Origin: Paramacrobiotus metropolitanus
Lineage: Eukaryota > Tardigrada > Eutardigrada > Parachela > Macrobiotidae
DNA: 64,000 nucleotides
Direction of reading: 5' to 3'
Assembly: GCF_019649055.1 (NCBI RefSeq)
Contig: NW_026570229.1
Coordinates: 2,155,001-2,219,000 of the forward strand
Of this stretch, positions 1 to 64,000 are shown in pieces. Position 1 is the stretch's first letter. Each line of letters starts with the position of its first letter. Position numbers and translations under genes: made by a program. The notes under the pieces were generated by a model. The model saw only the letters and a list, made by a program, of their open reading frames with translations, was not told the DNA's origin and ran no database searches.

Positions 1-50
1 TTTTCACCCAATCGCTTTTGTGTAACATCCACTGAAGATTTCTGATGCAG

Positions 51-3000
51 GATGAGGACATGTTTGGAGAGAACCGTAGAAGTGACGAACTAAACGCACT
101 AGACGACTTACTGCCAGCAACAAGCAGCAGTGGCAGGCAAGGTTTCATGCAGCCAAGCAGTAAATTTAAATTAAAATTGTTAAATATTATGGGTCATTTG
201 TCCTAAAGCGACTGCACAAACGTAAACTGGTTTAGATATCACCACAAATTCAGAAAATATAGATTTGCAGTACCATCTAAGTTTCTTGTTATTGAAAATA
301 ATTGTGTTTTGACATAGTGTATATTACGGACTAATTAACGTGCTCGAAATTTTGGGATTTTCTGTATGCTTTAAAAATTGTTGAATTTTATTTTGTGTAA
401 TTGTTTTTAAAAAGACCTCTATTTTACTGGTTTTTGAAATAAGCCGCCGCCACGGCTAGCAAGAAGCGGTTCAATTCAAAAACTCTAAACAACAAACAAA
501 TCAGCGACAAATTACCCGAAACGCGACAAAGATTTCATCACCGCCAAAATCATAACTTTCAATTTGAAATAATCATGTTCTGATTGAGGGGTGAGTTTTA
601 TTCAGCAGATTTAAACTGAGCAGCAGTAACGAAATTTGATACCGTCGAATAGAAATAATTTCAATTTATTAGTGTATCTACATGAGCATTATGGTCTGCA
701 GGGCTGGAGGCGGAAGTTTGGAAGATAGCTTCAGTCTGACGGGGCATGAGTCGGATACGGTTGAAGCAGCTGCGGAAAGTTGTAGGCAAGTAAACATATT
801 TTGTATTTATTAAATAATTTTTTCCATTGATGAATTGTAAGACACAAAATCGCGTTCGCAGTAATGATCCGTAGATCCGTTTGATGTAAAATTATTCAGA
901 CTGACGTTCCACGTTTTCATCTTTTGCTAATGCATACGTATACATACGTACGTAGCCTCTTGTTGTCGATGGCATTTTTGCTTGATCACGTCGATTAGTC
1001 AGTATTTAAGTTTACAATTGCATCCTTTCTCAACGAGAGAAATACGAGATGGCCCATGGGCAACCGAAATATTATTCTTTGAATGGAATAAATGAAAACC
1101 GGAAGTCAAGTTATATTCCGTCGAGCAACTGAGAATTTAATATCATTCCGGTTGCAAGGTTTGGGAGCATATTACGACGAAGCAAGATAGATATTTGTAC
1201 TACAGTTTGTTCCGTGTACTACAATTCACAACCTTAACTTTTTAAATTTACGTATGCATTTGTACTTTTGTATTTTTTATTACAACGGAATGCCGCGTGC
1301 ATGTTCTGGTGTGGAAGCATCAACACAGATTACTTGCTACATAGGCAAAATATCCATGTATCTGTAATGGAATATCCGCGAGCACAGGATGATGTCCTAA
1401 TATATAGACCTCAATGTAATTGGTTAACCAGCCTGAGCCGTTGCTTGTGAGGGAATTGGTCCGGTACATTGTGTCAAACAAACACTAAAACTACATACAT
1501 ACACTAAAAACTTTCGCTTTTGGGCACTCTGAATCATGTTTTTGTAATACTTTAATTTATGTCCTTCCAAAGCCAAATGATTTGTATGCATTGCTCTGAT
1601 AACCGTTTGCCCGCTTAGCATCCGGTTGCCAAGATATGGCGTACTAAAATGGGTTAAAAGTTGCACTGTTGTGTACCAAAAGTCTGGTGATTACCCAATC
1701 TTCTTGAAACTTTGCTGCCAATGCACTTGGTCATAGACTCAAAAATGAACCAATTTCAGGTTCATAGCATTTTCCCATAATTTTAAAATGAATTGTGAAA
1801 TTCTTGAAGTTCGTTTTAAGATCGGAAAAAAATGCTATGGATCTGATAGTTTTCTGTAGTCTCTAGCCACCGGTAGTCTAGGTAGCTCCATGCATCTGCT
1901 AAAGTTTTTTTAGTATCCTGTAGTTTGTGTACCCACCAGTAGTCCTTGTAGTTTAACGCAGATTCTCGAGTTTTGTGTAGCCATTGGTTTGGCGCGCTAC
2001 CGGTAGTCCGTGTAGTCTTACGTAATTACGTACTGAAGTTTTGTTTCGTCGCAATGAAGTCGTATGAGACACTTCTTAAACGACTAATTTCTGGGCCCAC
2101 AGCATCAATCCTAAAGTTCTTAGATCTTTTAAATTTTAGTTGTTTGGTTTCCTAATTTTCTTAAATTTTGCGGGCTTTAAGGCTTAAACCGGCTTTATGG
2201 CTTACACAGGCTTAATTTGCAGGCTTAAACTTTTAACAAGTTTTGGAATACTGTAGCAACAAAAGCAAACTTGAAGAAACCTTTTTGCAGGTAATTAAAA
2301 CTACAAGGCTAATTAAAGCGTCTCCCGAAAACTACAGAAACTACGAAGATTTAATATGAAATACAGAAAACTACACTAACTACCGAGACTATCGTTGACA
2401 ACCAAAAACTACAGGGACTGCACAGACTACCTGTGGATGCGGAGAACCACACAAACTATCGAGAATACCGGTAATTACCGAAATTACCGGAAATTAGCGA
2501 AAACTACGCATACTACTTGGACGTACAGGAAACTGCGCAAACTACCGAGACTATCGGTGACTACCGGAAACTAAAGGAACTACGCTGACTACCTGAGAAT
2601 ACAGAAAACAATACAAACTACCGAGCCTAGTGGTGGCTGCGCGAGGCTACACAGACTACTCGCGGCTATCCAAAATATAAAAAACTCCGCGAGATTATAG
2701 GTTGCTACACAATGCCACACAGATCACTGCCGGTTACTAAAAAACCTACACGTAGTGACGGAGGCAGCATCTAACTACGGTGGCCTACGGTACTACAAGC
2801 CAAAATGTTGATTCCAGAAAATAACATGTTCGAAAGTGCCATATATAACTTTACGGGCCTAAACCGAGTCTTCTCTTTGGCAAATTTAGGATCACATTGA
2901 CTTAGACATGTCTGCGAAATAGCCCTCAGCTCTTATATCAATTAAAAAAGGTCCATAAATTAGCTGTAAGAGCGATGACAGAATTGTTACGGCAGTAGTA

Positions 3001-3761
3001 ATTTGAGTTTCCTTGTCTTAAAGATGGTCCCGCAGTAGAGAGTGGTTCAAAATTAACTTTTGTGTCGGATTTAAAATCGCGCGGCCAATATCCATTCCTG
3101 AAAATTCTTCCTTTAGCCCTGTAGTCAAAGCTAGTGAACGACTACGCACACGCAATCGGAATACTGAGTCATTTAACAGGTGTTTGCTCAAGCTTTTTAG
3201 TTATGTCTGTAACTGTATTTAAGCCATGTAACCGCATGCCCGCTGTTTTGCCGCAGACGTGCCAGCTTGCTTGGAAAACGTCACCTCGTCGAAGACCCGT
3301 TCGATGAAGAGAACCTGTCACATCAAGAGAATTTGGAATCGCCGGAGCCCAAAAAAAGGTAACGTTTCGGAAATTTAAAACCATGCTTTTACGTACTTTG
3401 GCAAGAAAGCCCTGACCTTTTCATGTGCATTTACAGCCGCAGAAGTCCTTTGTTTGGTCATCGCGCTCGTAGCAGCTTAGGACGTCCGAAAACCGACATT
3501 GAGATTTTAAGTTCGCCAGAGAAAGGGTAAGAAATGGGTCGTAGCACTTCTGAACTGCTTGTTTTGTGTAATGCAATCTTTGTGTTAATCAACTGCTTAG
3601 TGGCACGATCTCATTAGCAAATAATTGACATAACGGCAGTGTGCGTAAAATAATTTCGAATAAATTGCGACTTCAATCTACAGGAACCACAGTGGCGTTC
3701 GTCAGCGGTCGATGTCCATCTCAGACAGTGATATTACCGAATTAACGTCATCGCACGTAAG
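51..3761 (+). CDS. Unrecognised Ser/Arg-rich protein, five internal exons, incomplete
   Basis: I do not recognise this protein. Five short open exons can be joined in phase: 51-136, 702-785, 3257-3358, 3437-3526 and 3684-3761. Each later exon follows a good acceptor (for example ttttgccgcag, catttacag, ctacag). Exons 1 and 2 end at GC donors (AG|gcaag), the others at GT donors. Every one of these exons ends in phase 2, usually after AG, so an Arg or Ser codon is split at the joins. The peptide is hydrophilic, rich in Ser, Arg, Asp and Glu, with DEDMFGENRRSDELNALDDL in exon 1 and RRSPLFGHRARSSLGRP in exon 4. No start codon, membrane segment or stop is assigned. Exon 1 could begin earlier, at position 31, in the same frame. 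Continuation after 3761 is not visible, so the 3' part is lost, lies further on, or the gene is decaying. The 2.5-kb second intron holds the inverted short-motif repeat at 1.85-2.8 kb. Confidence 0.5.
1848..2800. repeat. Inverted arms of TAGT/ACTA short-motif repeats
   Basis: About 1848-2010 is packed with GTAGTC, CCGGTAGTC and similar words. From about 2300 to 2800 the reverse complements dominate (GACTAC, CTACCGAGACTA, ACTACCGG). The two arms are opposite in orientation, so the region could fold back. It lies in an intron of the unrecognised gene. It resembles in plan the elements at 14.0-15.7, 16.0-16.9 and 23.5-24.3 kb, although the motif differs. No target-site duplication was found. Confidence 0.45.
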
Positions 3762-5148
3762 GTAAAAAGTTTGTTCCTCTATTTTTTACATTTTCTTGTT
3801 GACTTACATACCTTGTACTACAATGGTCAAGTTCTAGCGCGCGTCAAGTTCTTTTTCAAATAAAAACCATGGTTTTCAGTTAACCCTTTTGTTAGCAAAA
3901 ACTGGCAACATCCAGCTTTGCTTCAGGCTTAATACCGCAGCTACTATTTGGTAGCTCATGCTGCATTGTCGTTACGATTAGCGCACTAGCAAATGCTACA
4001 ATCACCTGCACATCGCTCACAAGCAGCGCATCCATTTTAGGGAAGTGGTCCGGTACATGGTACCAAATTCGTGTACATGCACGAAAACTTTCACTTTCGC
4101 CCAATTTGAAACACATTTTTGCTACGGGTTGACGGGTTGACGGAAATCTAGCCGCCATATTCACGACCCAGCTTGCAGCACTCCGGCAATACGGTGCATT
4201 ATGCGCTATCCAAACTTATAACGCACATTTCGGCGGACGCAAGTAGTTAAGATTATGATGTCCGCAAAAGTCATCGGTTCTTAACAGTGCGTGGCCTTAT
4301 AAAAATTTGCTGTGCCTCTACGACTATGACCGCTGAATCGGCTTTCAGTTGCAGTTCGTGACTGAATTAAGGCATCGCCTTAGATCTTCGTATTCGCCGG
4401 TGACCCGGTACTTTGGTAGGTGGCTTGGAAACAAAAAGCTAGTAACTGCTGCGTTCTGCGAGTAATAGCCGCCCAAAGGGATGCTTTGCACCAGCAACGT
4501 CTGATCAGCATTTGTCCGCCGCCATCGCAGCAGCTTGACCGGAGAAATATCGGAAAAAAATTCCACGCCATACTGGCACTTTGATACCAGCATTTTGCTT
4601 TATAGGCAAAATGCTTACTCATTAACAAAGAGATTCGTACATACTGGTACTTCTTACACTCTCATGAACGTGGTTTGGTCAAAGATGCAATATTCAGTTA
4701 AAGGTGTTCACAACCTTTTACATGGTTATAAAGCCGTTTCACTGTGTGCATCGCTTTTTGCGCGGATTACCTTGTGTACGAACACTCCTGGGTTCCGCGA
4801 ACATACCATGCATGATTTGAATGCGATTGACATTTGAATTTATTGTAATCATATCTCACAACGATCCCGTCATCATGGTGCACATGCAAAAACAAAAGCG
4901 CACTTTGCGCATAGTTCGTTGGTGTTCATCGTGCTCATTTCTGCTTTCTCCTTATCCCATCATACCCCATGCCACTAAACAAAATTAACAGAGGTAAAAT
5001 AAGTGAGCAAAAGTTGAGCAGGGTCAGCACAGAGCAAAAATGGTGTAGAAGGGTGTGAACGGTGTGATTGCTTAAATTAAAAGAACAGTGTATACTAATT
5101 ATTGAACAATAACGAATTGCTGAACAATAATTCATGATTTCGCTTTAG
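3762..5148. other. No gene recognised; dispersed-repeat fragment
   Basis: AT-rich sequence with only short open frames that overlap on both strands. About 4048-4125 carries a dispersed repeat (GGTCCGGTACATGGTACCAA followed by a CGAAAACTTTCACTTTCG-like stretch). Related copies lie near 1460-1530, 6460-6500 and 61270-61345. Nothing else could be supported. Confidence 0.3.
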
Positions 5149-6376
5149 GGACATCATACCCCAAGCAAAGCACCTGCTGTGCGTGCTGCATGTTAAGCAA
5201 AACTTGAAGCGGCTTCTCGCGAACGAATTTTCTTACTGTGCAGAAGACGAGCTGCAGCAGACCGTTAATGATATCTTCGGTGTTGTGCGGCCAAGCCAGA
5301 ATACGTTTATTAAAGGGCTCATCGATGCTTCGTCCACCCGCGAATTTAACGAACAACTTGCCGCTCTGAAGGAAATCTGGGAAGCGCGGCATCCAGGATT
5401 TACCGACCGGTACTTTGACCCAGATGTCCAAAGCAAGTACATCCATAAACTCATACTGGAAGCACGCGAGCCAGCTGGATTCGGAGATAGACTGTGTCAA
5501 AATAACGCGACCGAAACAGCCAATTCTATGGTGCGAAAGAAGCTGGAATTAAAGCCAAAGCGAACGCTGACTGATCTGGAAACGGTTCGTGGCCTGAAGC
5601 GATTATTTTTTCATCAAGAACGGCAAATGGCGGAAAGCATTGTTGGGCGTGGTGAATTCCGTCGCAAGAACGTTCATGCGACAGCGTGCACGACAGCAGT
5701 GCTATTCCAACCTGACACTTTGAAGAAAGCGTACATCGACATTTTTGGAATCGTTCCGGATAATGATTTGTTGCAGCATTTGAAACCTGAAGCTTCGAAT
5801 GCTTGTGTAGCATCGAATCGTGGGATTGAATTTCCTATCAGTTTCGTCGAAGCAACCTTGGCAGACGAACATCGTTTGGACTGGAACGCTGCGCGCACCA
5901 TCCTTCAGCAGCAACGTATTCGAGAAAAGGCAGAGACGAAAGTTCAGAGAAACAATTGTGTTGACTACGCTATTGATGAGCCAAGAGATCGCGTGGAAAG
6001 AGTTGTGACCTGGAAGACGGGAACATTTGAAGTTGATTGCCGATGTGATCGCTTTATGACAAAAGGCATCTGCTGTCATTCGATTGCGGTTGCCGCTTTT
6101 GCGGGTAGTCTGCCGAGTTATTTGGAGAAATTCCACAGCAGAAGGAAACTTTATCGGAAAATTGTTCGCCCCACTTCAAAAGAAAGCGGACGCAAACCAA
6201 AAGGAACACGGCGTAAAGTGATCGACCGAAAAGCAGCTGAAGGTGCAACAATCCGCAAAGGACGAGAAGAAGTACCATCAGCGATTGCTGGTTTAAGCGG
6301 TTTAGCGTATCCATCGAGCGAGGAACAGCAAACCACGTCCCAACAGAAAGGTAGAACCGCATACATTTATCTATAA
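5149..6376 (+). CDS. MULE-type transposase C-terminal region with SWIM zinc finger
   Basis: An uninterrupted frame of about 400 codons begins just after a possible acceptor (cgctttag|G at 5149) and ends at a TAA at 6374-6376. It is open back to 5138. Near the N-terminus AKHLLCVLHVKQNLKRLL matches the helix-rich segment that follows the catalytic core in Mutator-like (MULE) transposases. Around residue 110, CQNNATETANSMVRKKL matches the NNxxE...N block of that family. VDCRCDRFMTKGICCH near residue 280 gives the CxC...CxH SWIM zinc finger, which binds DNA or protein. The last 70 residues are Lys/Arg/Ser-rich. The N-terminal zinc finger and the first catalytic acidic residues are not present upstream, so the copy is truncated or its first exons are unidentified. 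The long intact frame suggests a recent insertion or a host gene taken from a transposon. Confidence 0.7.
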
Positions 6377-8066
6377 TTTGTAGATATAATAATATACTCG
6401 TAATTACGTTTGAGCGGGCTACTATGATAAGTGATTGGGTGACATACATCTGAGAGAAGTGACCCGGTACATGGTAGCAAAAAAAAACTATGACGAAAGC
6501 GCTTTGCCCTCGGAGCCACGCACTGCACAAAATTAATTGCGGTCACCGCCGCATCTGTGCAGTGACAGTACTAGTACTTCCTTATCATAAACAGCTGTTG
6601 TTTGTCGGTCATGTCATTTTCGATTTCAGTTTTTTTGCAGAAACATTCCATAGTCTTATTTCGCAAAAAAAGATAGGATGTCGTAAAAACTGAGTGTCCT
6701 ATTCGTTTGCCTAATTTATTTTGCTGTTTGCTGTTATCCCCATTTTGTTGTTATCCCCATAAAACACAAGTAAGGAGATCACGATGTCACGCCCGGTAGA
6801 TTGCTCTTGTAACAAACGAAAACTGAAATTAATGACAACTTACCAAAAATATTGCACCAAAAAGTCAATAGGCTGTGCCGCTGTAGTACCGGTGTCCCTC
6901 TAAATGACGGGCAGTTGAGCGTTGGGTATGCGCAGAACTGTCGAAAATTCGAAATTACCTCTGATCACGTAACGGCATGGCCGTAAGCAAATGGGGTGCA
7001 CTTGAGCGCGCACATACTGCAGGGTTGATTCATTTTTTTGCCATATAATTGACTGGGACAAGTTTAAGGGCACAGTTGTCCTTGGAGGATGCGCAGCTAT
7101 TTTTGGGCCGTTGCGCCTACCCCATTGCTCAGACCATGCTACGGCCCTGCGTAGCGGTACGCGTATACATCAAGAACGCGTAAACTGATGCGCCAGTACT
7201 TGGTTTTCTAATGTTTCGATGAGAAAGCTGTAAAAGATTCCAACTACAAGGAAACCATATTTAGTCGCATGACTCGGTGCAGGTAATTTAAAGAAATTCA
7301 AAATGCATCTGAGGTGGTTTCTGATACATCGATAGCACAAATGTACATGTAGCAGCAACTGAATTTACAGTTTTCGAAACGATGGGAAGCTTTAAAGCTT
7401 TGCGGTCATGTTTTACCGCTTGCCAGACCTTGTAACGACAAATTCCACTGCCAGTGGCAAATGCCAGCGGCAGGCGCTACTGCCATCTTTTTTTGTGTCC
7501 GATAATTTTCTCAGATTATGCATTATGTTACAAAAGATGCGAATATAAGCTGCGTTTTAAAGAAATACTAAAGCCCATTCTTAGCGTTGGTGCCATTTTC
7601 AGCTCGCCGGTAACGTCTTGTGTCGCTAGTAACATTGAAGAATGCAAGGTCATAGGGCAGAAGCATTCAAGTGTACCTGTAGACGAGCGTTCTGGCTTAT
7701 GTGGGTGTATGCCACCTCGCTGAAATATGGGGACGAAAGCGAATAGATTCCGCCACTTAGGTACATGACCAAATAATACCATCCTTGGAATTAGACACAC
7801 TTACTGATGGTGGCCAAACGCTTTCCCTTTTCTTGGTAAGGAAGTATGCGTCTGTCTTCCGTTGCGGTTCCATGCTACTGTGGGAACTGCGAGATCTTGC
7901 TTACGGAACTTAGATCTTTCAGCAAAAATTTAGTAGCGCACACAAAAGATCTGCTAGCAAAAATTAAGTAAATTAAAAAGCAGACTAACTAATTAAGTAG
8001 CAAACATGTTGCAAAACCGAGTAAATTTCGAAGGATGAATGTCGGATAGGTAATTTTAAACAGTTA
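6377..8066. other. No gene recognised
   Basis: No convincing exon was found. The open frames here (for example 7454-7723 plus and 7528-7800 minus) overlap each other and carry no motif I know. A short dispersed repeat with CCCGGTACATGGTA occurs at about 6461-6480, and the 7760 region has a weaker match. Confidence 0.3.
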
Positions 8067-8221
8067 CTGTAGCCGCCTGCACAAGTTGCTCCACAGAGTG
8101 GGGTATACGAATATACTGTATATTTGCAACCACATTGCTTGTATTATTTTTAGCTCAGTGTGTGCAGGGCAACGGCAACGGCCGGATCTACCAGTGGAGC
8201 AACTTGTGCGGTTGGCTTCAG
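8067..8221. mobile_element. Small inverted-repeat element (MITE-like), 155 bp
   Basis: The left end reads CTGTAGCCGCCTGCACAAGT, continuing to GCTCCAC. The right end is the reverse complement with a few mismatches (GTGGAGCAACTTGTGCGG...GGCTTCAG). Each terminal inverted repeat is about 28 bp. TA flanks both sides, which could be a TA target duplication as in Tc1/mariner-like elements. The first 20 bases match the ends of the larger MITE at 25762-26301, so both belong to one family. Confidence 0.6.
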
Positions 8222-8511
8222 TAGAAGTCATTGTGCGATAACTTTGAGTGTTGAAACGAAAAAATCTTTTTTGAATACGATCTCTCAGATTTTCCTATTT
8301 ATTACGGGCTCCATGGTGTTCTATAAATTCGCTAAACCTTTCGCAGTCTGGCTTCTGGTACTTGTGCAACCAAATCTTATGTTATATAGGAAACAAATTC
8401 CCGTGGGAATTAAATGTCGGTCCTTTCAAGGTCTGCAGTCTGAAAGGTGGCGGGGGTTTGCGATCGTACGCTAGTTACCACTGCTGTGGCTGCCGCACAC
8501 CGTTTTCGCAG

Positions 8512-8775
8512 CAAACGCCGGATCTGGATCTGATACTTGTGAGGACCGAGCCAAATTACGACAAAGGAAAAACCGCTGTTATGCCACCGCGAGACTGTGC
8601 GTACCATCTGAATATTGGATGTGTTCGACGTCGACATCCAGACATCAGCCTAGAAAGCCAGAGATTCGGAGAGGGAGTGAGAAGAGAAATTGCGTTAACG
8701 GAACAGCAGAAAAAATTGCTTCTGAATTTTATGGAGAGCATTCCCTCCACTGTGCCATTTCGTACTAGCGTCTAA
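8512..8775 (+). CDS. Possible exon, function unknown
   Basis: After an acceptor-like site (ccgttttcgcag) an 87-codon frame runs to a TAA at 8773-8775. It contains PPRDCAYHLNIGCVRRRHPD with spaced Cys and His, then a Glu/Gln/Lys-rich tail ending near LLLNFMESIPST. I do not recognise the family. The Cys/His pattern hints at a zinc-binding module, perhaps from a transposon. The frame is also open upstream to 8362, across a region with the same composition. It may equally be a chance frame. No partner exon was found. Confidence 0.25.
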   Translation, partial: QTPDLDLILVRTEPNYDKGKTAVMPPRDCAYHLNIGCVRRRHPDISLESQRFGEGVRREIALTEQQKKLLLNFMESIPSTVPFRTSV

Positions 8776-10479
8776 TTTGTTGTCGAATGATTGATTCTGA
8801 TTTCTGAACAAGCACTTGTATTTGCTTAACTGAAACCAACTTAGGCTTTTGTGTTGGAATATTTTTGTTTTGTATCTGGATTGCCAATTCACTTAGTAGT
8901 TTCTCCTTTTTGAATTTTTGTCATTATAGTCGTTCTGTTTATTTTGCGGGTTTTCCCCGTGGAGCAATGTACTCTACGGTTTCCCCGTTAGTGGATTCTG
9001 GCGTTTGCATAAATAAATCAAATACAAAAGGTAGACTACCTTCCTTTTTAAATATATAGAGCTAGAATAACTGTAGTTTGTAGTAAATATTTTTTTCCTT
9101 TGACATTATAATGCTTTATCGTTAAATAGTTACTAATCTGGCTTTGGCTGGGCTAATGGCAGTAAATCGCTATAAACAATTTGGCTCGTGGAACGACATT
9201 TGATTCATTACTTTCATTTCATTTGTTCTACCTTTGGCTCGTGTGCTCCTTGTATCTATACAGTAAGTATAGTGTACTTCAAGTACAGCACAATCCAATT
9301 GGCTTCCAGTCGATCACACAGCAACACGCTAAAGATACTCAATAAATATTAAAAGTAAATAATAGCAAGAACATTAGTACAGTACTTGCCTGAGATTCTA
9401 TAAACAGCAAGATTGATTCAGTGACAATTACGGCAGAAATATTCGTACAGTAGGAGTGGGTGCCTTATCCAATTTCCGACCGAAACGAGAAAATGATGTT
9501 ATCGAGTCGTTTATAAGACAGTCTCGATGAGATACTTTCCTATTTTTGCGGGCGACAACATAATTGTTACGGCTCGTGTGGGCTGGTTTATCAAAGGTCA
9601 CACGTCGCGGTTTGAACTTACTCACATCAAGATTTGTGCACGACAGTTATTTTATTAGAACTTTCGCAGTTTCTGAAAGTGCGGTGCAGTTCTGCACAAT
9701 ATTCCCAATGTCGGCTTTTTCTGCACAAAAAAGGCTTCGTCGCTCACTCATTCAGCAATTTTCTTCACTGAACAGTGGTGGTAGCTCTAGCGATTTTGTT
9801 TTGTTCACTAGACAGTGGTAGCTAGGACCTCACTCACTTAGCAATTTTGTTCACTGGATTTTGGTCTCTTCGAAACCTGGACTGATGTAAACATGGTTGG
9901 GAATTCAGATTTTTCTTTTTAGGCATATGAACATTGTAATTCGATTTACAGCAATCCGGTTATTAAGGTTCAGCATGTTTGCAAATAAAATAATTACATA
10001 TTTATTACAGTACATACTTAAACTTTAATAAATGTTCTAGGCAACTGGCACTGCTATTATTCTCTAAGTCGACTTGTAAGCTTTACCGAAGCCAGCTTTG
10101 CCGGAACCGGCACCGGTGGGACGGATTTAAATAACTTTTTAAGTAATCAAGTGCATATGACCCAGTTTCTAAACTTGCTGAATCTAATGGCGTTTACAGT
10201 TTTTTTGATTATTTTCCGGTTTCTCGATTTCGATGTCTCAGCTTTTTTTGTGGTTATATTGTAGATTTTGTTCCTTGATAACGCTATGTAGTGGCATTAG
10301 CGTTCGCCAAAAGATTTTAGCAGCGATTAGTTTTATGCAGAATCGGTATCGGCTGCCTTTGCTGCACTGTTAGACCTTACGATCGGTACAGTCAAGTCGG
10401 TGAATTATACATTGTTAAGGGTACTCAAACATCCTTTACGAACGGCTCTATAAGTTAAAGATGCGATTTCCCTTACATG
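8776..10479. other. No gene recognised
   Basis: AT-rich DNA. Two opposing open frames overlap at 9428-9821 (65 codons minus, 85 codons plus). Neither has a recognisable motif or good splice sites, so neither is called. The rest shows no structure I can name. Confidence 0.3.
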
Positions 10480-10785
10480 CATACAGGAGAGCGTCGATCG
10501 CATGAGTTTGTACGTCAACGAATATCGCTGGAGATTCAGCGTGGAAATGCAGCATCTATCCTTGGCACAATGGACGGAGTGGATAGTTTAAATGAAGTTT
10601 TGCTGTTGTGAATAAGATAGCGTTTTTCTTTCTTTCTTACCTGAACTGTGCAATTATTATTAATAAAGTTATATTTCCCTTTAACTCTCACTTGCCAATT
10701 CTATTTATCTAAATCGGTTAATGATAAAAATTAATAGAGTTAATGATAAAATCGGTTAATGATAAAAATCGGTTAAAAAATAAGT
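10480..10785 (+). pseudogene. 5'-truncated 3' end of RT/endonuclease retrotransposon (family B)
   Basis: From about 10480 the sequence matches the last 44 codons and 3' UTR of the element at 30056-30940. The encoded tail contains QRISLEIQRGNAASILGTMD and ends in LNEVLLL with a stop at 10609-10611. The UTR also matches (CCTGAACTGTGCA, then ATTAATAAAG). It ends in about four imperfect copies of a TTAATGATAAAAATCGG unit at 10711-10785, a repeat tail of the sort some non-LTR retrotransposons carry. Truncation at the 5' end is typical of target-primed reverse transcription. It has no coding capacity of its own. Confidence 0.7.
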
Positions 10786-11582
10786 TGGTGTTTACGCATC
10801 CCTCTTTACAGAAGGACAGAAAGTCTAAAACCACTGAAAACAAATGTCAGTAGTCTGCAAAAGACACCCGCACATCAGGTGCAGGACCCTATTTAGTTTG
10901 CACTAGCGATTCCTAAACTCAGCAAACCCTATATCAAAAAGTAACCCTTTTGGTACTTTAAGATGACGGGTGTTAAGTTAAAGAGAAGAAAATTATAGAG
11001 CCTTCGTCCCATTGTAATGCAGAACCCAAAGTTAAAAGATCTGGCATCTTTAGGAAATAGAGCAACTTGTTAAGGGTGTTTGAATACCCTCACTGTATTG
11101 CATGGTTTCCTCCGTGTTCAGCGATATTACAACAATGATTATACTACGGTTACAAATTCCAAAAACAACCAAAATTGTTCCCTTCCCCAAATTTACTTCT
11201 GCCCGGCAAAGTGCCTAAAACTGCAGCAGCGTTTCCCTTCATTATTGCTATAACTAATGCGCTGTTTCAAGAAAGCGGCAGAACGGCTTTCTCCGGTCTT
11301 TCCCCGAATTAGGCGTCCAGTGAAGCTGACCATGTCTTTCGCGCCTTCTCCAATCACTCCCAGCGTTTCCACCGCAAACCTTTACTGTTGTGAATACAGC
11401 TGGGTCCCGAAGTCCGTCAGCGGTTGATTCCACGGTCCACTCTGGACCTGTGGTCAACACTTTCAGAACATAAGTCAATAGTCAAGATTTTCAGAAGCTG
11501 CAGTTAAAGTCCCAGATCAACCTTAGTAGAAGACTAGCAGTAACACGAGTTTGCTGGTCGAAGCAAGAATAATTTAGAGTAA
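10786..11582. other. No gene recognised
   Basis: Nothing beyond short open frames. The most GC-rich part (11250-11480) has a 74-codon minus-strand frame without recognisable motif. Confidence 0.3.
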
Positions 11583-11790
11583 GTGTCCAAGTGGTCAGAG
11601 TTTCTATGGTCACAGTCAGATTTAGAGTGGTCAGAGTCAGAGTGGTCGGAGTTTGAGTGGTCAGAGTTTGAGTGGTCAGAGTCAGAGTTTGAGTGGTCAG
11701 AGTCAGAGTGGTCAGAGTCAGAGTGGTCAGAGTTTGAGTGGTCAGAGTCAGAGTTTGAGTGGTCAGAGTCAGAGTCAGAGTCAGAGCTTG
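11583..11790 (+). repeat. Minisatellite of GAGTGGTCAGAGT units
   Basis: About 200 bp of tandem 6- and 12-bp units (GAGTGG, TCAGAGT, TTGAGTGGTCAGAG). They translate as Ser/Gln/Gly or Trp/Ser/Glu repeats in several frames, which is why open frames appear on both strands; none looks like a gene. The array lies directly against the 3' end (minus-strand sense) of the retrotransposon copy at 11800-13720. The second copy of that element at 43823 has no such array beside it. Confidence 0.85.
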
Positions 11791-11799
11791 AGCGCGGGC

Positions 11800-13720
11800 C
11801 TGCAGAATACTATAATACATCTATTCAATACGGTTAGTGTCGGCGTGGCAAACATGTTAGATATGGCCCATTTCGTACCGCTCTAGAAAACCGACCACAT
11901 GTTTTTGTTACCGTATTCCAAGCAATCCTAAGTATTGAATATAAATTTTATTGGCAAAACGATACAGTCACAAGTTTCCTATAAAAGTGAAAGATTTGTA
12001 CTGAATGCACAGCCTCAGCCGACTACGGAAATAGGCGGCCTAATCACACAGAACATTTCGTCTAAGTTAGCCGATACTGGTGCTGTTCCCATGACAGAGG
12101 CCGCGTTCCCGCGTTGGATGTCAATGCTGATCCGTTGGCGCAGAAACTCCATCGCCCGTACCTCGCCTGTTTCCTGTCGTATCATCTTCCCGACTTCGGT
12201 GACCAAACGAGAGGCGTCCGGTCCGAGTGGTCCGAGTGTTTCGACGCCAAATGCACGGAACAGGTAATCTCGGGTGAGTTCCTGATACTTCGCCACTTTA
12301 TCCTGCTCTGCGCGCGCTGCGGCTGCCCCCGCTTGCTTCGATGTTGCCGCGATGTGTGACAAGGCTACCGTGCACACACATGGGGCATCCCAGGTCAACA
12401 TCTTTCCTCTTTCCCAAGGACAAAGTCACTCCGTCGGGGCGCTTCCCGCTGGTAAGGCAAGTACCAGGTGGTTCCAGTTCCGTTTCAATACCGGCGGAAG
12501 CGAAGGCGCGCTTTAAAGTGGCATTGATGCAACTGTGCCTCGGCTTCCGGCCCCGGCTTTTTTTTGCAGCTCAGGCCGTGGTATCCTCGCGCATCAGCCC
12601 ATTCACCACAATTACAACGGTGTGGAATGGTGACTGGTACGCCGAGACGCAGGCCGACAGCAATTCTGAGTGTGGTATCGTTTAGGAAGTTTCCGAGGAT
12701 TGCGGCTGGAAGTGCTTCCAGCCATGCGCCGTTATCTTTAGTGCTCACACCACGAAGACGAGCTTCACTTGACATGTCCGACTGGGCTGCCACCAGCAGG
12801 GCTTCTGCCATGCCCCGGATGATCGGTTCATCCCATGTCTTCTGGAATTTTCGGGTTTCGGAAGTCGGGAGATCGGCTTCGGTTGTTCACTGCCAGTCTT
12901 CTAAGGCGCCACAACAATAGATTTCCGGGTCGAAAACTACTATCTCGTTGGTCAGTTTAGCTACTGAGTAAGCCGAGGCCAAAAAGGCCGGGAGGGCCAG
13001 CTTCTCAATGCTCCGAATTCCGAGACCGCCCTGTGCGACCGGAAGTGACGCTTGCGTCCATATGGCGTCAGTGATATTCACATTGGTAATTCGGGACAGA
13101 CAACGGATTATCATTTTATCGAACTGTCGCAACAGCTCTCCTTGCAAATAGCACCGTGCAGTTCGCAACCTGTAGATCATTCTTACTGGTCCCATGCTGC
13201 ATTTCAAAAGATACAACGCGTGGTGGGCAGGCAGCAGGTTTAAGCATTGAGTCATCCTGGCGATCTTATCGGTTTCAGCAGCTAGGGTGCCCGCAACCGC
13301 GTCATCGTGGAGTGGTGCGCCGAGGTAATTCAACGCGCTCAGGTGTGGCAATTGTAAATCAGGAAACGATAGAAGAAATGCGTCAGTTACTCTTTGGCGA
13401 TCGGTTTCGGACCCTCCGATCACTACCAATTCGCATTTTGCGATGTTCAGATGCAGCCCGGCGTTTTTCAGCGCTTCTTGCAAAGTACATAGGTCATCGT
13501 ACACGTCCTCAGGGTCACCTCCAAGCGCATCGTCATCCAAAAAGCTCTCACGGAATTTTGATTTCAGTGACGGTGTTGCTTGATGGTGGCGAGGCAATAT
13601 AACAGCGGGCCCTTGGGATCGCCCTGTTGTATCCCTGCTTGTGAAAAGATCCTAAGTATTCCGGTTGTATTCGTACTGTACGAGGAGGGAACAAGCATCT
13701 TCAGTAGCGCGCTCGAATAG
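11800..13720 (-). pseudogene. Degenerate RT plus restriction-like-endonuclease retrotransposon (family A, copy 1)
   Basis: Read on the minus strand, a reverse-transcriptase fragment (QQGDPKGPLLYC near 13590-13640, then the FLDDDALGG catalytic box) is followed by a thumb and linker region. Next come a Cys/His knuckle (CNCGEW...GLSCK) and a RPDG...PWERGKMLTWD endonuclease block. The 3' end near 12010 carries QRISIDIQRGNAASVMGTA. This is the layout of non-LTR elements with a PD-D/EXK (R2-type) endonuclease. The copy is dead. There is a frame change between the QQGDP and DDD boxes, a TGA replaces an Arg codon after EDWQ near 12888, an extra T lies in the T-run at 12558-12565, and two bases are missing near 12421 relative to copy 2. 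The upstream RT half is missing. An AATAAA-like signal lies at its 3' end, near 11945 (minus sense). Confidence 0.8.
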
Positions 13721-13739
13721 TCAAGACAATTTGAAGTTT

Positions 13740-13930
13740 GAACACTCGTTTGACTGCAAATCTGGCTTAACAGTCAACCACGGAAGGCTGGCAATCCACG
13801 TTTAACTTGGCCACTGTCAATCAGGGCAACCATCCACGGTTGACGGTAAGGTGCACGCAGATGGGCAACATTCCACGGTTGGCAGTTCAGTGAATCTTGC
13901 TGGCACACACTTGACGCACAGTGTTCAAAG
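13740..13930. repeat. Three imperfect tandem units with CCACGGTTGAC
   Basis: GGCAATCCACG, GGCAACCATCCACGGTTGAC and GGCAACATTCCACGGTTGGC follow one another at about 45-50 bp intervals. They lie just outside the retrotransposon's truncated 5' side. No function can be inferred. Confidence 0.4.
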
Positions 13931-14037
13931 AGTCTTGACTATACGAACGCGCTACCGAAGATGCTTACTCCCTCCTGGTATTCATACTGTATTCTCCGCG
14001 TCCGCTATAATACGTAATTATAATTTCAAGGGCTAGG

Positions 14038-15665
14038 TATGTACCTTATACTCATAACGGTCCTCATACTCATAATCCTACTCCTAATTCAGAATTCATA
14101 CTCATAACGTCTCTCATAATGATATTCATACTTTGGTCCTACTGATTATCATATTTTTGTTCATAACTCATACCTTCGCCGCTACTCATACCAGTGCGCT
14201 ACTCCGCTTAATATTATTAGTAAATAATTATATTATTATTTTATTAATCGTAAATACCGTATTATTGATACTAAGTAGTAATAGCTCTTGCGTATAATAT
14301 GCACCGTTCTTAAATTTTTTTGAACATCTTCATTTAATATCTGCTGTTGCCCTGGCTTGCAACGATCAAACTGCGTTATTACCGTTCCATTGCTTTACTG
14401 TGTACACGGTGCTTTTGTCAAAATTTAGTTTTGTGGAAATGAAAAGTCAACGGGTATTGTTTGATGGAATCTACGTAGTAAGCCCATTCACATTTCAGTC
14501 ATTTTATCATTAGCACCAGTTAAAAATATGGACGAAAATGGACAATGGTAGATTTTCTTACGCAGTTTTTATATGCAGATTTAATTACTTAGCTTTCGTT
14601 ACTCAGATCAAGTTTACTGAAGTCATTTTGCAGTGAAGCCATTTTCTAATAAATATTTTTTCGCTTCTAGGTGAGATGAAATAATTTTGACGAGTAGACG
14701 ATAGTGGACGGTTGAGTAGACTACATCGTGTCTCAGCCTTTATTGTCCTGTGGTTGGTAACGATTCAAGATAGTCAATACATGTAGTTCACAATTTCATG
14801 AAAACAATCAAACAAAGTGCTACGTAACTGACAACAAGGCAATATTTTGGCGCCGCAAAAAGGGCAAGCCGACCTGCACATCACAAAAGGGCCTAAAAAA
14901 GAATGAAGTAGCAAAAGCTGATTGGACAACTCCGCCACTCCAAATGCCGATGGCGAATGGCAGTTGCACAGTCTTTGATGGAATAAGAGGCTCCTCCTCC
15001 TCGATGTAAGGCACACGGCAGCATGGATGGAGGCACCGCGTCGTGTGCAAAACGCAAAAGGTGGAAAACGATGCGGCGTGTAATTTCTGGATGATGCCAG
15101 ATCGAGGAGTCTTGGCTTACCGGATGTTGTTAACGTCCAAAGTAGAGAAAACAGCCAGCTGCTTCTGCTTTATGGTGGGCCAGATATCCAACAGTCGACC
15201 GTTATTCCAACAGCGAGGCGTCGTATATCCAGCAGCCTGCTCCACAAATTGCAGGGAAAAAAAGGAAGATGCAGAAGATATGCTTCCATAATGAATCTCC
15301 ATTACCCAATGGGCAAGCTCTAATTAAGAGCTCCGCGTTCAAGTAAAAAAACTCATACTTTGGCATGGAAAAAAACAGTGGGAAAACAGCGAGAAAGGGG
15401 TGCAGAAAAGTTCCAGATTTAGTGGCCGTTCGGTAGCTGTGCAGGCCAAGAGTGAGCAATATTACATGTAATTGAATATTACATAACCATTACAACTATG
15501 TGAGATATGAGTTAAGATATGAGTTACAATAATGAACAAAAATATGATGACCAGTAGGACCAAAGTATGATTATGATTATGAGAGCCGTTATGACTTATG
15601 AGTATGAATTCGGAATTAGGAGTAGGATTATGAGTACTTGCATGAGAACCGTTGAGTATTTCGGA
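14038..15665. mobile_element. Fold-back element with ACTCATA/TATGAGT arms, ~1.6 kb
   Basis: About 14038-14175 and 15500-15665 are inverted copies of each other. The left arm contains TACTCATAATCCTACTCCTA and TTTGGTCCTACTGATTATCA. The right arm contains their reverse complements. Both arms are built of TCATA(C/A) words. The 1.3-kb interior has no convincing coding sequence, only overlapping short frames at 14774-15459. The structure fits a non-autonomous fold-back or MITE-like DNA transposon. No clear target-site duplication was found. Confidence 0.65.
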
Positions 15666-16005
15666 ATTTGCGATAAGCAAGCGGCCAGTACCCATGCTGT
15701 AGATACCATGACTCGGAGGCACCGCGTCATGCGTCTGAAAGGGATGCTTGCCTCTTTGGCCTTGCGAAAAACTGCATGCGCGATGGACCGGCCACGGGCA
15801 GGCACACGGCAGACCAAATTCTCCCTTCTCCTGTGATTCATCCATCCTTTTACCTCTCGCATGTGCATGTGCACTTGCGGCCTACCGATTGTCACTTTTG
15901 GTAGACGGGCCCGTCTCTCTGTGGCCATGCCCGTTCCTAGTAAGCACAGTCTTAATTGCTTTTTAATTACTTTTTATGACTTGTGCTCGCGATTTTCGGG
16001 CATGT
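15666..16005. other. Spacer between inverted 26-bp ends
   Basis: 15666-15691 (ATTTGCGATAAGCAAGCGGC then CAGTAC) is inverted at 16006-16032 (GTACTAGTCCGGTTGCTTAT then CGCAAAT). The two flank about 310 bp. The spacer has a GGAGGCACCGCGTC stretch also found at 15024 inside the preceding fold-back element. No gene was recognised; frames on both strands overlap. Confidence 0.35.
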
Positions 16006-16860
16006 GTACTAGTCCGGTTGCTTATCGCAAATCAGGTATTAGGTACATACCTAGCCTAATTTCAGGGTTTCAGTATTCTCTGCCAAATAGCCGGTATTCC
16101 TACGTATTCAGCCTGCATTCCTACCGTATTAGCAATTTCTTTATTATTCAGCTCTGACATATGGCTGCACCCTTCTTTAGTGTGTTGAGATATTCTCACG
16201 TATTCTGCAGATACAGATATCCTGCCCGAATTCAAGACGTATTCTAATTTTCTAATTAAGAAACTCAGGAATACATTGGAGAATACGGGAGAATACGGGG
16301 ACCCACTAAGGAAGACAGTAGCGATGCCTAAAAGCTACCCTAGATGGTGGAAAACACCTCGCGAATACAGTAGGAATACCTGCTGTACTAGTTAAAAACC
16401 TACCCTAAGAAGCCTAAGAAACCGAAGAATACATTGGAAACGCGGGCAGCATACGGGGAGAATATGTGGGAATACGGTAACAGAACAGCACAGGAAGACA
16501 GAGTCAGGTGTACTTGCAAAAGCAGGATAATGGAGAATACAAGTCACACAACGTGAATACTGACAGAATACACGTGTGAAGGGAATATGCCCTGACGCTG
16601 GCGTGCAAGCCAAGCGACTGAGGCTGCACATGCGTGAGATGATCAAACATCGGATGCAAAAGAAGAAAATATCAAAAATCACATCCGCGTCTACACAACG
16701 CAACAGAACACAATGGGAAGACAGAGAACAGATGAGAAGCTGTACGTACGCAGTAGTACAGCACAAATTCTATACGCCATCCCTACACGTGGGATACATA
16801 GAAATACGTGGAATACAAAAACAGGCCGATTACATAGAATGGCACGAAAGGGGCCATAGG
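16006..16860. mobile_element. Fold-back element with GTATTC/GAATAC arms, ~0.85 kb
   Basis: The left part (16030-16250) is dense in GTATTC, TATTCTC and CGTATTC. The right part (16265-16830) is dense in GAATAC, GGAGAATACGGG and GAATACA. The arms are therefore opposite in orientation. No coding sequence was found; an apparent 124-codon minus-strand frame at 16392-16766 is Cys/Phe/Leu-rich low-complexity shadow. It starts with the 27-bp end shared in inverted form with 15666-15691. Confidence 0.5.
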
Positions 16861-17531
16861 TGAACATGTACAAACACTACAGTTCAGCTACTGGTAAAAA
16901 TTATTGTTCCGTTCGCCTTGTTATTAGTTTTATATATGTTATTTGAATATTTCTGATTTTCAGGTACGCATATGTAACAAGACTGTAGATGACGATTACC
17001 GCACATTAAAACAATGGCCTCTGCACTACAGTTATCGCGATAATAATTGTTTAATGCAATACTTCCAATATTAATTTACCTTCTGAAGTAAGCAGCATAT
17101 TACGAGTAAAACAACAAAGAAAATAATTTTGTTAAACTAGGATCTATAAATATTTGACGTGCACTAGGCATGTCTGATTCATGTAACGCGTGAACAATGT
17201 GGCCCGGTGTGCCGTGGTATGGAGGTTGGCGCCACCCATGAATGTGCATTTTTCGCTGTTTCCATGCGCCCATAATTTCTCGACAAGCTTGTACATCCAT
17301 GCCGGATTTATTATTTAGCTAGCAGTCTGCAGTTAAGCAAGCTCGGTTACAACAGCTCGGCTTTTATGGTATGTACTGGTAATTTACGCATTTCTCACAA
17401 AAAATGGTTCTTGAATAATTAAATAACGATATTCGATTGCGAAGGCGCTTCAGTTAATGACAAACGACTTTTTTTATGATAAAGCAACAGGAATGCGAAG
17501 CGAATTGCAGTGAAAGCTGCTAAGAAAACAC
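16861..17531. other. No gene recognised
   Basis: A 66-codon minus-strand frame (17100-17300) has no recognisable motif and no matching splice partner. It lies downstream of the astacin-like gene's stop codon, so it is not a further exon of that gene. Confidence 0.3.
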
Positions 17532-19480
17532 TTAGACCAGCGGGTTATAGCTTTCGTCGTTTTCCCAGTCCGACACGATGTACGTCGTTGCACGGGCGTC
17601 ACGGCGGAAATGTATGGGTTCCTTCAGCTGTTCATGCAGAGTGCAATGCTGTCCATTCACAACACTGGCCGCCACGCATAAACCCGGCATTACATGGCAC
17701 AACTGATGGCAGTTCTCCGCTGTCACTTTGCTTTGGGAAGACGCCGCGATTAAATCTTTAAGTTCCAGAGACTTCTGAACGGAGTTGTTTTCCAGAGCCT
17801 TACTTTCAAACGTTCGCATAACTCGACTGGTGCGCATAACAATGCCCGAGAATCGCCCCTTTGATTCAACTGCTTGGTAGGAACACCCGTTTCTGTTAAC
17901 CTTGTAAATCACAGTGCATATGCCACGGGAGCCGATCGAATGGTCGATGTCCAGGTTAGCTAGAACTGCATGCTCTGTTTCCGTAACATGAAGGCATTCG
18001 TTCATCATGGCGTGAAAATCTGCAGCAGCCCGCCCAGTTTTCTTATACCGCAGTGTTATTTTTTTTCCAGTGCAGCTGATCTTCCAATCTGCCAGATAGA
18101 CGGTTCTTCTGGTAGCTAAAAATATATCCATTGTAACGCAAAAATGCTGAAGTTACTAAGAAAAAAGACTGATGTGTTAAGTTGACAACTGTAGTGCACG
18201 ATATTTTCATCGTCTGCAAGAATAAACGCTATACTGTATCGTAAGTATGGCTTCAATAAGTTGGTGCTTTATCCAGTTTTCCAACCAAAATAGTTAGATA
18301 CTTGTGAAAATCTGTCTACGCTTCATACACAGTGAGTAAAGCCTTTACGTAAGTTTGTAAAAAATGAGAACTATATTTGTTTCAAAAAATACGAGTACTA
18401 TTAGTTGATCACTTACTGTTTATGGAAATTGGATTCTCGTTCACGCAGCCGTAAAAATCTAACATTTTTTGCGCATCAAAAAATGTTAATCCGGACGGCT
18501 GCGGTCCAATATCCCAGTATGACGGAATGCCACTTCGCAGTTCCATTGTGTGATCTATTTCGTTTGCGGCATTATCCGTGAAGTTAGATGCCATTACGCT
18601 TACTAAATCGTAAGGATAGGCCATTGATGCGGTGTAATCGATAGTGTAGTACGTTGGAAGGTCTGGAACTATGACATAAACTTCCGTTGAAATACATTCT
18701 CAAATGCTTTTTACACCACCGTTACCTTGACATCTCAAACGATCCTCTTTTGTTACGATATACTGGTCTCGGTCCCGTCTGGTGTGCTCATGTTTTATAT
18801 TAAATACCGAATGCAAAGTCTCGTGCAAAAAAAGCGTTTCAACTACGTAATCTTTGTGGTGAACGAACGAGCGAACATCAGCCTGGATAATATTTGGATT
18901 TCGGGGATTGAATTTATTCTCCCAGGAAGGCTTCGGCCAGGGCACGTATCCAATTTGCTCACTAAATCCATCTCTAAAACGTCATACAGAACTTACTGCA
19001 AAGCAAAGCAACTTATTTATTTAAAAGTCGCCATACTCGGGCACACACTGGCCAGGTTGTAACTGGCTATCCTTTATGATAATCTCCAAAATCGGATGCA
19101 AGTCTTTCGGTCCAGAAGGCCGTAAAAAATCTGGCCCTTTGCAACCTTCCATGATGCTGTTAATAGCCCGTATTGCTTTTTCCGCCAGCAGTCTGTATCG
19201 TGGACCATAATAGCTCTCGTCGTATTGAGAGTCTGCGGTAAAATAAACGGCCGCTGAAGTACTTACATATCCAGCATATCAGTTTGGATAAATGTCTTAC
19301 TTATGTGGAATGGGATGTATCCCCGCTTAATCGGCCATTGATGCGGTTTGGCAGGTGGTTCTTCAGTAGTAGTTTTTGTAGGATTGTCGACTTCCATAAA
19401 AGGTGGATTCGGCGGTATAGGCACCGGTGGTGGGGCAGGTGGGTCAAACATTGCGCTGGATCGAAACGGATCTCCTTGTT
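17532..19480 (-). CDS. Astacin-family (M12A) metallopeptidase-like protein with changed zinc motif
   Basis: Five exons join in perfect phase on the minus strand: 19480-19301, 19253-19049, 18973-18726, 18662-18417 and 18115-17532, giving about 487 residues. The 5' exon with start and signal peptide was not found. Order: Pro-rich segment (MFDPPAPPPVPIPPNPP), the start of the peptidase domain (WPIKRGYIPFHI), then the helix LHETLHSVFNIKHEHTRRDR. This corresponds to the astacin HExxHxxGFxHEx zinc site. Next comes YDLVSVMASNF at the Met-turn, then a C-terminal extension of ~190 residues with CHQLCHVMPGLCVAAS, which looks like a PAN/apple-type fold. The zinc motif has one extra residue and Phe in place of Gly, and the usual His-Tyr after the Met-turn Met is Ala-Ser. 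Known astacins are secreted zinc endopeptidases. This one may be inactive or altered in specificity. The introns are 47, 75, 63 and 301 nt. Confidence 0.78.
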
Positions 19481-20565
19481 CTGAATTACAAAAAAAAACA
19501 CCTTCGATGATAAACCGCTGCTTGTCGGAGTACTGTTTCTCTACTGCTCTTTGGGTATTCGTACAGCTACTGGATTAGTACGCCTGTGAAAGCAGATTAA
19601 TGCGACTCTAACGAGATTTCCTGAAGGAGTAGTTGAATGGCGGCAATATTACAGGCTAATACCGCGGTAGTCGGTACATACAACTATACAGAGTACAAGG
19701 CAGTTACTTAACTACGTACGTTCCTAAAAATGCTTTTGTAAGTACTAATAAATTATATTTATGAATTTATAAGTGCGGCAAACAAAAAGAAAAAGCGTGC
19801 GACCTTGACATTATGTGTATCCAAGAAAGCGGTACAGATATATACAGTTTATATCAAAGCCAGCGTATAATAAAATGCACATATCATTCGATTGCACTTA
19901 TTCTGATGGACACTCGCAGTTTGACCGCATAAAAAATGTGCAGTTTGACCGCATAAAAAATGTGAAGATGGAGATGGAGAGAGAGCGGAACAACCAGCAA
20001 TTGTTGGGATCCACAGTTGAATTTTGAAAAACACTTCTATTGTACCGTAAGGAATACTTCGTATGATACGCTCGAATCGGCAGAGAAAGGGTAGTCGTAC
20101 AATGGATTTGCAGCTCTTCGGAAATTATACTCGTATATAAGTAGAGGCAGACAGGATATACTGTACAGCCAGTACATGAAAATTACATTAGGAAATAACA
20201 AGAAAGAATTTTAAAACCAGCACGGTGTTCTTTTCCGGAGCGATTTTTTATTTTAAGGGCAAATAATTTCGAACGGCAAACTTTTTAACGGTAACCTATA
20301 TTCTTTATATAACGGTTTTTACAGCGATAAAGGCAAAAATGCAAAGTTGAAACTGAAAGGCAAATTGAAAAGACGGTGCTGGGAAAGTTGGCCGATCCTC
20401 ATTATTATTATAATGTCTATTACGAGTATTAAATGATTATTATCCAACTACAGTATCCAAATCCTTCAAATGGAGATATTTTATCAGCTGAAACATTTTT
20501 GGCTATTAGGCGAAGAAATGCAACGCGAATGTTTTTCCGTAAAGCATACCGGTACAAGTGTTTCT
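19481..20565. other. Putative upstream region of astacin-like gene; nothing else recognised
   Basis: The missing first exon of the astacin-like gene should lie here or further right. A minus-strand ATG at 19809-19811 is one candidate, but the following frame is short and I cannot support it. A small tandem duplication (CAGTTTGACCGCATAAAAAA twice) occurs at 19917-19956. Confidence 0.3.
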
Positions 20566-23500
20566 GGCTTAATCTTGAAAAGCTTTAGTCGTGAGATATT
20601 TTTTAAAGTTGTTAATGAACAATTTATGTGCCATATAAAAACTGAAGGTAACATTTTTAAGCGATAATCTGTGCTTTTTATTTCGTACCACTTCCATCCA
20701 ATGACCGGTTTTGCCTCGTGGGTGATGCTGGGTATGGTGACCCGTTGCTTCCTTGTTTTGCACGACAGAATCCGAATGTTGGATCGGTATATTGACAAAC
20801 AGCATTCGGACAGCATGGTGGTATACTTGATACATTACGCGCGCATCCCTCGCCTTCCTGCTGACAACGTTCCACGCGCAACTAAATAAAAAAACCCAAA
20901 TAACAATCAGTAAGGAATTTCATAATCTGTGCTGCTTTTTCTTTAGCAGAAGCACTGCTCTATATCTGTAATATAACTTTGCAGTCTGCAATTCATTTTT
21001 AGCATGCCAAAGCATACGTTTGTGAAATTTTTGGAAATGCTGGTATGTTAAACATTTATGCAGTACAAACTTTAATTTATCCACTGTAAATGCACGTCAC
21101 ACTACAAAAATTCCTCAGTTTTTCATAGAGAGTGGCTCATCGGTGCATCAGCTAAAGCTTTTGCTTTTTTCCATTCCCAACGCAGTATTTTCTATCAGTT
21201 GCAACGTTTCATTGCAAAACGATTCGTGTACAGATATACCTATGCGCACTTGCACCGCACTTATCGTAAGCGAAAATTTCGTGGCAAAGAAAGCAGTGAA
21301 GTAAAGGTAAAGTACAAAATTTCAGACGCGTTTAAGTAATGCGCAAAAAACCGCTTGTAATATACTCATAATTTCTTCAAACTCTGGTGCCAAAAGCAGC
21401 GCAAAGATACTGCAATATGACAATTATTTTGATCCAGAACCATTTGAACCAGCGCCACAGCATTCGTTACTAGTACTGGTAAAGCTACTGATATTTAAAA
21501 ATTTTACAGTTTACTTAAAAAAATTTAGAAAGTAACACAATGCAAATGTCTCTGCAAAACTTTCTGTCACTTACCGCTGAAATCGGTCCTAGAAAAATGG
21601 CAGCAAAGGTCAACACAAATATCAGCTGCGTCGCCATAGAAAATGGAGTTATGGAGTGTTACCGCCCGCGACAAACTAGTAACTTGTTATATATAACGAC
21701 TCGGCAATCATGTACGAAAGGGTTAAATCTACTTGTTGAAAACAACAGTTCGAAAACAGCGGATGTTTTACTCAACTTTTATACGCCTTGTACGAGCACT
21801 CGTGGCATGAAACTGGCACTGGACTATGCATGATTCCCGATAGTTTGGGGTGACCTTGATTGAAGGGTCTTTGAATAACCGGAAAGAACGTTCCGTATTA
21901 AGCGCCGAATTTGCTGTTATTATGAGTACTTTGGTCTGGTAAACGCTGGTGTTGCAAGCTGTCAGGGATTTTTGTAAGGCTTACTTTTGAATTTCGCCTT
22001 ATAATATCTTGAAACACGAAATTGTTCCATGGAACATGCTGTTTACGTAAGCTTTCCCGGCAAATCGCTCAAGATCAGACTTGCTTATGCTGTACTCGTA
22101 AACAAACTGCACCCGGTATGGTAATCGTTGGTGGTTGTTTCAAGTTGGACCACAAAAGATAATGTTATTCTTTAAACTTATTCTTTTGAGCAAGGGTTGA
22201 ATATATAAGAAAATAAACGTTGAACTGTCATTTACTGAAATAGTTTTGAAGGTACGATTATTTTGCCAAACTGCCAGTACCATGAAAACACTGCGTGCCA
22301 AATTTCTCGTAGAGAAATTTAATACGTCAGGACGGATGAACGGCAATTTTATGATTCAGTGTACTTTTACAAAAGCGCTTCCGACGTAAATTGCTGTTAG
22401 TAAATGCGTAAATAATGGATTTTGCACAAAGTGAAGTGAAAATGAACAAATTTATAAAGCGCTCTTATCAGCAAATTATGTAGCAAAACATTCTGTAATA
22501 TTTTGTATTAAGATAAAACTGTTAGGCTCCATATGTCTACAAAGTTAATGATGGCACAAAACAAACAAATAGAAAACGAAACAAATAACATAAGCGGTCA
22601 GTTTACAACAAAAAATGTCCATATTAAAAAGGAACACACAACTTCTTGAAGCATACAAGCAGAACCTGAGGAAACCACGACTGCGCCGCATTTTGATATT
22701 ATGTATAGGTAATTAAAATTTTGATGTAATTTAATTTTTTGATATCAATAAATTGAATTTAGTCGAAAGTCGAAAGCAGTCAGGATGCTGTCTGCTTCTG
22801 TGTCGACGTGCACATTTTGCCATCACTATGTTCTTCATCTGATTGCTTTGCTTTTCAGTTTATTACTGCACCATTAGTGAACCGTATTACTTTTATTCGG
22901 CCGCAACCAGTGCACAGATCATTGAATCTGCGTAGGTTTACACTTTACAGTTTACACCGAATTACATAATATTACAATGAGTTAAATTTCAAACATTGAA
23001 AAAACACTATACTGTATGGCGCCCTGTGTAGAACTAACTATACGGTAAAATAGCCTGTCTGTCAGCCGCCAGGTTAGTTTACATTTGGCACAGGCAGTAA
23101 TTAAATATAAACAACCTATAATTATGGTTAGTACCGCAGGGATTTCCTGGGATTCACTAATACGACTGTTATAACGTATAAGTTTAACTTCATGAAATGC
23201 GTCGCTGCTTTTCATCCCGCTGGTTTGTCAAGGCAGCACTGTCTCAAAAATGAGTTTGACAATAGTGCTCAGTGACTGCCGCAGTTTGATGCATCGCTTT
23301 AAAAACCGCGTCTAAAAATGCAGCTATGGTTTTTCGGATGACGACTGCAAATACAAAGCGGCACTTGAAATGTAAAGCGTTCTTTACAGGAATTCTGCTG
23401 GTAGTGCCGCGCAAGTTTCTTGGTTTCATCCTAAAAATTCACGATTAAGCGTTTTTAAGGCTAGCAACTAGTGTTGCTTTACTTAGTAAAAGTAAATAGT

Positions 23501-24716
23501 AAACCTTACTTAGTAAGCCGTTTTCGCCTCTTACTAATTAAGTAAAAAGTAAGTAAGCAGTAAAACGGAAAAGAAAAATTAAAGTAAAAGTAAGAGCAGC
23601 CGAGGCTTGAGAAGTAAATAGTAAGTAAAAGTAAGAGGCGCGAAACGGGAATAGTTTAATTAGTAAATCAGTCTTTTTACTAAGCGTCCTCAAGTGACGG
23701 ACATCAATAGAATTCTGCTGAACATGCTTTCTTCCATAGCAGTTACGTTTGGCAGAACAGGTTTTCTTCGGAATCGTTAAAATTTCGCTGCACCGCAGAC
23801 GCTTTCAACCACTTAGGTGGGCGAGTTACGTGACTGCCAGGCATATTAGCCAGTGCCGCTTCACTGCAATACTTGCCTTGGCACCGGATACGGTGTAATG
23901 ACTTCTGCTAATTTTTGTCAAATAAAGTACGTACTGTAATTTTACACACAGAACCAAATCGCTCCAGTGAAACAAATTTCTGAGCAAAAATTAAAATTAC
24001 TCGGTGTGCACACAGCACACTGTCCCACAGTACAAACAGTTATTTTTGTTCTGGAAACGTGATATGCTTAAGAAACGAATATGGCAAAATTGAAAACTTT
24101 TGTTTCGTACTGCGATTTATCGCAAAACACGAATAGTAAATACTATTTTACTAGTAATTACTAAGTTAGTAAAAGTAAGTAAGGTTACGATAAAAAAAGT
24201 GAAAAGTAAGTAAAAGTAAAGAAGAAAGATTATGAAAAGTAAATAGTGAAGTAAATAGTAAAGTCAATGGCCAGACAAAAAGTAAAAAGTAAGTAAGGTT
24301 TTGGGGCAATAGTAAATACAACACTGCTAGCAACATTCTTGGTAGCAGTGCCGTTACCGCCACTACACCAAACTCTCATGTTTATTTTTTACGGCATTTG
24401 CATTTCATCCAGGATGTACATACATAAGTACTTAATGCAAATATGTACTAGCGTCACCGTTTCCAGTAAAACCACCTTTACGTTTGAATAAACAGTTTCT
24501 TATGGGGATACTGCCAGTATCATTTTCGCATTTAGTTAATGCGTAAACACAATCATAGTCACATATCCACAACAGACAACTGTACATGCACACAGTCAAA
24601 TTTTCAAATTGCAGGTTTGCACTTAAACCTGCATTTCTGCCCTAAATCAAGTATCTGAATAACATTTTGAAACCGTTAAATAGTGTTAAAGCGTACCCGC
24701 GGTTTGCACTTATTGC
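20566..24716 (+). repeat. Segmental duplication, copy 1 (partner 45530-48603)
   Basis: From GGCTTAATCTTGAAAAGCTT onward this segment matches 45530-48603 in the same orientation. The first ~1.5 kb differ at only a few positions, and divergence and small indels increase after about 22100. Relative to its partner, copy 1 has an extra ~170 bp at 22806-22980 and the 860-bp insertion at 23469-24328. A 97-codon frame (21540-21833) is open in both copies, but all four differences between them change the amino acid, so it shows no coding constraint. No gene was recognised in the segment. Confidence 0.85.
23469..24328. mobile_element. hAT-like non-autonomous insertion, 860 bp, with 8-bp TSD
   Basis: The element starts TAGTGTTGCTTTACT and ends ATACAACACTG, giving short terminal inverted repeats (TAGTGTTG / CAGTGTTG reversed) like those of hAT transposons. 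It is flanked by the direct repeat CTAGCAAC at 23461-23468 and 24329-24336. The 8-bp length is the one hAT transposases produce. The duplicated partner segment has a single uninterrupted CTAGCAAA at this place (about 48290), an empty site. Both ends are dense in AGTAAAAGTAAGTA words. No transposase is encoded. Confidence 0.85.
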
Positions 24717-25761
24717 CCCCACAGACTTCGGTTTGCCGCGCGTTTGAAGCGAGTGTCAAGCAATGTTTGACGCAAGTATGTGTAGAAACCGTAATTCAGT
24801 GAGTGTAACTCATGTCAAACAATGTATGTGGGGAATCGAAAACTGTGTGACAAACAGGCGTTTGTCACACAAAAAATCGGTGTTTGAAGGGGGAGGGGAA
24901 ATCGTTCCTCTTCAAGCATGTTTGAAGGCCTCTGGCCAATGCGGGCGTGCTGACCACAGTGACGCAACCGAAGTCCAGTAGTGGACAAGCGATAGCATTG
25001 TCTATTTAGGAAGATTTTAAATTTATTTAGGAAGATTTTAAATTTTAAAATATTTTTAATTTAATTTTTTTAAATTCAGTTGACGATTATTTTCAATATT
25101 TTCCGGAAGTCGTTAGCTGTGCGGAAAAAATCAGATAATAATCATAAATCGGAAGACGTGCTCGTTTGAATTCAAAATTATCATTAAGGAAAAAATAAAA
25201 AGATGAATCTATTACGATTTTAAATTTTGATATAAATAATTCCATTTATGTGGAATTAAATTGATCGATTATTTTAATATTTCCGGATGTCATTAGCTGC
25301 GTGGAAAATGCGATATTAATCACGAAATGGAAAGATGTGCTCGTTGGGCAATTTTCGGTGGTGCCCGCAGATCTCGTTTGTGGTTTGAGCGATGGGTCAT
25401 TTGCCGGTCATCTGGGCCAATCCATAAAAGAAGATTAATTTCCTTTTAACCGCTTCCTCAGCGCCCTGTTAATAGGAAACAAATTAACAATATTATAAAT
25501 AATTCAGGGAAACGCCCACAGAAACATTAAAATATATAAAAGGATTATCTGGAACTAGAAATTAATAATTGTCATTATTAAAAAAAAATTTAAATGCACA
25601 ATGTTAAAACTCCTTCTTTTTATATATACAAGTATATATTACGCGTATATATACATACAAGTATATTTTTATATATACAATTTTTTTTTACACAAATGAT
25701 TTCTTTAGCATTTTAATTTTTTTAAATATTATTTTCAGTGGTGTATATTTTACTTAGATTA
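24717..25761. other. No gene recognised; ~180-bp direct repeat
   Basis: Two diverged copies of a unit lie at about 25090-25166 and 25270-25345, both with AATATTTTCCGGA/TATTTCCGGATG, GTTAGCTG and GACGTGCTCGTT/GATGTGCTCGTT. The rest is very AT-rich, with ATATATAC runs at 25620-25690. Confidence 0.4.
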
Positions 25762-26301
25762 CTGTAGCCGCCCGCACAAGTTAGACCACAGAGTCGGTAC
25801 ACGGGAAAAAACCGCAGCCAATATACCTACTCTAACCGGGCAAAATGCACGGTTAGATGACTACGTTCACAGACGTTTAATAATTTTCTAAATTCACAAT
25901 TTCACTGAAGAGACGGTTTTTACTAGCATTGAAACTTAAAGGAAGCAAAAAAACTTGGAGCTCTGCTCATTTGGTTGGTAAACCTGGTTTGTTGTGGTTT
26001 TTGGGGTGCCCCTGGCAGGGCAGGGGTGAGTTAGCGTGCACCAAGTAGCCTTTGCACGTTGCAGTACTCTGTACGTGGAGATTCTTGCGAGATGGAAATA
26101 ATAACTCCAGGAAATAAAGAAAAACGACAATGATGTGATTTTTAATTCGATCACTCAGTTTCCCAAGGAAAAATAATCACTGACAATCAAATGGTTGCTT
26201 GGTACGGCAGCCGTGCATTTTGCCCGGTTAGAGTAGGTATATTGGCTGCGGTTTTCTCCCGTGTACCGACTCTGTGGTCTAACTTGTGCGGGCGGCTACA
26301 G
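25762..26301. mobile_element. MITE with ~93-bp terminal inverted repeats, 540 bp
   Basis: The left end 25762-25854 (starting CTGTAGCCGCCCGCACAAGT) and the right end 26209-26301 are reverse complements with about one mismatch over some 90 bp. The interior (355 bp) encodes nothing recognisable. The near-identical ends show a young insertion. The terminal ~20 bp match the smaller element at 8067-8221. No convincing target-site duplication was seen. Confidence 0.88.
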
Positions 26302-26511
26302 CAATATATCCAGTTCTTTGAAGCACAAAAAAATTTATTTTAAAAAAATTATAAAATATTAATAGTAGAATTAAAATGGAAACGCTGGTAAATGTCGAAC
26401 ACTTTTGCCATGCGCGTTTAACGGCGGTTTTCCAGCTGGCTGCATAAAACATTAATCCAATTTGTACGGGCACATTTTAGCGGCACTCCCTAATTTCTGC
26501 GTATTTTACAG

Positions 26512-28823
26512 TCCCCAAGGCGCTCTCCTCCGACCCTGCTCGCCCTCCTCCCCCAGCAATCGCAAACGGCAGCTGCACTTCCACGTCAGCACCCAGACGA
26601 CGAGCGGCGCGGGTGTCGTCGTGGTGCCCACGGCCAGCACCAGCCATTCCCACTCGCATCCCCTCATCTCCATCCTCCCCACCTCGGTGACCCTCCAGTC
26701 CATTCCGCGCTCCCACAGCGGCCAGTACTACGCCCCGTCGGCCGCTATCCTCCTGCACCCGGATCCCCGACAGAACCCGCCCCCTTCTATCCTCATCCTC
26801 CCGGGATCGGCGCGCAGTCGCATCCGGGAACACCAGAGCGCGCTCAATAGCGCTAAGTCCACGGCGGAAGCCGACCAGGTAAATAGCGGCGCTTCCGGTG
26901 AACAGTGGTTTCTTAGGTTTCCTGGGTTTCTTAGATTTTTGAGGCGCCATTAAACGATGAATTTATAAAAAGGTCCTCGAGGACCTTCACTGACTCGCTG
27001 TATCTTAGGTTTCTTGGTTTTGTAAAATTTTTGAGGTTCCATGATTGACAAATTTATATAAAGGTCACCGATTACCATCACTGACTCGCCGTTTCTTAGA
27101 TTTCCTGGGTTTCTTAGATTTTGTCGGGGTTAATTAAGAAATTTATGTAAAGGTCACCGAGTACCTTCTCTGATTCGCGGTTTCTTAGTTTTCTTGGTTT
27201 TCTTCGATTTTCAGTGTCATTAAATTTATGTAAAGGTCAAGAATGACGTCCGGGTACCAGCGGTTTCTTATGTTTACTGGATTTCTTAAATTTTTAGGAA
27301 AATATGTATAAATTGCTTGATTTATATAAAGATCAGCGATAACTTCCGGTGATCAGTGGTTTCCCAAGTTTTTACGTTTGCGAAGTCGTTGATGGTATGA
27401 TGTATGTAAAGCTTACCGAGGACTTGGGGTGGCCAGTGTTTTCTTTTGTTAGTCAAGTTTCCTGTGTTACCGGTGTCGTTAACAAGCAAATTTTTGTAAA
27501 GGTCACCAAGGAGTCACCACCGCGCAGCGCGCGGAGTAACGGAAAAATGGCGGCGGCCGTAGCCAGTCCGGGATCGTCGACGCATACGCCGCAGCACCAC
27601 TCAGCCGGCTATTACAGTCAAACGCTGTCGCATCAGACACACTTCCACTACAGCGACCGCGCGTCGTCACCCACGGTGCAAGTGACCACCGCCAACGGTG
27701 TCGGGCAGCACTTTACGTACGCCGCCGCGGCTCGTCCCGCAGACGGTCACCAGCGGCCAGAACGTGATCCAGATACGCACGGTCCAGAAACCCATTGAAG
27801 CGTACGTATACATCATCCCAGCAAAAACATAGTTATCATCGTTTATTAAGTAATTTATTTGGTTTATTCAAAGCAGTATATCGCGGTGTGTTATTACCGC
27901 ACATATGCAATAAATTTCATTCAAAATTATAGTATCACAATTTATAAAAATTAGTATTTATATTATTTAATATTTATAATAATTACTGTATTATTTACTG
28001 TTTCTGGTATCGTTATTAAGAAAGTCGATTAATTTTATTTATCGGCGAACCGGAAGTAAACTTTTCCAGAAAAGTAGAATTGCCAAATTCAACCTACTGC
28101 GTCAAATAATATAAGCCGGTTTCCCAGACGAAGCCGATTACAAGTGCCTCTTGAGACTTACATAACTCCAGGGTCGCATTGCCAGTAAAGTGTTGCGCAA
28201 CCGGAAATTTTTAAAATTCCACAATGATTTGCAGTTTGTTGGTGGACGACGACAATCCCTTCAAACCTGAAGGCAAACTGTACAAGGAGGCCGAAGACGA
28301 GATCCAGCAGTACATTCGCCCGCTGTCCGCCGCGCCTAGTCCCTTGCCCAACGAACCCGAACCCCATCTGGACCCCGTGGAGCTGGACAAGGAGTTCCCG
28401 CTCCTGGTCCACCACCACCACGCCCACCCGCACCACCACGACAACCAGCACGTCATCCAGCCTCAGACCAGCACCTCCGGCTCCAGCACCAAGGAGGACC
28501 GCTCCAAGTCCACCTCCTCGACCTCCTCGGCCGGTGCGCCGGGCCCGGAGGTCTCCGCCACGCCGGACAGTGACACCGGGAAGGAGAACGTGGCGCCGGT
28601 GGTCACGCCGCCGCCGACGGTGGTGCGGGACGTGGTGGACCAGCGCCCCACCGAGGGGAAGACCATCGTCCGGGACGTCGAACCCGCGCATCCCCGGGAG
28701 GTGGAACGGGAACGCGGGGAAGCCTCCAGCAACGGGAAGGGCTCGAAGAAGGACGCCAAGAAGGAGAAAAAGAAGAGAAAGCCGGTGGGGTGCGGCGGGG
28801 ATAAGAGCTGCTCCATTATGTAG
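26512..28823 (+). CDS. CaaX-terminated, probably prenylated protein with Lys-rich tail
   Basis: The exons proposed are 26512-26878, about 27503-27675, 27743-27801 and 28235-28823. They are GC-rich against AT-rich introns. Phases agree at all joins; a 67-nt intron (27676-27742, GTGCAAGT...CCCGCAG) explains an otherwise abrupt frame change. Exon 1 is Ser/Pro/His-rich. The middle exons give HHSAGYYSQTLSHQTHFHY and TVTSGQNVIQIRTVQKPIEA. The last exon starts LLVDDDNPFKPEGKLYKEAE (an NPF tripeptide), has a His-rich stretch (HHHHAHPHHHDNQH) and ends KKEKKKRKPVGCGG...CSIM. A polybasic run before Cys-Ser-Ile-Met is a classical farnesylation signal, so the product should be anchored to the inner face of membranes. 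Paralemmins end in a similar Cys-rich CaaX tail, but I see no other proof of that identity. The start codon is not assigned. Confidence 0.6.
26900..27515 (+). repeat. ~90-bp intronic tandem repeat, about seven copies
   Basis: The unit reads roughly GGTTTCTTAGGTTTCCTGGG, TTCTTAGATTTTTGAGG, ATTTATATAAAGGTCACCGA, then GTACCTTCACTGACTCGC. Copies start near 26906, 26997, 27089, 27177, 27260, 27356 and 27437 (spacing 81-96 bp) and decay toward the right. The array fills almost the whole intron between the first two proposed exons of the CaaX gene. Its last AAGGTCACC lies exactly where the next exon appears to begin. Confidence 0.75.
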
Positions 28824-29493
28824 TGCCGGATACTTCCCATATATAAACATGCATCATTATCTAAACATGCAAATTGAAGTTCCTTTGATAGACGTTTTAG
28901 TTTGACAGCCATTTTAGATTTAATTATTCTTTACAATTTTTTGTTTTGTTATTTGCGTGCCGTGTGACAATAGTTTTTTGACATATAATTAGTGTGATGT
29001 GCGAAGATGTTAGTTTAACTGGCACCGGCTTTTTGTGGAGACATTGGACTAGTCAGTTGTTGATTGGGCGGGTTGTCGTACCGGCTTTCATGTTTTTAAT
29101 TTTTATGCACGGCGGCTATGGTTTGCATATTCTATTGCACGGTTATTTTTTTTCTGTGGTAGAGTTCCTGTGTCTTCTGTTCAGTATCTAATCCGATGCA
29201 ATGCGCGCTTTTGTACTTCCTACTTTTATTACCATGATATTATGTAGTTATGTATGTATTTCGGGACTAGCTGCAGTCACTGTGCCAAGTACCTCAACAA
29301 AACGATTTATTCAATGTTTATGACTCGAATTCTCTGTAATGCGCAAAAGTCACGGCTTTATATAAAAAAGTAATTCATAGTAATTCGTAGCTATTTTACT
29401 TAAATACATTTGCGTGAATAATTAACAAAATATGAATAAAATAAGTATAGTTAGCTAACAGACCGAAAAGCCGGTCTAGTTAAAAAGCAAAAA
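28824..29493. other. 3' flank of CaaX gene; 5S spacer
   Basis: AT-rich 3' flank. A 65-codon frame at 28994-29191 is hydrophobic but unrecognised. From about 29390 the sequence is the downstream spacer of the minus-strand 5S copies (TTTTACTTAAATACATTTGC), repeated at 29675. Confidence 0.35.
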
Positions 29494-29611
29494 GTCTACA
29501 ACACCCGGTGTTCCCAAGCGGTCACCCATCCAAGTACTAACCGGGCCCGACGTAGGTTATCTTCCGAGATCGAACGGGATCGGGAGTTTTCTACGTGGTA
29601 TGGTCGTAGAC
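29494..29611 (-). rRNA. 5S ribosomal RNA
   Basis: A 118-nt 5S gene on the minus strand with the animal-type start GTCTACGACCATACCACGTA and end GGTGTTGTAGAC, followed by a T-run (on the plus strand aaaaag). The internal C-box region GGATGGGTGACC is intact, as Pol III/TFIIIA promoters need. It matches the plus-strand copies at 32710 and 52691 almost completely. Confidence 0.93.
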
Positions 29612-29777
29612 GAATGCTTAGCTATTTCTAACGCCGGTTGTGATGCCGAATCAACCCGTCGCAGTTACTAGTAGCTATTTTACTTAAATACATTTGCGTG
29701 AATAATTAACAAAATATGAATTAAATAAGTATAGTTAGCTAACAGACCGAAAAGCCGGTCTAGTTAAAAAGCAAAAA

Positions 29778-29906
29778 GTCTACACCACCCGGTGTTCCCA
29801 AGCGGTCACCCATCCAAGTACTAACCGGGCCCGACGTACGTAGGTTATCTTGCGAAATCGAACGGGATCGGGAGTTTTCTACGTGGTTAGTGGTATGGTC
29901 GTAGAC
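29778..29906 (-). pseudogene. 5S rRNA pseudogene with insertions
   Basis: A second minus-strand copy, 129 nt long. It has a 6-nt insertion near its 5' end (CACTAACCACGT in place of CACGT), a 4-nt duplication (ACGTACGT) in the middle and several substitutions (CGAAATCG, TGGTGTAGAC). These disrupt helices of 5S rRNA, so it is probably non-functional. Its spacer matches that of the copy at 29494. Confidence 0.75.
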
Positions 29907-30055
29907 AAATGCTTAGGTATTTATAGCGCCGGTTGTGATGCCGAGTCTAATCAGCAGCATTTGAAAGTCATTCATTTTAATTTTGTTGCCTGTTGCTGTA
30001 ATGGGTTCGTTTTTGAGTACTTCAGTAGAACTCCTAAAAGTCTGACATCAACATT

Positions 30056-30940
30056 ATGTCAGGCAGCCCGACAAAGCCCGACAAATCCAAAGCCCGACAA
30101 TCAGAAATGCCAGAAGGTGCCTTCCGAAAGCTACAAAAAACGTGGGACTTACCGCTCTGTAATGTGTCAGTTTCGGTTTTATTGGACTTATTTCGCGACG
30201 ACGACATTAACACAGCCCGCCTTCTTGCACAGTCCAGACCGGAAGCCGGCATTTGGTTGAACGCACTTCCCTCAGCGCACATCGGCAATCTACTCGACGA
30301 CGAAACGATAAAAATTTCAATTGGCCTACGTCTTGGAGCCGATATCTGTGAGCCGCATAACTGCACCAAATGCCACAAACGCGTTGACAAGTTGGGACAC
30401 CACGGGTTATCATGCAGCTACTCAGCCGGTAGACATGCGCGCCACGGAGGACTAAACAGTATTATATGCCGCGCTTGTGGGTCAGCTGGTGTTCCGGCTA
30501 AGCTTGAGCCACGCGGCACATCCTCTATAACAGATCAACGCCCAGACGGTTGTACAACTTTTGCCTGGAAAAGAGGGATGCGCCTGGCCTGGGATGTGAC
30601 TTGCGTCGACACAATGGCCCTTTCCCATCTTCAGTCCACGTCGGTCACGGCAGGTGCTGCTGCAGTACAAGCAGAAGAAAAGAAGTCCCGACTGTATGCT
30701 TATCTGCAAGGGCGCTATATTTTTTCTCCGATCGTCTTTGAGACGATGGGCCCCTGGGGCCCGTCGGCTATTGCCATTGTGAAAGAGTTGGGCAAAAGAC
30801 TGCAGCAGCATACGGGAGAGAGTCGATCACATGAATTTCTGCGTCAACGGCTATCGCTGGAAATTCAGCGCGGAAATGCAGCATCTATCCTTGGCACGAT
30901 GGACGGAGTGGATAGTTTAAATGAAGTTTTGCTGTTGTGA
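30056..30940 (+). pseudogene. Retrotransposon C-terminal endonuclease module, 5'-truncated (family B)
   Basis: A 294-codon frame with an intact 3' end. In order: LRKLQKTWD-like linker (FRKLQKTWDLPL), ALPSAHIGNLLDDETIKISI, a Cys/His knuckle (CTKCHKRVDKLGHHGLSC), the RPDGCTTFAWKRGMRLAWD endonuclease block with Asp and Lys residues, and QRLSLEIQRGNAASILGTMD. It is homologous to family A at 11800 and 43823 but belongs to a separate subfamily with a different 3' UTR. Reverse-transcriptase boxes are absent, so only the 3' portion was inserted. The ATG at 30056 is probably incidental. It sits between minus-strand and plus-strand 5S copies. The short 10480 fragment is the same subfamily. Confidence 0.75.
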
Positions 30941-31333
30941 ATAATGTACTCTGTTTATTTTTCTTCCACCTGATTTGTGCATTGATTATTAATAAAGACT
31001 AGTACTGTCAGGCAGTGTTGCTTTCATACTCACACTTCCATTCACATTAATATAATATTGCAGATTTCTTGGAATTTATTTTGGTAATTTACCATAATAA
31101 AACCAATGCACGCTGAATGGTACGAACCACCGAGGAATAGTCAAAAATTCTGCAATATGCAGCAACTGTACACTGATACATTTCCGTATCGCGAAAACTT
31201 CTAACCCTAAGGTCCAGAACAGCATTGACGTGCAAGTATTACTGAATTAAAGCAAAATGAATTAACCCGCATAATCACACCGAATGCTATTTATCTGTAC
31301 ATCACACATTAGCGTTGCTGGTGTCCCATACAA

Positions 31334-31552
31334 CTACGTCATAACCACGCTGATGTTTTCGTCGGGTGATGCTGCTTCTTCGTCGTACGGACGCTCCCCA
31401 CGATCCATATGCGGCATCACGGCGTCCATTGCGTGACCGATGGTCTCCCGGATAGACTGGATGGGATGATCCCAGAAGCTCTCCTCCGATGTTATTGAGG
31501 CGCGGCGTAAATCGTCCCGCTCGTTGATATTAACTCGTGCATCCCGGTCCAT
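31334..31552 (-). CDS. Small acidic protein, 72 codons, unknown function
   Basis: An ATG-to-stop frame with a plausible coding look: more GC-rich than its surroundings, rich in Asp, Glu, Arg and Met. It contains ESFWDHPIQSIRETIGHAMD and PHMDRGERPYDEEA, ending SVVMT. An amphipathic helix is possible in the middle. I do not recognise the family. No signal peptide or membrane segment is seen. It could be a complete small gene or a single exon. The frame is tightly bounded, and flanking sequence is AT-rich without further exons. Confidence 0.4.
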   Translation of the reverse strand: MDRDARVNINERDDLRRASITSEESFWDHPIQSIRETIGHAMDAVMPHMDRGERPYDEEAASPDENISVVMT

Positions 31553-32690
31553 TGTGATTCTACGTTAAACCATCTTATAAGCAACGAATAAAAGTATAAT
31601 TATTACGCCTCGTTTAATATTACGTATATAGCTAGATTTTTGTGTATATTACGGCATTCAGTTCTCAAACTGTCTTATACATTTAGATACTTACGATTTC
31701 TTTTCAACCGATATTCCAAGGTAATAAGAACTGTTCCAAGTTCGAATAAAGGCTATTTGCAAGTTGAGACTGTAGCTTATTGCACTGTAGTTAAAGTTAA
31801 ACAAATTTCAAACGTTTGTGAAATGAGACTAGTTACGGAGAACGCACTGCCAAAGAATATTATTCCCGGAGTCAGCAACGCACAAACGAGTATGCGTCTT
31901 GTGATGCACCAAAACATTCTGGAAAGTTCCCCCGCGGCGCAGTACCGACCGAAAACGTCATTCTGGTCGTAATTTGCCGGCTGCCGCGGTGCAATATATG
32001 CAATCGATACCTATTACTTCAGCTGGTTCCAGGAAGAGAGTTTCGCGCAAACGCGGTAAGTACGCGTACGGTGTTTACATTGATTTGTAAATTTAGCCGC
32101 TCATATGATTTCAATGTCACGTCAAGAACGCCACCTGTGTAGATAAGCAATAAAGTGCAGCCAGCGGATAGCGGTGTCTAGCTCTGATGCAGTCGTGTGG
32201 TTATGATAATGTGAAGCAATGCTATATACGCCGTCGGTGCATGTGCCCGATAATTGTTTTACTTAAACTAAAACGTTCATAATTTCGTCGGGAATTCGTT
32301 ATATTAGCAAGATCGCCTGTGTTACACTATACAGCATCAGATATTAAGAATATCTTAATAAAAATACAGCATTCTGCAAATACATCTCTAAAGTGCAACG
32401 AAGTGCGAAGAGTACCGATTATTTTGATACAAGTACTAATGCATTTAAGCAAAAAAGCAACAACTTTAACAAAATTTTTAAAAAACATAATACTGATAAT
32501 TATTATTCACCAGTGCACATACGAATATTAAATTTGATCAGACCGCATGATTGTGCAACTTGTGCGCCACTCATGATGTGCCATATCAAAAACAAACTCA
32601 CGGTACCGTTGCAAAATCCAGCGGCATTATTTATCAAGAAGCGGAAAAAGTGGTGTTGGTACCGGCTTGGTTGGGTATCCCAACCGGCGT
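31553..32690. other. No gene recognised
   Basis: AT-rich flank. A 110-codon plus-strand frame at 31640-31972 has no motif and ordinary composition for chance. The last 60 bp are the conserved 5S upstream spacer. Confidence 0.3.
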
Positions 32691-32698
32691 TATAAATA
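32691..32698 (+). promoter_or_regulatory. TATA-like element upstream of 5S gene
   Basis: TATAAATA begins 19 nt before the 5S coding region. Similar TATAAATA or TACAAATA words sit at the same distance before the other copies (for example before 32994, 52968 and 58757). This fits an upstream positioning element acting with the internal promoter. Confidence 0.5.
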
Positions 32699-32709
32699 TC
32701 TAAGCATTC

Positions 32710-32827
32710 GTCTACGACCATACCACGTAGAAAACTCCCGATCCCGTTCGATCTCGGAAGATAACCTACGTCGGGCCCGGTTAGTACTTGGATGGGTGAC
32801 CGCTTGGGAACACCGGGTGTTGTAGAC
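32710..32827 (+). rRNA. 5S ribosomal RNA, array copy 1
   Basis: 118 nt from GTCTACGACCATACCACGTA to GGTGTTGTAGAC, followed by TTTTT. It is identical in the conserved blocks (CCCGATCCCGTTCGATCTCG, TAGTACTTGGATGGGTGACC). First of four copies starting at intervals of exactly 284 bp. Confidence 0.95.
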
Positions 32828-32832
32828 TTTTT
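32828..32832 (+). terminator. Pol III terminator of 5S gene
   Basis: TTTTT immediately after the 5S end. The same T-run follows most of the other 5S copies in the window. Confidence 0.7.
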
Positions 32833-32993
32833 GCCTTTTACATAGACGGCTTTTTGGTTTAATAGCAAACTATATTTATTTTATTTATATTTTGTTAATT
32901 ATTCACACAAATGTGTTTAATTAAAATGGCTTTTTATTAATTGTGCCGGGCTGATTCGGCATCAGAACCGGCATTACAAATATCTATGCATTT

Positions 32994-33111
32994 GTCTAGG
33001 ACCATACCACGTAGAAAACTCCCGATCCCGTTCGATCTCGGAAGATAACCTACGTCGGGCCCGGTTAGTACTTGGATGGGTGACCGCTTGGGAACACCGG
33101 GTGTTGTAGAC
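32994..33111 (+). rRNA. 5S ribosomal RNA, array copy 2
   Basis: 118 nt, starting GTCTAGGACC instead of GTCTACGACC (one changed base in the first helix). Otherwise it matches copy 1. It ends in TTTTT and is 284 bp after copy 1. Confidence 0.92.
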
Positions 33112-33277
33112 TTTTTGCCTTTTAAATAGACGGCTTTTTGGTTTAATAGCAAACTATATTTATTTTATTTATATTTTGTTAATTATTCACCCAAACGTAT
33201 TTAATTAAAATGGCTTTTTATTAATTGTGCCGGGTTGATTCGGCATCAGAAGCGGCGTTACAAATATCTATGCATTT

Positions 33278-33395
33278 GTCTAGGACCATACCACGTAGAA
33301 AACTCCCGATCCCGTTCGATCTCGGAAGATAACCTACGTCGGGCCCGGTTAGTACTTGGATGGGTGACCGCTTGGGAACACCGGGTGTTGTAGAC
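33278..33395 (+). rRNA. 5S ribosomal RNA, array copy 3
   Basis: 118 nt, with the same GTCTAGGACC start as copies 2 and 4, 284 bp after copy 2. The spacer is nearly identical to the neighbouring spacers, showing recent tandem homogenisation. Confidence 0.92.
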
Positions 33396-33561
33396 TTTTT
33401 GCCTTTTAAATAGACGGCTTTTTGGTTTAATAGCAAACTATATTTATTTTATTTATATTTTGTTAATTATTCACCCAAACGTATTTAATTAAAATGGCTT
33501 TTTATTAATTGTGCCGGGTTGATTCGGCATCAGAAGCGGCGTTACAAATATCTATGCATTT

Positions 33562-33679
33562 GTCTAGGACCATACCACGTAGAAAATTCCCGATCCCGTT
33601 CGATCTCGGAAGATAACCTACTTCGGGCCCGATTAGTACTTGGATGGGTGACCGCTTGGGAACACCGGGTGTTGCAGAC
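33562..33679 (+). rRNA. 5S ribosomal RNA, array copy 4, variant
   Basis: 118 nt, 284 bp after copy 3. Several substitutions (AAAATTCCCG, CTACTTCGGGCCCGATTAG, GTTGCAGAC), and the T-run is broken to TTGTT. It is the last unit; the repeat spacer ends just beyond. It may be a decaying edge copy. Confidence 0.82.
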
Positions 33680-34081
33680 TTGTTGCCTTTTTAACTACTC
33701 AGTAGAGTTCTTTGCTCTCAGGTAGATGCGGAATTTTACTCATAATTGTTTTGCGGAAGTTGTAGGTTCGAAACTCAGAAATCTTGCCAACTGTGAAGTG
33801 GAAAATTAGTCATTTAACCCAAAGTGATCGTGTCGTTCATTAACGCTGCAACCGCAAATATACTGAACCAGGATGTTTGACGTTGGCGCATGATGCTGCT
33901 CATCATTCAATATTAAATCGATCTGCCGCAAACCGATTATTACAACTAAGTACAGACTATATAATACTTGTGCAGAAACAGACAAAAGCTTTTTTTCACC
34001 GTCGGATCGACCAAACGCAAATTGCACATCGGTGAGCTAGACGCTGACCCAAGCAGCAAAATTTTATTCCCCTGTGCAGAA

Positions 34082-35618
34082 ATGAAGAATCTTACTAGTA
34101 CTAACCCCAGTAACCGGAGATTCTGGCTTGTGTCCGCCGTGACCGTAATACTGTCAATCATTCCGGTTACCGCTTGGCCGCCGTTTCTTACCGGTTTAGA
34201 TTTTCTGCCACTGGGATCTGTAGTGTACTACTCGGCTTCCGACTCCAAACACTGCAACAATCTGGTGTTCGGAACTTGCAGCACCAAATGGGATTATTGC
34301 TCATGTAACCAGCCTGCCGTCAACTTCACCGTTGTACCGTCCGATGTCACGCACTTGCACTTCGGAGATTTTTATATCGACCGGACTGTACGCCCAATAA
34401 AATGCGCACCGAGCTGTGTACGGGAGACATTCGCTTTGCCGTATTACCAGAACCTAACCGCGCTTGAACTGCACGATTTCTGGATTCCCCACGACCGGCC
34501 GTTCCCGGTTGGCCGCTTCCTCAGTAATTTTAAACCGACATTGAAACAACTCACTCTCCATACTGTCCATCTACCGGCCATTACAAAAGAGACCTTTGCC
34601 GGTTTTTTTGCCTTGGACTATCTAAGACTTACGAATAATCGTATATTGACGATTACAGTGGACGCTTTTACGTCCCTGCGCGCTCCCAGTAGAATATCAG
34701 GGATCTTAAACCCATCACGGCTCAATACCATCAAATTTGAGGGCAATGAGTTTACAACGCTGGATTGGACGATATTTGAACCGTTGGCTGGCAGCCTTAA
34801 AGTAAGCATACAAAACCGGTGCACTAAACGGTTTGCCTCGATTAGCGTAGTATAAACCGTAATCAACTACGGTTTTTACCAATAACTTCTAGGCTACTTA
34901 CTGTAGAATCCGTCCTTTCCGGCAAATAAATTTAAAAATCACGATAACATCCGATCAGCGTTATACAAACCGTAAAGGTGATTCACGGTTTTTGCAATAA
35001 TTCCCTGGTTTCTGATAGCCTGTTCTTCCAGCCATCATATTGGAACCTTACACAGATAAACTTTGTTAAATACTTTTGCAGTCAATTTCACTAACCCGGA
35101 ACAACATTCACCGCATCTACTTCAGCCATTTCTTCACCATGCCAGCCGTTGAACACGTGTATTTATGGGGAAACCACCTGACCGGCATCGACAACCAGCT
35201 CTTGTACAGCCTTGCTCTGCAGGATCTTCGCCCGTTTTTGGATATTCAGTGGAATCCGCTGTGTCCAGCGGATATCCTGTGCCGCTGTCCGTCCATGGAC
35301 AATCTATGGGAGTGGTACCTCAAGATACCCCGTTATTACACTGCACTACGGCCGGGGCTGGCCGACTGTCGTGATTCAACTGACTATTTCACGTGTGGGA
35401 ACTACAGTAGTGGTGTACCGCAGCCAGACGTGAGCGGATTAGTGAATACGATGGCGCCAATGACCGGGAAAACCTATGAAGGTTGTGGAGTTCCGGGTTT
35501 TGCTAAGAAGGCACGCGATGAGCAACGGGCCGCTAAAAATCCCATCAATCGCTTCTTTCCGCCTTCGCTTCGGGAATATTTTTTAAAAATTACCGCGGCT
35601 TTGATGAAACCATCGTAA
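34082..35618 (+). CDS. Secreted leucine-rich-repeat protein A
   Basis: Two exons, 34082-34801 and 35082-35618, joined in phase 0 (CTTAAA|gtaagc ... cttttgcag|TCA), 418 residues. The ATG at 34082 is preferred to the one at 33968 because a hydrophobic signal peptide follows directly (RRFWLVSAVTVILSIIPVTA). A Cys-rich N-terminal cap follows (HCNNLVFGTC, WDYCSCN). Then come about five leucine-rich repeats such as LDYLRLTNNRILTITVDAF and VEHVYLWGNHLTGID, and a C-terminal Cys cap (CPADILCRCPSMDNLWEWY, CRDSTDYFTC). No transmembrane segment or GPI signal is evident, so it is probably secreted. Extracellular LRR proteins bind other proteins; the partner is unknown. The paralogue at 41316 has the same structure. 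About 350 bp upstream of the start is also conserved between the two genes. Confidence 0.85.
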
Positions 35619-36766
35619 TTTCACCGAACACAGATATGCTATTGGTGACGCAACGCTGGACTGTCACTTTCTACTTGAGCCAGCAACATCGTGCGTACGA
35701 CTAACAACCCCAGTTTCCAGATACTGTTGTACTTTTGCTGCTTTTTGCTGTAGCTTGTGCTAAAATAGTTTTTATTAACAAGCAGCGATGTCAATAAGAT
35801 ACGAGCATACGTGTTTACCATGCTATAATCCGTAATTAATTATGAACGTCGGCCAACACTGAAGATGCTTTATTGCATCAACTCACAATCACATAAACAA
35901 CTCACGTACCAGCGGCAGAGAAGAGACTGGTGGAATTCGCGCTAAATACTTACTGTCGTAACGTTACAGTATCGAAGTTCAAGGTGGCTACAGTGTGGCT
36001 TGTGATTTAGGAACGGTTGATCGAGCAGCAGCTCCAACTTGATGGATTATTTTCTCTCTTTGGTAGTCGTACATATACTGTATCTGAATTTAAAAGTGCC
36101 CGTTTGCCCCTCGTCAGAAATATCACATAGTTTAATGATCACTTTTGAATTAACCTTAGATATTACAGATTACCTCCTTTTTTATATAAAACTTACGAAT
36201 ATGAAACATTTAGATATGGATATCAGATACCATTTTGTATTTATTTCGGTATATTTCACATAACTAGTTTTGCACAAAAAAGCCAACATCCGAGACATAC
36301 TTTCTCATGAAAACACCAACATAATTAAGTAAAAAGACCGATTTGATAATGCGCCAGAAGCATAAACGGAAAACTGACAAGAGCGATAGAAATTGCAAAA
36401 GAGCCAGCATGGAAGCATTAGCGACTACTAATTGCATAACAAGTCAATTATCGCCACGATGGCACGGACAATCATGGATGTCGCATGGTCAATCATGGAT
36501 CCACGCACTTCCCGGTGAATTCGCGTCTGGCAAAGGACCTGGAGAGCAACACTTCATCTGCCCTGCAAAACATTCAAATTTTAAACCATCAGCATGGTTA
36601 ACTTACTTACAATAAGATATTTTCAGATGCACAACAATTGCAGTCAAGGTTTACTTGAGCGCAACAGATGCTGCATTCCTGATCTACTGCATTCAAGTAC
36701 GGTTATTCGTTACAGAAAAGCGCTGCGTGTTAGGACTTTTAATACACCAGCAACAAAATTGCTGTG
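35619..36766. other. 3' flank of LRR gene A; no gene recognised
   Basis: AT-rich sequence with short frames only (for example 36343-36615 and 36594-36845). ATGGTCAATCATGGAT-like words occur near 36470-36500. Nothing is supportable. Confidence 0.3.
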
Positions 36767-38387
36767 CATGTCGACATGTAGTTTTCAAACGAAAAATCTT
36801 AAATTAAGAATTATTGTTTTTGTTAACGGGGCATTCGGTCAGTAAAATAAATCGAATGGAAAAATGGACACTTTGCCATAAATATTCTGTATTGTTTTTA
36901 TGAGCCAACTGCAATGGTCAGGACAGTGCAGCAACAACGCATTAATTCATTATTTTTTACTTTTAAAAAATTTATTATTTGAAAGAAAATCAGAAAAATG
37001 GCAAAAACAAGTTATGGACACTTCATATACGCACCACCAATTACGCACTGACTGCCACTTTTGAAATAGGCATGTCGACATGCAAATAAGCGATAAGAAA
37101 GACATATGCATGTCGACATGCAAATATTAAGCGAAAAAAAGACTTAAATCAACTCAAATTTTAATACGTTGAACTTGTCCCTGCTGCACTTTAAAATACC
37201 TAAAGAAACCTTCTTTAGTAAAAAATCTAGTTTCTGCTCGCTTCTTATGTTTAAGGTAACAAAAAGGTCTAATATTCCCCTTAAACTAAAATTTTTTTTA
37301 TCGTTTTGTAGCTGAAAATAGCGCTCTACTACACAATTGGATTACCTGTTGCTTTACTGCATGTCCTCATGCACTTTGTCCATCTAAGCAGAGCCTCCTA
37401 AGGATCTGGAAATAAAAGCGCACACAATAATTGGGTTTAAATTGGAAACTAATCGATAAGCTCTTACCCTAGAATGAATCCAAAATTGCTGTGGGTCCTC
37501 GCATCATTGCAGACTGTGTCGAATGTTGCTCTTCTTCCATAAGCATGTCGTGTGTGACAGTGCCACGCAAATTTATCAACACTAGCAGTGCTTTTCTTAA
37601 ATATTTTGAAATAAAATTTGGCTGTCGACAGCCATAAAACAAAAAACGTCAATGATTCAAACAAAATACCAGAAACCATTTCAAAAGCACAGTTACAAAA
37701 AAGTCGAAAATTGCCTTTACCAAAACTGGCTGTCAAAATCAGCTTGGGTGCAACGGCGCTGAACGTGAACTTGCGGTGAGCACTGAAACTGCCATACAGC
37801 CAATCAGAAGCAGCATGAAAGTAGCCTACAGTGAGCGTAGTCGGCAGCAAAGGTAATACAGCCACCGCGTGGGCAGTGTCAGGTATTACTCAAAATTTTG
37901 TCGTTAACGTTTTGCCTCCAACTAGGTAAATTGGAGCAGTTTGTTTTTTGTTTCGAAAGACTTTTGCTTCTTTTTTGGGATTTTTCTTTTTTGTTTTTGC
38001 GACTTTTGCTTTTGAGGATAATTCTTGTCGGTCGACCGATCATGTCCTTGCACAGAAACTATGCCTTTCATTACTGATTAATTATCAAGGTTCTGCAGAA
38101 AAGCTTTGATGCTCTATAACGGCGACACATGGATCAAAATCGCTTTTTAGGTTATGTGGCGAGGCGATCAATGTCGGTCGACCGACAAAGCTTTTGCTTT
38201 AGATGCAATATCTTGCGTTGTTATTTGCAATGAACCAGAATTGCGACGGCGTCGGGACTGTTGGCAATTAACATGGGCGGAGTAATTCGTAGTGTAGAAT
38301 CTTGGAATTTGGCTGGTTTATTTTTTTTATTTTTCTGGAATTGTTTCTTGCTGAGCGAGATATTGTTTACATGTCGGTCGACCGACA
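36767..38387. promoter_or_regulatory. Cluster of seven GTCGAC-centred palindromes
   Basis: Perfect palindromes: CATGTCGACATG (36767-36778), GCATGTCGACATGC (37070-37083), TGCATGTCGACATGCA (37107-37122), TGGCTGTCGACAGCCA (37619-37634), TCGGTCGACCGA (38028-38039) and TGTCGGTCGACCGACA (38172-38187 and 38372-38387). The last two share a further AAGCTTTT on the right. The two GCATGTCGACATGC sites continue into ATGCAAAT. They lie just 5' of the tentative gene at 38540. They could be dimeric protein binding sites or parts of an unknown repeat. No coding sequence accompanies them. Confidence 0.5.
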
Positions 38388-38539
38388 AAGCTTTTATTCT
38401 TCTTGTATTACGTTTGCTTCTGTTTAACGTTTTGGCTAAACAGTTGCGAAGACGCGGATACGAGTTTCGAATAAATTTTGTAACTTCGATACGTTTTCGT
38501 ATTGATATAAATCATTACATAAGATCTGCTGCCAAAATC

Positions 38540-39275
38540 ATGCCGTCGGCACATTTTATGATAAACGGCTTAACATTTGAGGTATGTTGAACAGTTTAGA
38601 ACAAACTTTTTGACGAGGGTGCTGTAAGAATACTGCACACACGAATTGAGATACGTACTGTATTTTGTAATAAATTTTATTTGCCGTGCTTTTAATCAGA
38701 TGCCAAGGGTTATCTACAGTCTGTATTTCCGGAGCAGCTCACATTTTTCGCTCCTCTTGGGCGGGATCCAGTTACTGGAGGAGCTTCGCGGGAAGGCTGA
38801 TAATTTGGTAATTGCGGCCTACTATCTGTACATTCGTATTTGGTGAAAGTCTGAAAGTAACATTTCACTATGTGCCGTAAATTAACAGCAATTTAAATAT
38901 CACATGTGACGTGTATAGATGCTAGTACGTACGTTCTTTACCTATAATTACTGTACACCTTCTCCTACGTCACTGCGGTTGTTCAATTACTGCTATCTGT
39001 GATTCGCCTGTTCTCATCTTGATAGCGATGTATCTAGTGCTCCTCGTAGTCTATAAATTCCCCTGTCATCGCTAATATCGGTATCAGTCTTGATCACTCT
39101 AGACTGGCAACTTGCTTTTAACTTTCCTCCTGCATATTTAGGGAACGTCCGCTATTCGGCCGTTTCTGATGCAGAACCAGAGTGTTCCGACGTCTGATCA
39201 GCACAAGTCTGCCGAAACTTATCGGCGACAGTCAAATCCCATAGAAACTGTTTGTCGTTCTGACAAGCATAACGG
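38540..39275 (+). CDS. Tentative small gene, three exons, unknown function
   Basis: I do not recognise this. Three segments join without a stop: 38540-38581 (MPSAHFMINGLTFE, donor GAG|gtatgt), 38700-38807 (after ttttaatcag; MPRVIYSLYFRSSSHFSLLL, then EELRGKADNL|gtaatt) and 39142-39275 (after gcatatttag; GTSAIRPFLMQNQSVPTSDQ, then CRSDKHNG|gtaaat). The first two joins are phase 0 and the last exon ends in phase 2. A final exon with a stop was not found. The middle exon has a hydrophobic helix-like stretch. The support is only splice signals and open phase, so this may be chance. The palindrome cluster lies immediately upstream. Confidence 0.35.
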
Positions 39276-39522
39276 GTAAATCAAATGAATTTAGTGCAAA
39301 AAAAGGAGTCTATATCGTTTCAGAGTTAGTTAGCACGTTAGTTCTACTTTTGCAAGTGTTGCTGAGACTTTTAGTAGGTTTAAGTGTAAGCCTATCTGTG
39401 CATCAGTCACTGCCGGAATTAAACTGATATCGGATGCCGGCAAATCTATCCGACATTATATACATACTCGTATATATAAAACACCTGAACGCCAAACCCA
39501 GTTGATTTTGGAATATACTGTA
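39276..39522. other. No gene recognised
   Basis: AT-rich sequence between the tentative gene and a 5S remnant; no structure noted. Confidence 0.25.
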
Positions 39523-39599
39523 GCTAACCCACGTCAGTCCCGGTTAGAACTTGGATGGATGGCCGCCCTTAGGATTACCAAGGGTTCTGCGTTGTAGAT
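39523..39599 (+). pseudogene. 5S rRNA remnant
   Basis: The 3' two-thirds of a 5S gene can still be read: CCCGGTTAGAACTTGGATGG, then ATGGCCGC and GTTGTAGATC, followed downstream by TTTTGCC as in the intact copies. Many substitutions and indels, and the first ~45 nt are lost. Confidence 0.7.
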
Positions 39600-39872
39600 C
39601 ATTAGATCATCTTTTGCCTTTTCTGGATGCATTTTCTTCTGTTTATGTGTGGTGAGCGACATTTTTATTACATTGTTAGGTGAAGTTTTGTCTAAGAACA
39701 GTTATCGCAGTGTTGTCGCCCTTCTTTGGAAATCGGCAAGCAAAGGCATGTTTTTCGAGGCTCGCTGTACCAAGTTGCATGTTACCAACGCTAGTAACCG
39801 CCTGTTGTACTCCAGTCCTACTGCATTTTTGTTTTAATTTCGTTATTTCGTTAATGTTCTTGCATTATCTTA

Positions 39873-40789
39873 CCAGGGCACATTTTCCGGGTGTAAATTC
39901 AGAAAAATCTCCTCTCTTGTAAAAAGATAGTATACTACCGTAGTATGGTTAAAAAAATTATCCCATCTGCCATGGTCCATGGGCGTGGCCAAAACAGAAT
40001 TTAACAATAAATTCTACGCTATGCTGTAGCCTTTGGCCAGTGCACCGCATCATTCATTGTAACAGTACTGAACAACCTGTACGAGGCTATGTAATTTAAC
40101 TATTTAAGTACTCGTCCAGCAAATCAAAGAAAAAGCAGTGCAAATTGTTTTCTACTGAAAAAACTGTAAACTGTACCATGTCTACAAAGAAACGGTAAAT
40201 AATGATCGCAGTGCACTTCATAAGGTTGTTACATCCAAAGCAGTATACATAGCGCTAGAAGTTAGAACTATGTGTGGATATGGAGCATCTTTTGACGTCC
40301 ACAGATAAAAGTTTTGAATAAACTTTTGAATAAACATGTTAAAGTTAACAGATAAAAGTTTTGAACGAGTTTTTAAGTTAAACTGGCGTTGTACAAATTG
40401 TTCGGTAACGTAATAAAGTACGATGCGGTGCACTGCCCATAGGCTACAGCATAGTGTAGAATTTATTGTTAAATTCTGTTTCGGGCACGCCCATTGACCA
40501 TGGCAGATGGAATAAGTTTTTTAGACATATCGTACTATGGTAGTAAAACCAGGGCGCTATCCACTGGAAACCGAGATACGGCTGAAAAAGGCGCCGATGG
40601 GGGAATCGAACCCCGGCTACGTCGTTAGATCCGCGTAGGCAGTACCACTGCACCACGGCGCAATACGTTGAAATCATTTGAAAAATTTTGTCGCTTTACG
40701 TGAGCCGCTTCTCTCCTCACAGTAGTATACTATCTTTTTACAAGAGATGAGATTTTTTTGAATTTACACCCGGAAAATGTGCCCTGGTT
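39873..40789. mobile_element. Fold-back element with long inverted arms, interrupted by a tRNA-like insertion
   Basis: 39873-40056 is the inverted copy of 40425-40789. Shared blocks include CCAGGGCACATTTTCCGGGT, GATAGTATACTAC and AGAATTTAACAATAAATTCT. The right arm has an extra segment of about 190 bp flanked by (T)ACTAC direct repeats and carrying the tRNA-like sequence at 40590-40661. The ~370-bp loop between arms encodes nothing recognisable. This is a non-autonomous DNA element. Confidence 0.75.
40590..40661 (-). tRNA. tRNA-like sequence (pseudo-tRNA or SINE head)
   Basis: On the minus strand GCGCCG...CGGCGC forms a 6-bp acceptor stem. An exact A box (TGGTGCAGTGG) and B box (GGTTCGATTCC) stand at normal spacing, the T stem is GGGG/CCCC, and TTTTT follows directly. 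The D and anticodon stems do not pair properly and U33 is missing (loop GATCTAA, which would read TCT), so a working tRNA is unlikely. It lies inside an insertion flanked by short direct repeats, which suggests a tRNA-derived retroposon. Confidence 0.4.
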
Positions 40790-41315
40790 AGTACGTACTC
40801 ATGGTACTCTGTACTTATGCAAGTATAAAATATCTGCATTTCTGAACTTTACAAGTATGAGCAGTAGAACGTTGTGAGAAGTTGCAAAACTTCTTAATTA
40901 GCTGATGCTGTGTTACCGACAAATCTTTTGTTATTGCTATAGGACCAGTCAATGCTCTCAGCCGGATGCGCACTCTAGCTCATAATTTTTTTGCGGAAGT
41001 GGTTGGTTTAAAACTCTGAAGTCATGCCAGTTACTGTCAACCGATACATTAGTCATTGCCCAAGGTCTTCTTGTCCTTAGTTACCGGTGCAACGAAAACA
41101 TGCTGTACGCGGATGTTTAACGTGACTGAATGGTGCGGCACAACATTCATCACCGGACTGATCCGCCGTAAAACACTCCACAGCATCTGTACGTACAGTA
41201 AAAACGAAAACGGTTTTCACCGCTGGATCGGTCAACTGCAAACTGTGCACATCGCTGAGGCATAAACAACGGATCACCCCATGCCAGCAGCTAACCTTTC
41301 TTCCGCTCTCCAAAA
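40790..41315. promoter_or_regulatory. Upstream region of LRR gene B, conserved with gene A
   Basis: About 40975-41200 aligns with 33740-33965 upstream of LRR gene A (CTCATAATT...TTTGCGGAAGT, AACTC...GAA, GGATGTTT, GATC..CCGC). The duplication that produced the two genes therefore took the promoter region with it. No specific site can be named. Confidence 0.45.
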
Positions 41316-43632
41316 ATGAAGGACCAGACGACTACTAGTCGAAGCCTGTGGTTTGTGGCAGTAATAATGTTGATCATTCCGGTGGTTGCTTCGATGCCCT
41401 TTATGAACGGGATGCCACCAGGTTTTGTTCTGTACAAATCAGCTTCCACCTGGGGCCACTGCAATAATCTGGTGATGAGTGCTTGCAGCGCCCAATGGGA
41501 TTATTGTTCGTGTAACCGGCCGGTTTTCAACGTCACCACAATACCGTCCAACGTCACTGAACTGTGGCTGGGCGACATCGACCATCGAGGCCGGTGGGAC
41601 CGCGCCAAATGCCCGCCGAGTTGTCTGCTGGACACCTCCGCACCATTACCGTATCGCCGGAATCTGACCGCGATCGCGTTGTACGATTTTTGGGTGGTCC
41701 CCGCTGATGGCCCGTTTCCGGTGGGCCGCTTCCTCAAGAACTTCAAAACCACCGTGACGAAACTGACTCTCCATACGATCCACCTGCCGTCTATAACACG
41801 GGATACGTTTGCGGGATTCGCTGCGCTGGAGACACTGCGGTTGGCTAACAACCGGATAGTAACGATTACTGTGGACGCTTTTGCGTCGCTTCGTGCTCCG
41901 GACAAAATACCAGGCATTTTATCCACCCCACGACTCCACTTCATCATGTTGGAGGATAATAACCTGACAGCGGTGGACTGGACGATATTCGAACCGCTGG
42001 CTGCTAGCCTTAAAGTAAGCGTCCATACGAGTACTACGACGTTTTTCGCATTCCAGACATGATTGTAGTTCTGTACTTTATTTCAATAGCGTGATAACAA
42101 TATCCAGATCTAATTACGGTTAAACAAAACAATATTCTCAACGGTACCGATTACTGAAGCAGCATTATCACGTTGAATTCCTGAAGAGATTTTCTGTTTC
42201 AAAACTCGAGACTACGAATCTCGCCAGTTTGTAGCGAAATCCTCTCCCCAATCTCGTTAACAAATTGTTTGGCAGATGTACGAAAACCGGTAGATGTAGG
42301 TACTTCCAGAAATTCATTCATTCATACATGCACTCACGTTAAAGTCTCCTTTAATGGAGTTTGGCTACTGTAGTTGCTATAATACTCGTAATAATCAAAT
42401 AATTATTTAATGTTAATTGCCTAGCCTGGTGGTAGTACGTCTGGCTTTAAGATTGTATGTCCTGGGTTCGATTCCTAGGTGGGTAACTTTTATCTCATAA
42501 AATCAAACCAAAAAAAGTATAAAATTTTCAAAATTAAACAAAAAAATTTTCCAACAGCCTAAAAACCCAAAGGTTTTCACCTTAGGGTTAAAGTCTCCTT
42601 TAATGGAGTTTGGCTACTGTAGTTGCTATAATAATAATAATAATAATAATAATATGGAATCGCGTACCGGACAACAGAGACACTACTTATATTCTCCGCG
42701 TTGTTCTACATGACAAATGTTTTTTTCAAAAATCGATTACGTGGCAACTATCGTTTTTATACAGCACAAGCTTATACACGAGATTAATAAAAAACTTCTC
42801 CAAGTTTTTTGATGTGGAACAACTCGGAAAATACCGCGTCTCTGTTGTCCGGTACGCGATTCCATATTGTGAAAATGTCCGGAAGGCGAGAAACGTCGAA
42901 GTACAAATACCAAACGGTGAGCGGTTGCTAATTTGCTTGGCTCCCGCAAAGGCCATTTACGAACTAACGACTGCTTTGTTCTTTTTTTACTGCTCAGACT
43001 GACGTGCACGTGCACATATAGAGTACTTGGCTATTAGCCAATTATGCTAAAACCACTGATTAAAAATTTTTTGATGCGTTTTGCAGACAATTGCACTAAG
43101 CGGAAACAACATTCAGAGCATCTATTTTAGCCATTTCTTCACGCTCCCTGGAATCGAGTATGTGAGCTTGCCGGGAAACAGCCTGACCGGCATCACTGAC
43201 CAGCTCTTGCGCAGTGTTGCTCCGTACGATCTCCGTCCGTTTTTGAATATTCAGTTCAATCCGATGTGCCCAGTCGATGTACAGTGCCGCTGCTCATCTA
43301 TGGCTAATCTGTGGGACTGGTATGGAAAGTCGCCCCGTCTGTACAGGCGGTTACTCCCGCCTGGATCCACGGATTGCCTCAACTACCCGCAAGCAGACTA
43401 CTTCACTTGCGGAAACTACAGTGTTCTTGAATATGAACCTGCCTCATCCAGATTTCAGAATGTGCTAGAGGCGACCAGCGGCAAATCTTATCAACGATGC
43501 GAGGCTATGGATTTCGCTAATATCGCACGCGGAGCCAAATCTAAAGCCCGGAATCCTTTCGGTCAGCTGTTTCCGCCAACGCTTGGAGATTATTTCTTGA
43601 AAATGGCCGCGGCTTTAGAAAAAACGTCATGA
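41316..43632 (+). CDS. Secreted leucine-rich-repeat protein B
   Basis: Two exons, 41316-42014 and 43087-43632, joined in phase 0 at the same place as in gene A (CTTAAA|gtaagc ... gttttgcag|ACA), 414 residues. It has a signal peptide (SLWFVAVIMLIIPVVASMP), an N-terminal Cys cap (HCNNLVMSAC, WDYCSCNRP), repeats such as LETLRLANNRIVTITVDAF and IEYVSLPGNSLTGITDQLL, and a C-terminal cap (CPVDVQCRCSSMANLWDWY). The protein is similar to gene A over its whole length, with differences spread evenly, so both copies appear to be under selection. The intron is 1072 nt against 280 nt in gene A because it holds SINE-like and MITE insertions. Function beyond extracellular binding cannot be inferred. Confidence 0.85.
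42338..42650 (+). mobile_element. tRNA-derived SINE-like element with duplicated tail
   Basis: A tRNA-like head at 42421-42490 has a near A box (TAGCCTGGTGG) and an exact B box (GGTTCGATTCC). An A-rich body follows, then a tail with GTTAAAGTCTCCTTTAATGG, AGTTTGGCTACTGTAGTTGC and (AAT)n ending near 42653. The same ~50-bp tail lies upstream at 42338-42387, so two elements seem to be inserted end to end, the left one truncated. It is located in the intron of LRR gene B. Confidence 0.6.
42651..42868. mobile_element. MITE, 218 bp, in the SINE tail
   Basis: The ends AATATGGAATCGCGTACCGG, continuing to ACAACAGAGAC, are perfect inverted repeats of about 31 bp. Weaker inverted similarity (GTTGTTCTACAT / ATGTGGAACAAC) reaches about 60 bp. 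It is inserted in the (AAT)n run of the SINE-like element. Short frames on both strands here are artefacts. Confidence 0.75.
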
Positions 43633-43822
43633 GCTTAAATCAAATCAAATTATGAACTCGCTATGCACACACTGCCTGTACTTGCGTACGTACGTATGTC
43701 TTGTCTGTTCTATACTGTAGTACATGTACTACCAGTACCCACCGCTCTTATCGTCTCCTTCATCCAGCTCTTCTTAAGAAACAGCTCTTCTTAAGAAACA
43801 TTGTACGAGTATGTTTGTCGAG

Positions 43823-45530
43823 CTGCAGAATACTATGATACATCTATTCAATACGGTTAGTGTCGGTGTGGCAAACATGTTAGATATGGCCCATTTCGTA
43901 CCACTCTAGAAAACCGACCACATGTTTTTGTTACCGTATTCCAAGCAATCCTAAGTATTGAATATAAATTTTATTGGCAAAACGATACAGTCACAAGTTT
44001 CCTATAAAAGTGAAAGATTTGTACTGAATGCACAGCCTCAGCCGACTACGGAAATAGGCGGCCTAATCACACAGAACATTTCGTCTAAGTTAGCCGATAC
44101 TGGTGCTGTTCCCATGACAGAAGCCGCGTTCCCGCGTTGGATGTCAATGCTGATTCGTTGGCGCAGAAACTCCATCGCCCGTACCTCGCCTGTTTCCTGT
44201 TGTATCATCTTCCCGACTTCGGTGACCAAACGAGAGGCGTCCGGTCCGAGTGGTCCGAGTGTTTCGACGCCAAATGCACGGAACAGGTAATCTCGGGTGA
44301 GTTCCTGATACTTCGCCACTTTATCCTGCTCTGCGCGCGCTGCGGCTGCCCCCGCTTGCTTCGATGTTGCCGCGATGTGTGACAAGGCTACCGTGCACAC
44401 ACATGTGGCATCCCAGGTCAACATCTTTCCTCTTTCCCAAGGAACCAAAGTCACTCCGTCGGGGCGCTTCCCGCTGGTAAGGCAAGTACCAGGTGGTTCC
44501 AGTTCCGTTTCAATACCGGCGGAAGCGAAGGCGCGCTTTAAAGTGGCATTGATGCAACTGTGCCTCGGCTTCCGGCCCCGGCTTTTTTTGCAGCTCAGGC
44601 CGTGGTATCCTCGCGCATCAGCCCATTCACCACAATTACAACGGTGTGGAATGGTGACTGGTACGCCGAGACGCAGGCCGACAGCAATTCTGAGTGTGGT
44701 ATCGTTTAGGAAGTTTCCGAGGGTTGCGGCTGGAAGTGCTTCCAGCCATGCGCCGTTATCTTTAGTGCTCACACCACGAAGACGAGCTTCACTTGACATG
44801 TCCGACTGGGCTGCCACCAGCAGGGCTTCTGCCATGCCCCGGATGATCGGTTCATCCCATGTCTTCTGGAATTTTCGGGTTTCGGAAGTCGGGAGATCGG
44901 CTTCGGTTGTTCGCTGCCAGTCTTCTAAGGCGCCACAACAGTAGATTTCCGGGTCGAAAACTACTATCTCGTTGGTCAGTTTAGCTACTGAGTAAGCCGA
45001 GGCCAAAAAGGCCGGGAGGGCCAGCTTCTCAATGCTCCGAATTCCGAGACCGCCCTGTGCGACCGGAAGTGACGCTTGCGTCCATATGGCGTCAGTGATA
45101 TTCACATTGGTAATTCGGGGCAGACAACGGATTATCATTTTATCGAACTGTCGCAACAGCTCTCCTTGCAAAATAACACCGTGCAGTTCGCAACCTGTAG
45201 ATCATTCTTACTGGCCCCATGCTGCATTTCAAAAGATACAACGCGTGGTGGGCAGGGAGCAGGTTTAAGCATTGAGTCATCCTGGCGATCTTATCGGTTT
45301 CAGCAGCTAGGGTGCCCGCAACCGCGTCATCGTGGAGTGGTGCGCCGAGGTAATTCAACGCGCTCAGGTGTGGCAATTGTAAATCAGGAAACGATAGAAG
45401 AAATGCGTCATTTACTCTTTGGCGATCGGTTTCGGACCCTCCGATCACTACCAATTCGCATTTTGCGATGTTCAGATGCAGCCCGGCGTTTTTCAGCGCT
45501 TCTTGCAAAGTACATAGGTCATCGTACACG
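43823..45530 (-). pseudogene. RT plus restriction-like-endonuclease retrotransposon (family A, copy 2)
   Basis: Nearly identical to 11800-13500 but better preserved. A 377-codon frame (45171-44038, minus) carries LASAYSVAKLTNEIVVFDPE, the Cys/His knuckle (CNCGEWADARGYHGLSCK), RPDGVTLVPWERGKMLTWD and QRISIDIQRGNAASVMGTA to its stop. A one-base insertion near 45170 separates it from the remaining thumb part (45529-45140). The reverse-transcriptase catalytic boxes are missing because the element is cut off at 45530, where the duplicated segment begins. Copy 1 continues past this point. Truncation at the 5' side is the usual result of target-primed insertion. The homology with copy 1 starts at CTGCAGAATACTA on the 3' side. 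Confidence 0.85.
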
Positions 45531-48500
45531 GCTTAATCTTGAAAAGCTTTAGTCGTGAGATATTTTTTAAAGTTGTTAATGAACAATTTATGTGCCATAT
45601 AAAAACTGAAGGTAACGTTTTTAAGCGATAATCTGTGCTTTTTATTTCGTACCACTTCCATCCAATGACCGGTTTTGCCTCGTGGGTGATGCTGGGTATG
45701 GTGACCCGTTGCTTCCTTGTTTTGCACGACAGAATCCGAATGTTGGATCGGTATATTGACAAACAGCATTCGGACAGCATGGTGGTATACTTGATACATT
45801 ACGCGCGCATCCCTCGCCTTCCTGCTGACAACGTTCCACGCGCAACTGAATAAAAAAACCCAAATAACAATCAGCAAGGAATTTCATAATCTGTGCTGCT
45901 TTTTCTTTAGCAGAAGCACTGCTCTATATCTGTAATATAACTTTGCAGTCTGCAATTCATTTTTAGCATGCCAAAGCATACGTTTGTGAAATTTTTGGAA
46001 ATGCTGGTATGTTAAACATTTATGCAGTACAAACTTTAATTTATCTACTGTAAATGCACGGTCACACTACAAAAATTCCTCAGTTTTTCATAGAGAGTGG
46101 CTCATCGGTGCATCAGCTAAAGCTTTTGCTTTTTCCCATTCCCAACGCAGTATTTTCTATCAGTTGCAACGTTTCATTGCAAAACGATTCGTGTACAGAT
46201 ATACGATACCTATGTGCACTTGCACCCGCACTTATCGTAAGCGAAAATTTCGTGGCAAAGAAAGCAGTGAAGTAAAGGCAAAGTACAAAATTTCAGACGC
46301 GTTTAAGTAATTGCGCAAAAAACCGCTTGTAATATACTCGTAATTTCTTCTAACTATGGTGCCAAAAGCAGCGCAAAGATACTGCAATATGACAATTATT
46401 TTGATCCAGAACCATTTGAACCAGCGCCACAGCATTCGTTACTAGTACTGGTAAAGCTACTGATATTTAAAAATTTACAGTTTACTCAAAAAAATTTAGA
46501 AAGTAACACAATGCAAATGTCTCTGCAAAACTTTCTGTCACTTACCGCTGAAATCGGTCCTAGAAAAATGGCAGCAAAGGTCAACACAAATATCAGCTGC
46601 GTCGCCATAGAAAATGGAGTTATGGAGCGTTACCGCCCGCGAAAAACTAGTAACTTGTTATATATAACGACTCGGCAATCATGTACGAAAGGGTTAAATC
46701 TACTTGTTGAAAACAACAGTTCGAAAACAGCGGATGTTTTACTCAACTTTTATACGCCTTGTACGAGCACTCGTGGCATGAAACTGGTACTGGACAATGC
46801 ATGATTCCCGATAGTCTGGGGTCACCTTGATTGAAGGGTCTTTGAATAACCGGAAAGAACGTTCCGTATTAAGCGCCGAATTTGCTGTTATTATGAGTAC
46901 TTTGGTCTGGTAAACGCTGGTGTTGCAAGCTGTCAGGGATTTCTGTAAGGCTTACTTTTGAATTTCGCCTTATAATATCTTGAAACACGAAATTGTTCCA
47001 TGGAACATGCTGTTTACGTAAGCTTTCCCGGCACTATCGCTCAAGATCAGACGTGCTTATGCTGTACTCGCAAACTGCACCCGGTAATCGTTGTTGGTTA
47101 TTTCATGTTGAACCATAAAAAATTATATTATTCTTTAAACTCATTCATTTGAGCAAGGGTTGAATATATATGAAAATAAACGTTGAACTGCCATTTAATG
47201 AAATAGTTTTGAAGGTACGATTATTTTGCCGAACTGCCAGTACCATGAAAACACTGCGAGACAAATTTCTCGTAGAGAAATACGTCAGGGCGGATGAACG
47301 GCAATTTTATAATTCAGTGTGCTTTTACACAAGCGCTTCCGACGTAACTTGCTGTTAGTACTTATTGTTAGATGCGTAACTAATGGATTTTACATAAAGT
47401 GAGCATGAAAATGAACACATTTACAAAGCGCTCTCATCAGCAAATTATGCAGCAAAACATTCTGTAATTTTTTTTTAAGATAAACTGTTAGACTCCATAT
47501 GGCTACAAAGTGTTGAACTGGCACAGTACAAACGAATAGAAAACGAAACATATGACATCAGCGGTCGGCTTACAACATAAAAATGTCCATGTTAAAAGGA
47601 ACACAGAACATATTCTTGAATCATACAAGCAGAACCTGAGGAAACCACGACTGCGCCGCATTTTGATATTATAATTAAAATTTTGATGTAGTTTAATTTC
47701 TTGATGCCAATAAATTGAATTTAGTCGAAAGAGCTCGTATCAAGCTTAGCAAAGTCAGGATGCTGTCTGCTTCTGTGTCGACGAGTTAAATTTCAAATAC
47801 TGAAAAAGCACAGTACTGTAAGTGTATGGCGCCCTGTATATAACTCCTGTAACTATACGGTAAAATAGCTTGTCTGTCAGCCGCCAGTTTAGTTTACATC
47901 TGGCACAGGCAGTATCTAAATTGTAATAAACAACCCGATAATTATGGTTAGTACCGCAGGGATTTTCTGAGATTCTATAACATGATTGTTATAACGTACA
48001 AGTTTTAGTACTTCATGAAATGCGTAGCTGCTTTTCGTCCTGCTGGTTTGTCAAGGCAGCACGGTCTCAAATATGAGTTTAACAATAGTGCTCAGTGATA
48101 ACCGCAGTTTGATGCATCGCTTTAAAAATCGCGTCTAAAAATGCAGGTATGGTTTTTCGGATGACGACTGCAAATACAACACGGCACTTGAAATGTAAAG
48201 CGTTCTTTACCGGAATTCTGCTGGTAGTGCCGCGCAAGCTTCTTGGCTATGATTTCATCCTGAAAATTCACGATTAAGCGTTTTCAAAGCTAGCAAAGTT
48301 CTTGGTAGCAGTGCCGTTACCGCCACTACACTAGACTCTCATGTTTATTTTTACGACATTTGCATTTCATCCAGGATGTACATAAGTGCCCAATGTAAAT
48401 ATGTACCAGCATCACCGTTTCCAGTAAAACCATCTTCATGTTTGAATAAACTGAGAAACACGTACGGAGATACTATCATTTTCGCATTCAATTATTGTTC

Positions 48501-48603
48501 ATCCGCATGCCCACAACTGTACATGCATACACAGGCAAAACTACAGGTTTGCGCTTAAAACCTTTTTTGAAACCGTTAAATAGTCTGGCCGCGTTTGCGC
48601 TTT
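45530..48603 (+). repeat. Segmental duplication, copy 2 (partner 20566-24716)
   Basis: Same orientation as copy 1. It starts at GCTTAATCTTGAAAAGCTTT, directly against the truncated retrotransposon. It lacks the 860-bp hAT-like insertion and the ~170-bp piece found at 22806-22980. Matching continues, with growing divergence, to about 48603. Open frames in it (for example 46511-46804) show no sign of coding constraint. Confidence 0.85.
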
Positions 48604-50088
48604 TGACATATAGTTCTGTTAAAAGTGGAAATTCGGAAAACTGCACTACGGGAAGTTTGTTTTAGGTAATTGTATAATAACGCCACCAGAAACCAACCAA
48701 CTACTGTAGTAAAGTACGTACTTACAGTATGCGAATTTTGACAGAAATGGATAACTACGTTGAAATATCGCGCAACAAAATTTTTCCTGTCTGGCGTAAC
48801 CATGCAGTATCTCTAAAGGTATCGTACCCTTTGGTACTGTACTAACTATGAGCTTTGTTACAACTTCCCGCCGCATTTATCTTGCCAGCGACACAGAAAA
48901 ACTGCAGAAAGTGTTTTTATTTTAGCCTGTCATATTAAACTATCATGTTTTTGGTGACATTTGTTCATGTCGATTGTCGGGTATGCTTGCGCTGTTTACT
49001 CGTCGCGCTGTAAAGGTACAGGTACTTTGTAGAGCGCGAATTAGCGATTAGAATGATGGCCACTAGACGCCACAATTATTGCAATGACAAATTGCATACT
49101 TGCAATATTAAATTAATAACTGTAGACAACATAACAGAAAACAAAAGTTAAATACCATAAATATGGATACGCGGTGGATACACCAATATTATTTTGGCAT
49201 GTGGATACCAACAGCAAATGTATGCAGAGCAGTATGGCGTGTAGGGCCGTAGTAGGGTACGTATTCCGGCCAAACGCCGGCCTCCTGGAAAACAGTCGCG
49301 AAATTTCAGTTTGTTTGTTATTGCGGCATTCCGGCCGATCACAGGGAAAGTACCTGCCATTGTCGCAATTACACAAGCTGCCCGATGTCGATAAATCAAT
49401 CTGACCGTAACTACTGTGGGACATATCCCTCTCGCGTACAATGCAAATTATGCAATGGAATCCTACATACTTTGCTGTTCACGGTTTTGTCTACGATTCC
49501 GGTTCTTTTCATCGAGTTTCAAGCGTCTATGGAAGCCATCATTTATTAAAACCTACTCTAGTAGCACTAATTGTGCCGCATGATCGAACTGCCGCTGTCA
49601 CACGTTACACATGTACATGAAGCACAAGCCAGGTCCCAGGATACCGGATGTGAAACGCTTCTATATAATGCTCCCACTGGAACTCAGCACATTTTCGCGC
49701 TGCAAAATTCCCCACTTTTCTAGCACTGCCCGTTGAGTGCTGCATTAGCCAAGTCACTATCCAGTTCTAGGAGAATGCAGCCTTAAGTACATTGCGATGC
49801 TTATTCGACTGGTTGTTTTCCCATAATTTTCAGAGATACCGTAAAAATAGTGTACATTATTATTCAGCATTGCTTCTGACACTGACTAGCCCGGGCATTA
49901 GTATTCCGTGACCCACTACTCTCGGATCTTTGACTTCGTGCAAAAAACCAAGAGCAGCGATACCGCGGATCTTTTGCCTTTCGGTTAAAGGAGATAATAT
50001 TTACAAACAGTGCCTGGATCACCCTCGGTCGGTATAGGAGCGTTGTTCTGCATACGCGATTTGTTTTTGCCATTTTTTGCACCCGGAA
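48604..50088. other. No gene recognised
   Basis: Several overlapping frames near 49110-49440 on both strands, none with a recognisable motif or splice partners. The rest is AT-rich. Confidence 0.3.
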
Positions 50089-50300
50089 ATTTGGGAGTGT
50101 GACATTTTGCCGCAGTTAAATTCGACGCACGACTTTCCGCTGCGGGAGTCAGCGGTACATTCCGACACATGGACACTCCGGTTTGCATTAAGACATTTTA
50201 ACTTTGCGACATTTTGATGCAAGCGACATGACCTTGCGACGAAATGTCTGCGACCAAAAGTCCTGCGACTAGTTGTCCTCGGCGAAATGTCGCGGTGCCA
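50089..50300. repeat. Short repeated GCGAC/TGTCGC words, probable transposon end
   Basis: GACATTTTGCCGCAG, GCGACATTTTGATG, GCGACGAAATGTC, CTGCGACCAAAAGTCCTGCG and GCGAAATGTCGCGG follow one another. Repeated TGTCGC/GCGACA words in alternating orientation are typical of subterminal repeats in DNA transposons. The full element was not delimited. Confidence 0.4.
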
Positions 50301-51873
50301 ATTTTTTAACTCAAAAAATCAATCGCCGGCTTCATTACATAGGGCCACGAGATATTTAGTCCATCGTCAAACCTGTGTGTGCCTTTTGCTTGCAGCAGAA
50401 CACGATCATTGCAAACATCGGCATAAACCATTCTGTTCAAAATTTCAGGACGAGTTTAAATGATGTGGTTTTTTACGAGACCTATGGTGCATTTGTTTCC
50501 GTTAAATTATGTAATACTCCGAAAACGGCGGAAAGGACTTGCGCCCTTGTCCCAGTAGTCTCAGATCGCAGTGCAGTAATTATAACGCTTGGAACGAGGG
50601 CACCTGATCGCAGGTATCACGATCACGGATCACCATACGCTCTTTTCCGCCAACGGTGCTTCGCGCCGTACCTGTCCGGCGATTACACAATCTTACGTAA
50701 CGCGAGAATACACAAACTAACCAGTTTAATCAGAGCCAGAGCAAGAGTATGACGATTAGGTCAACACGTCGCACGGGTTTCGCACCCAGAATGCTCGGAA
50801 CATCTCATCAATCTCCATTTAAACCGACAAAAAACGATTCACAAAGCTATCATGATCAGTTGTTGTAGTGGCTGACACTGAATGAAGTTAACTTATGCCA
50901 GCACACTCTGCATGTTAGCTTCGAGGTTTTGTATTAAATACGAAGCTGATAAAGAAAGCATTTGAACTTGCTCAAGCTTATTCAGAGCTTCAAGGGACCT
51001 TACTATGGTTCAGTTTGGAAAAGGGTGGAAGACCGGAGAGCGCCAGATCACTGTACGGGCCTAATTTATCGTGCTACGCTTATGGTAAGTACAATAACAA
51101 GTTGGTCAAAGCAGATGGCCAAAACACGCTGAACTGCTTATCTGTACATTTTGCTACAAGAATATTCATCCGCTTCAATATCAATTCCTTTCGGCTTTTT
51201 GACCCCAGAACCCTTTATCCGGCTTGTGAACCGCAGTAAAATTTGCTCCCGCTAAATTTACTCCGCTTTTCGACCACCGAAGACTGTTTCCTTCGAAAAG
51301 TCTCTCCGGCGGTTGTTTGACATTTGGCCGCTAAGGCAGAGGGAAAAGGAAACAGAGAGGAAAGGCGCCCGCCCGCCTGCTGTTCTACATACTTTGCAAG
51401 TTCAATAGATAAGCCACAATTCCCACACATCCACTGCTTAGCCATTGGTCAGCGTAATTGCCAGTGTACGAAGCTCCGCCGCTTTTCCATTGAGCTTTAA
51501 GAGAACACCATTTCCTCATTATAACAGTCACCTACAAAAGCCGAGGATTATCGCGCTATCTTCGTAACGATCAACTTCAGAGGGAAAGACAAGAAAGGCA
51601 AGGAAGGCGAAATGGGCAATCAGCTGAAGAAAAGGCTGGGAAGAGAGCATTCGCTGATCGCGGTCAAGACCAGCGTGTACACATCACAGCGGGCGGTCTA
51701 CGATAGATAACAAGATTTCTCTGTCACGTATACACCGCGTGAACACCACTCGCCAACGGTCAGCTGCTTTCGCAGAAATTCTATTTTGCTAGTTGTTAGT
51801 TTGCTCATACTGCTGTAACAACGGCTGCTATCGAGAATTTCAAACTGCGTACAATTCCTGATTTGGGATTGCA
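50301..51873. other. No gene confidently recognised
   Basis: A 125-codon plus-strand frame ends at 50752 and is open from an acceptor-like site (ttttgcttgcag, about 50395). It encodes SLNDVVFYETYGAFVSVKLC and ends in LIRARARV. It is unrecognised and may be chance. The stretch 51590-51873 is the 5' flank of the phospholipase gene. Confidence 0.3.
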
Positions 51874-54800
51874 ATGAGAGTGTGTCTGGGATCAGCTGGA
51901 GCATTCATTGTTTTCCCGTTGATTCTCTACATACTGCTGCATGATTGCCACGCCGTGGTGTTACGCAATCCGGCCTTCAACATCTGGGGCGATATATTCG
52001 GGAATAAGGCAGAGGAACCTCTGCGCAGTCCGGTTATTTTAGGTAAAAAAATTATGGCTAATATGGAGTTCATACCTGAAGCCCAGTTCATATTTTTTTG
52101 CTGCTGTTGTAATTTATGTTTATTAAATTGTCAGTGCCGGGAGTCGGTGGAAGTCGGCTGCAGGCCAAACTCAACAAACCCAACACGGTCAGCTTGTTTT
52201 GCGCCAAACAGACCAAGGATTACATTGATTTATGGCTGAATGTGGACTTGCTGCTGCCTTATGCACTGGAATGCTGGGTGGACAACATGAAGTCAGTACT
52301 TTAATTAAACTATTTCTATACTATTAATAAATAAATCCAAAAATAAATAAATATTAATAAACCAAATATGCTAAAATAATAAAATTAATATACTAATAAT
52401 AAATTGTAGTCTTTTAACAATAATTACTGCTTTGTAAGCGGCAATAACGATTTGTGATTATAATTATTAATTCCCTATATTTGCTTGTACTTACTGACTA
52501 AACTTAAATAAGGCAGCGCAGTTGCACCATCTTAATACAATGTGGCATGAACACCGCATACACCGAGATTAATACACTAAACAATAATAAATAGTTCTAA
52601 TAATACCGACTTTAATAAAGACATATACTCGTACCTTGCTTAGGGCCTTATTAGGCTATCAAAGCCGGCGCTGTAAATATCTTGGAATTTGTCTACGACC
52701 ATACCACGTAGAAAACTCCCGATCCCGTTCGATCTCGGAAGATAACCTACGTCGGGCCCGGTTAGTACTTGGATGGGTGACCGCTTGGGAACACCGGGTG
52801 TTGTAGACTTTTTGCCTTTTGAACTAAACGGCTTTTTAGCCTGCTAGCTAACTAGGCTTATTTTATCAAATTTTGTTTATTATTAGTTATTTAACTAAAA
52901 TGGCTTTTTATTAATTCTGTCGGGTTGATTTGGCATCACAAGCGGCGCTATAAATACCTAAGCATTCGTCTACGACCATACCACGTAGAAAACTCCCGAT
53001 CCCGTTCGATCTCGGAAGATAACCTACGTCGGGCCCGGTTAGTACTTGGATGGGTGACCGCTTGGGAACACCGGGTGTTGTAGACTTTTTGCCTTTTAAC
53101 TAGACGGCTTTCTGGCCTGTTAGCTAACAATACTTGTTTCATTTATATTTTGTTAATTATTCACGAAAATGTATTAATTAAACGTCTTTTTAATGATTGT
53201 GCCGAGTTGACCTGGCCTCACAAGCGGCGTCATAATTCCTAAGCATTCGCCTACGACCATACCACGTAGAAAACTCCCGTATTATCCCGTTCGATCTCGG
53301 AAGATAACCTACGTCGGGCCCGGTTAGTATTTGGATGGGTGACCGCTTGGGAACACCGGGTGTTGTAGACTTTTTGCCTTTTTAACTAGACGGCCTTTTA
53401 GCCTGTTAGGCTGGTAGCCAACAATTTTAATTTATTTTCATTTTCTTAATTATTCACGCAAATTTATTAATAATTGAATGGCTTTTTAATAATGGTGCCG
53501 GGTTTACTTTAGCATAAAACCGGCGTTATGTATACCCTACTCTGGGATCTTACTACGACCATACCATTTAACAAATGAGTGTAATAGTAACGGGTACCGT
53601 GGTATATGTAATAATGCACCACCATATTTCTGCATAGTGCAATGCACATAGCATATTCGCAGCAGCGTATCTGTAACCCTTATGCGTTTTTATTAGCGCA
53701 TGCCAAATAACACGCATACGGTTTATAAAAAGAACAGATTTAACTGCAATAAAAATATTCTCTTCGGCTTATAATTGTTATGCCTTGGCCGCACTATGCA
53801 CGTATTCTTTAGCGGTAAACGTTTTCTAGGTGGTATGGTCGTAGACAAATGATTAGACGTTTGTAGCGACGGTTGTGATGTCAAGTCAATTACCCGGCAC
53901 AATTATTAAGAAGCGTTGTTAATTAAGGTCATTTGCATAAATAATTAATAAGTTATAAATACGCACTGAAAGTGCAGTTAGCTAACAGGGCAAAAAGCGG
54001 TCTATGTAAAAGGCAAAATGTCGGTCCACCATCCAGGTATGTACTAACTACCAACAGTAATGTGAACTTCATCGGGCTCGGTTACTGCACGGAGGGACGT
54101 GCCGGGCGACTGGCGCTGACCGCTTGGCAGCAAAAGGCATTAAGAAATTACGCGTATGATCAAAATTTTTGGTATAAGCAAAATATCAAACCAAACGAAA
54201 TCAGACTTCCGCTTCCGGACCTTTTGGCATTTATGTTAACTTTAATTATTATGGACCATTTGTACGGCGTGCACGTGTAGTAATGAGCAGTACGAGTACT
54301 TAAAACTTATTTCCGGTCCATACAGGCTGCACTACAACAACGTGAGCCGGCGTTCCGAAAATGCACCGGGAGTGGACGTCCGCGTGTACGGTTTCGGCAG
54401 CAGCTTGGCGGTCGAGTATGTCAGCAAGGACCTATACCCCTATGGTACTCTATTCCTCTTAAGTTCTTATCATCCTCATGCCGCTGTTTTCATCCAGTTG
54501 TACGGGATATTACGGATGCGTATGATCATGATTACTTAACGCAAGGAATATGTATTTTTCTGACTTATACAGATACATCTGGTCTTTTATTACAAAGTAT
54601 TTGTTTTGATTTGCGTGCATTCGTACACGTACTGTAAAATTTTATCCTCTGCAAAAAAATGCAGCGCAAAACGCTCAGTAACGAAGGAACGTTTTGTTAA
54701 ATTATTTGTTTGCAGCGAGGTACTTTAAAGACGTAGCGGACATGCTGGTTAGTCAAGGCTACGAAAGGGATATATCGATACGCGCCGCGCCATATGATTT

Positions 54801-56113
54801 CCGTTTAGCACCCGGTAAACATATGATTACATATCCACTTGTTTTGAGAACGTCCTGTAAAAAATTTAACCCTGAAATTAATCCATAAGCAAACGGAAAT
54901 TACGTTTACATAAACTTATTACAATCCTTGCAGATGAGCAAACAGAGTACTACAAAGCCTTAAAGAAACTCGTTGAAGAGACACATACCCGTAATCAGAA
55001 CACCCCCGTGACCTTTATCGCCCACTCCCTGGGCAACCTGCATACGTTATATTTTCTGCAACAACAAACACCAGAATGGACGGCCAAGCATGTCAAAGGC
55101 TTCGTTAGTATCGCCGCCCCCTGGGCGGGTGCGATCCGCTCCATAAAAGCGGTCACTTCCGGTAACCAATCCTTCATGAATGCTCTCCATTAATACAACG
55201 TTTTTTAATATTCATGTTCTTTTTGGAAATGCAGGTGACAATCTGAACGAAGACATCGTCGATTCGTTGATGGTGCGGGCCGAAGAGCGGACGAATCCCA
55301 GCGCCACCTTTCTGTTTCCCAATCGCGAATTTTGGCCGGATTCGTACGTGGTGCTGCAGCGGCCGGGGAAGCAGTACACCGTTGGACGTATTGACCAACT
55401 AATTGACGATATCAACGACCGCAGCGTGTGGGACATGTACGGCCGCACCAAGGGCCTGCTGAAACTGCAACCGCCTAGCATACCGGTAAAAACTTGACTA
55501 TGGAATTTTAACTCTTGCTGCGCTGATTTTCGCCTGATTAATTTTACTTGGATTTATTACGAAGATAATAAATTATGGCTTGTAATTTTCCGGTACATTT
55601 TATTCACCTGTGGTATGCACATTTTACTGTATATGACGTAAAATATATTAATCAAGAACATCACAATTTTTATAACATAAAAAGTTCATTAAACTTTTCT
55701 GCTCCTTCGATTGTTTCCAAAACTAAAACTCAGTTTCCCCGTTGTATCTCAGTGATAATCTCTGATGTAAAAATGCATGGGAACGGGTTTCGCTAGTGTG
55801 TGGTTGCGGTCGTTTGCCCCGCTCTTTGACAAATGGCGATTTTTAACAGATGTTTTGTTTGTACGGCACCGGCGTCCCCACCCCGGCCAGCCTGTACTAC
55901 GAGCGGGACGACCAGTTCCCCGATCTGACACCCAAAGAGGTCCTGGGCCAGGGCGACGGGTCCGTGAACGACATCAGTCTGGAGGTGTGCGGTCAGTGGG
56001 CGAAGAAGCATCCGGAGCGGGTGCGGGTGACGCGCTTTCCCGGCGTCGGACATAAGGAGATCCTGGCGGACCAGGCGGCGCTGGCACATATCCTGGATGT
56101 TCTTAATCAATGA
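51874..56113 (+). CDS. PLA2G15: Group XV phospholipase A2 (lysosomal), LCAT family
   Basis: Seven exons join in phase: 51874-52042, 52135-52291, 54326-54444, 54716-54814, 54934-55161, 55235-55485 and 55850-56113. They give 428 residues (human lysosomal PLA2 has 412). The first ~25 residues form a signal peptide (LGSAGAFIVFPLILYILL). Then VPGVGGSRLQAKL and the lid-region Cys pair, DVRVYGFG and RAAPYDFRLAP follow. The nucleophile lies in FIAHSLGN (AxSxG). The C-terminal part has GDGSVND with the catalytic Asp and GVGHKEIL with the catalytic His. The family cleaves or transacylates phospholipid acyl chains: lysosomal phospholipase A and ceramide acylation, or cholesterol esterification in LCAT. 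The conserved order and complete triad suggest an active, secreted or lysosomal enzyme. Intron 2 (2034 nt) contains three 5S rRNA genes; the other introns are 73-364 nt. Confidence 0.92.
52691..52808 (+). rRNA. 5S ribosomal RNA inside phospholipase intron 2, copy 1
   Basis: 118 nt with canonical start, internal boxes and GTTGTAGAC end, followed by TTTTT. It has the same orientation as the host gene. Confidence 0.94.
52968..53085 (+). rRNA. 5S ribosomal RNA inside phospholipase intron 2, copy 2
   Basis: 118 nt, 277 bp after copy 1, TATAAATA just upstream and TTTTT downstream. No change is seen relative to the consensus of the window. Confidence 0.94.
53249..53370 (+). rRNA. 5S ribosomal RNA inside phospholipase intron 2, copy 3, with 4-nt insertion
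   Basis: 122 nt, starting GCCTACGACC and carrying CCCGTATTATCCCGTTCG where the others read CCCGATCCCGTTCG. The extra four bases fall in the loop/helix around nucleotide 30-35, near the internal promoter. It may be a pseudogene or variant. The copy at 58469 has the same insertion. Confidence 0.8.
53551..54045. pseudogene. 5S rRNA fragments
   Basis: TACGACCATACCATTTAACA (about 53554) is a broken 5S start on the plus strand. TAGGTGGTATGGTCGTAGAC (53829-53848) is a minus-strand 5S start. Near 54003-54045 a diverged minus-strand 5S 3' part can be read (GGCAAAATGTCGG...CCATCCAGGTATGTACTAAC). All lie in phospholipase intron 2, to the right of the intact copies. Confidence 0.55.
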
Positions 56114-56701
56114 GAGTATTTCATTCATTGTATGGGTATTTCCAAATTCCCTTGCTTAGAACAAGAAAACATTAAATCTGTATCAGATTGGGTTGATGTC
56201 CAGATAACCGAACATTTATGAAAACAGTTACTGGTCAATGAATATTGTACATTAAACTGTACAATTATTTTTTAAAAAAGTGGAAATCAGTACGCAGTTC
56301 AGAAATTTAAGATTAAAATCTACAGACAGTGTGCAATAGGAGCACATATTCAATGCGCATAAATCGCCCGCACTGGCTTCCAACAGAAGAATTTTTTGCG
56401 CAGGATGCGTTAAAACGACACATATACTATGTACTTTTTTTAGTCCTACTTTGCACACCTATATATAATTTGTGAACGTTCCAATAAAAACTGCCAAGAA
56501 GATACTTTTAATTGTTCGCACATGTGAAATCTTAAGACGCGCGTCACCAGAAAATTCAACACAACCACGTGACTCGTATAAATCACCGGCAGACAACCGG
56601 AAGTGAAAGGTCGCACGCAAGTTCCAAGAGCAGTGCCGATTTAGCCCACAGACTGTCAAAATTATCACGAAACGTTTTCAAAATGCCGTGTTATGTTCCA
56701 T
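56114..56701. other. Convergent 3' flanks
   Basis: The sequence between the phospholipase stop (plus) and the thyroglobulin-domain stop (minus). No gene was recognised. The frames at 56252-56458 and 56459-56668 on the minus strand have no motif. Confidence 0.35.
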
Positions 56702-57726
56702 TTACGCTTTAGCCCCGCATTTCCCGCTGTCCTGCGCCGACTCCGGCTTCACCGCCCACTTACTCCCGGCCGTCTCCACCCCGGTGGTGGGGTCCACACA
56801 CCAGCACTCCTTCCGCTCCACCGTATCGCACTGCTGTGCACTGTACTGCCCGTTCGACGGATTACACTGCGGCTGGTAGCCCTGTTTGCGGAGACGGGCC
56901 CGTTTGTGGGCCTGTGCGCACTGGCACACCAGGGTGGGGCTGGAGGTGGGTCCGAGGAGGACGCCGGTGGTCCACAGGTCCACGCAGAACTTCTGTCCGT
57001 TGCGCATCGTCTGCACCGGGAGGAGCTGGTTGGTGGTGCTGTTGCATTCCGGCATCCACGAGGAGTCCGACACGTCGACGGAGGCGGCGGAGGCGGATTT
57101 CAGGGCGGCGCAGTCGATGGGCCCGTGCTTGCGGGTGGTGTTTTTCGTGTCTACGGAAAGTAATAACTTTAACAAATTTGTTAATTATTTATTTTTATAC
57201 AAATCAAAGTCACAGCAAAGCTGCCAAAAAATAACAGCGAAAAATGAGCGAAAATTCACGTGCTCATATTTGTTAATGTGATTCCTTATTTTTGTTCTAT
57301 TAATGTTTCCCTGATATGTCTATGTTTTTTTTCTCCACATCCACAGCATGTTTTTACCGCGGATACAGCACGATAATCAATAGCTGATAAAACATTTGGC
57401 AAAATTATTCAAAACGAGGGAATGCTGTTTGCAGTATACACTTGAAAACGCTATTTGTAATTTGTTTTCAATTCGGGAAAATAGTCCAAACTCAGAAAAT
57501 TAAAGAAATCAAAAAATTAACCAAGATCTCATGGATTACCTAGTGGAATAAAATTCAATACGTATGTATTGTAACCAATTTAGCGGCTACTAAAATTTCC
57601 ACTCCACTATTCTCAGTAATTTTATCCTCCACTTAGAAACATTTATATACCGTACGTACCACTTCCGGCTGCCCAGCATGCTGTTATGGATAGAAACGCC
57701 AGGAAAATAGAATACTGGAAAAACAT
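56702..57726 (-). CDS. Secreted thyroglobulin type-1 domain protein
   Basis: Two exons on the minus strand, 57726-57660 and 57150-56702, joined in phase 1 (GGAAGTG|gtacgt ... ttccgtag|AC), 171 residues. Exon 1 is exactly a signal peptide: MFFQYSIFLAFLSITACWAA. The mature protein has a Cys-bearing N-terminal part (GPIDCAAL, WMPECNS, FCVDLW, LVCQCAQAHKRAR). The C-terminal thyroglobulin type-1 repeat follows (YQPQCNPSNGQYSAQQCD, KECWCVD, a final SGKCG), including the diagnostic CWCV. The domain often inhibits cysteine or aspartic proteases or serves as an extracellular binding module (equistatin, p41 Ii, IGFBP, testican). One domain in a short secreted protein favours a protease-inhibitor or binding role; that is inference. 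The exon is GC-rich. It is convergent with the phospholipase gene. Confidence 0.88.
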
Positions 57727-58468
57727 TTTTATATAAAAACGTTCCACGATGAAGCGATAAAATCCCTGATCCACGAATATTGATTTTAACTCATAAATGC
57801 AGTACCAAGCAGCTACACGTCTACCAACGTTGTAATGCGATAGATTACGCAGCAGGTTCTTAACCGACAACTGTCTGCGAAACACGGAAACGATACACAT
57901 CCCTCTTCATATTAATTTTTCACGATTTCCGGAAAAACTCGCTTTTTATCCCCAAGGCGTAGATGTGTGTACTGTACAATCCATGTGCTGCATGGAAGGA
58001 AAACACGTCTTACTATAAACGGTACCCGTTCGTGCATTACATTCGAAAACTAATGCAGGAAATTTCTGCGTGTTACGATTATAAAAATGCATTCCCGGAA
58101 TGTAAATCACCACTTAATAAAGATACGTTTAACAACACAAACTATGAAATGTAACTGTAATTTCAAGTGTGACACGTGTGTTTGTAGGACAAATGTCTAT
58201 ACTAGAACCGCTAGATTTACTAACAGTTACGGATATACCGATAGCTGAACAAGTTGTAATTAACAAAATCCCACTGGGCCACATGAACGACCGACCGTGT
58301 AGAAACGTTTTCGACGATAAACAATAACATTAAGGTCACCAAACACCATGAGCGATTGTAATAGTGGGATGACAAACAATTTATTTGTTATTTATGCAAA
58401 TGTATTTAATTATAGGACGTTTGGATACGCTATAAATCGCTACCGGTGCTGTAAATCTCTGTGAATTC
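57727..58468. other. 5' flank of thyroglobulin-domain gene; no other gene
   Basis: AT-rich. A 63-codon plus-strand frame (57963-58154) is Cys/Tyr-rich but unrecognised. The 5S upstream spacer begins near 58400. Confidence 0.3.
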
Positions 58469-58590
58469 GTCTACGACCATACCACGTAGAAAACTCCCGT
58501 ATTATCCCGTTCGACCTCGGAAGATAACCGACGTCGGGCCCGGTTTGTACTTGGATGGGTGACCGGTTGGGAACACCGGGTGTTGTAGAC
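58469..58590 (+). rRNA. 5S ribosomal RNA variant with 4-nt insertion
   Basis: 122 nt. It carries the same CCCGTATTATCCCG insertion as the copy at 53249, plus TTCGACCTCGG, AACCGACGTC, CGGTTTGTAC and GACCGGTTGG changes. TTTTT follows. It may be a pseudogene. Confidence 0.75.
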
Positions 58591-58756
58591 TTTTTGCCCT
58601 TTAACTAAACGGCTTTCTGGTTTAATAGCTAACTACACTTGTTTTATTTATATTTTGTCAATTATTCACGCAAATGTATTTAATTAAAATGGCTTTTTAA
58701 CAATTGTGCCGGCTTGGCTTGCCATCACAACCGGCGCTATAAATATTTAAGCATTC

Positions 58757-58874
58757 GTCTACGACCATACCACGTCGAAAACTCCCGATTCCGTTCGATC
58801 TCGGAAGATAACTTACGTCGGGCCCGGCTAGTACTTGGATGGGTGACCGCTTGGGAACACCGGGTGTTGTAGAC
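58757..58874 (+). rRNA. 5S ribosomal RNA, slightly diverged
   Basis: 118 nt, 288 bp after the preceding copy. Changes: CACGTCGAAAAC, CCGATTCCG, ACTTACGTC, CCGGCTAGT. The terminator is weak (TTGTTT). The internal promoter box GGATGGGTGACC is intact. Confidence 0.85.
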
Positions 58875-60501
58875 TTGTTTGATTTTTAATTAGACTGCTT
58901 TTGGCCTGTTAGCAAGCTGTGCTTACTTTATATATATTTAATTAGCGTTAAAGGACTTCGCTTTTTATGGTGTTTGTTTGTGGTTGCCATGAATTTAACC
59001 ACAGCCTTGCCTGCTGATCATTACTTTAATTCTGCTGTTTTACGCTCCCGCATAGCTTACCAAAAGGACAAAAAGATACAGTAACCGCAATTCGAATGCC
59101 AAAAGTCTGCTCAACCATGCAGTGTGCTCAAACGGTCATTAATGTCATTTGAAAGTTCTGGTAGGTACATGCTCAAGGAGTCAAGGGTGTGACTTTGTTA
59201 ACCTGGCGGTGTGTAAAGGGAATTTAAGTCACAAAATGTTCTAAACTGATGGCAAGCGGCCAGCTGGTGTGACCGCGAATTTGGACGTTTCTCGCGCTAC
59301 TTGTTGCGGCATCATGCAGGCCCTCTCGAGCAAGCCACATGCGAGCGGTGTATCCATCTGGGCGCGAGCGCAGCAACAGCAACACGCAGCAGTACGAAAC
59401 ACAAACCACCAGACACCGCAGCCGCACTGACGACCTTATCTGCTGCGTCCGTTGGGCTTCACAATCCGTGAACCGTGGGGACTAGAGATTCAGTCTGATT
59501 CGCCTGCCTGATAACTGACGAAAAAGATCAAAGTTGAAACAGGAGACCGGCGAAATGCAAGCCACGAAATATCTGCGCCACCGATTATTTGGCTACTGCG
59601 ATGAAAGCGGGCAGCATGACTGAGAAGATTTATGGGAACTAACCAGAATGTTTCTGGGTCTGACTTTACTTGTGGTACTTTTTTTCTTACGTACAGGACG
59701 ATTTGAACGCCTAATACTGTATGCTATCCGGTGCTAGCATTGGTAATGGTGACCTTACGTTCTTCTCTTATTTACTGATGGCCGACAGCTTCCTTGAAGC
59801 GCTGTAAAAGCAAATCGAGTTGCGATCTCCTAGTCGCATCGTTGAAACTTGTACTGTAATCGAGACCGAATAACCTAACCGGCGGTGAATTTGTAAGCGA
59901 TCCGATGGTTCTCTCATCTGACCGCTAAGTTTGGGAATACTGTAGTACATACTATAACTGGAGAATGTGGCGATATTGTACCGTATTCCGCTAAAATTTC
60001 TATGAATTTCCTGAAAGCCTTGCATTAAACTAAAAACCTAAACAAGAAGGATAATCAATTAGGTATAGAAAACGACTTTGTTATATGGCATACCTATGTA
60101 TATAACAACGATATTATACGGATTGTTTCAGCTCAATTAAAGTACTGTACTGTATAGCGTATACGCGTGCATAACTGCAAGAAAGTTTTATGCAAAGATT
60201 GTTCATGTATAGTGTAGTTAGTACGTACAGGTACACGTGCCGGCTGATCAATCAACATTTTCCTGACAAAACAAACACACACCATTGTTGATCGAATCGG
60301 CCTAATCAGCGTTTATCTATCGGCACAATGACGATGTCAGCAGCGACTGGCAAAGCGACCGTGAAACCGTTCTGCTTCTACATGTATAACCACTTTATCG
60401 GCAGTTTACTTTTCGCATCGCAATAAGCACTGCAGTAACAAAACTAACACACTGTTAGTTAAAGCGAACACTTTTGCGTCACACCAGTCTATCGCAGCAA
60501 A
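58875..60501. other. Mostly featureless; possible exon at 59224-59427 (-)
   Basis: A minus-strand 67-codon frame starting with ATG at 59427 has a signal-peptide-like N-terminus (RLRCLVVCVSYCCVLLLL) and lies in a GC-rich island (59220-59460). No partner exon or family match is apparent. The rest is AT-rich with CTGTAC/GTACAG words. The last 100 bp form the 5' flank of the FAD-oxidase gene. Confidence 0.3.
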
Positions 60502-63328
60502 ATGAACAGCTTTTTCTTGATTCTGGGTATAATGTTCTGGCCGTTGGCTATTAACAGCCAACGTCCGTATTCCCGATGCCGCTGCATGCCGGACACGCCG
60601 TGTTGGCCGACAGCGCAGGAGTGGAACGGATTGAACGCTTCCCTAAGCGGGCGTCTGGTGCAACCACAGCCATCAGGTTAACTTCAATTTGAGCAACCGA
60701 AAATCCCCGCCGTTTTGTAACCGTTGCGTATTATCCAGGGTATCCATGCTATCGTGGCGCCGGTTATAACATCACCGCCTGCTCCCAGATGAAGACATCG
60801 CGCTCTAACGCTTACTACCGCCGCGACTTGCCCGGCACGACGCAGTCCGAGAACTGGGAAGAGGCGGGGGAGAATGGACGGTGTGCTCTGGAGACCGCCG
60901 ACGGACGCTTCGCTGTCTGCCATCGCGGGCGGGTGTCGGTCTACGGCGTCCAGGTGGAGTCGGTTAAGGATGTCCAGACCGCGGTTAAATTCGCTGCCTC
61001 ACATAATCTCCGGTTGGTTGTGAAGTCCACTGGGCATGATTATATGGGGAGGAGCTCGGCGGCCGGCTCCTTCCTGATCTGGATGCAAAAGTAGGTTTTC
61101 TCCTTATGGGTGACGATAAACAGTATTTAGCTTTACTTAAAGGATCTGGCCTGGTGCATAGCATGAAGTTCGAGTACATCCATGTGAACTTCTGCTATTA
61201 CGCACTCCCAGACACGTTTTTGTATTGCTTTATGAGGTTTTGTAGCCAAAGGATTGGCTTGTGTACGTAAGTCCTAAAAGTGCATGCAAAATGGTTTGCA
61301 TTCACGAAAACTTCGCTTTCGCTCGCTTCAAAACACTTTTTTGCAGTGTTTTTGGCATTCTGTAACCAAATAACTTGTATACATTGGCGTAAAAACCGTT
61401 TGTGCGGGCAACATTCGGTTGCGGAGTTATGTGAGATTGGATCCAACAAATGTAAACGCGAACAGGTGTACCAAAGGTCTCGTTATAGACCGGCATTTTG
61501 CACGTAGACGCACATGTGCACTGTATGTACAAAGACAAGTATCATGATGTATGTATTGTACAATACAAAGAGCGGCTTCAGTATACCGAACCAAAATTAT
61601 AGCACTGTAGCAACTTTTATAGGTTTTTAAAATTCATTTCAAAATTTAAGAAAGTGGCAGAATTCAGATTTGGTGTTAACACCGTCCCAATTTCAGGATG
61701 AAGGGAATCACGTACAGCAGCGCCTTCGTCCCGAAAAACTGCCCTCGCGAACCAGCGACCCCGGCCGTGACAGTCACCGGGGGAACCGGATGGGGCGAAG
61801 TCTACGACTACGTCGAGCAGAACTTCGGCAACAAACTTGTTATACTAGGAGGCAACGCGGCCACCGTGGGCGCCGCGGGGGGCTTCGCCTTGGGCGGGGG
61901 TCACGGCGCCCAGTCCCCGTGGCTGGGCCTGGCCGTGGACAACGTCCTGGAGCTGCAGGTGGTCACGGCCGACGGCCAGCTGCGGACGCTCAACAAATGC
62001 CAGGAACCGGATCTCTTCTGGGCCCTGCGGGGCGGCGGGGGCGGGACCTTCGGGGTGGTGACGGCGGTGACGCACAAACTGAACCCCGGGGCTGCGGAGT
62101 ACACCAGTTACGCGGTGGTGGCCTTCTCCAGTGATTTCCAGCCGCTGACGGGGGAACAGATGGAGGCGCTGCTGGAGGTGTGGGCGAGTTATACGCCGAT
62201 TCTGGAGGAGGTCCCCTGGGGAGGGTACTTCCAGTTTGTCACCGGCATCGGGTTCTTTATCAGCATCTTGGCGCCGTTGAATGAGGCTGCGGCCAGCCAG
62301 ACCGTTGTACCGTTGACGAATGGGCTGTTGGCGTTGCAGACGAAAGGCATCACGATCGTCGGGGTGAATCAGACCAATCCTGAGCAGTATACGCGACCTT
62401 TCAAAAGTTTCCGGGTACGATCAAAGTATTGCACATATATGTATACCCAGAATTTTTGTATCCAGTATTTTAATAATATAAGTTGTATTAATGTATATTA
62501 AGGATTATTAACCAAAATAAATAATATACTTAATTAATTATCACCTTGTTAATTGTGGTAAATATGTAAATACGTCGTAAATTATGCGTCGTAATGCTAT
62601 GAGTGTATTGTGCACAGTCCCTTCTCGTGCTACTCGTATTATAAATTGGGATAAATTCTTCATTTGATGTATTTACTGAGTGGTGCTCACTGTTGTTCAT
62701 ATTGTGAAATAAAAATGAAAACTGATAACGTAAGTGCTTAAATAACTGGCTGTCAATTTTTCCACAGCAATGGCACTCCTGGACGGGCCGACTCTTCTCC
62801 CCCGAGACCGGCACCGACGCCACGGGCGGGCGCACCATCCTAGGCTCCCGCCTCGTCCCCGTGTCAGCCCTCTCCAACCCCCGCCTCTTCGCCAAGACTA
62901 TCGTGGATGGCATGCGGGCCAACGGCCTCCTCTGGGGCATGCTGGGCCACTTCGTCAACGGGAAGGGCGTCCGCGCGCGGGACCCCCACGGCACCGAGAC
63001 CTCGGTGACCCCCGCCTGGCGGCGCTCCGTCTACCACGTGGTCATGTTCATCGGCTGGTCCTACGAGACCACCGACGCCGAACTGGCCAACCTGACGAAC
63101 GCCCTGAACGCGGGGGTCCAGGTATGGCGGGACGCGTATCCCGGGGCGGGAGCGTACGGGAACGAGGCGTTCACCGCGGAGCCGCGCTGGCAGGAGGCGT
63201 TCTGGGGCGCGGAGAATTACGGCCGGCTGTACAGGATCAAGATGGCCGTGGATCCCGCCGGGCTATTCACCTGTCCGCAGTGTGTCGGCTGTGAGATGTG
63301 GGATGCCGAGGGAGTGTGTCAGAAATGA
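60502..63328 (+). CDS. Secreted FAD-linked oxidase, berberine-bridge-enzyme-like, fungal type
   Basis: Four exons join in phase: 60502-60676, 60739-61090, 61697-62414 and 62768-63328, coding 601 residues. A signal peptide comes first (SFFLILGIMFWPLAINSQ). The start of the mature protein, CRCMPDTPCWPTAQEWNGLN, is the N-terminal signature seen in fungal members. The FAD-binding PCMH domain includes VKSTGHDYMGRS, whose His corresponds to the one that bonds covalently to FAD, then GGNAATVGAAGGFALGGGHG and DLFWALRGGGGGTFGVV. In berberine bridge enzyme a Cys in the second block gives a second FAD link; here Ala stands there, so attachment is probably single. The C-terminus (RLYRIKMAVDPAGLFTCPQC, VGCEMW) matches the BBE domain end with the fungal VGxExW form. 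The enzyme should oxidise an alcohol, sugar or amine and reduce O2 outside the cell; the substrate is unknown. Exons 3-4 are very GC-rich. This is a strong candidate for horizontal acquisition followed by intron gain. Confidence 0.9.
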
Positions 63329-64000
63329 GGCCGGTGTGGATGCAGCACACGCCGGGTTAATTGTATGTGCTTAAGTGCCGCACCATGGGTGCTTGAATTA
63401 AACGGTGCCACGCGATGGGTCAATTAAACTATCTGTAATCAAATTATTTCTTCCTTGCTGCTCTAGCTGTAGTTCATGTATCCGCTGAATTTTTGCACAT
63501 TGCGTGACTTCTTGCTCTTAAATCCTCGATTTCTTACATAATCAAATTTATGTTGCAAGTATAAAATATAATTGATCTGCAATTTTTTAGCAATTTGTAA
63601 TTTTTTTTTCGTTATAAAAATTAAAAAAATTCGCACTTATATGAACATTATAAAATACATACAGAGTATTGCATGCGCATGAAGCTTACGAAGTATATAC
63701 AGATACAAACACTAAAGTCAATAAAAATAAATGCGTTTTTCATTTAATACGGACGCTCCCAAATACGAGCTATGAAATCAGCATTTATTTTGTTTGTAAG
63801 ATACAGCATAAAGGTCACCACGCATTTTTTATAATGAAAAGCCCAAACTACTATAGTGAGTGCAAAAGGTCACCGAAAAACACAAGTCTGCTCTGAGCAT
63901 GTTCCACTAATAAGCATAGCGTATAATAAATTCAGTAAGCGCCCGACGATTCCCACCGTGCCTCTTTATCCGCTTCCGGCCAGGGCGTGAACACGGACCG
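63329..64000. other. 3' flank of FAD-oxidase gene
   Basis: AT-rich. AATAAA-type signals occur near 63720-63730 (CAATAAAAATAAATG). A 75-codon frame at 63669-63896 has no motif. The last 60 bases turn GC-richer, perhaps the edge of another gene. Confidence 0.35.

Follow-up and report, generated by a model that had tools for sequence, protein, structure and literature searches.

The closest described systems are fungal members of the VAO family. For two of them, MtVAO615 and MtVAO713, the passages of PMC6017366 that deal with these enzymes describe an FAD cofactor bound bicovalently in the first and monocovalently in the second, a fast reaction with O2 in both, no known substrate for MtVAO615 and only a very poor one for MtVAO713. 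A further enzyme, AspoA, is reported in the passages of PMC8752850 devoted to it to be 35% identical to MtVAO615, with an essential Glu538 and a contribution from Tyr160; having also lost the second cysteine that tethers the flavin, it works as an isomerase with the glutamate as acid.

The locus described here lies on the forward strand at positions 60502 to 63328 of the window, which is the whole 64,000-nt stretch of Paramacrobiotus metropolitanus DNA that was analysed. It is probably a tardigrade nuclear gene that encodes a flavoprotein oxidase, secreted and rich in disulphides, belonging to the MtVAO615/MtVAO713 group of BBE-like VAO enzymes. When spliced, its four exons encode 601 residues with 0 internal stops, and its parts are as follows.

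60502..60676, forward strand: exon 1, with the start codon, a signal-peptide-like N-terminus and the CRC-x5-CWP motif at 60577-60609
60677..60738, forward strand: intron 1, 62 bp, GT-AG, phase 1, following residue 58; identical in position and phase in 14/14 family loci
60739..61090, forward strand: exon 2, first half of the FAD domain; His158 codon at 61035-61037 (KSTGHDY)
61091..61696, forward strand: intron 2, 606 bp, GT-AG, phase 2, following residue 175; in the window gene only
61697..62414, forward strand: exon 3, second half of the FAD domain; Ala230 codon at 61857-61859 (Cys in 13 paralogues and MtVAO615)
62415..62767, forward strand: intron 3, 353 bp, GT-AG, phase 0, following residue 415; in 13/14 loci, absent from C6c
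62768..63328, forward strand: exon 4, the substrate/BBE part; Glu548 codon at 63164-63166; C-terminal C584, C587 and C599; stop codon TGA

The GC content of the exons is 0.55-0.68 against 0.29-0.44 for the introns. Paralogues repeat the phase 1 junction at residue 58 and the phase 0 junction at residue 415, which gives these two independent support, and the middle junction (175, phase 2) is placed by homology and reading frame. An earlier note on this DNA had proposed three GT-AG introns, as well as an N-terminal CRCMPDTPCWP and a C-terminal GLF...VGCEMW signature. The three introns and the open 601-residue frame bear out the former, and both signatures are found in the spliced protein, where CRCMPDTPCWP occupies residues 26-36 and GLFTCPQCVGCEMWD residues 580-594, the chain ending in ...GLFTCPQCVGCEMWDAEGVCQK. 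The N-terminal stretch looks like a signal sequence when judged by eye, and four NxS/T sites are present. Taken as a model built from sequence, the locus is confirmed as a real four-exon animal gene.

Family membership was assessed with Pfam and with a search of solved structures (PDB) using the window protein as query. FAD_binding_4 was matched at 2e-20 (73.4 bits, curated cut-off 26.4) and BBE at 3e-9 (37.2 bits, cut-off 20.6). Among the best 60 of 82 distinct PDB sequences with E up to 0.001, the first two are the fungal MtVAO615 (E 7e-64, residues 23 to 597) and MtVAO713 (E 3.9e-54, residues 23 to 592), and the next structure reaches only E 2.6e-19 over residues 133-304. A full-length resemblance to MtVAO615 at E 7e-64 is far beyond chance as judged by alignment, and the earlier identification of a fungal-type BBE-like oxidase with a signal-like N-terminus holds on both the full-length fungal matches and the Pfam domains. 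In both trees described below, the tardigrade, fungal and full-length bacterial members form a group supported at 100/100 against other bacterial VAO proteins.

The active site was compared across 25 aligned sequences (14 tardigrade, 2 fungal, 9 bacterial). The flavin-linking histidine, His158 within the R/KxxGH motif (KSTGHDY), is invariant, as is the catalytic Glu548, which aligns with Glu519 and Glu543 of the two fungal enzymes. A glutamate in place of tyrosine as catalytic base is the mark of the MtVAO615/713 group, which is part of clade II in PMC6017366. Tyr160 is kept in 24/25 sequences, MtVAO713 being the exception. The cysteine of the second FAD link (6-S, in a CxxV/L/IG motif) occurs in 13/14 tardigrade proteins, in MtVAO615 and in all nine bacterial proteins; the window protein has Ala230 and MtVAO713 Ser231 at this position, so that the residue that defines the bicovalent type is missing from the window protein. 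Twelve cysteine columns are conserved in the tardigrade proteins, ten of which, including C26, C28 and C34, are common to MtVAO713. The residues lining the pockets of MtVAO615 and MtVAO713 are mostly not conserved in the window protein, and its substrate is therefore not readable from these two enzymes.

The window gene has many relatives in its own genome. Searching the 169.8 Mb assembly (533 contigs) with the window protein gave matches on contigs 6, 7, 9, 23, 36, 44, 79, 98 and 273, from which homology-guided models were built for 13 further loci covering most of the protein and for one fragment on contig 273 (C273). Together with the window gene, these 14 family loci sit on 8 contigs of 0.56-3.16 Mb, that of the window gene being 2.26 Mb long, and they are the same 14 among the at least 14 BBE-domain matches in the genome. 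Part of the protein is missing from one model (C23a), and an in-frame stop is found in C23b and, in some models, C98; the other 11/14 loci have models open over the aligned part, with start codons settled for some only. Groups of three and four oxidase paralogues are found (L005, L006; G000:C6:2976315-2992239 and G000:C36:969050-1059212), and the pair on contig 23 looks decayed. FAD_binding_4 matches outside the BBE family occur at G000:C12:15322-15516, 66103-66297 and 106577-106771 and at C3:2247612-2248118; the three copies on C12 score similarly and are possibly sugar-lactone oxidases.

Divergence within this family is considerable. The window protein is 41-46% identical to its paralogues, which share 40-73% among themselves, and with a GC3 of 0.81 its gene exceeds all the other loci (0.50-0.76). 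For the pair C6a/C6b, dN is 0.15 and dS 1.0-1.4 by two methods, and a dN this far below dS is a sign of purifying selection on the two coding sequences. In the other seven pairs tried, dS was at least 1.2 or could not be calculated; for the window gene against C6a and C6c, one method returned dN of 0.48-0.49 and dS of 1.2 and 2.5. The tardigrade proteins fall in a single clade, supported at 95/95 in the tree of 14 rows and at 100/99 in that of 11; the window gene is its first branch, and the rest are grouped at 91/94 and 98/96.

Intron positions add to this picture. Intron 58 (phase 1) is common to all 14 loci and intron 415 (phase 0) to 13 of them, being missing in C6c; C6b and C98 agree once closer queries are used, and in C23b it appears only in models with C6a or C6c as query. 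Intron 214 (phase 0) is present in 13/14 loci, the window gene having its own 175 (phase 2) instead. Since introns 58 and 415 are common to the window gene and its paralogues, they most likely predate the split between them. The family to which the window gene belongs is, by alignment, old and expanded, and within it the window gene is the one that lacks the second FAD-tethering cysteine; the earlier note has neither point.

Contamination was considered and is ruled out by the 2.26 Mb contig, the three introns and the 13 relatives, all on contigs of at least 0.56 Mb; the same evidence disposes of a lone gene. That the locus is not a simple contaminant had been argued before from the sequence, and the 14 loci on 8 contigs agree with it. 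The accompanying statement that its neighbours are clearly metazoan fared less well. Pfam searches of 10 of the 21 window ORFs found leucine-rich repeats in four (two under the curated cut-off) and no match in six, and among three neighbouring ORFs compared with the PDB one matches LRR receptors and two have no match; with repeats in a few ORFs and the rest without a match, the metazoan neighbourhood is weakly supported, and the reading of the DNA as animal draws mainly on genome size, contig figures and introns. Two pairs of LRR ORFs with a similar layout, at 33965-35618 and 41295-43632, are perhaps duplicated LRR genes. The window also carries eleven copies of 5S rRNA, some diverged (76-112 bits), in four small clusters.

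29493-29906, reverse strand: 5S rRNA cluster
32710-33680, forward strand: 5S rRNA cluster
52691-53371, forward strand: 5S rRNA cluster
58469-58875, forward strand: 5S rRNA cluster

Bacterial relatives of the full-length type are rare. A scan of bacterial and archaeal genomes yielded at least 590 relatives, and among the best 80, which were kept, nine matches are near full length (L017-L024, L026). Searching with a bacterial profile and excluding the seed genomes, members were found in 7/397 Pseudomonadota, 1/293 Planctomycetota and 1/295 Actinomycetota genomes drawn (8/398, 2/294 and 2/296 with one seed each). The reading frames of this bacterial subfamily are uninterrupted. The Planctomycetota member at G491:C36:10440-12076 (L114, L115) appears as two overlapping match pieces, as if its frame were broken. 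On an alphaproteobacterial contig, L018 (1414-3171) carries N- and C-terminal cysteine pairs as in the eukaryotic members and is sister to the other full-length bacterial ones.

Two trees were built, and the C273 fragment is in neither. Tree 1 holds all 14 tardigrade rows; tree 2 was built without three tardigrade rows whose models are decayed or unsure (C23a, C23b, C98), without three outgroups (L031, L034, L087), without L111 and L112, whose frames the ORF pattern did not recover, and without the split match L114/L115. Fungi join bacteria in tree 1 (50/25), and tree 2 weakly prefers tardigrades with bacteria (61/22). The AU test, which covers two fungal sequences, rejected no alternative grouping of fungi, bacteria and tardigrades (p-AU 0.39-0.47). 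The tree proposed in the earlier note as a check on origin, run twice with this test, thus did not separate fungal from bacterial affinity.

On the preferred course of events, the family would have entered or arisen in the tardigrade lineage before its copies split, with two introns already present, and would then have been duplicated. As to how it came there, the tardigrade lineage may have acquired the gene horizontally from a fungus, with introns gained and copies made afterwards, a tentative but quite possible reading. It is favoured by the two best solved relatives of the window protein being fungal (among the best 60 of 82), and by a loop, some 15-19 residues long and containing two cysteines (C107, C119), that is present in 14/14 tardigrade and 2/2 fungal sequences and in 0/9 aligned bacterial ones; other transfers into tardigrades have also been reported, for example a gulonolactone oxidase in the passages seen of PMC5531438. 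However, the case involves two fungal sequences, both flagged as long branches, possibly joined in error. Tardigrades plus fungi is the best tree in neither analysis, although the AU test does not reject it (p-AU 0.468 and 0.39), and the weak preference of tree 2 lies with bacteria. Two tardigrade proteins were also compared by identity, and their 27-32% to fungal sequences does not exceed the 26-32% to bacterial ones. The horizontal fungal origin put forward in the earlier note therefore keeps the support of the two-cysteine loop, but the trees do not single it out and full-length bacterial relatives score about as highly as the two fungal ones.

Transfer from a bacterium of alphaproteobacterial type, similar to L018, is unlikely. 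L018 is the top-scoring sequence for 5/7 tardigrade queries, the window protein included (MtVAO615 for the other two), and has both the N-terminal C..CWP and the C-terminal C..C pairs; against this, it lacks the C107-C119 loop, and its place among the other full-length bacterial members has 100/100 support. Equally doubtful is an old eukaryotic gene passed on vertically in tardigrades and patchily kept or lost in other animals. The age of the family in the P. metropolitanus genome (41-46% between the window gene and the rest) and its common introns would suit such a history, as might the 'FAD linked oxidase' of a coral in the part of PMC3324498 seen, a candidate member by its name; but the group is known here from no other animal, in a comparison that covered fungi, bacteria and one tardigrade.

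More telling than the origin are the old expansion of the family and the missing second flavin link in the window copy. Taken together, the biochemistry of the fungal enzymes, the example of AspoA and the residues of the window gene lead one to expect a monocovalent FAD and glutamate-based acid/base catalysis, and the window protein is most likely secreted and monocovalent, acting as an oxidase through His158, Tyr160 and Glu548. Briefly, a single covalent bond, at His158, would hold the FAD, and a substrate, which we infer to be bulky and hydroxylated or hydrophobic, would be oxidised beside the flavin, where Glu548 (together with Tyr160) would serve as acid/base. Hydride would pass from the substrate to FAD, and the reduced FAD would then be reoxidised by O2, giving H2O2.

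From its residues, oxidase activity appears likelier for the window protein than isomerase activity. That the window copy works as AspoA does, as an isomerase or an acid catalyst with no redox step, and not as an oxidase, is improbable: the second tether cysteine is lost in both (Ala230; Gly226 in the AspoA passages seen of PMC8752850) and Tyr160 and Glu548 are kept, but MtVAO713, which also lacks this cysteine (Ser231), is an oxidase. The equivalence of Glu548 with the AspoA glutamate was inferred from the AspoA numbering and the use of MtVAO615 as template, as given in those passages. An enzyme like ecdysteroid-22-oxidase that inactivates the moulting hormone is very improbable. The 22-hydroxyl is made by disembodied. 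Although tardigrades moult and MtVAO713 is 52% identical to the Nomuraea rileyi enzyme (passages of PMC6017366), the window protein shares no more than 27% identity with MtVAO713 and groups with it in neither tree. PMC6170570 (2018), in the passages seen, reports that disembodied was not found in either of two tardigrades and describes hormone data as unavailable for these animals.

For other tardigrades, the part of PMC12167791 consulted lists BV898_03535 of H. exemplaris, annotated 'FAD-linked oxidoreductase', as an N-glycoprotein, and this annotation name suggests a secreted protein of the same kind in a second tardigrade. In the portion of the open-licence literature searched, no title or abstract opening named BBE or FAD-linked oxidases in tardigrades or their transfer to animals, and the H. 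exemplaris glycoprotein was the one related item to emerge. The words 'FAD' and 'oxidoreductase' are absent from the main text of PMC5531438, and the passages of PMC7730656 on expansions of ROS genes in tardigrades do not mention the BBE-like oxidase family.

If confirmed, these results would mean that a moulting, desiccation-tolerant animal has an enlarged family of secreted flavin oxidases, the characterised relatives of which come from fungi. The family would then be a test case for gene entry or persistence in animal genomes, intron gain and diversification, and would let one ask whether such oxidases supply extracellular H2O2 or new small-molecule chemistry. One FAD link naturally absent in one branch offers a ready contrast with the 13 Cys-bearing paralogues. 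As a speculative extension, macrobiotid tardigrades may long ago have taken up a secreted Glu-type BBE oxidase and turned it into a 14-gene extracellular toolkit for metabolite oxidation and H2O2 production, with the window gene as a separate branch that lost the second FAD tether and perhaps performs AspoA-like chemistry.

Among named systems, MtVAO615 of Myceliophthora thermophila (PDB 6f72/6f73), itself secreted and glycosylated, resembles the window protein in its full-length homology, its active-site His, Tyr and Glu and the C107-C119 loop, and has VGSEVWD at its C-terminus. It differs in its bicovalent FAD, attached through Cys222 where the window protein has Ala230, in most pocket residues and in an identity of 30%. 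MtVAO713 (PDB 6f74) shares the CRC...CWP N-terminus, the C-terminal CVG, 10/12 cysteine columns and the absence of the FAD-linking cysteine, its own FAD being monocovalent, but it has Ser231 rather than Ala, Leu161 rather than Tyr, a hydrophobic pocket that is mostly not conserved and 27% identity. The Aspergillus BBE-like isomerase AspoA, as described in passages of PMC8752850, matches in His158, Tyr160, a glutamate at the catalytic position and loss of the second tether cysteine; unlike the window gene, it belongs to a cytochalasin gene cluster. The rare bacterial subfamily (L018 and others) is alike in its full length and the same His, Tyr and Glu, with terminal cysteine pairs in L018, and unlike in the missing C107-C119 loop (0/9 aligned) and its uninterrupted frames.
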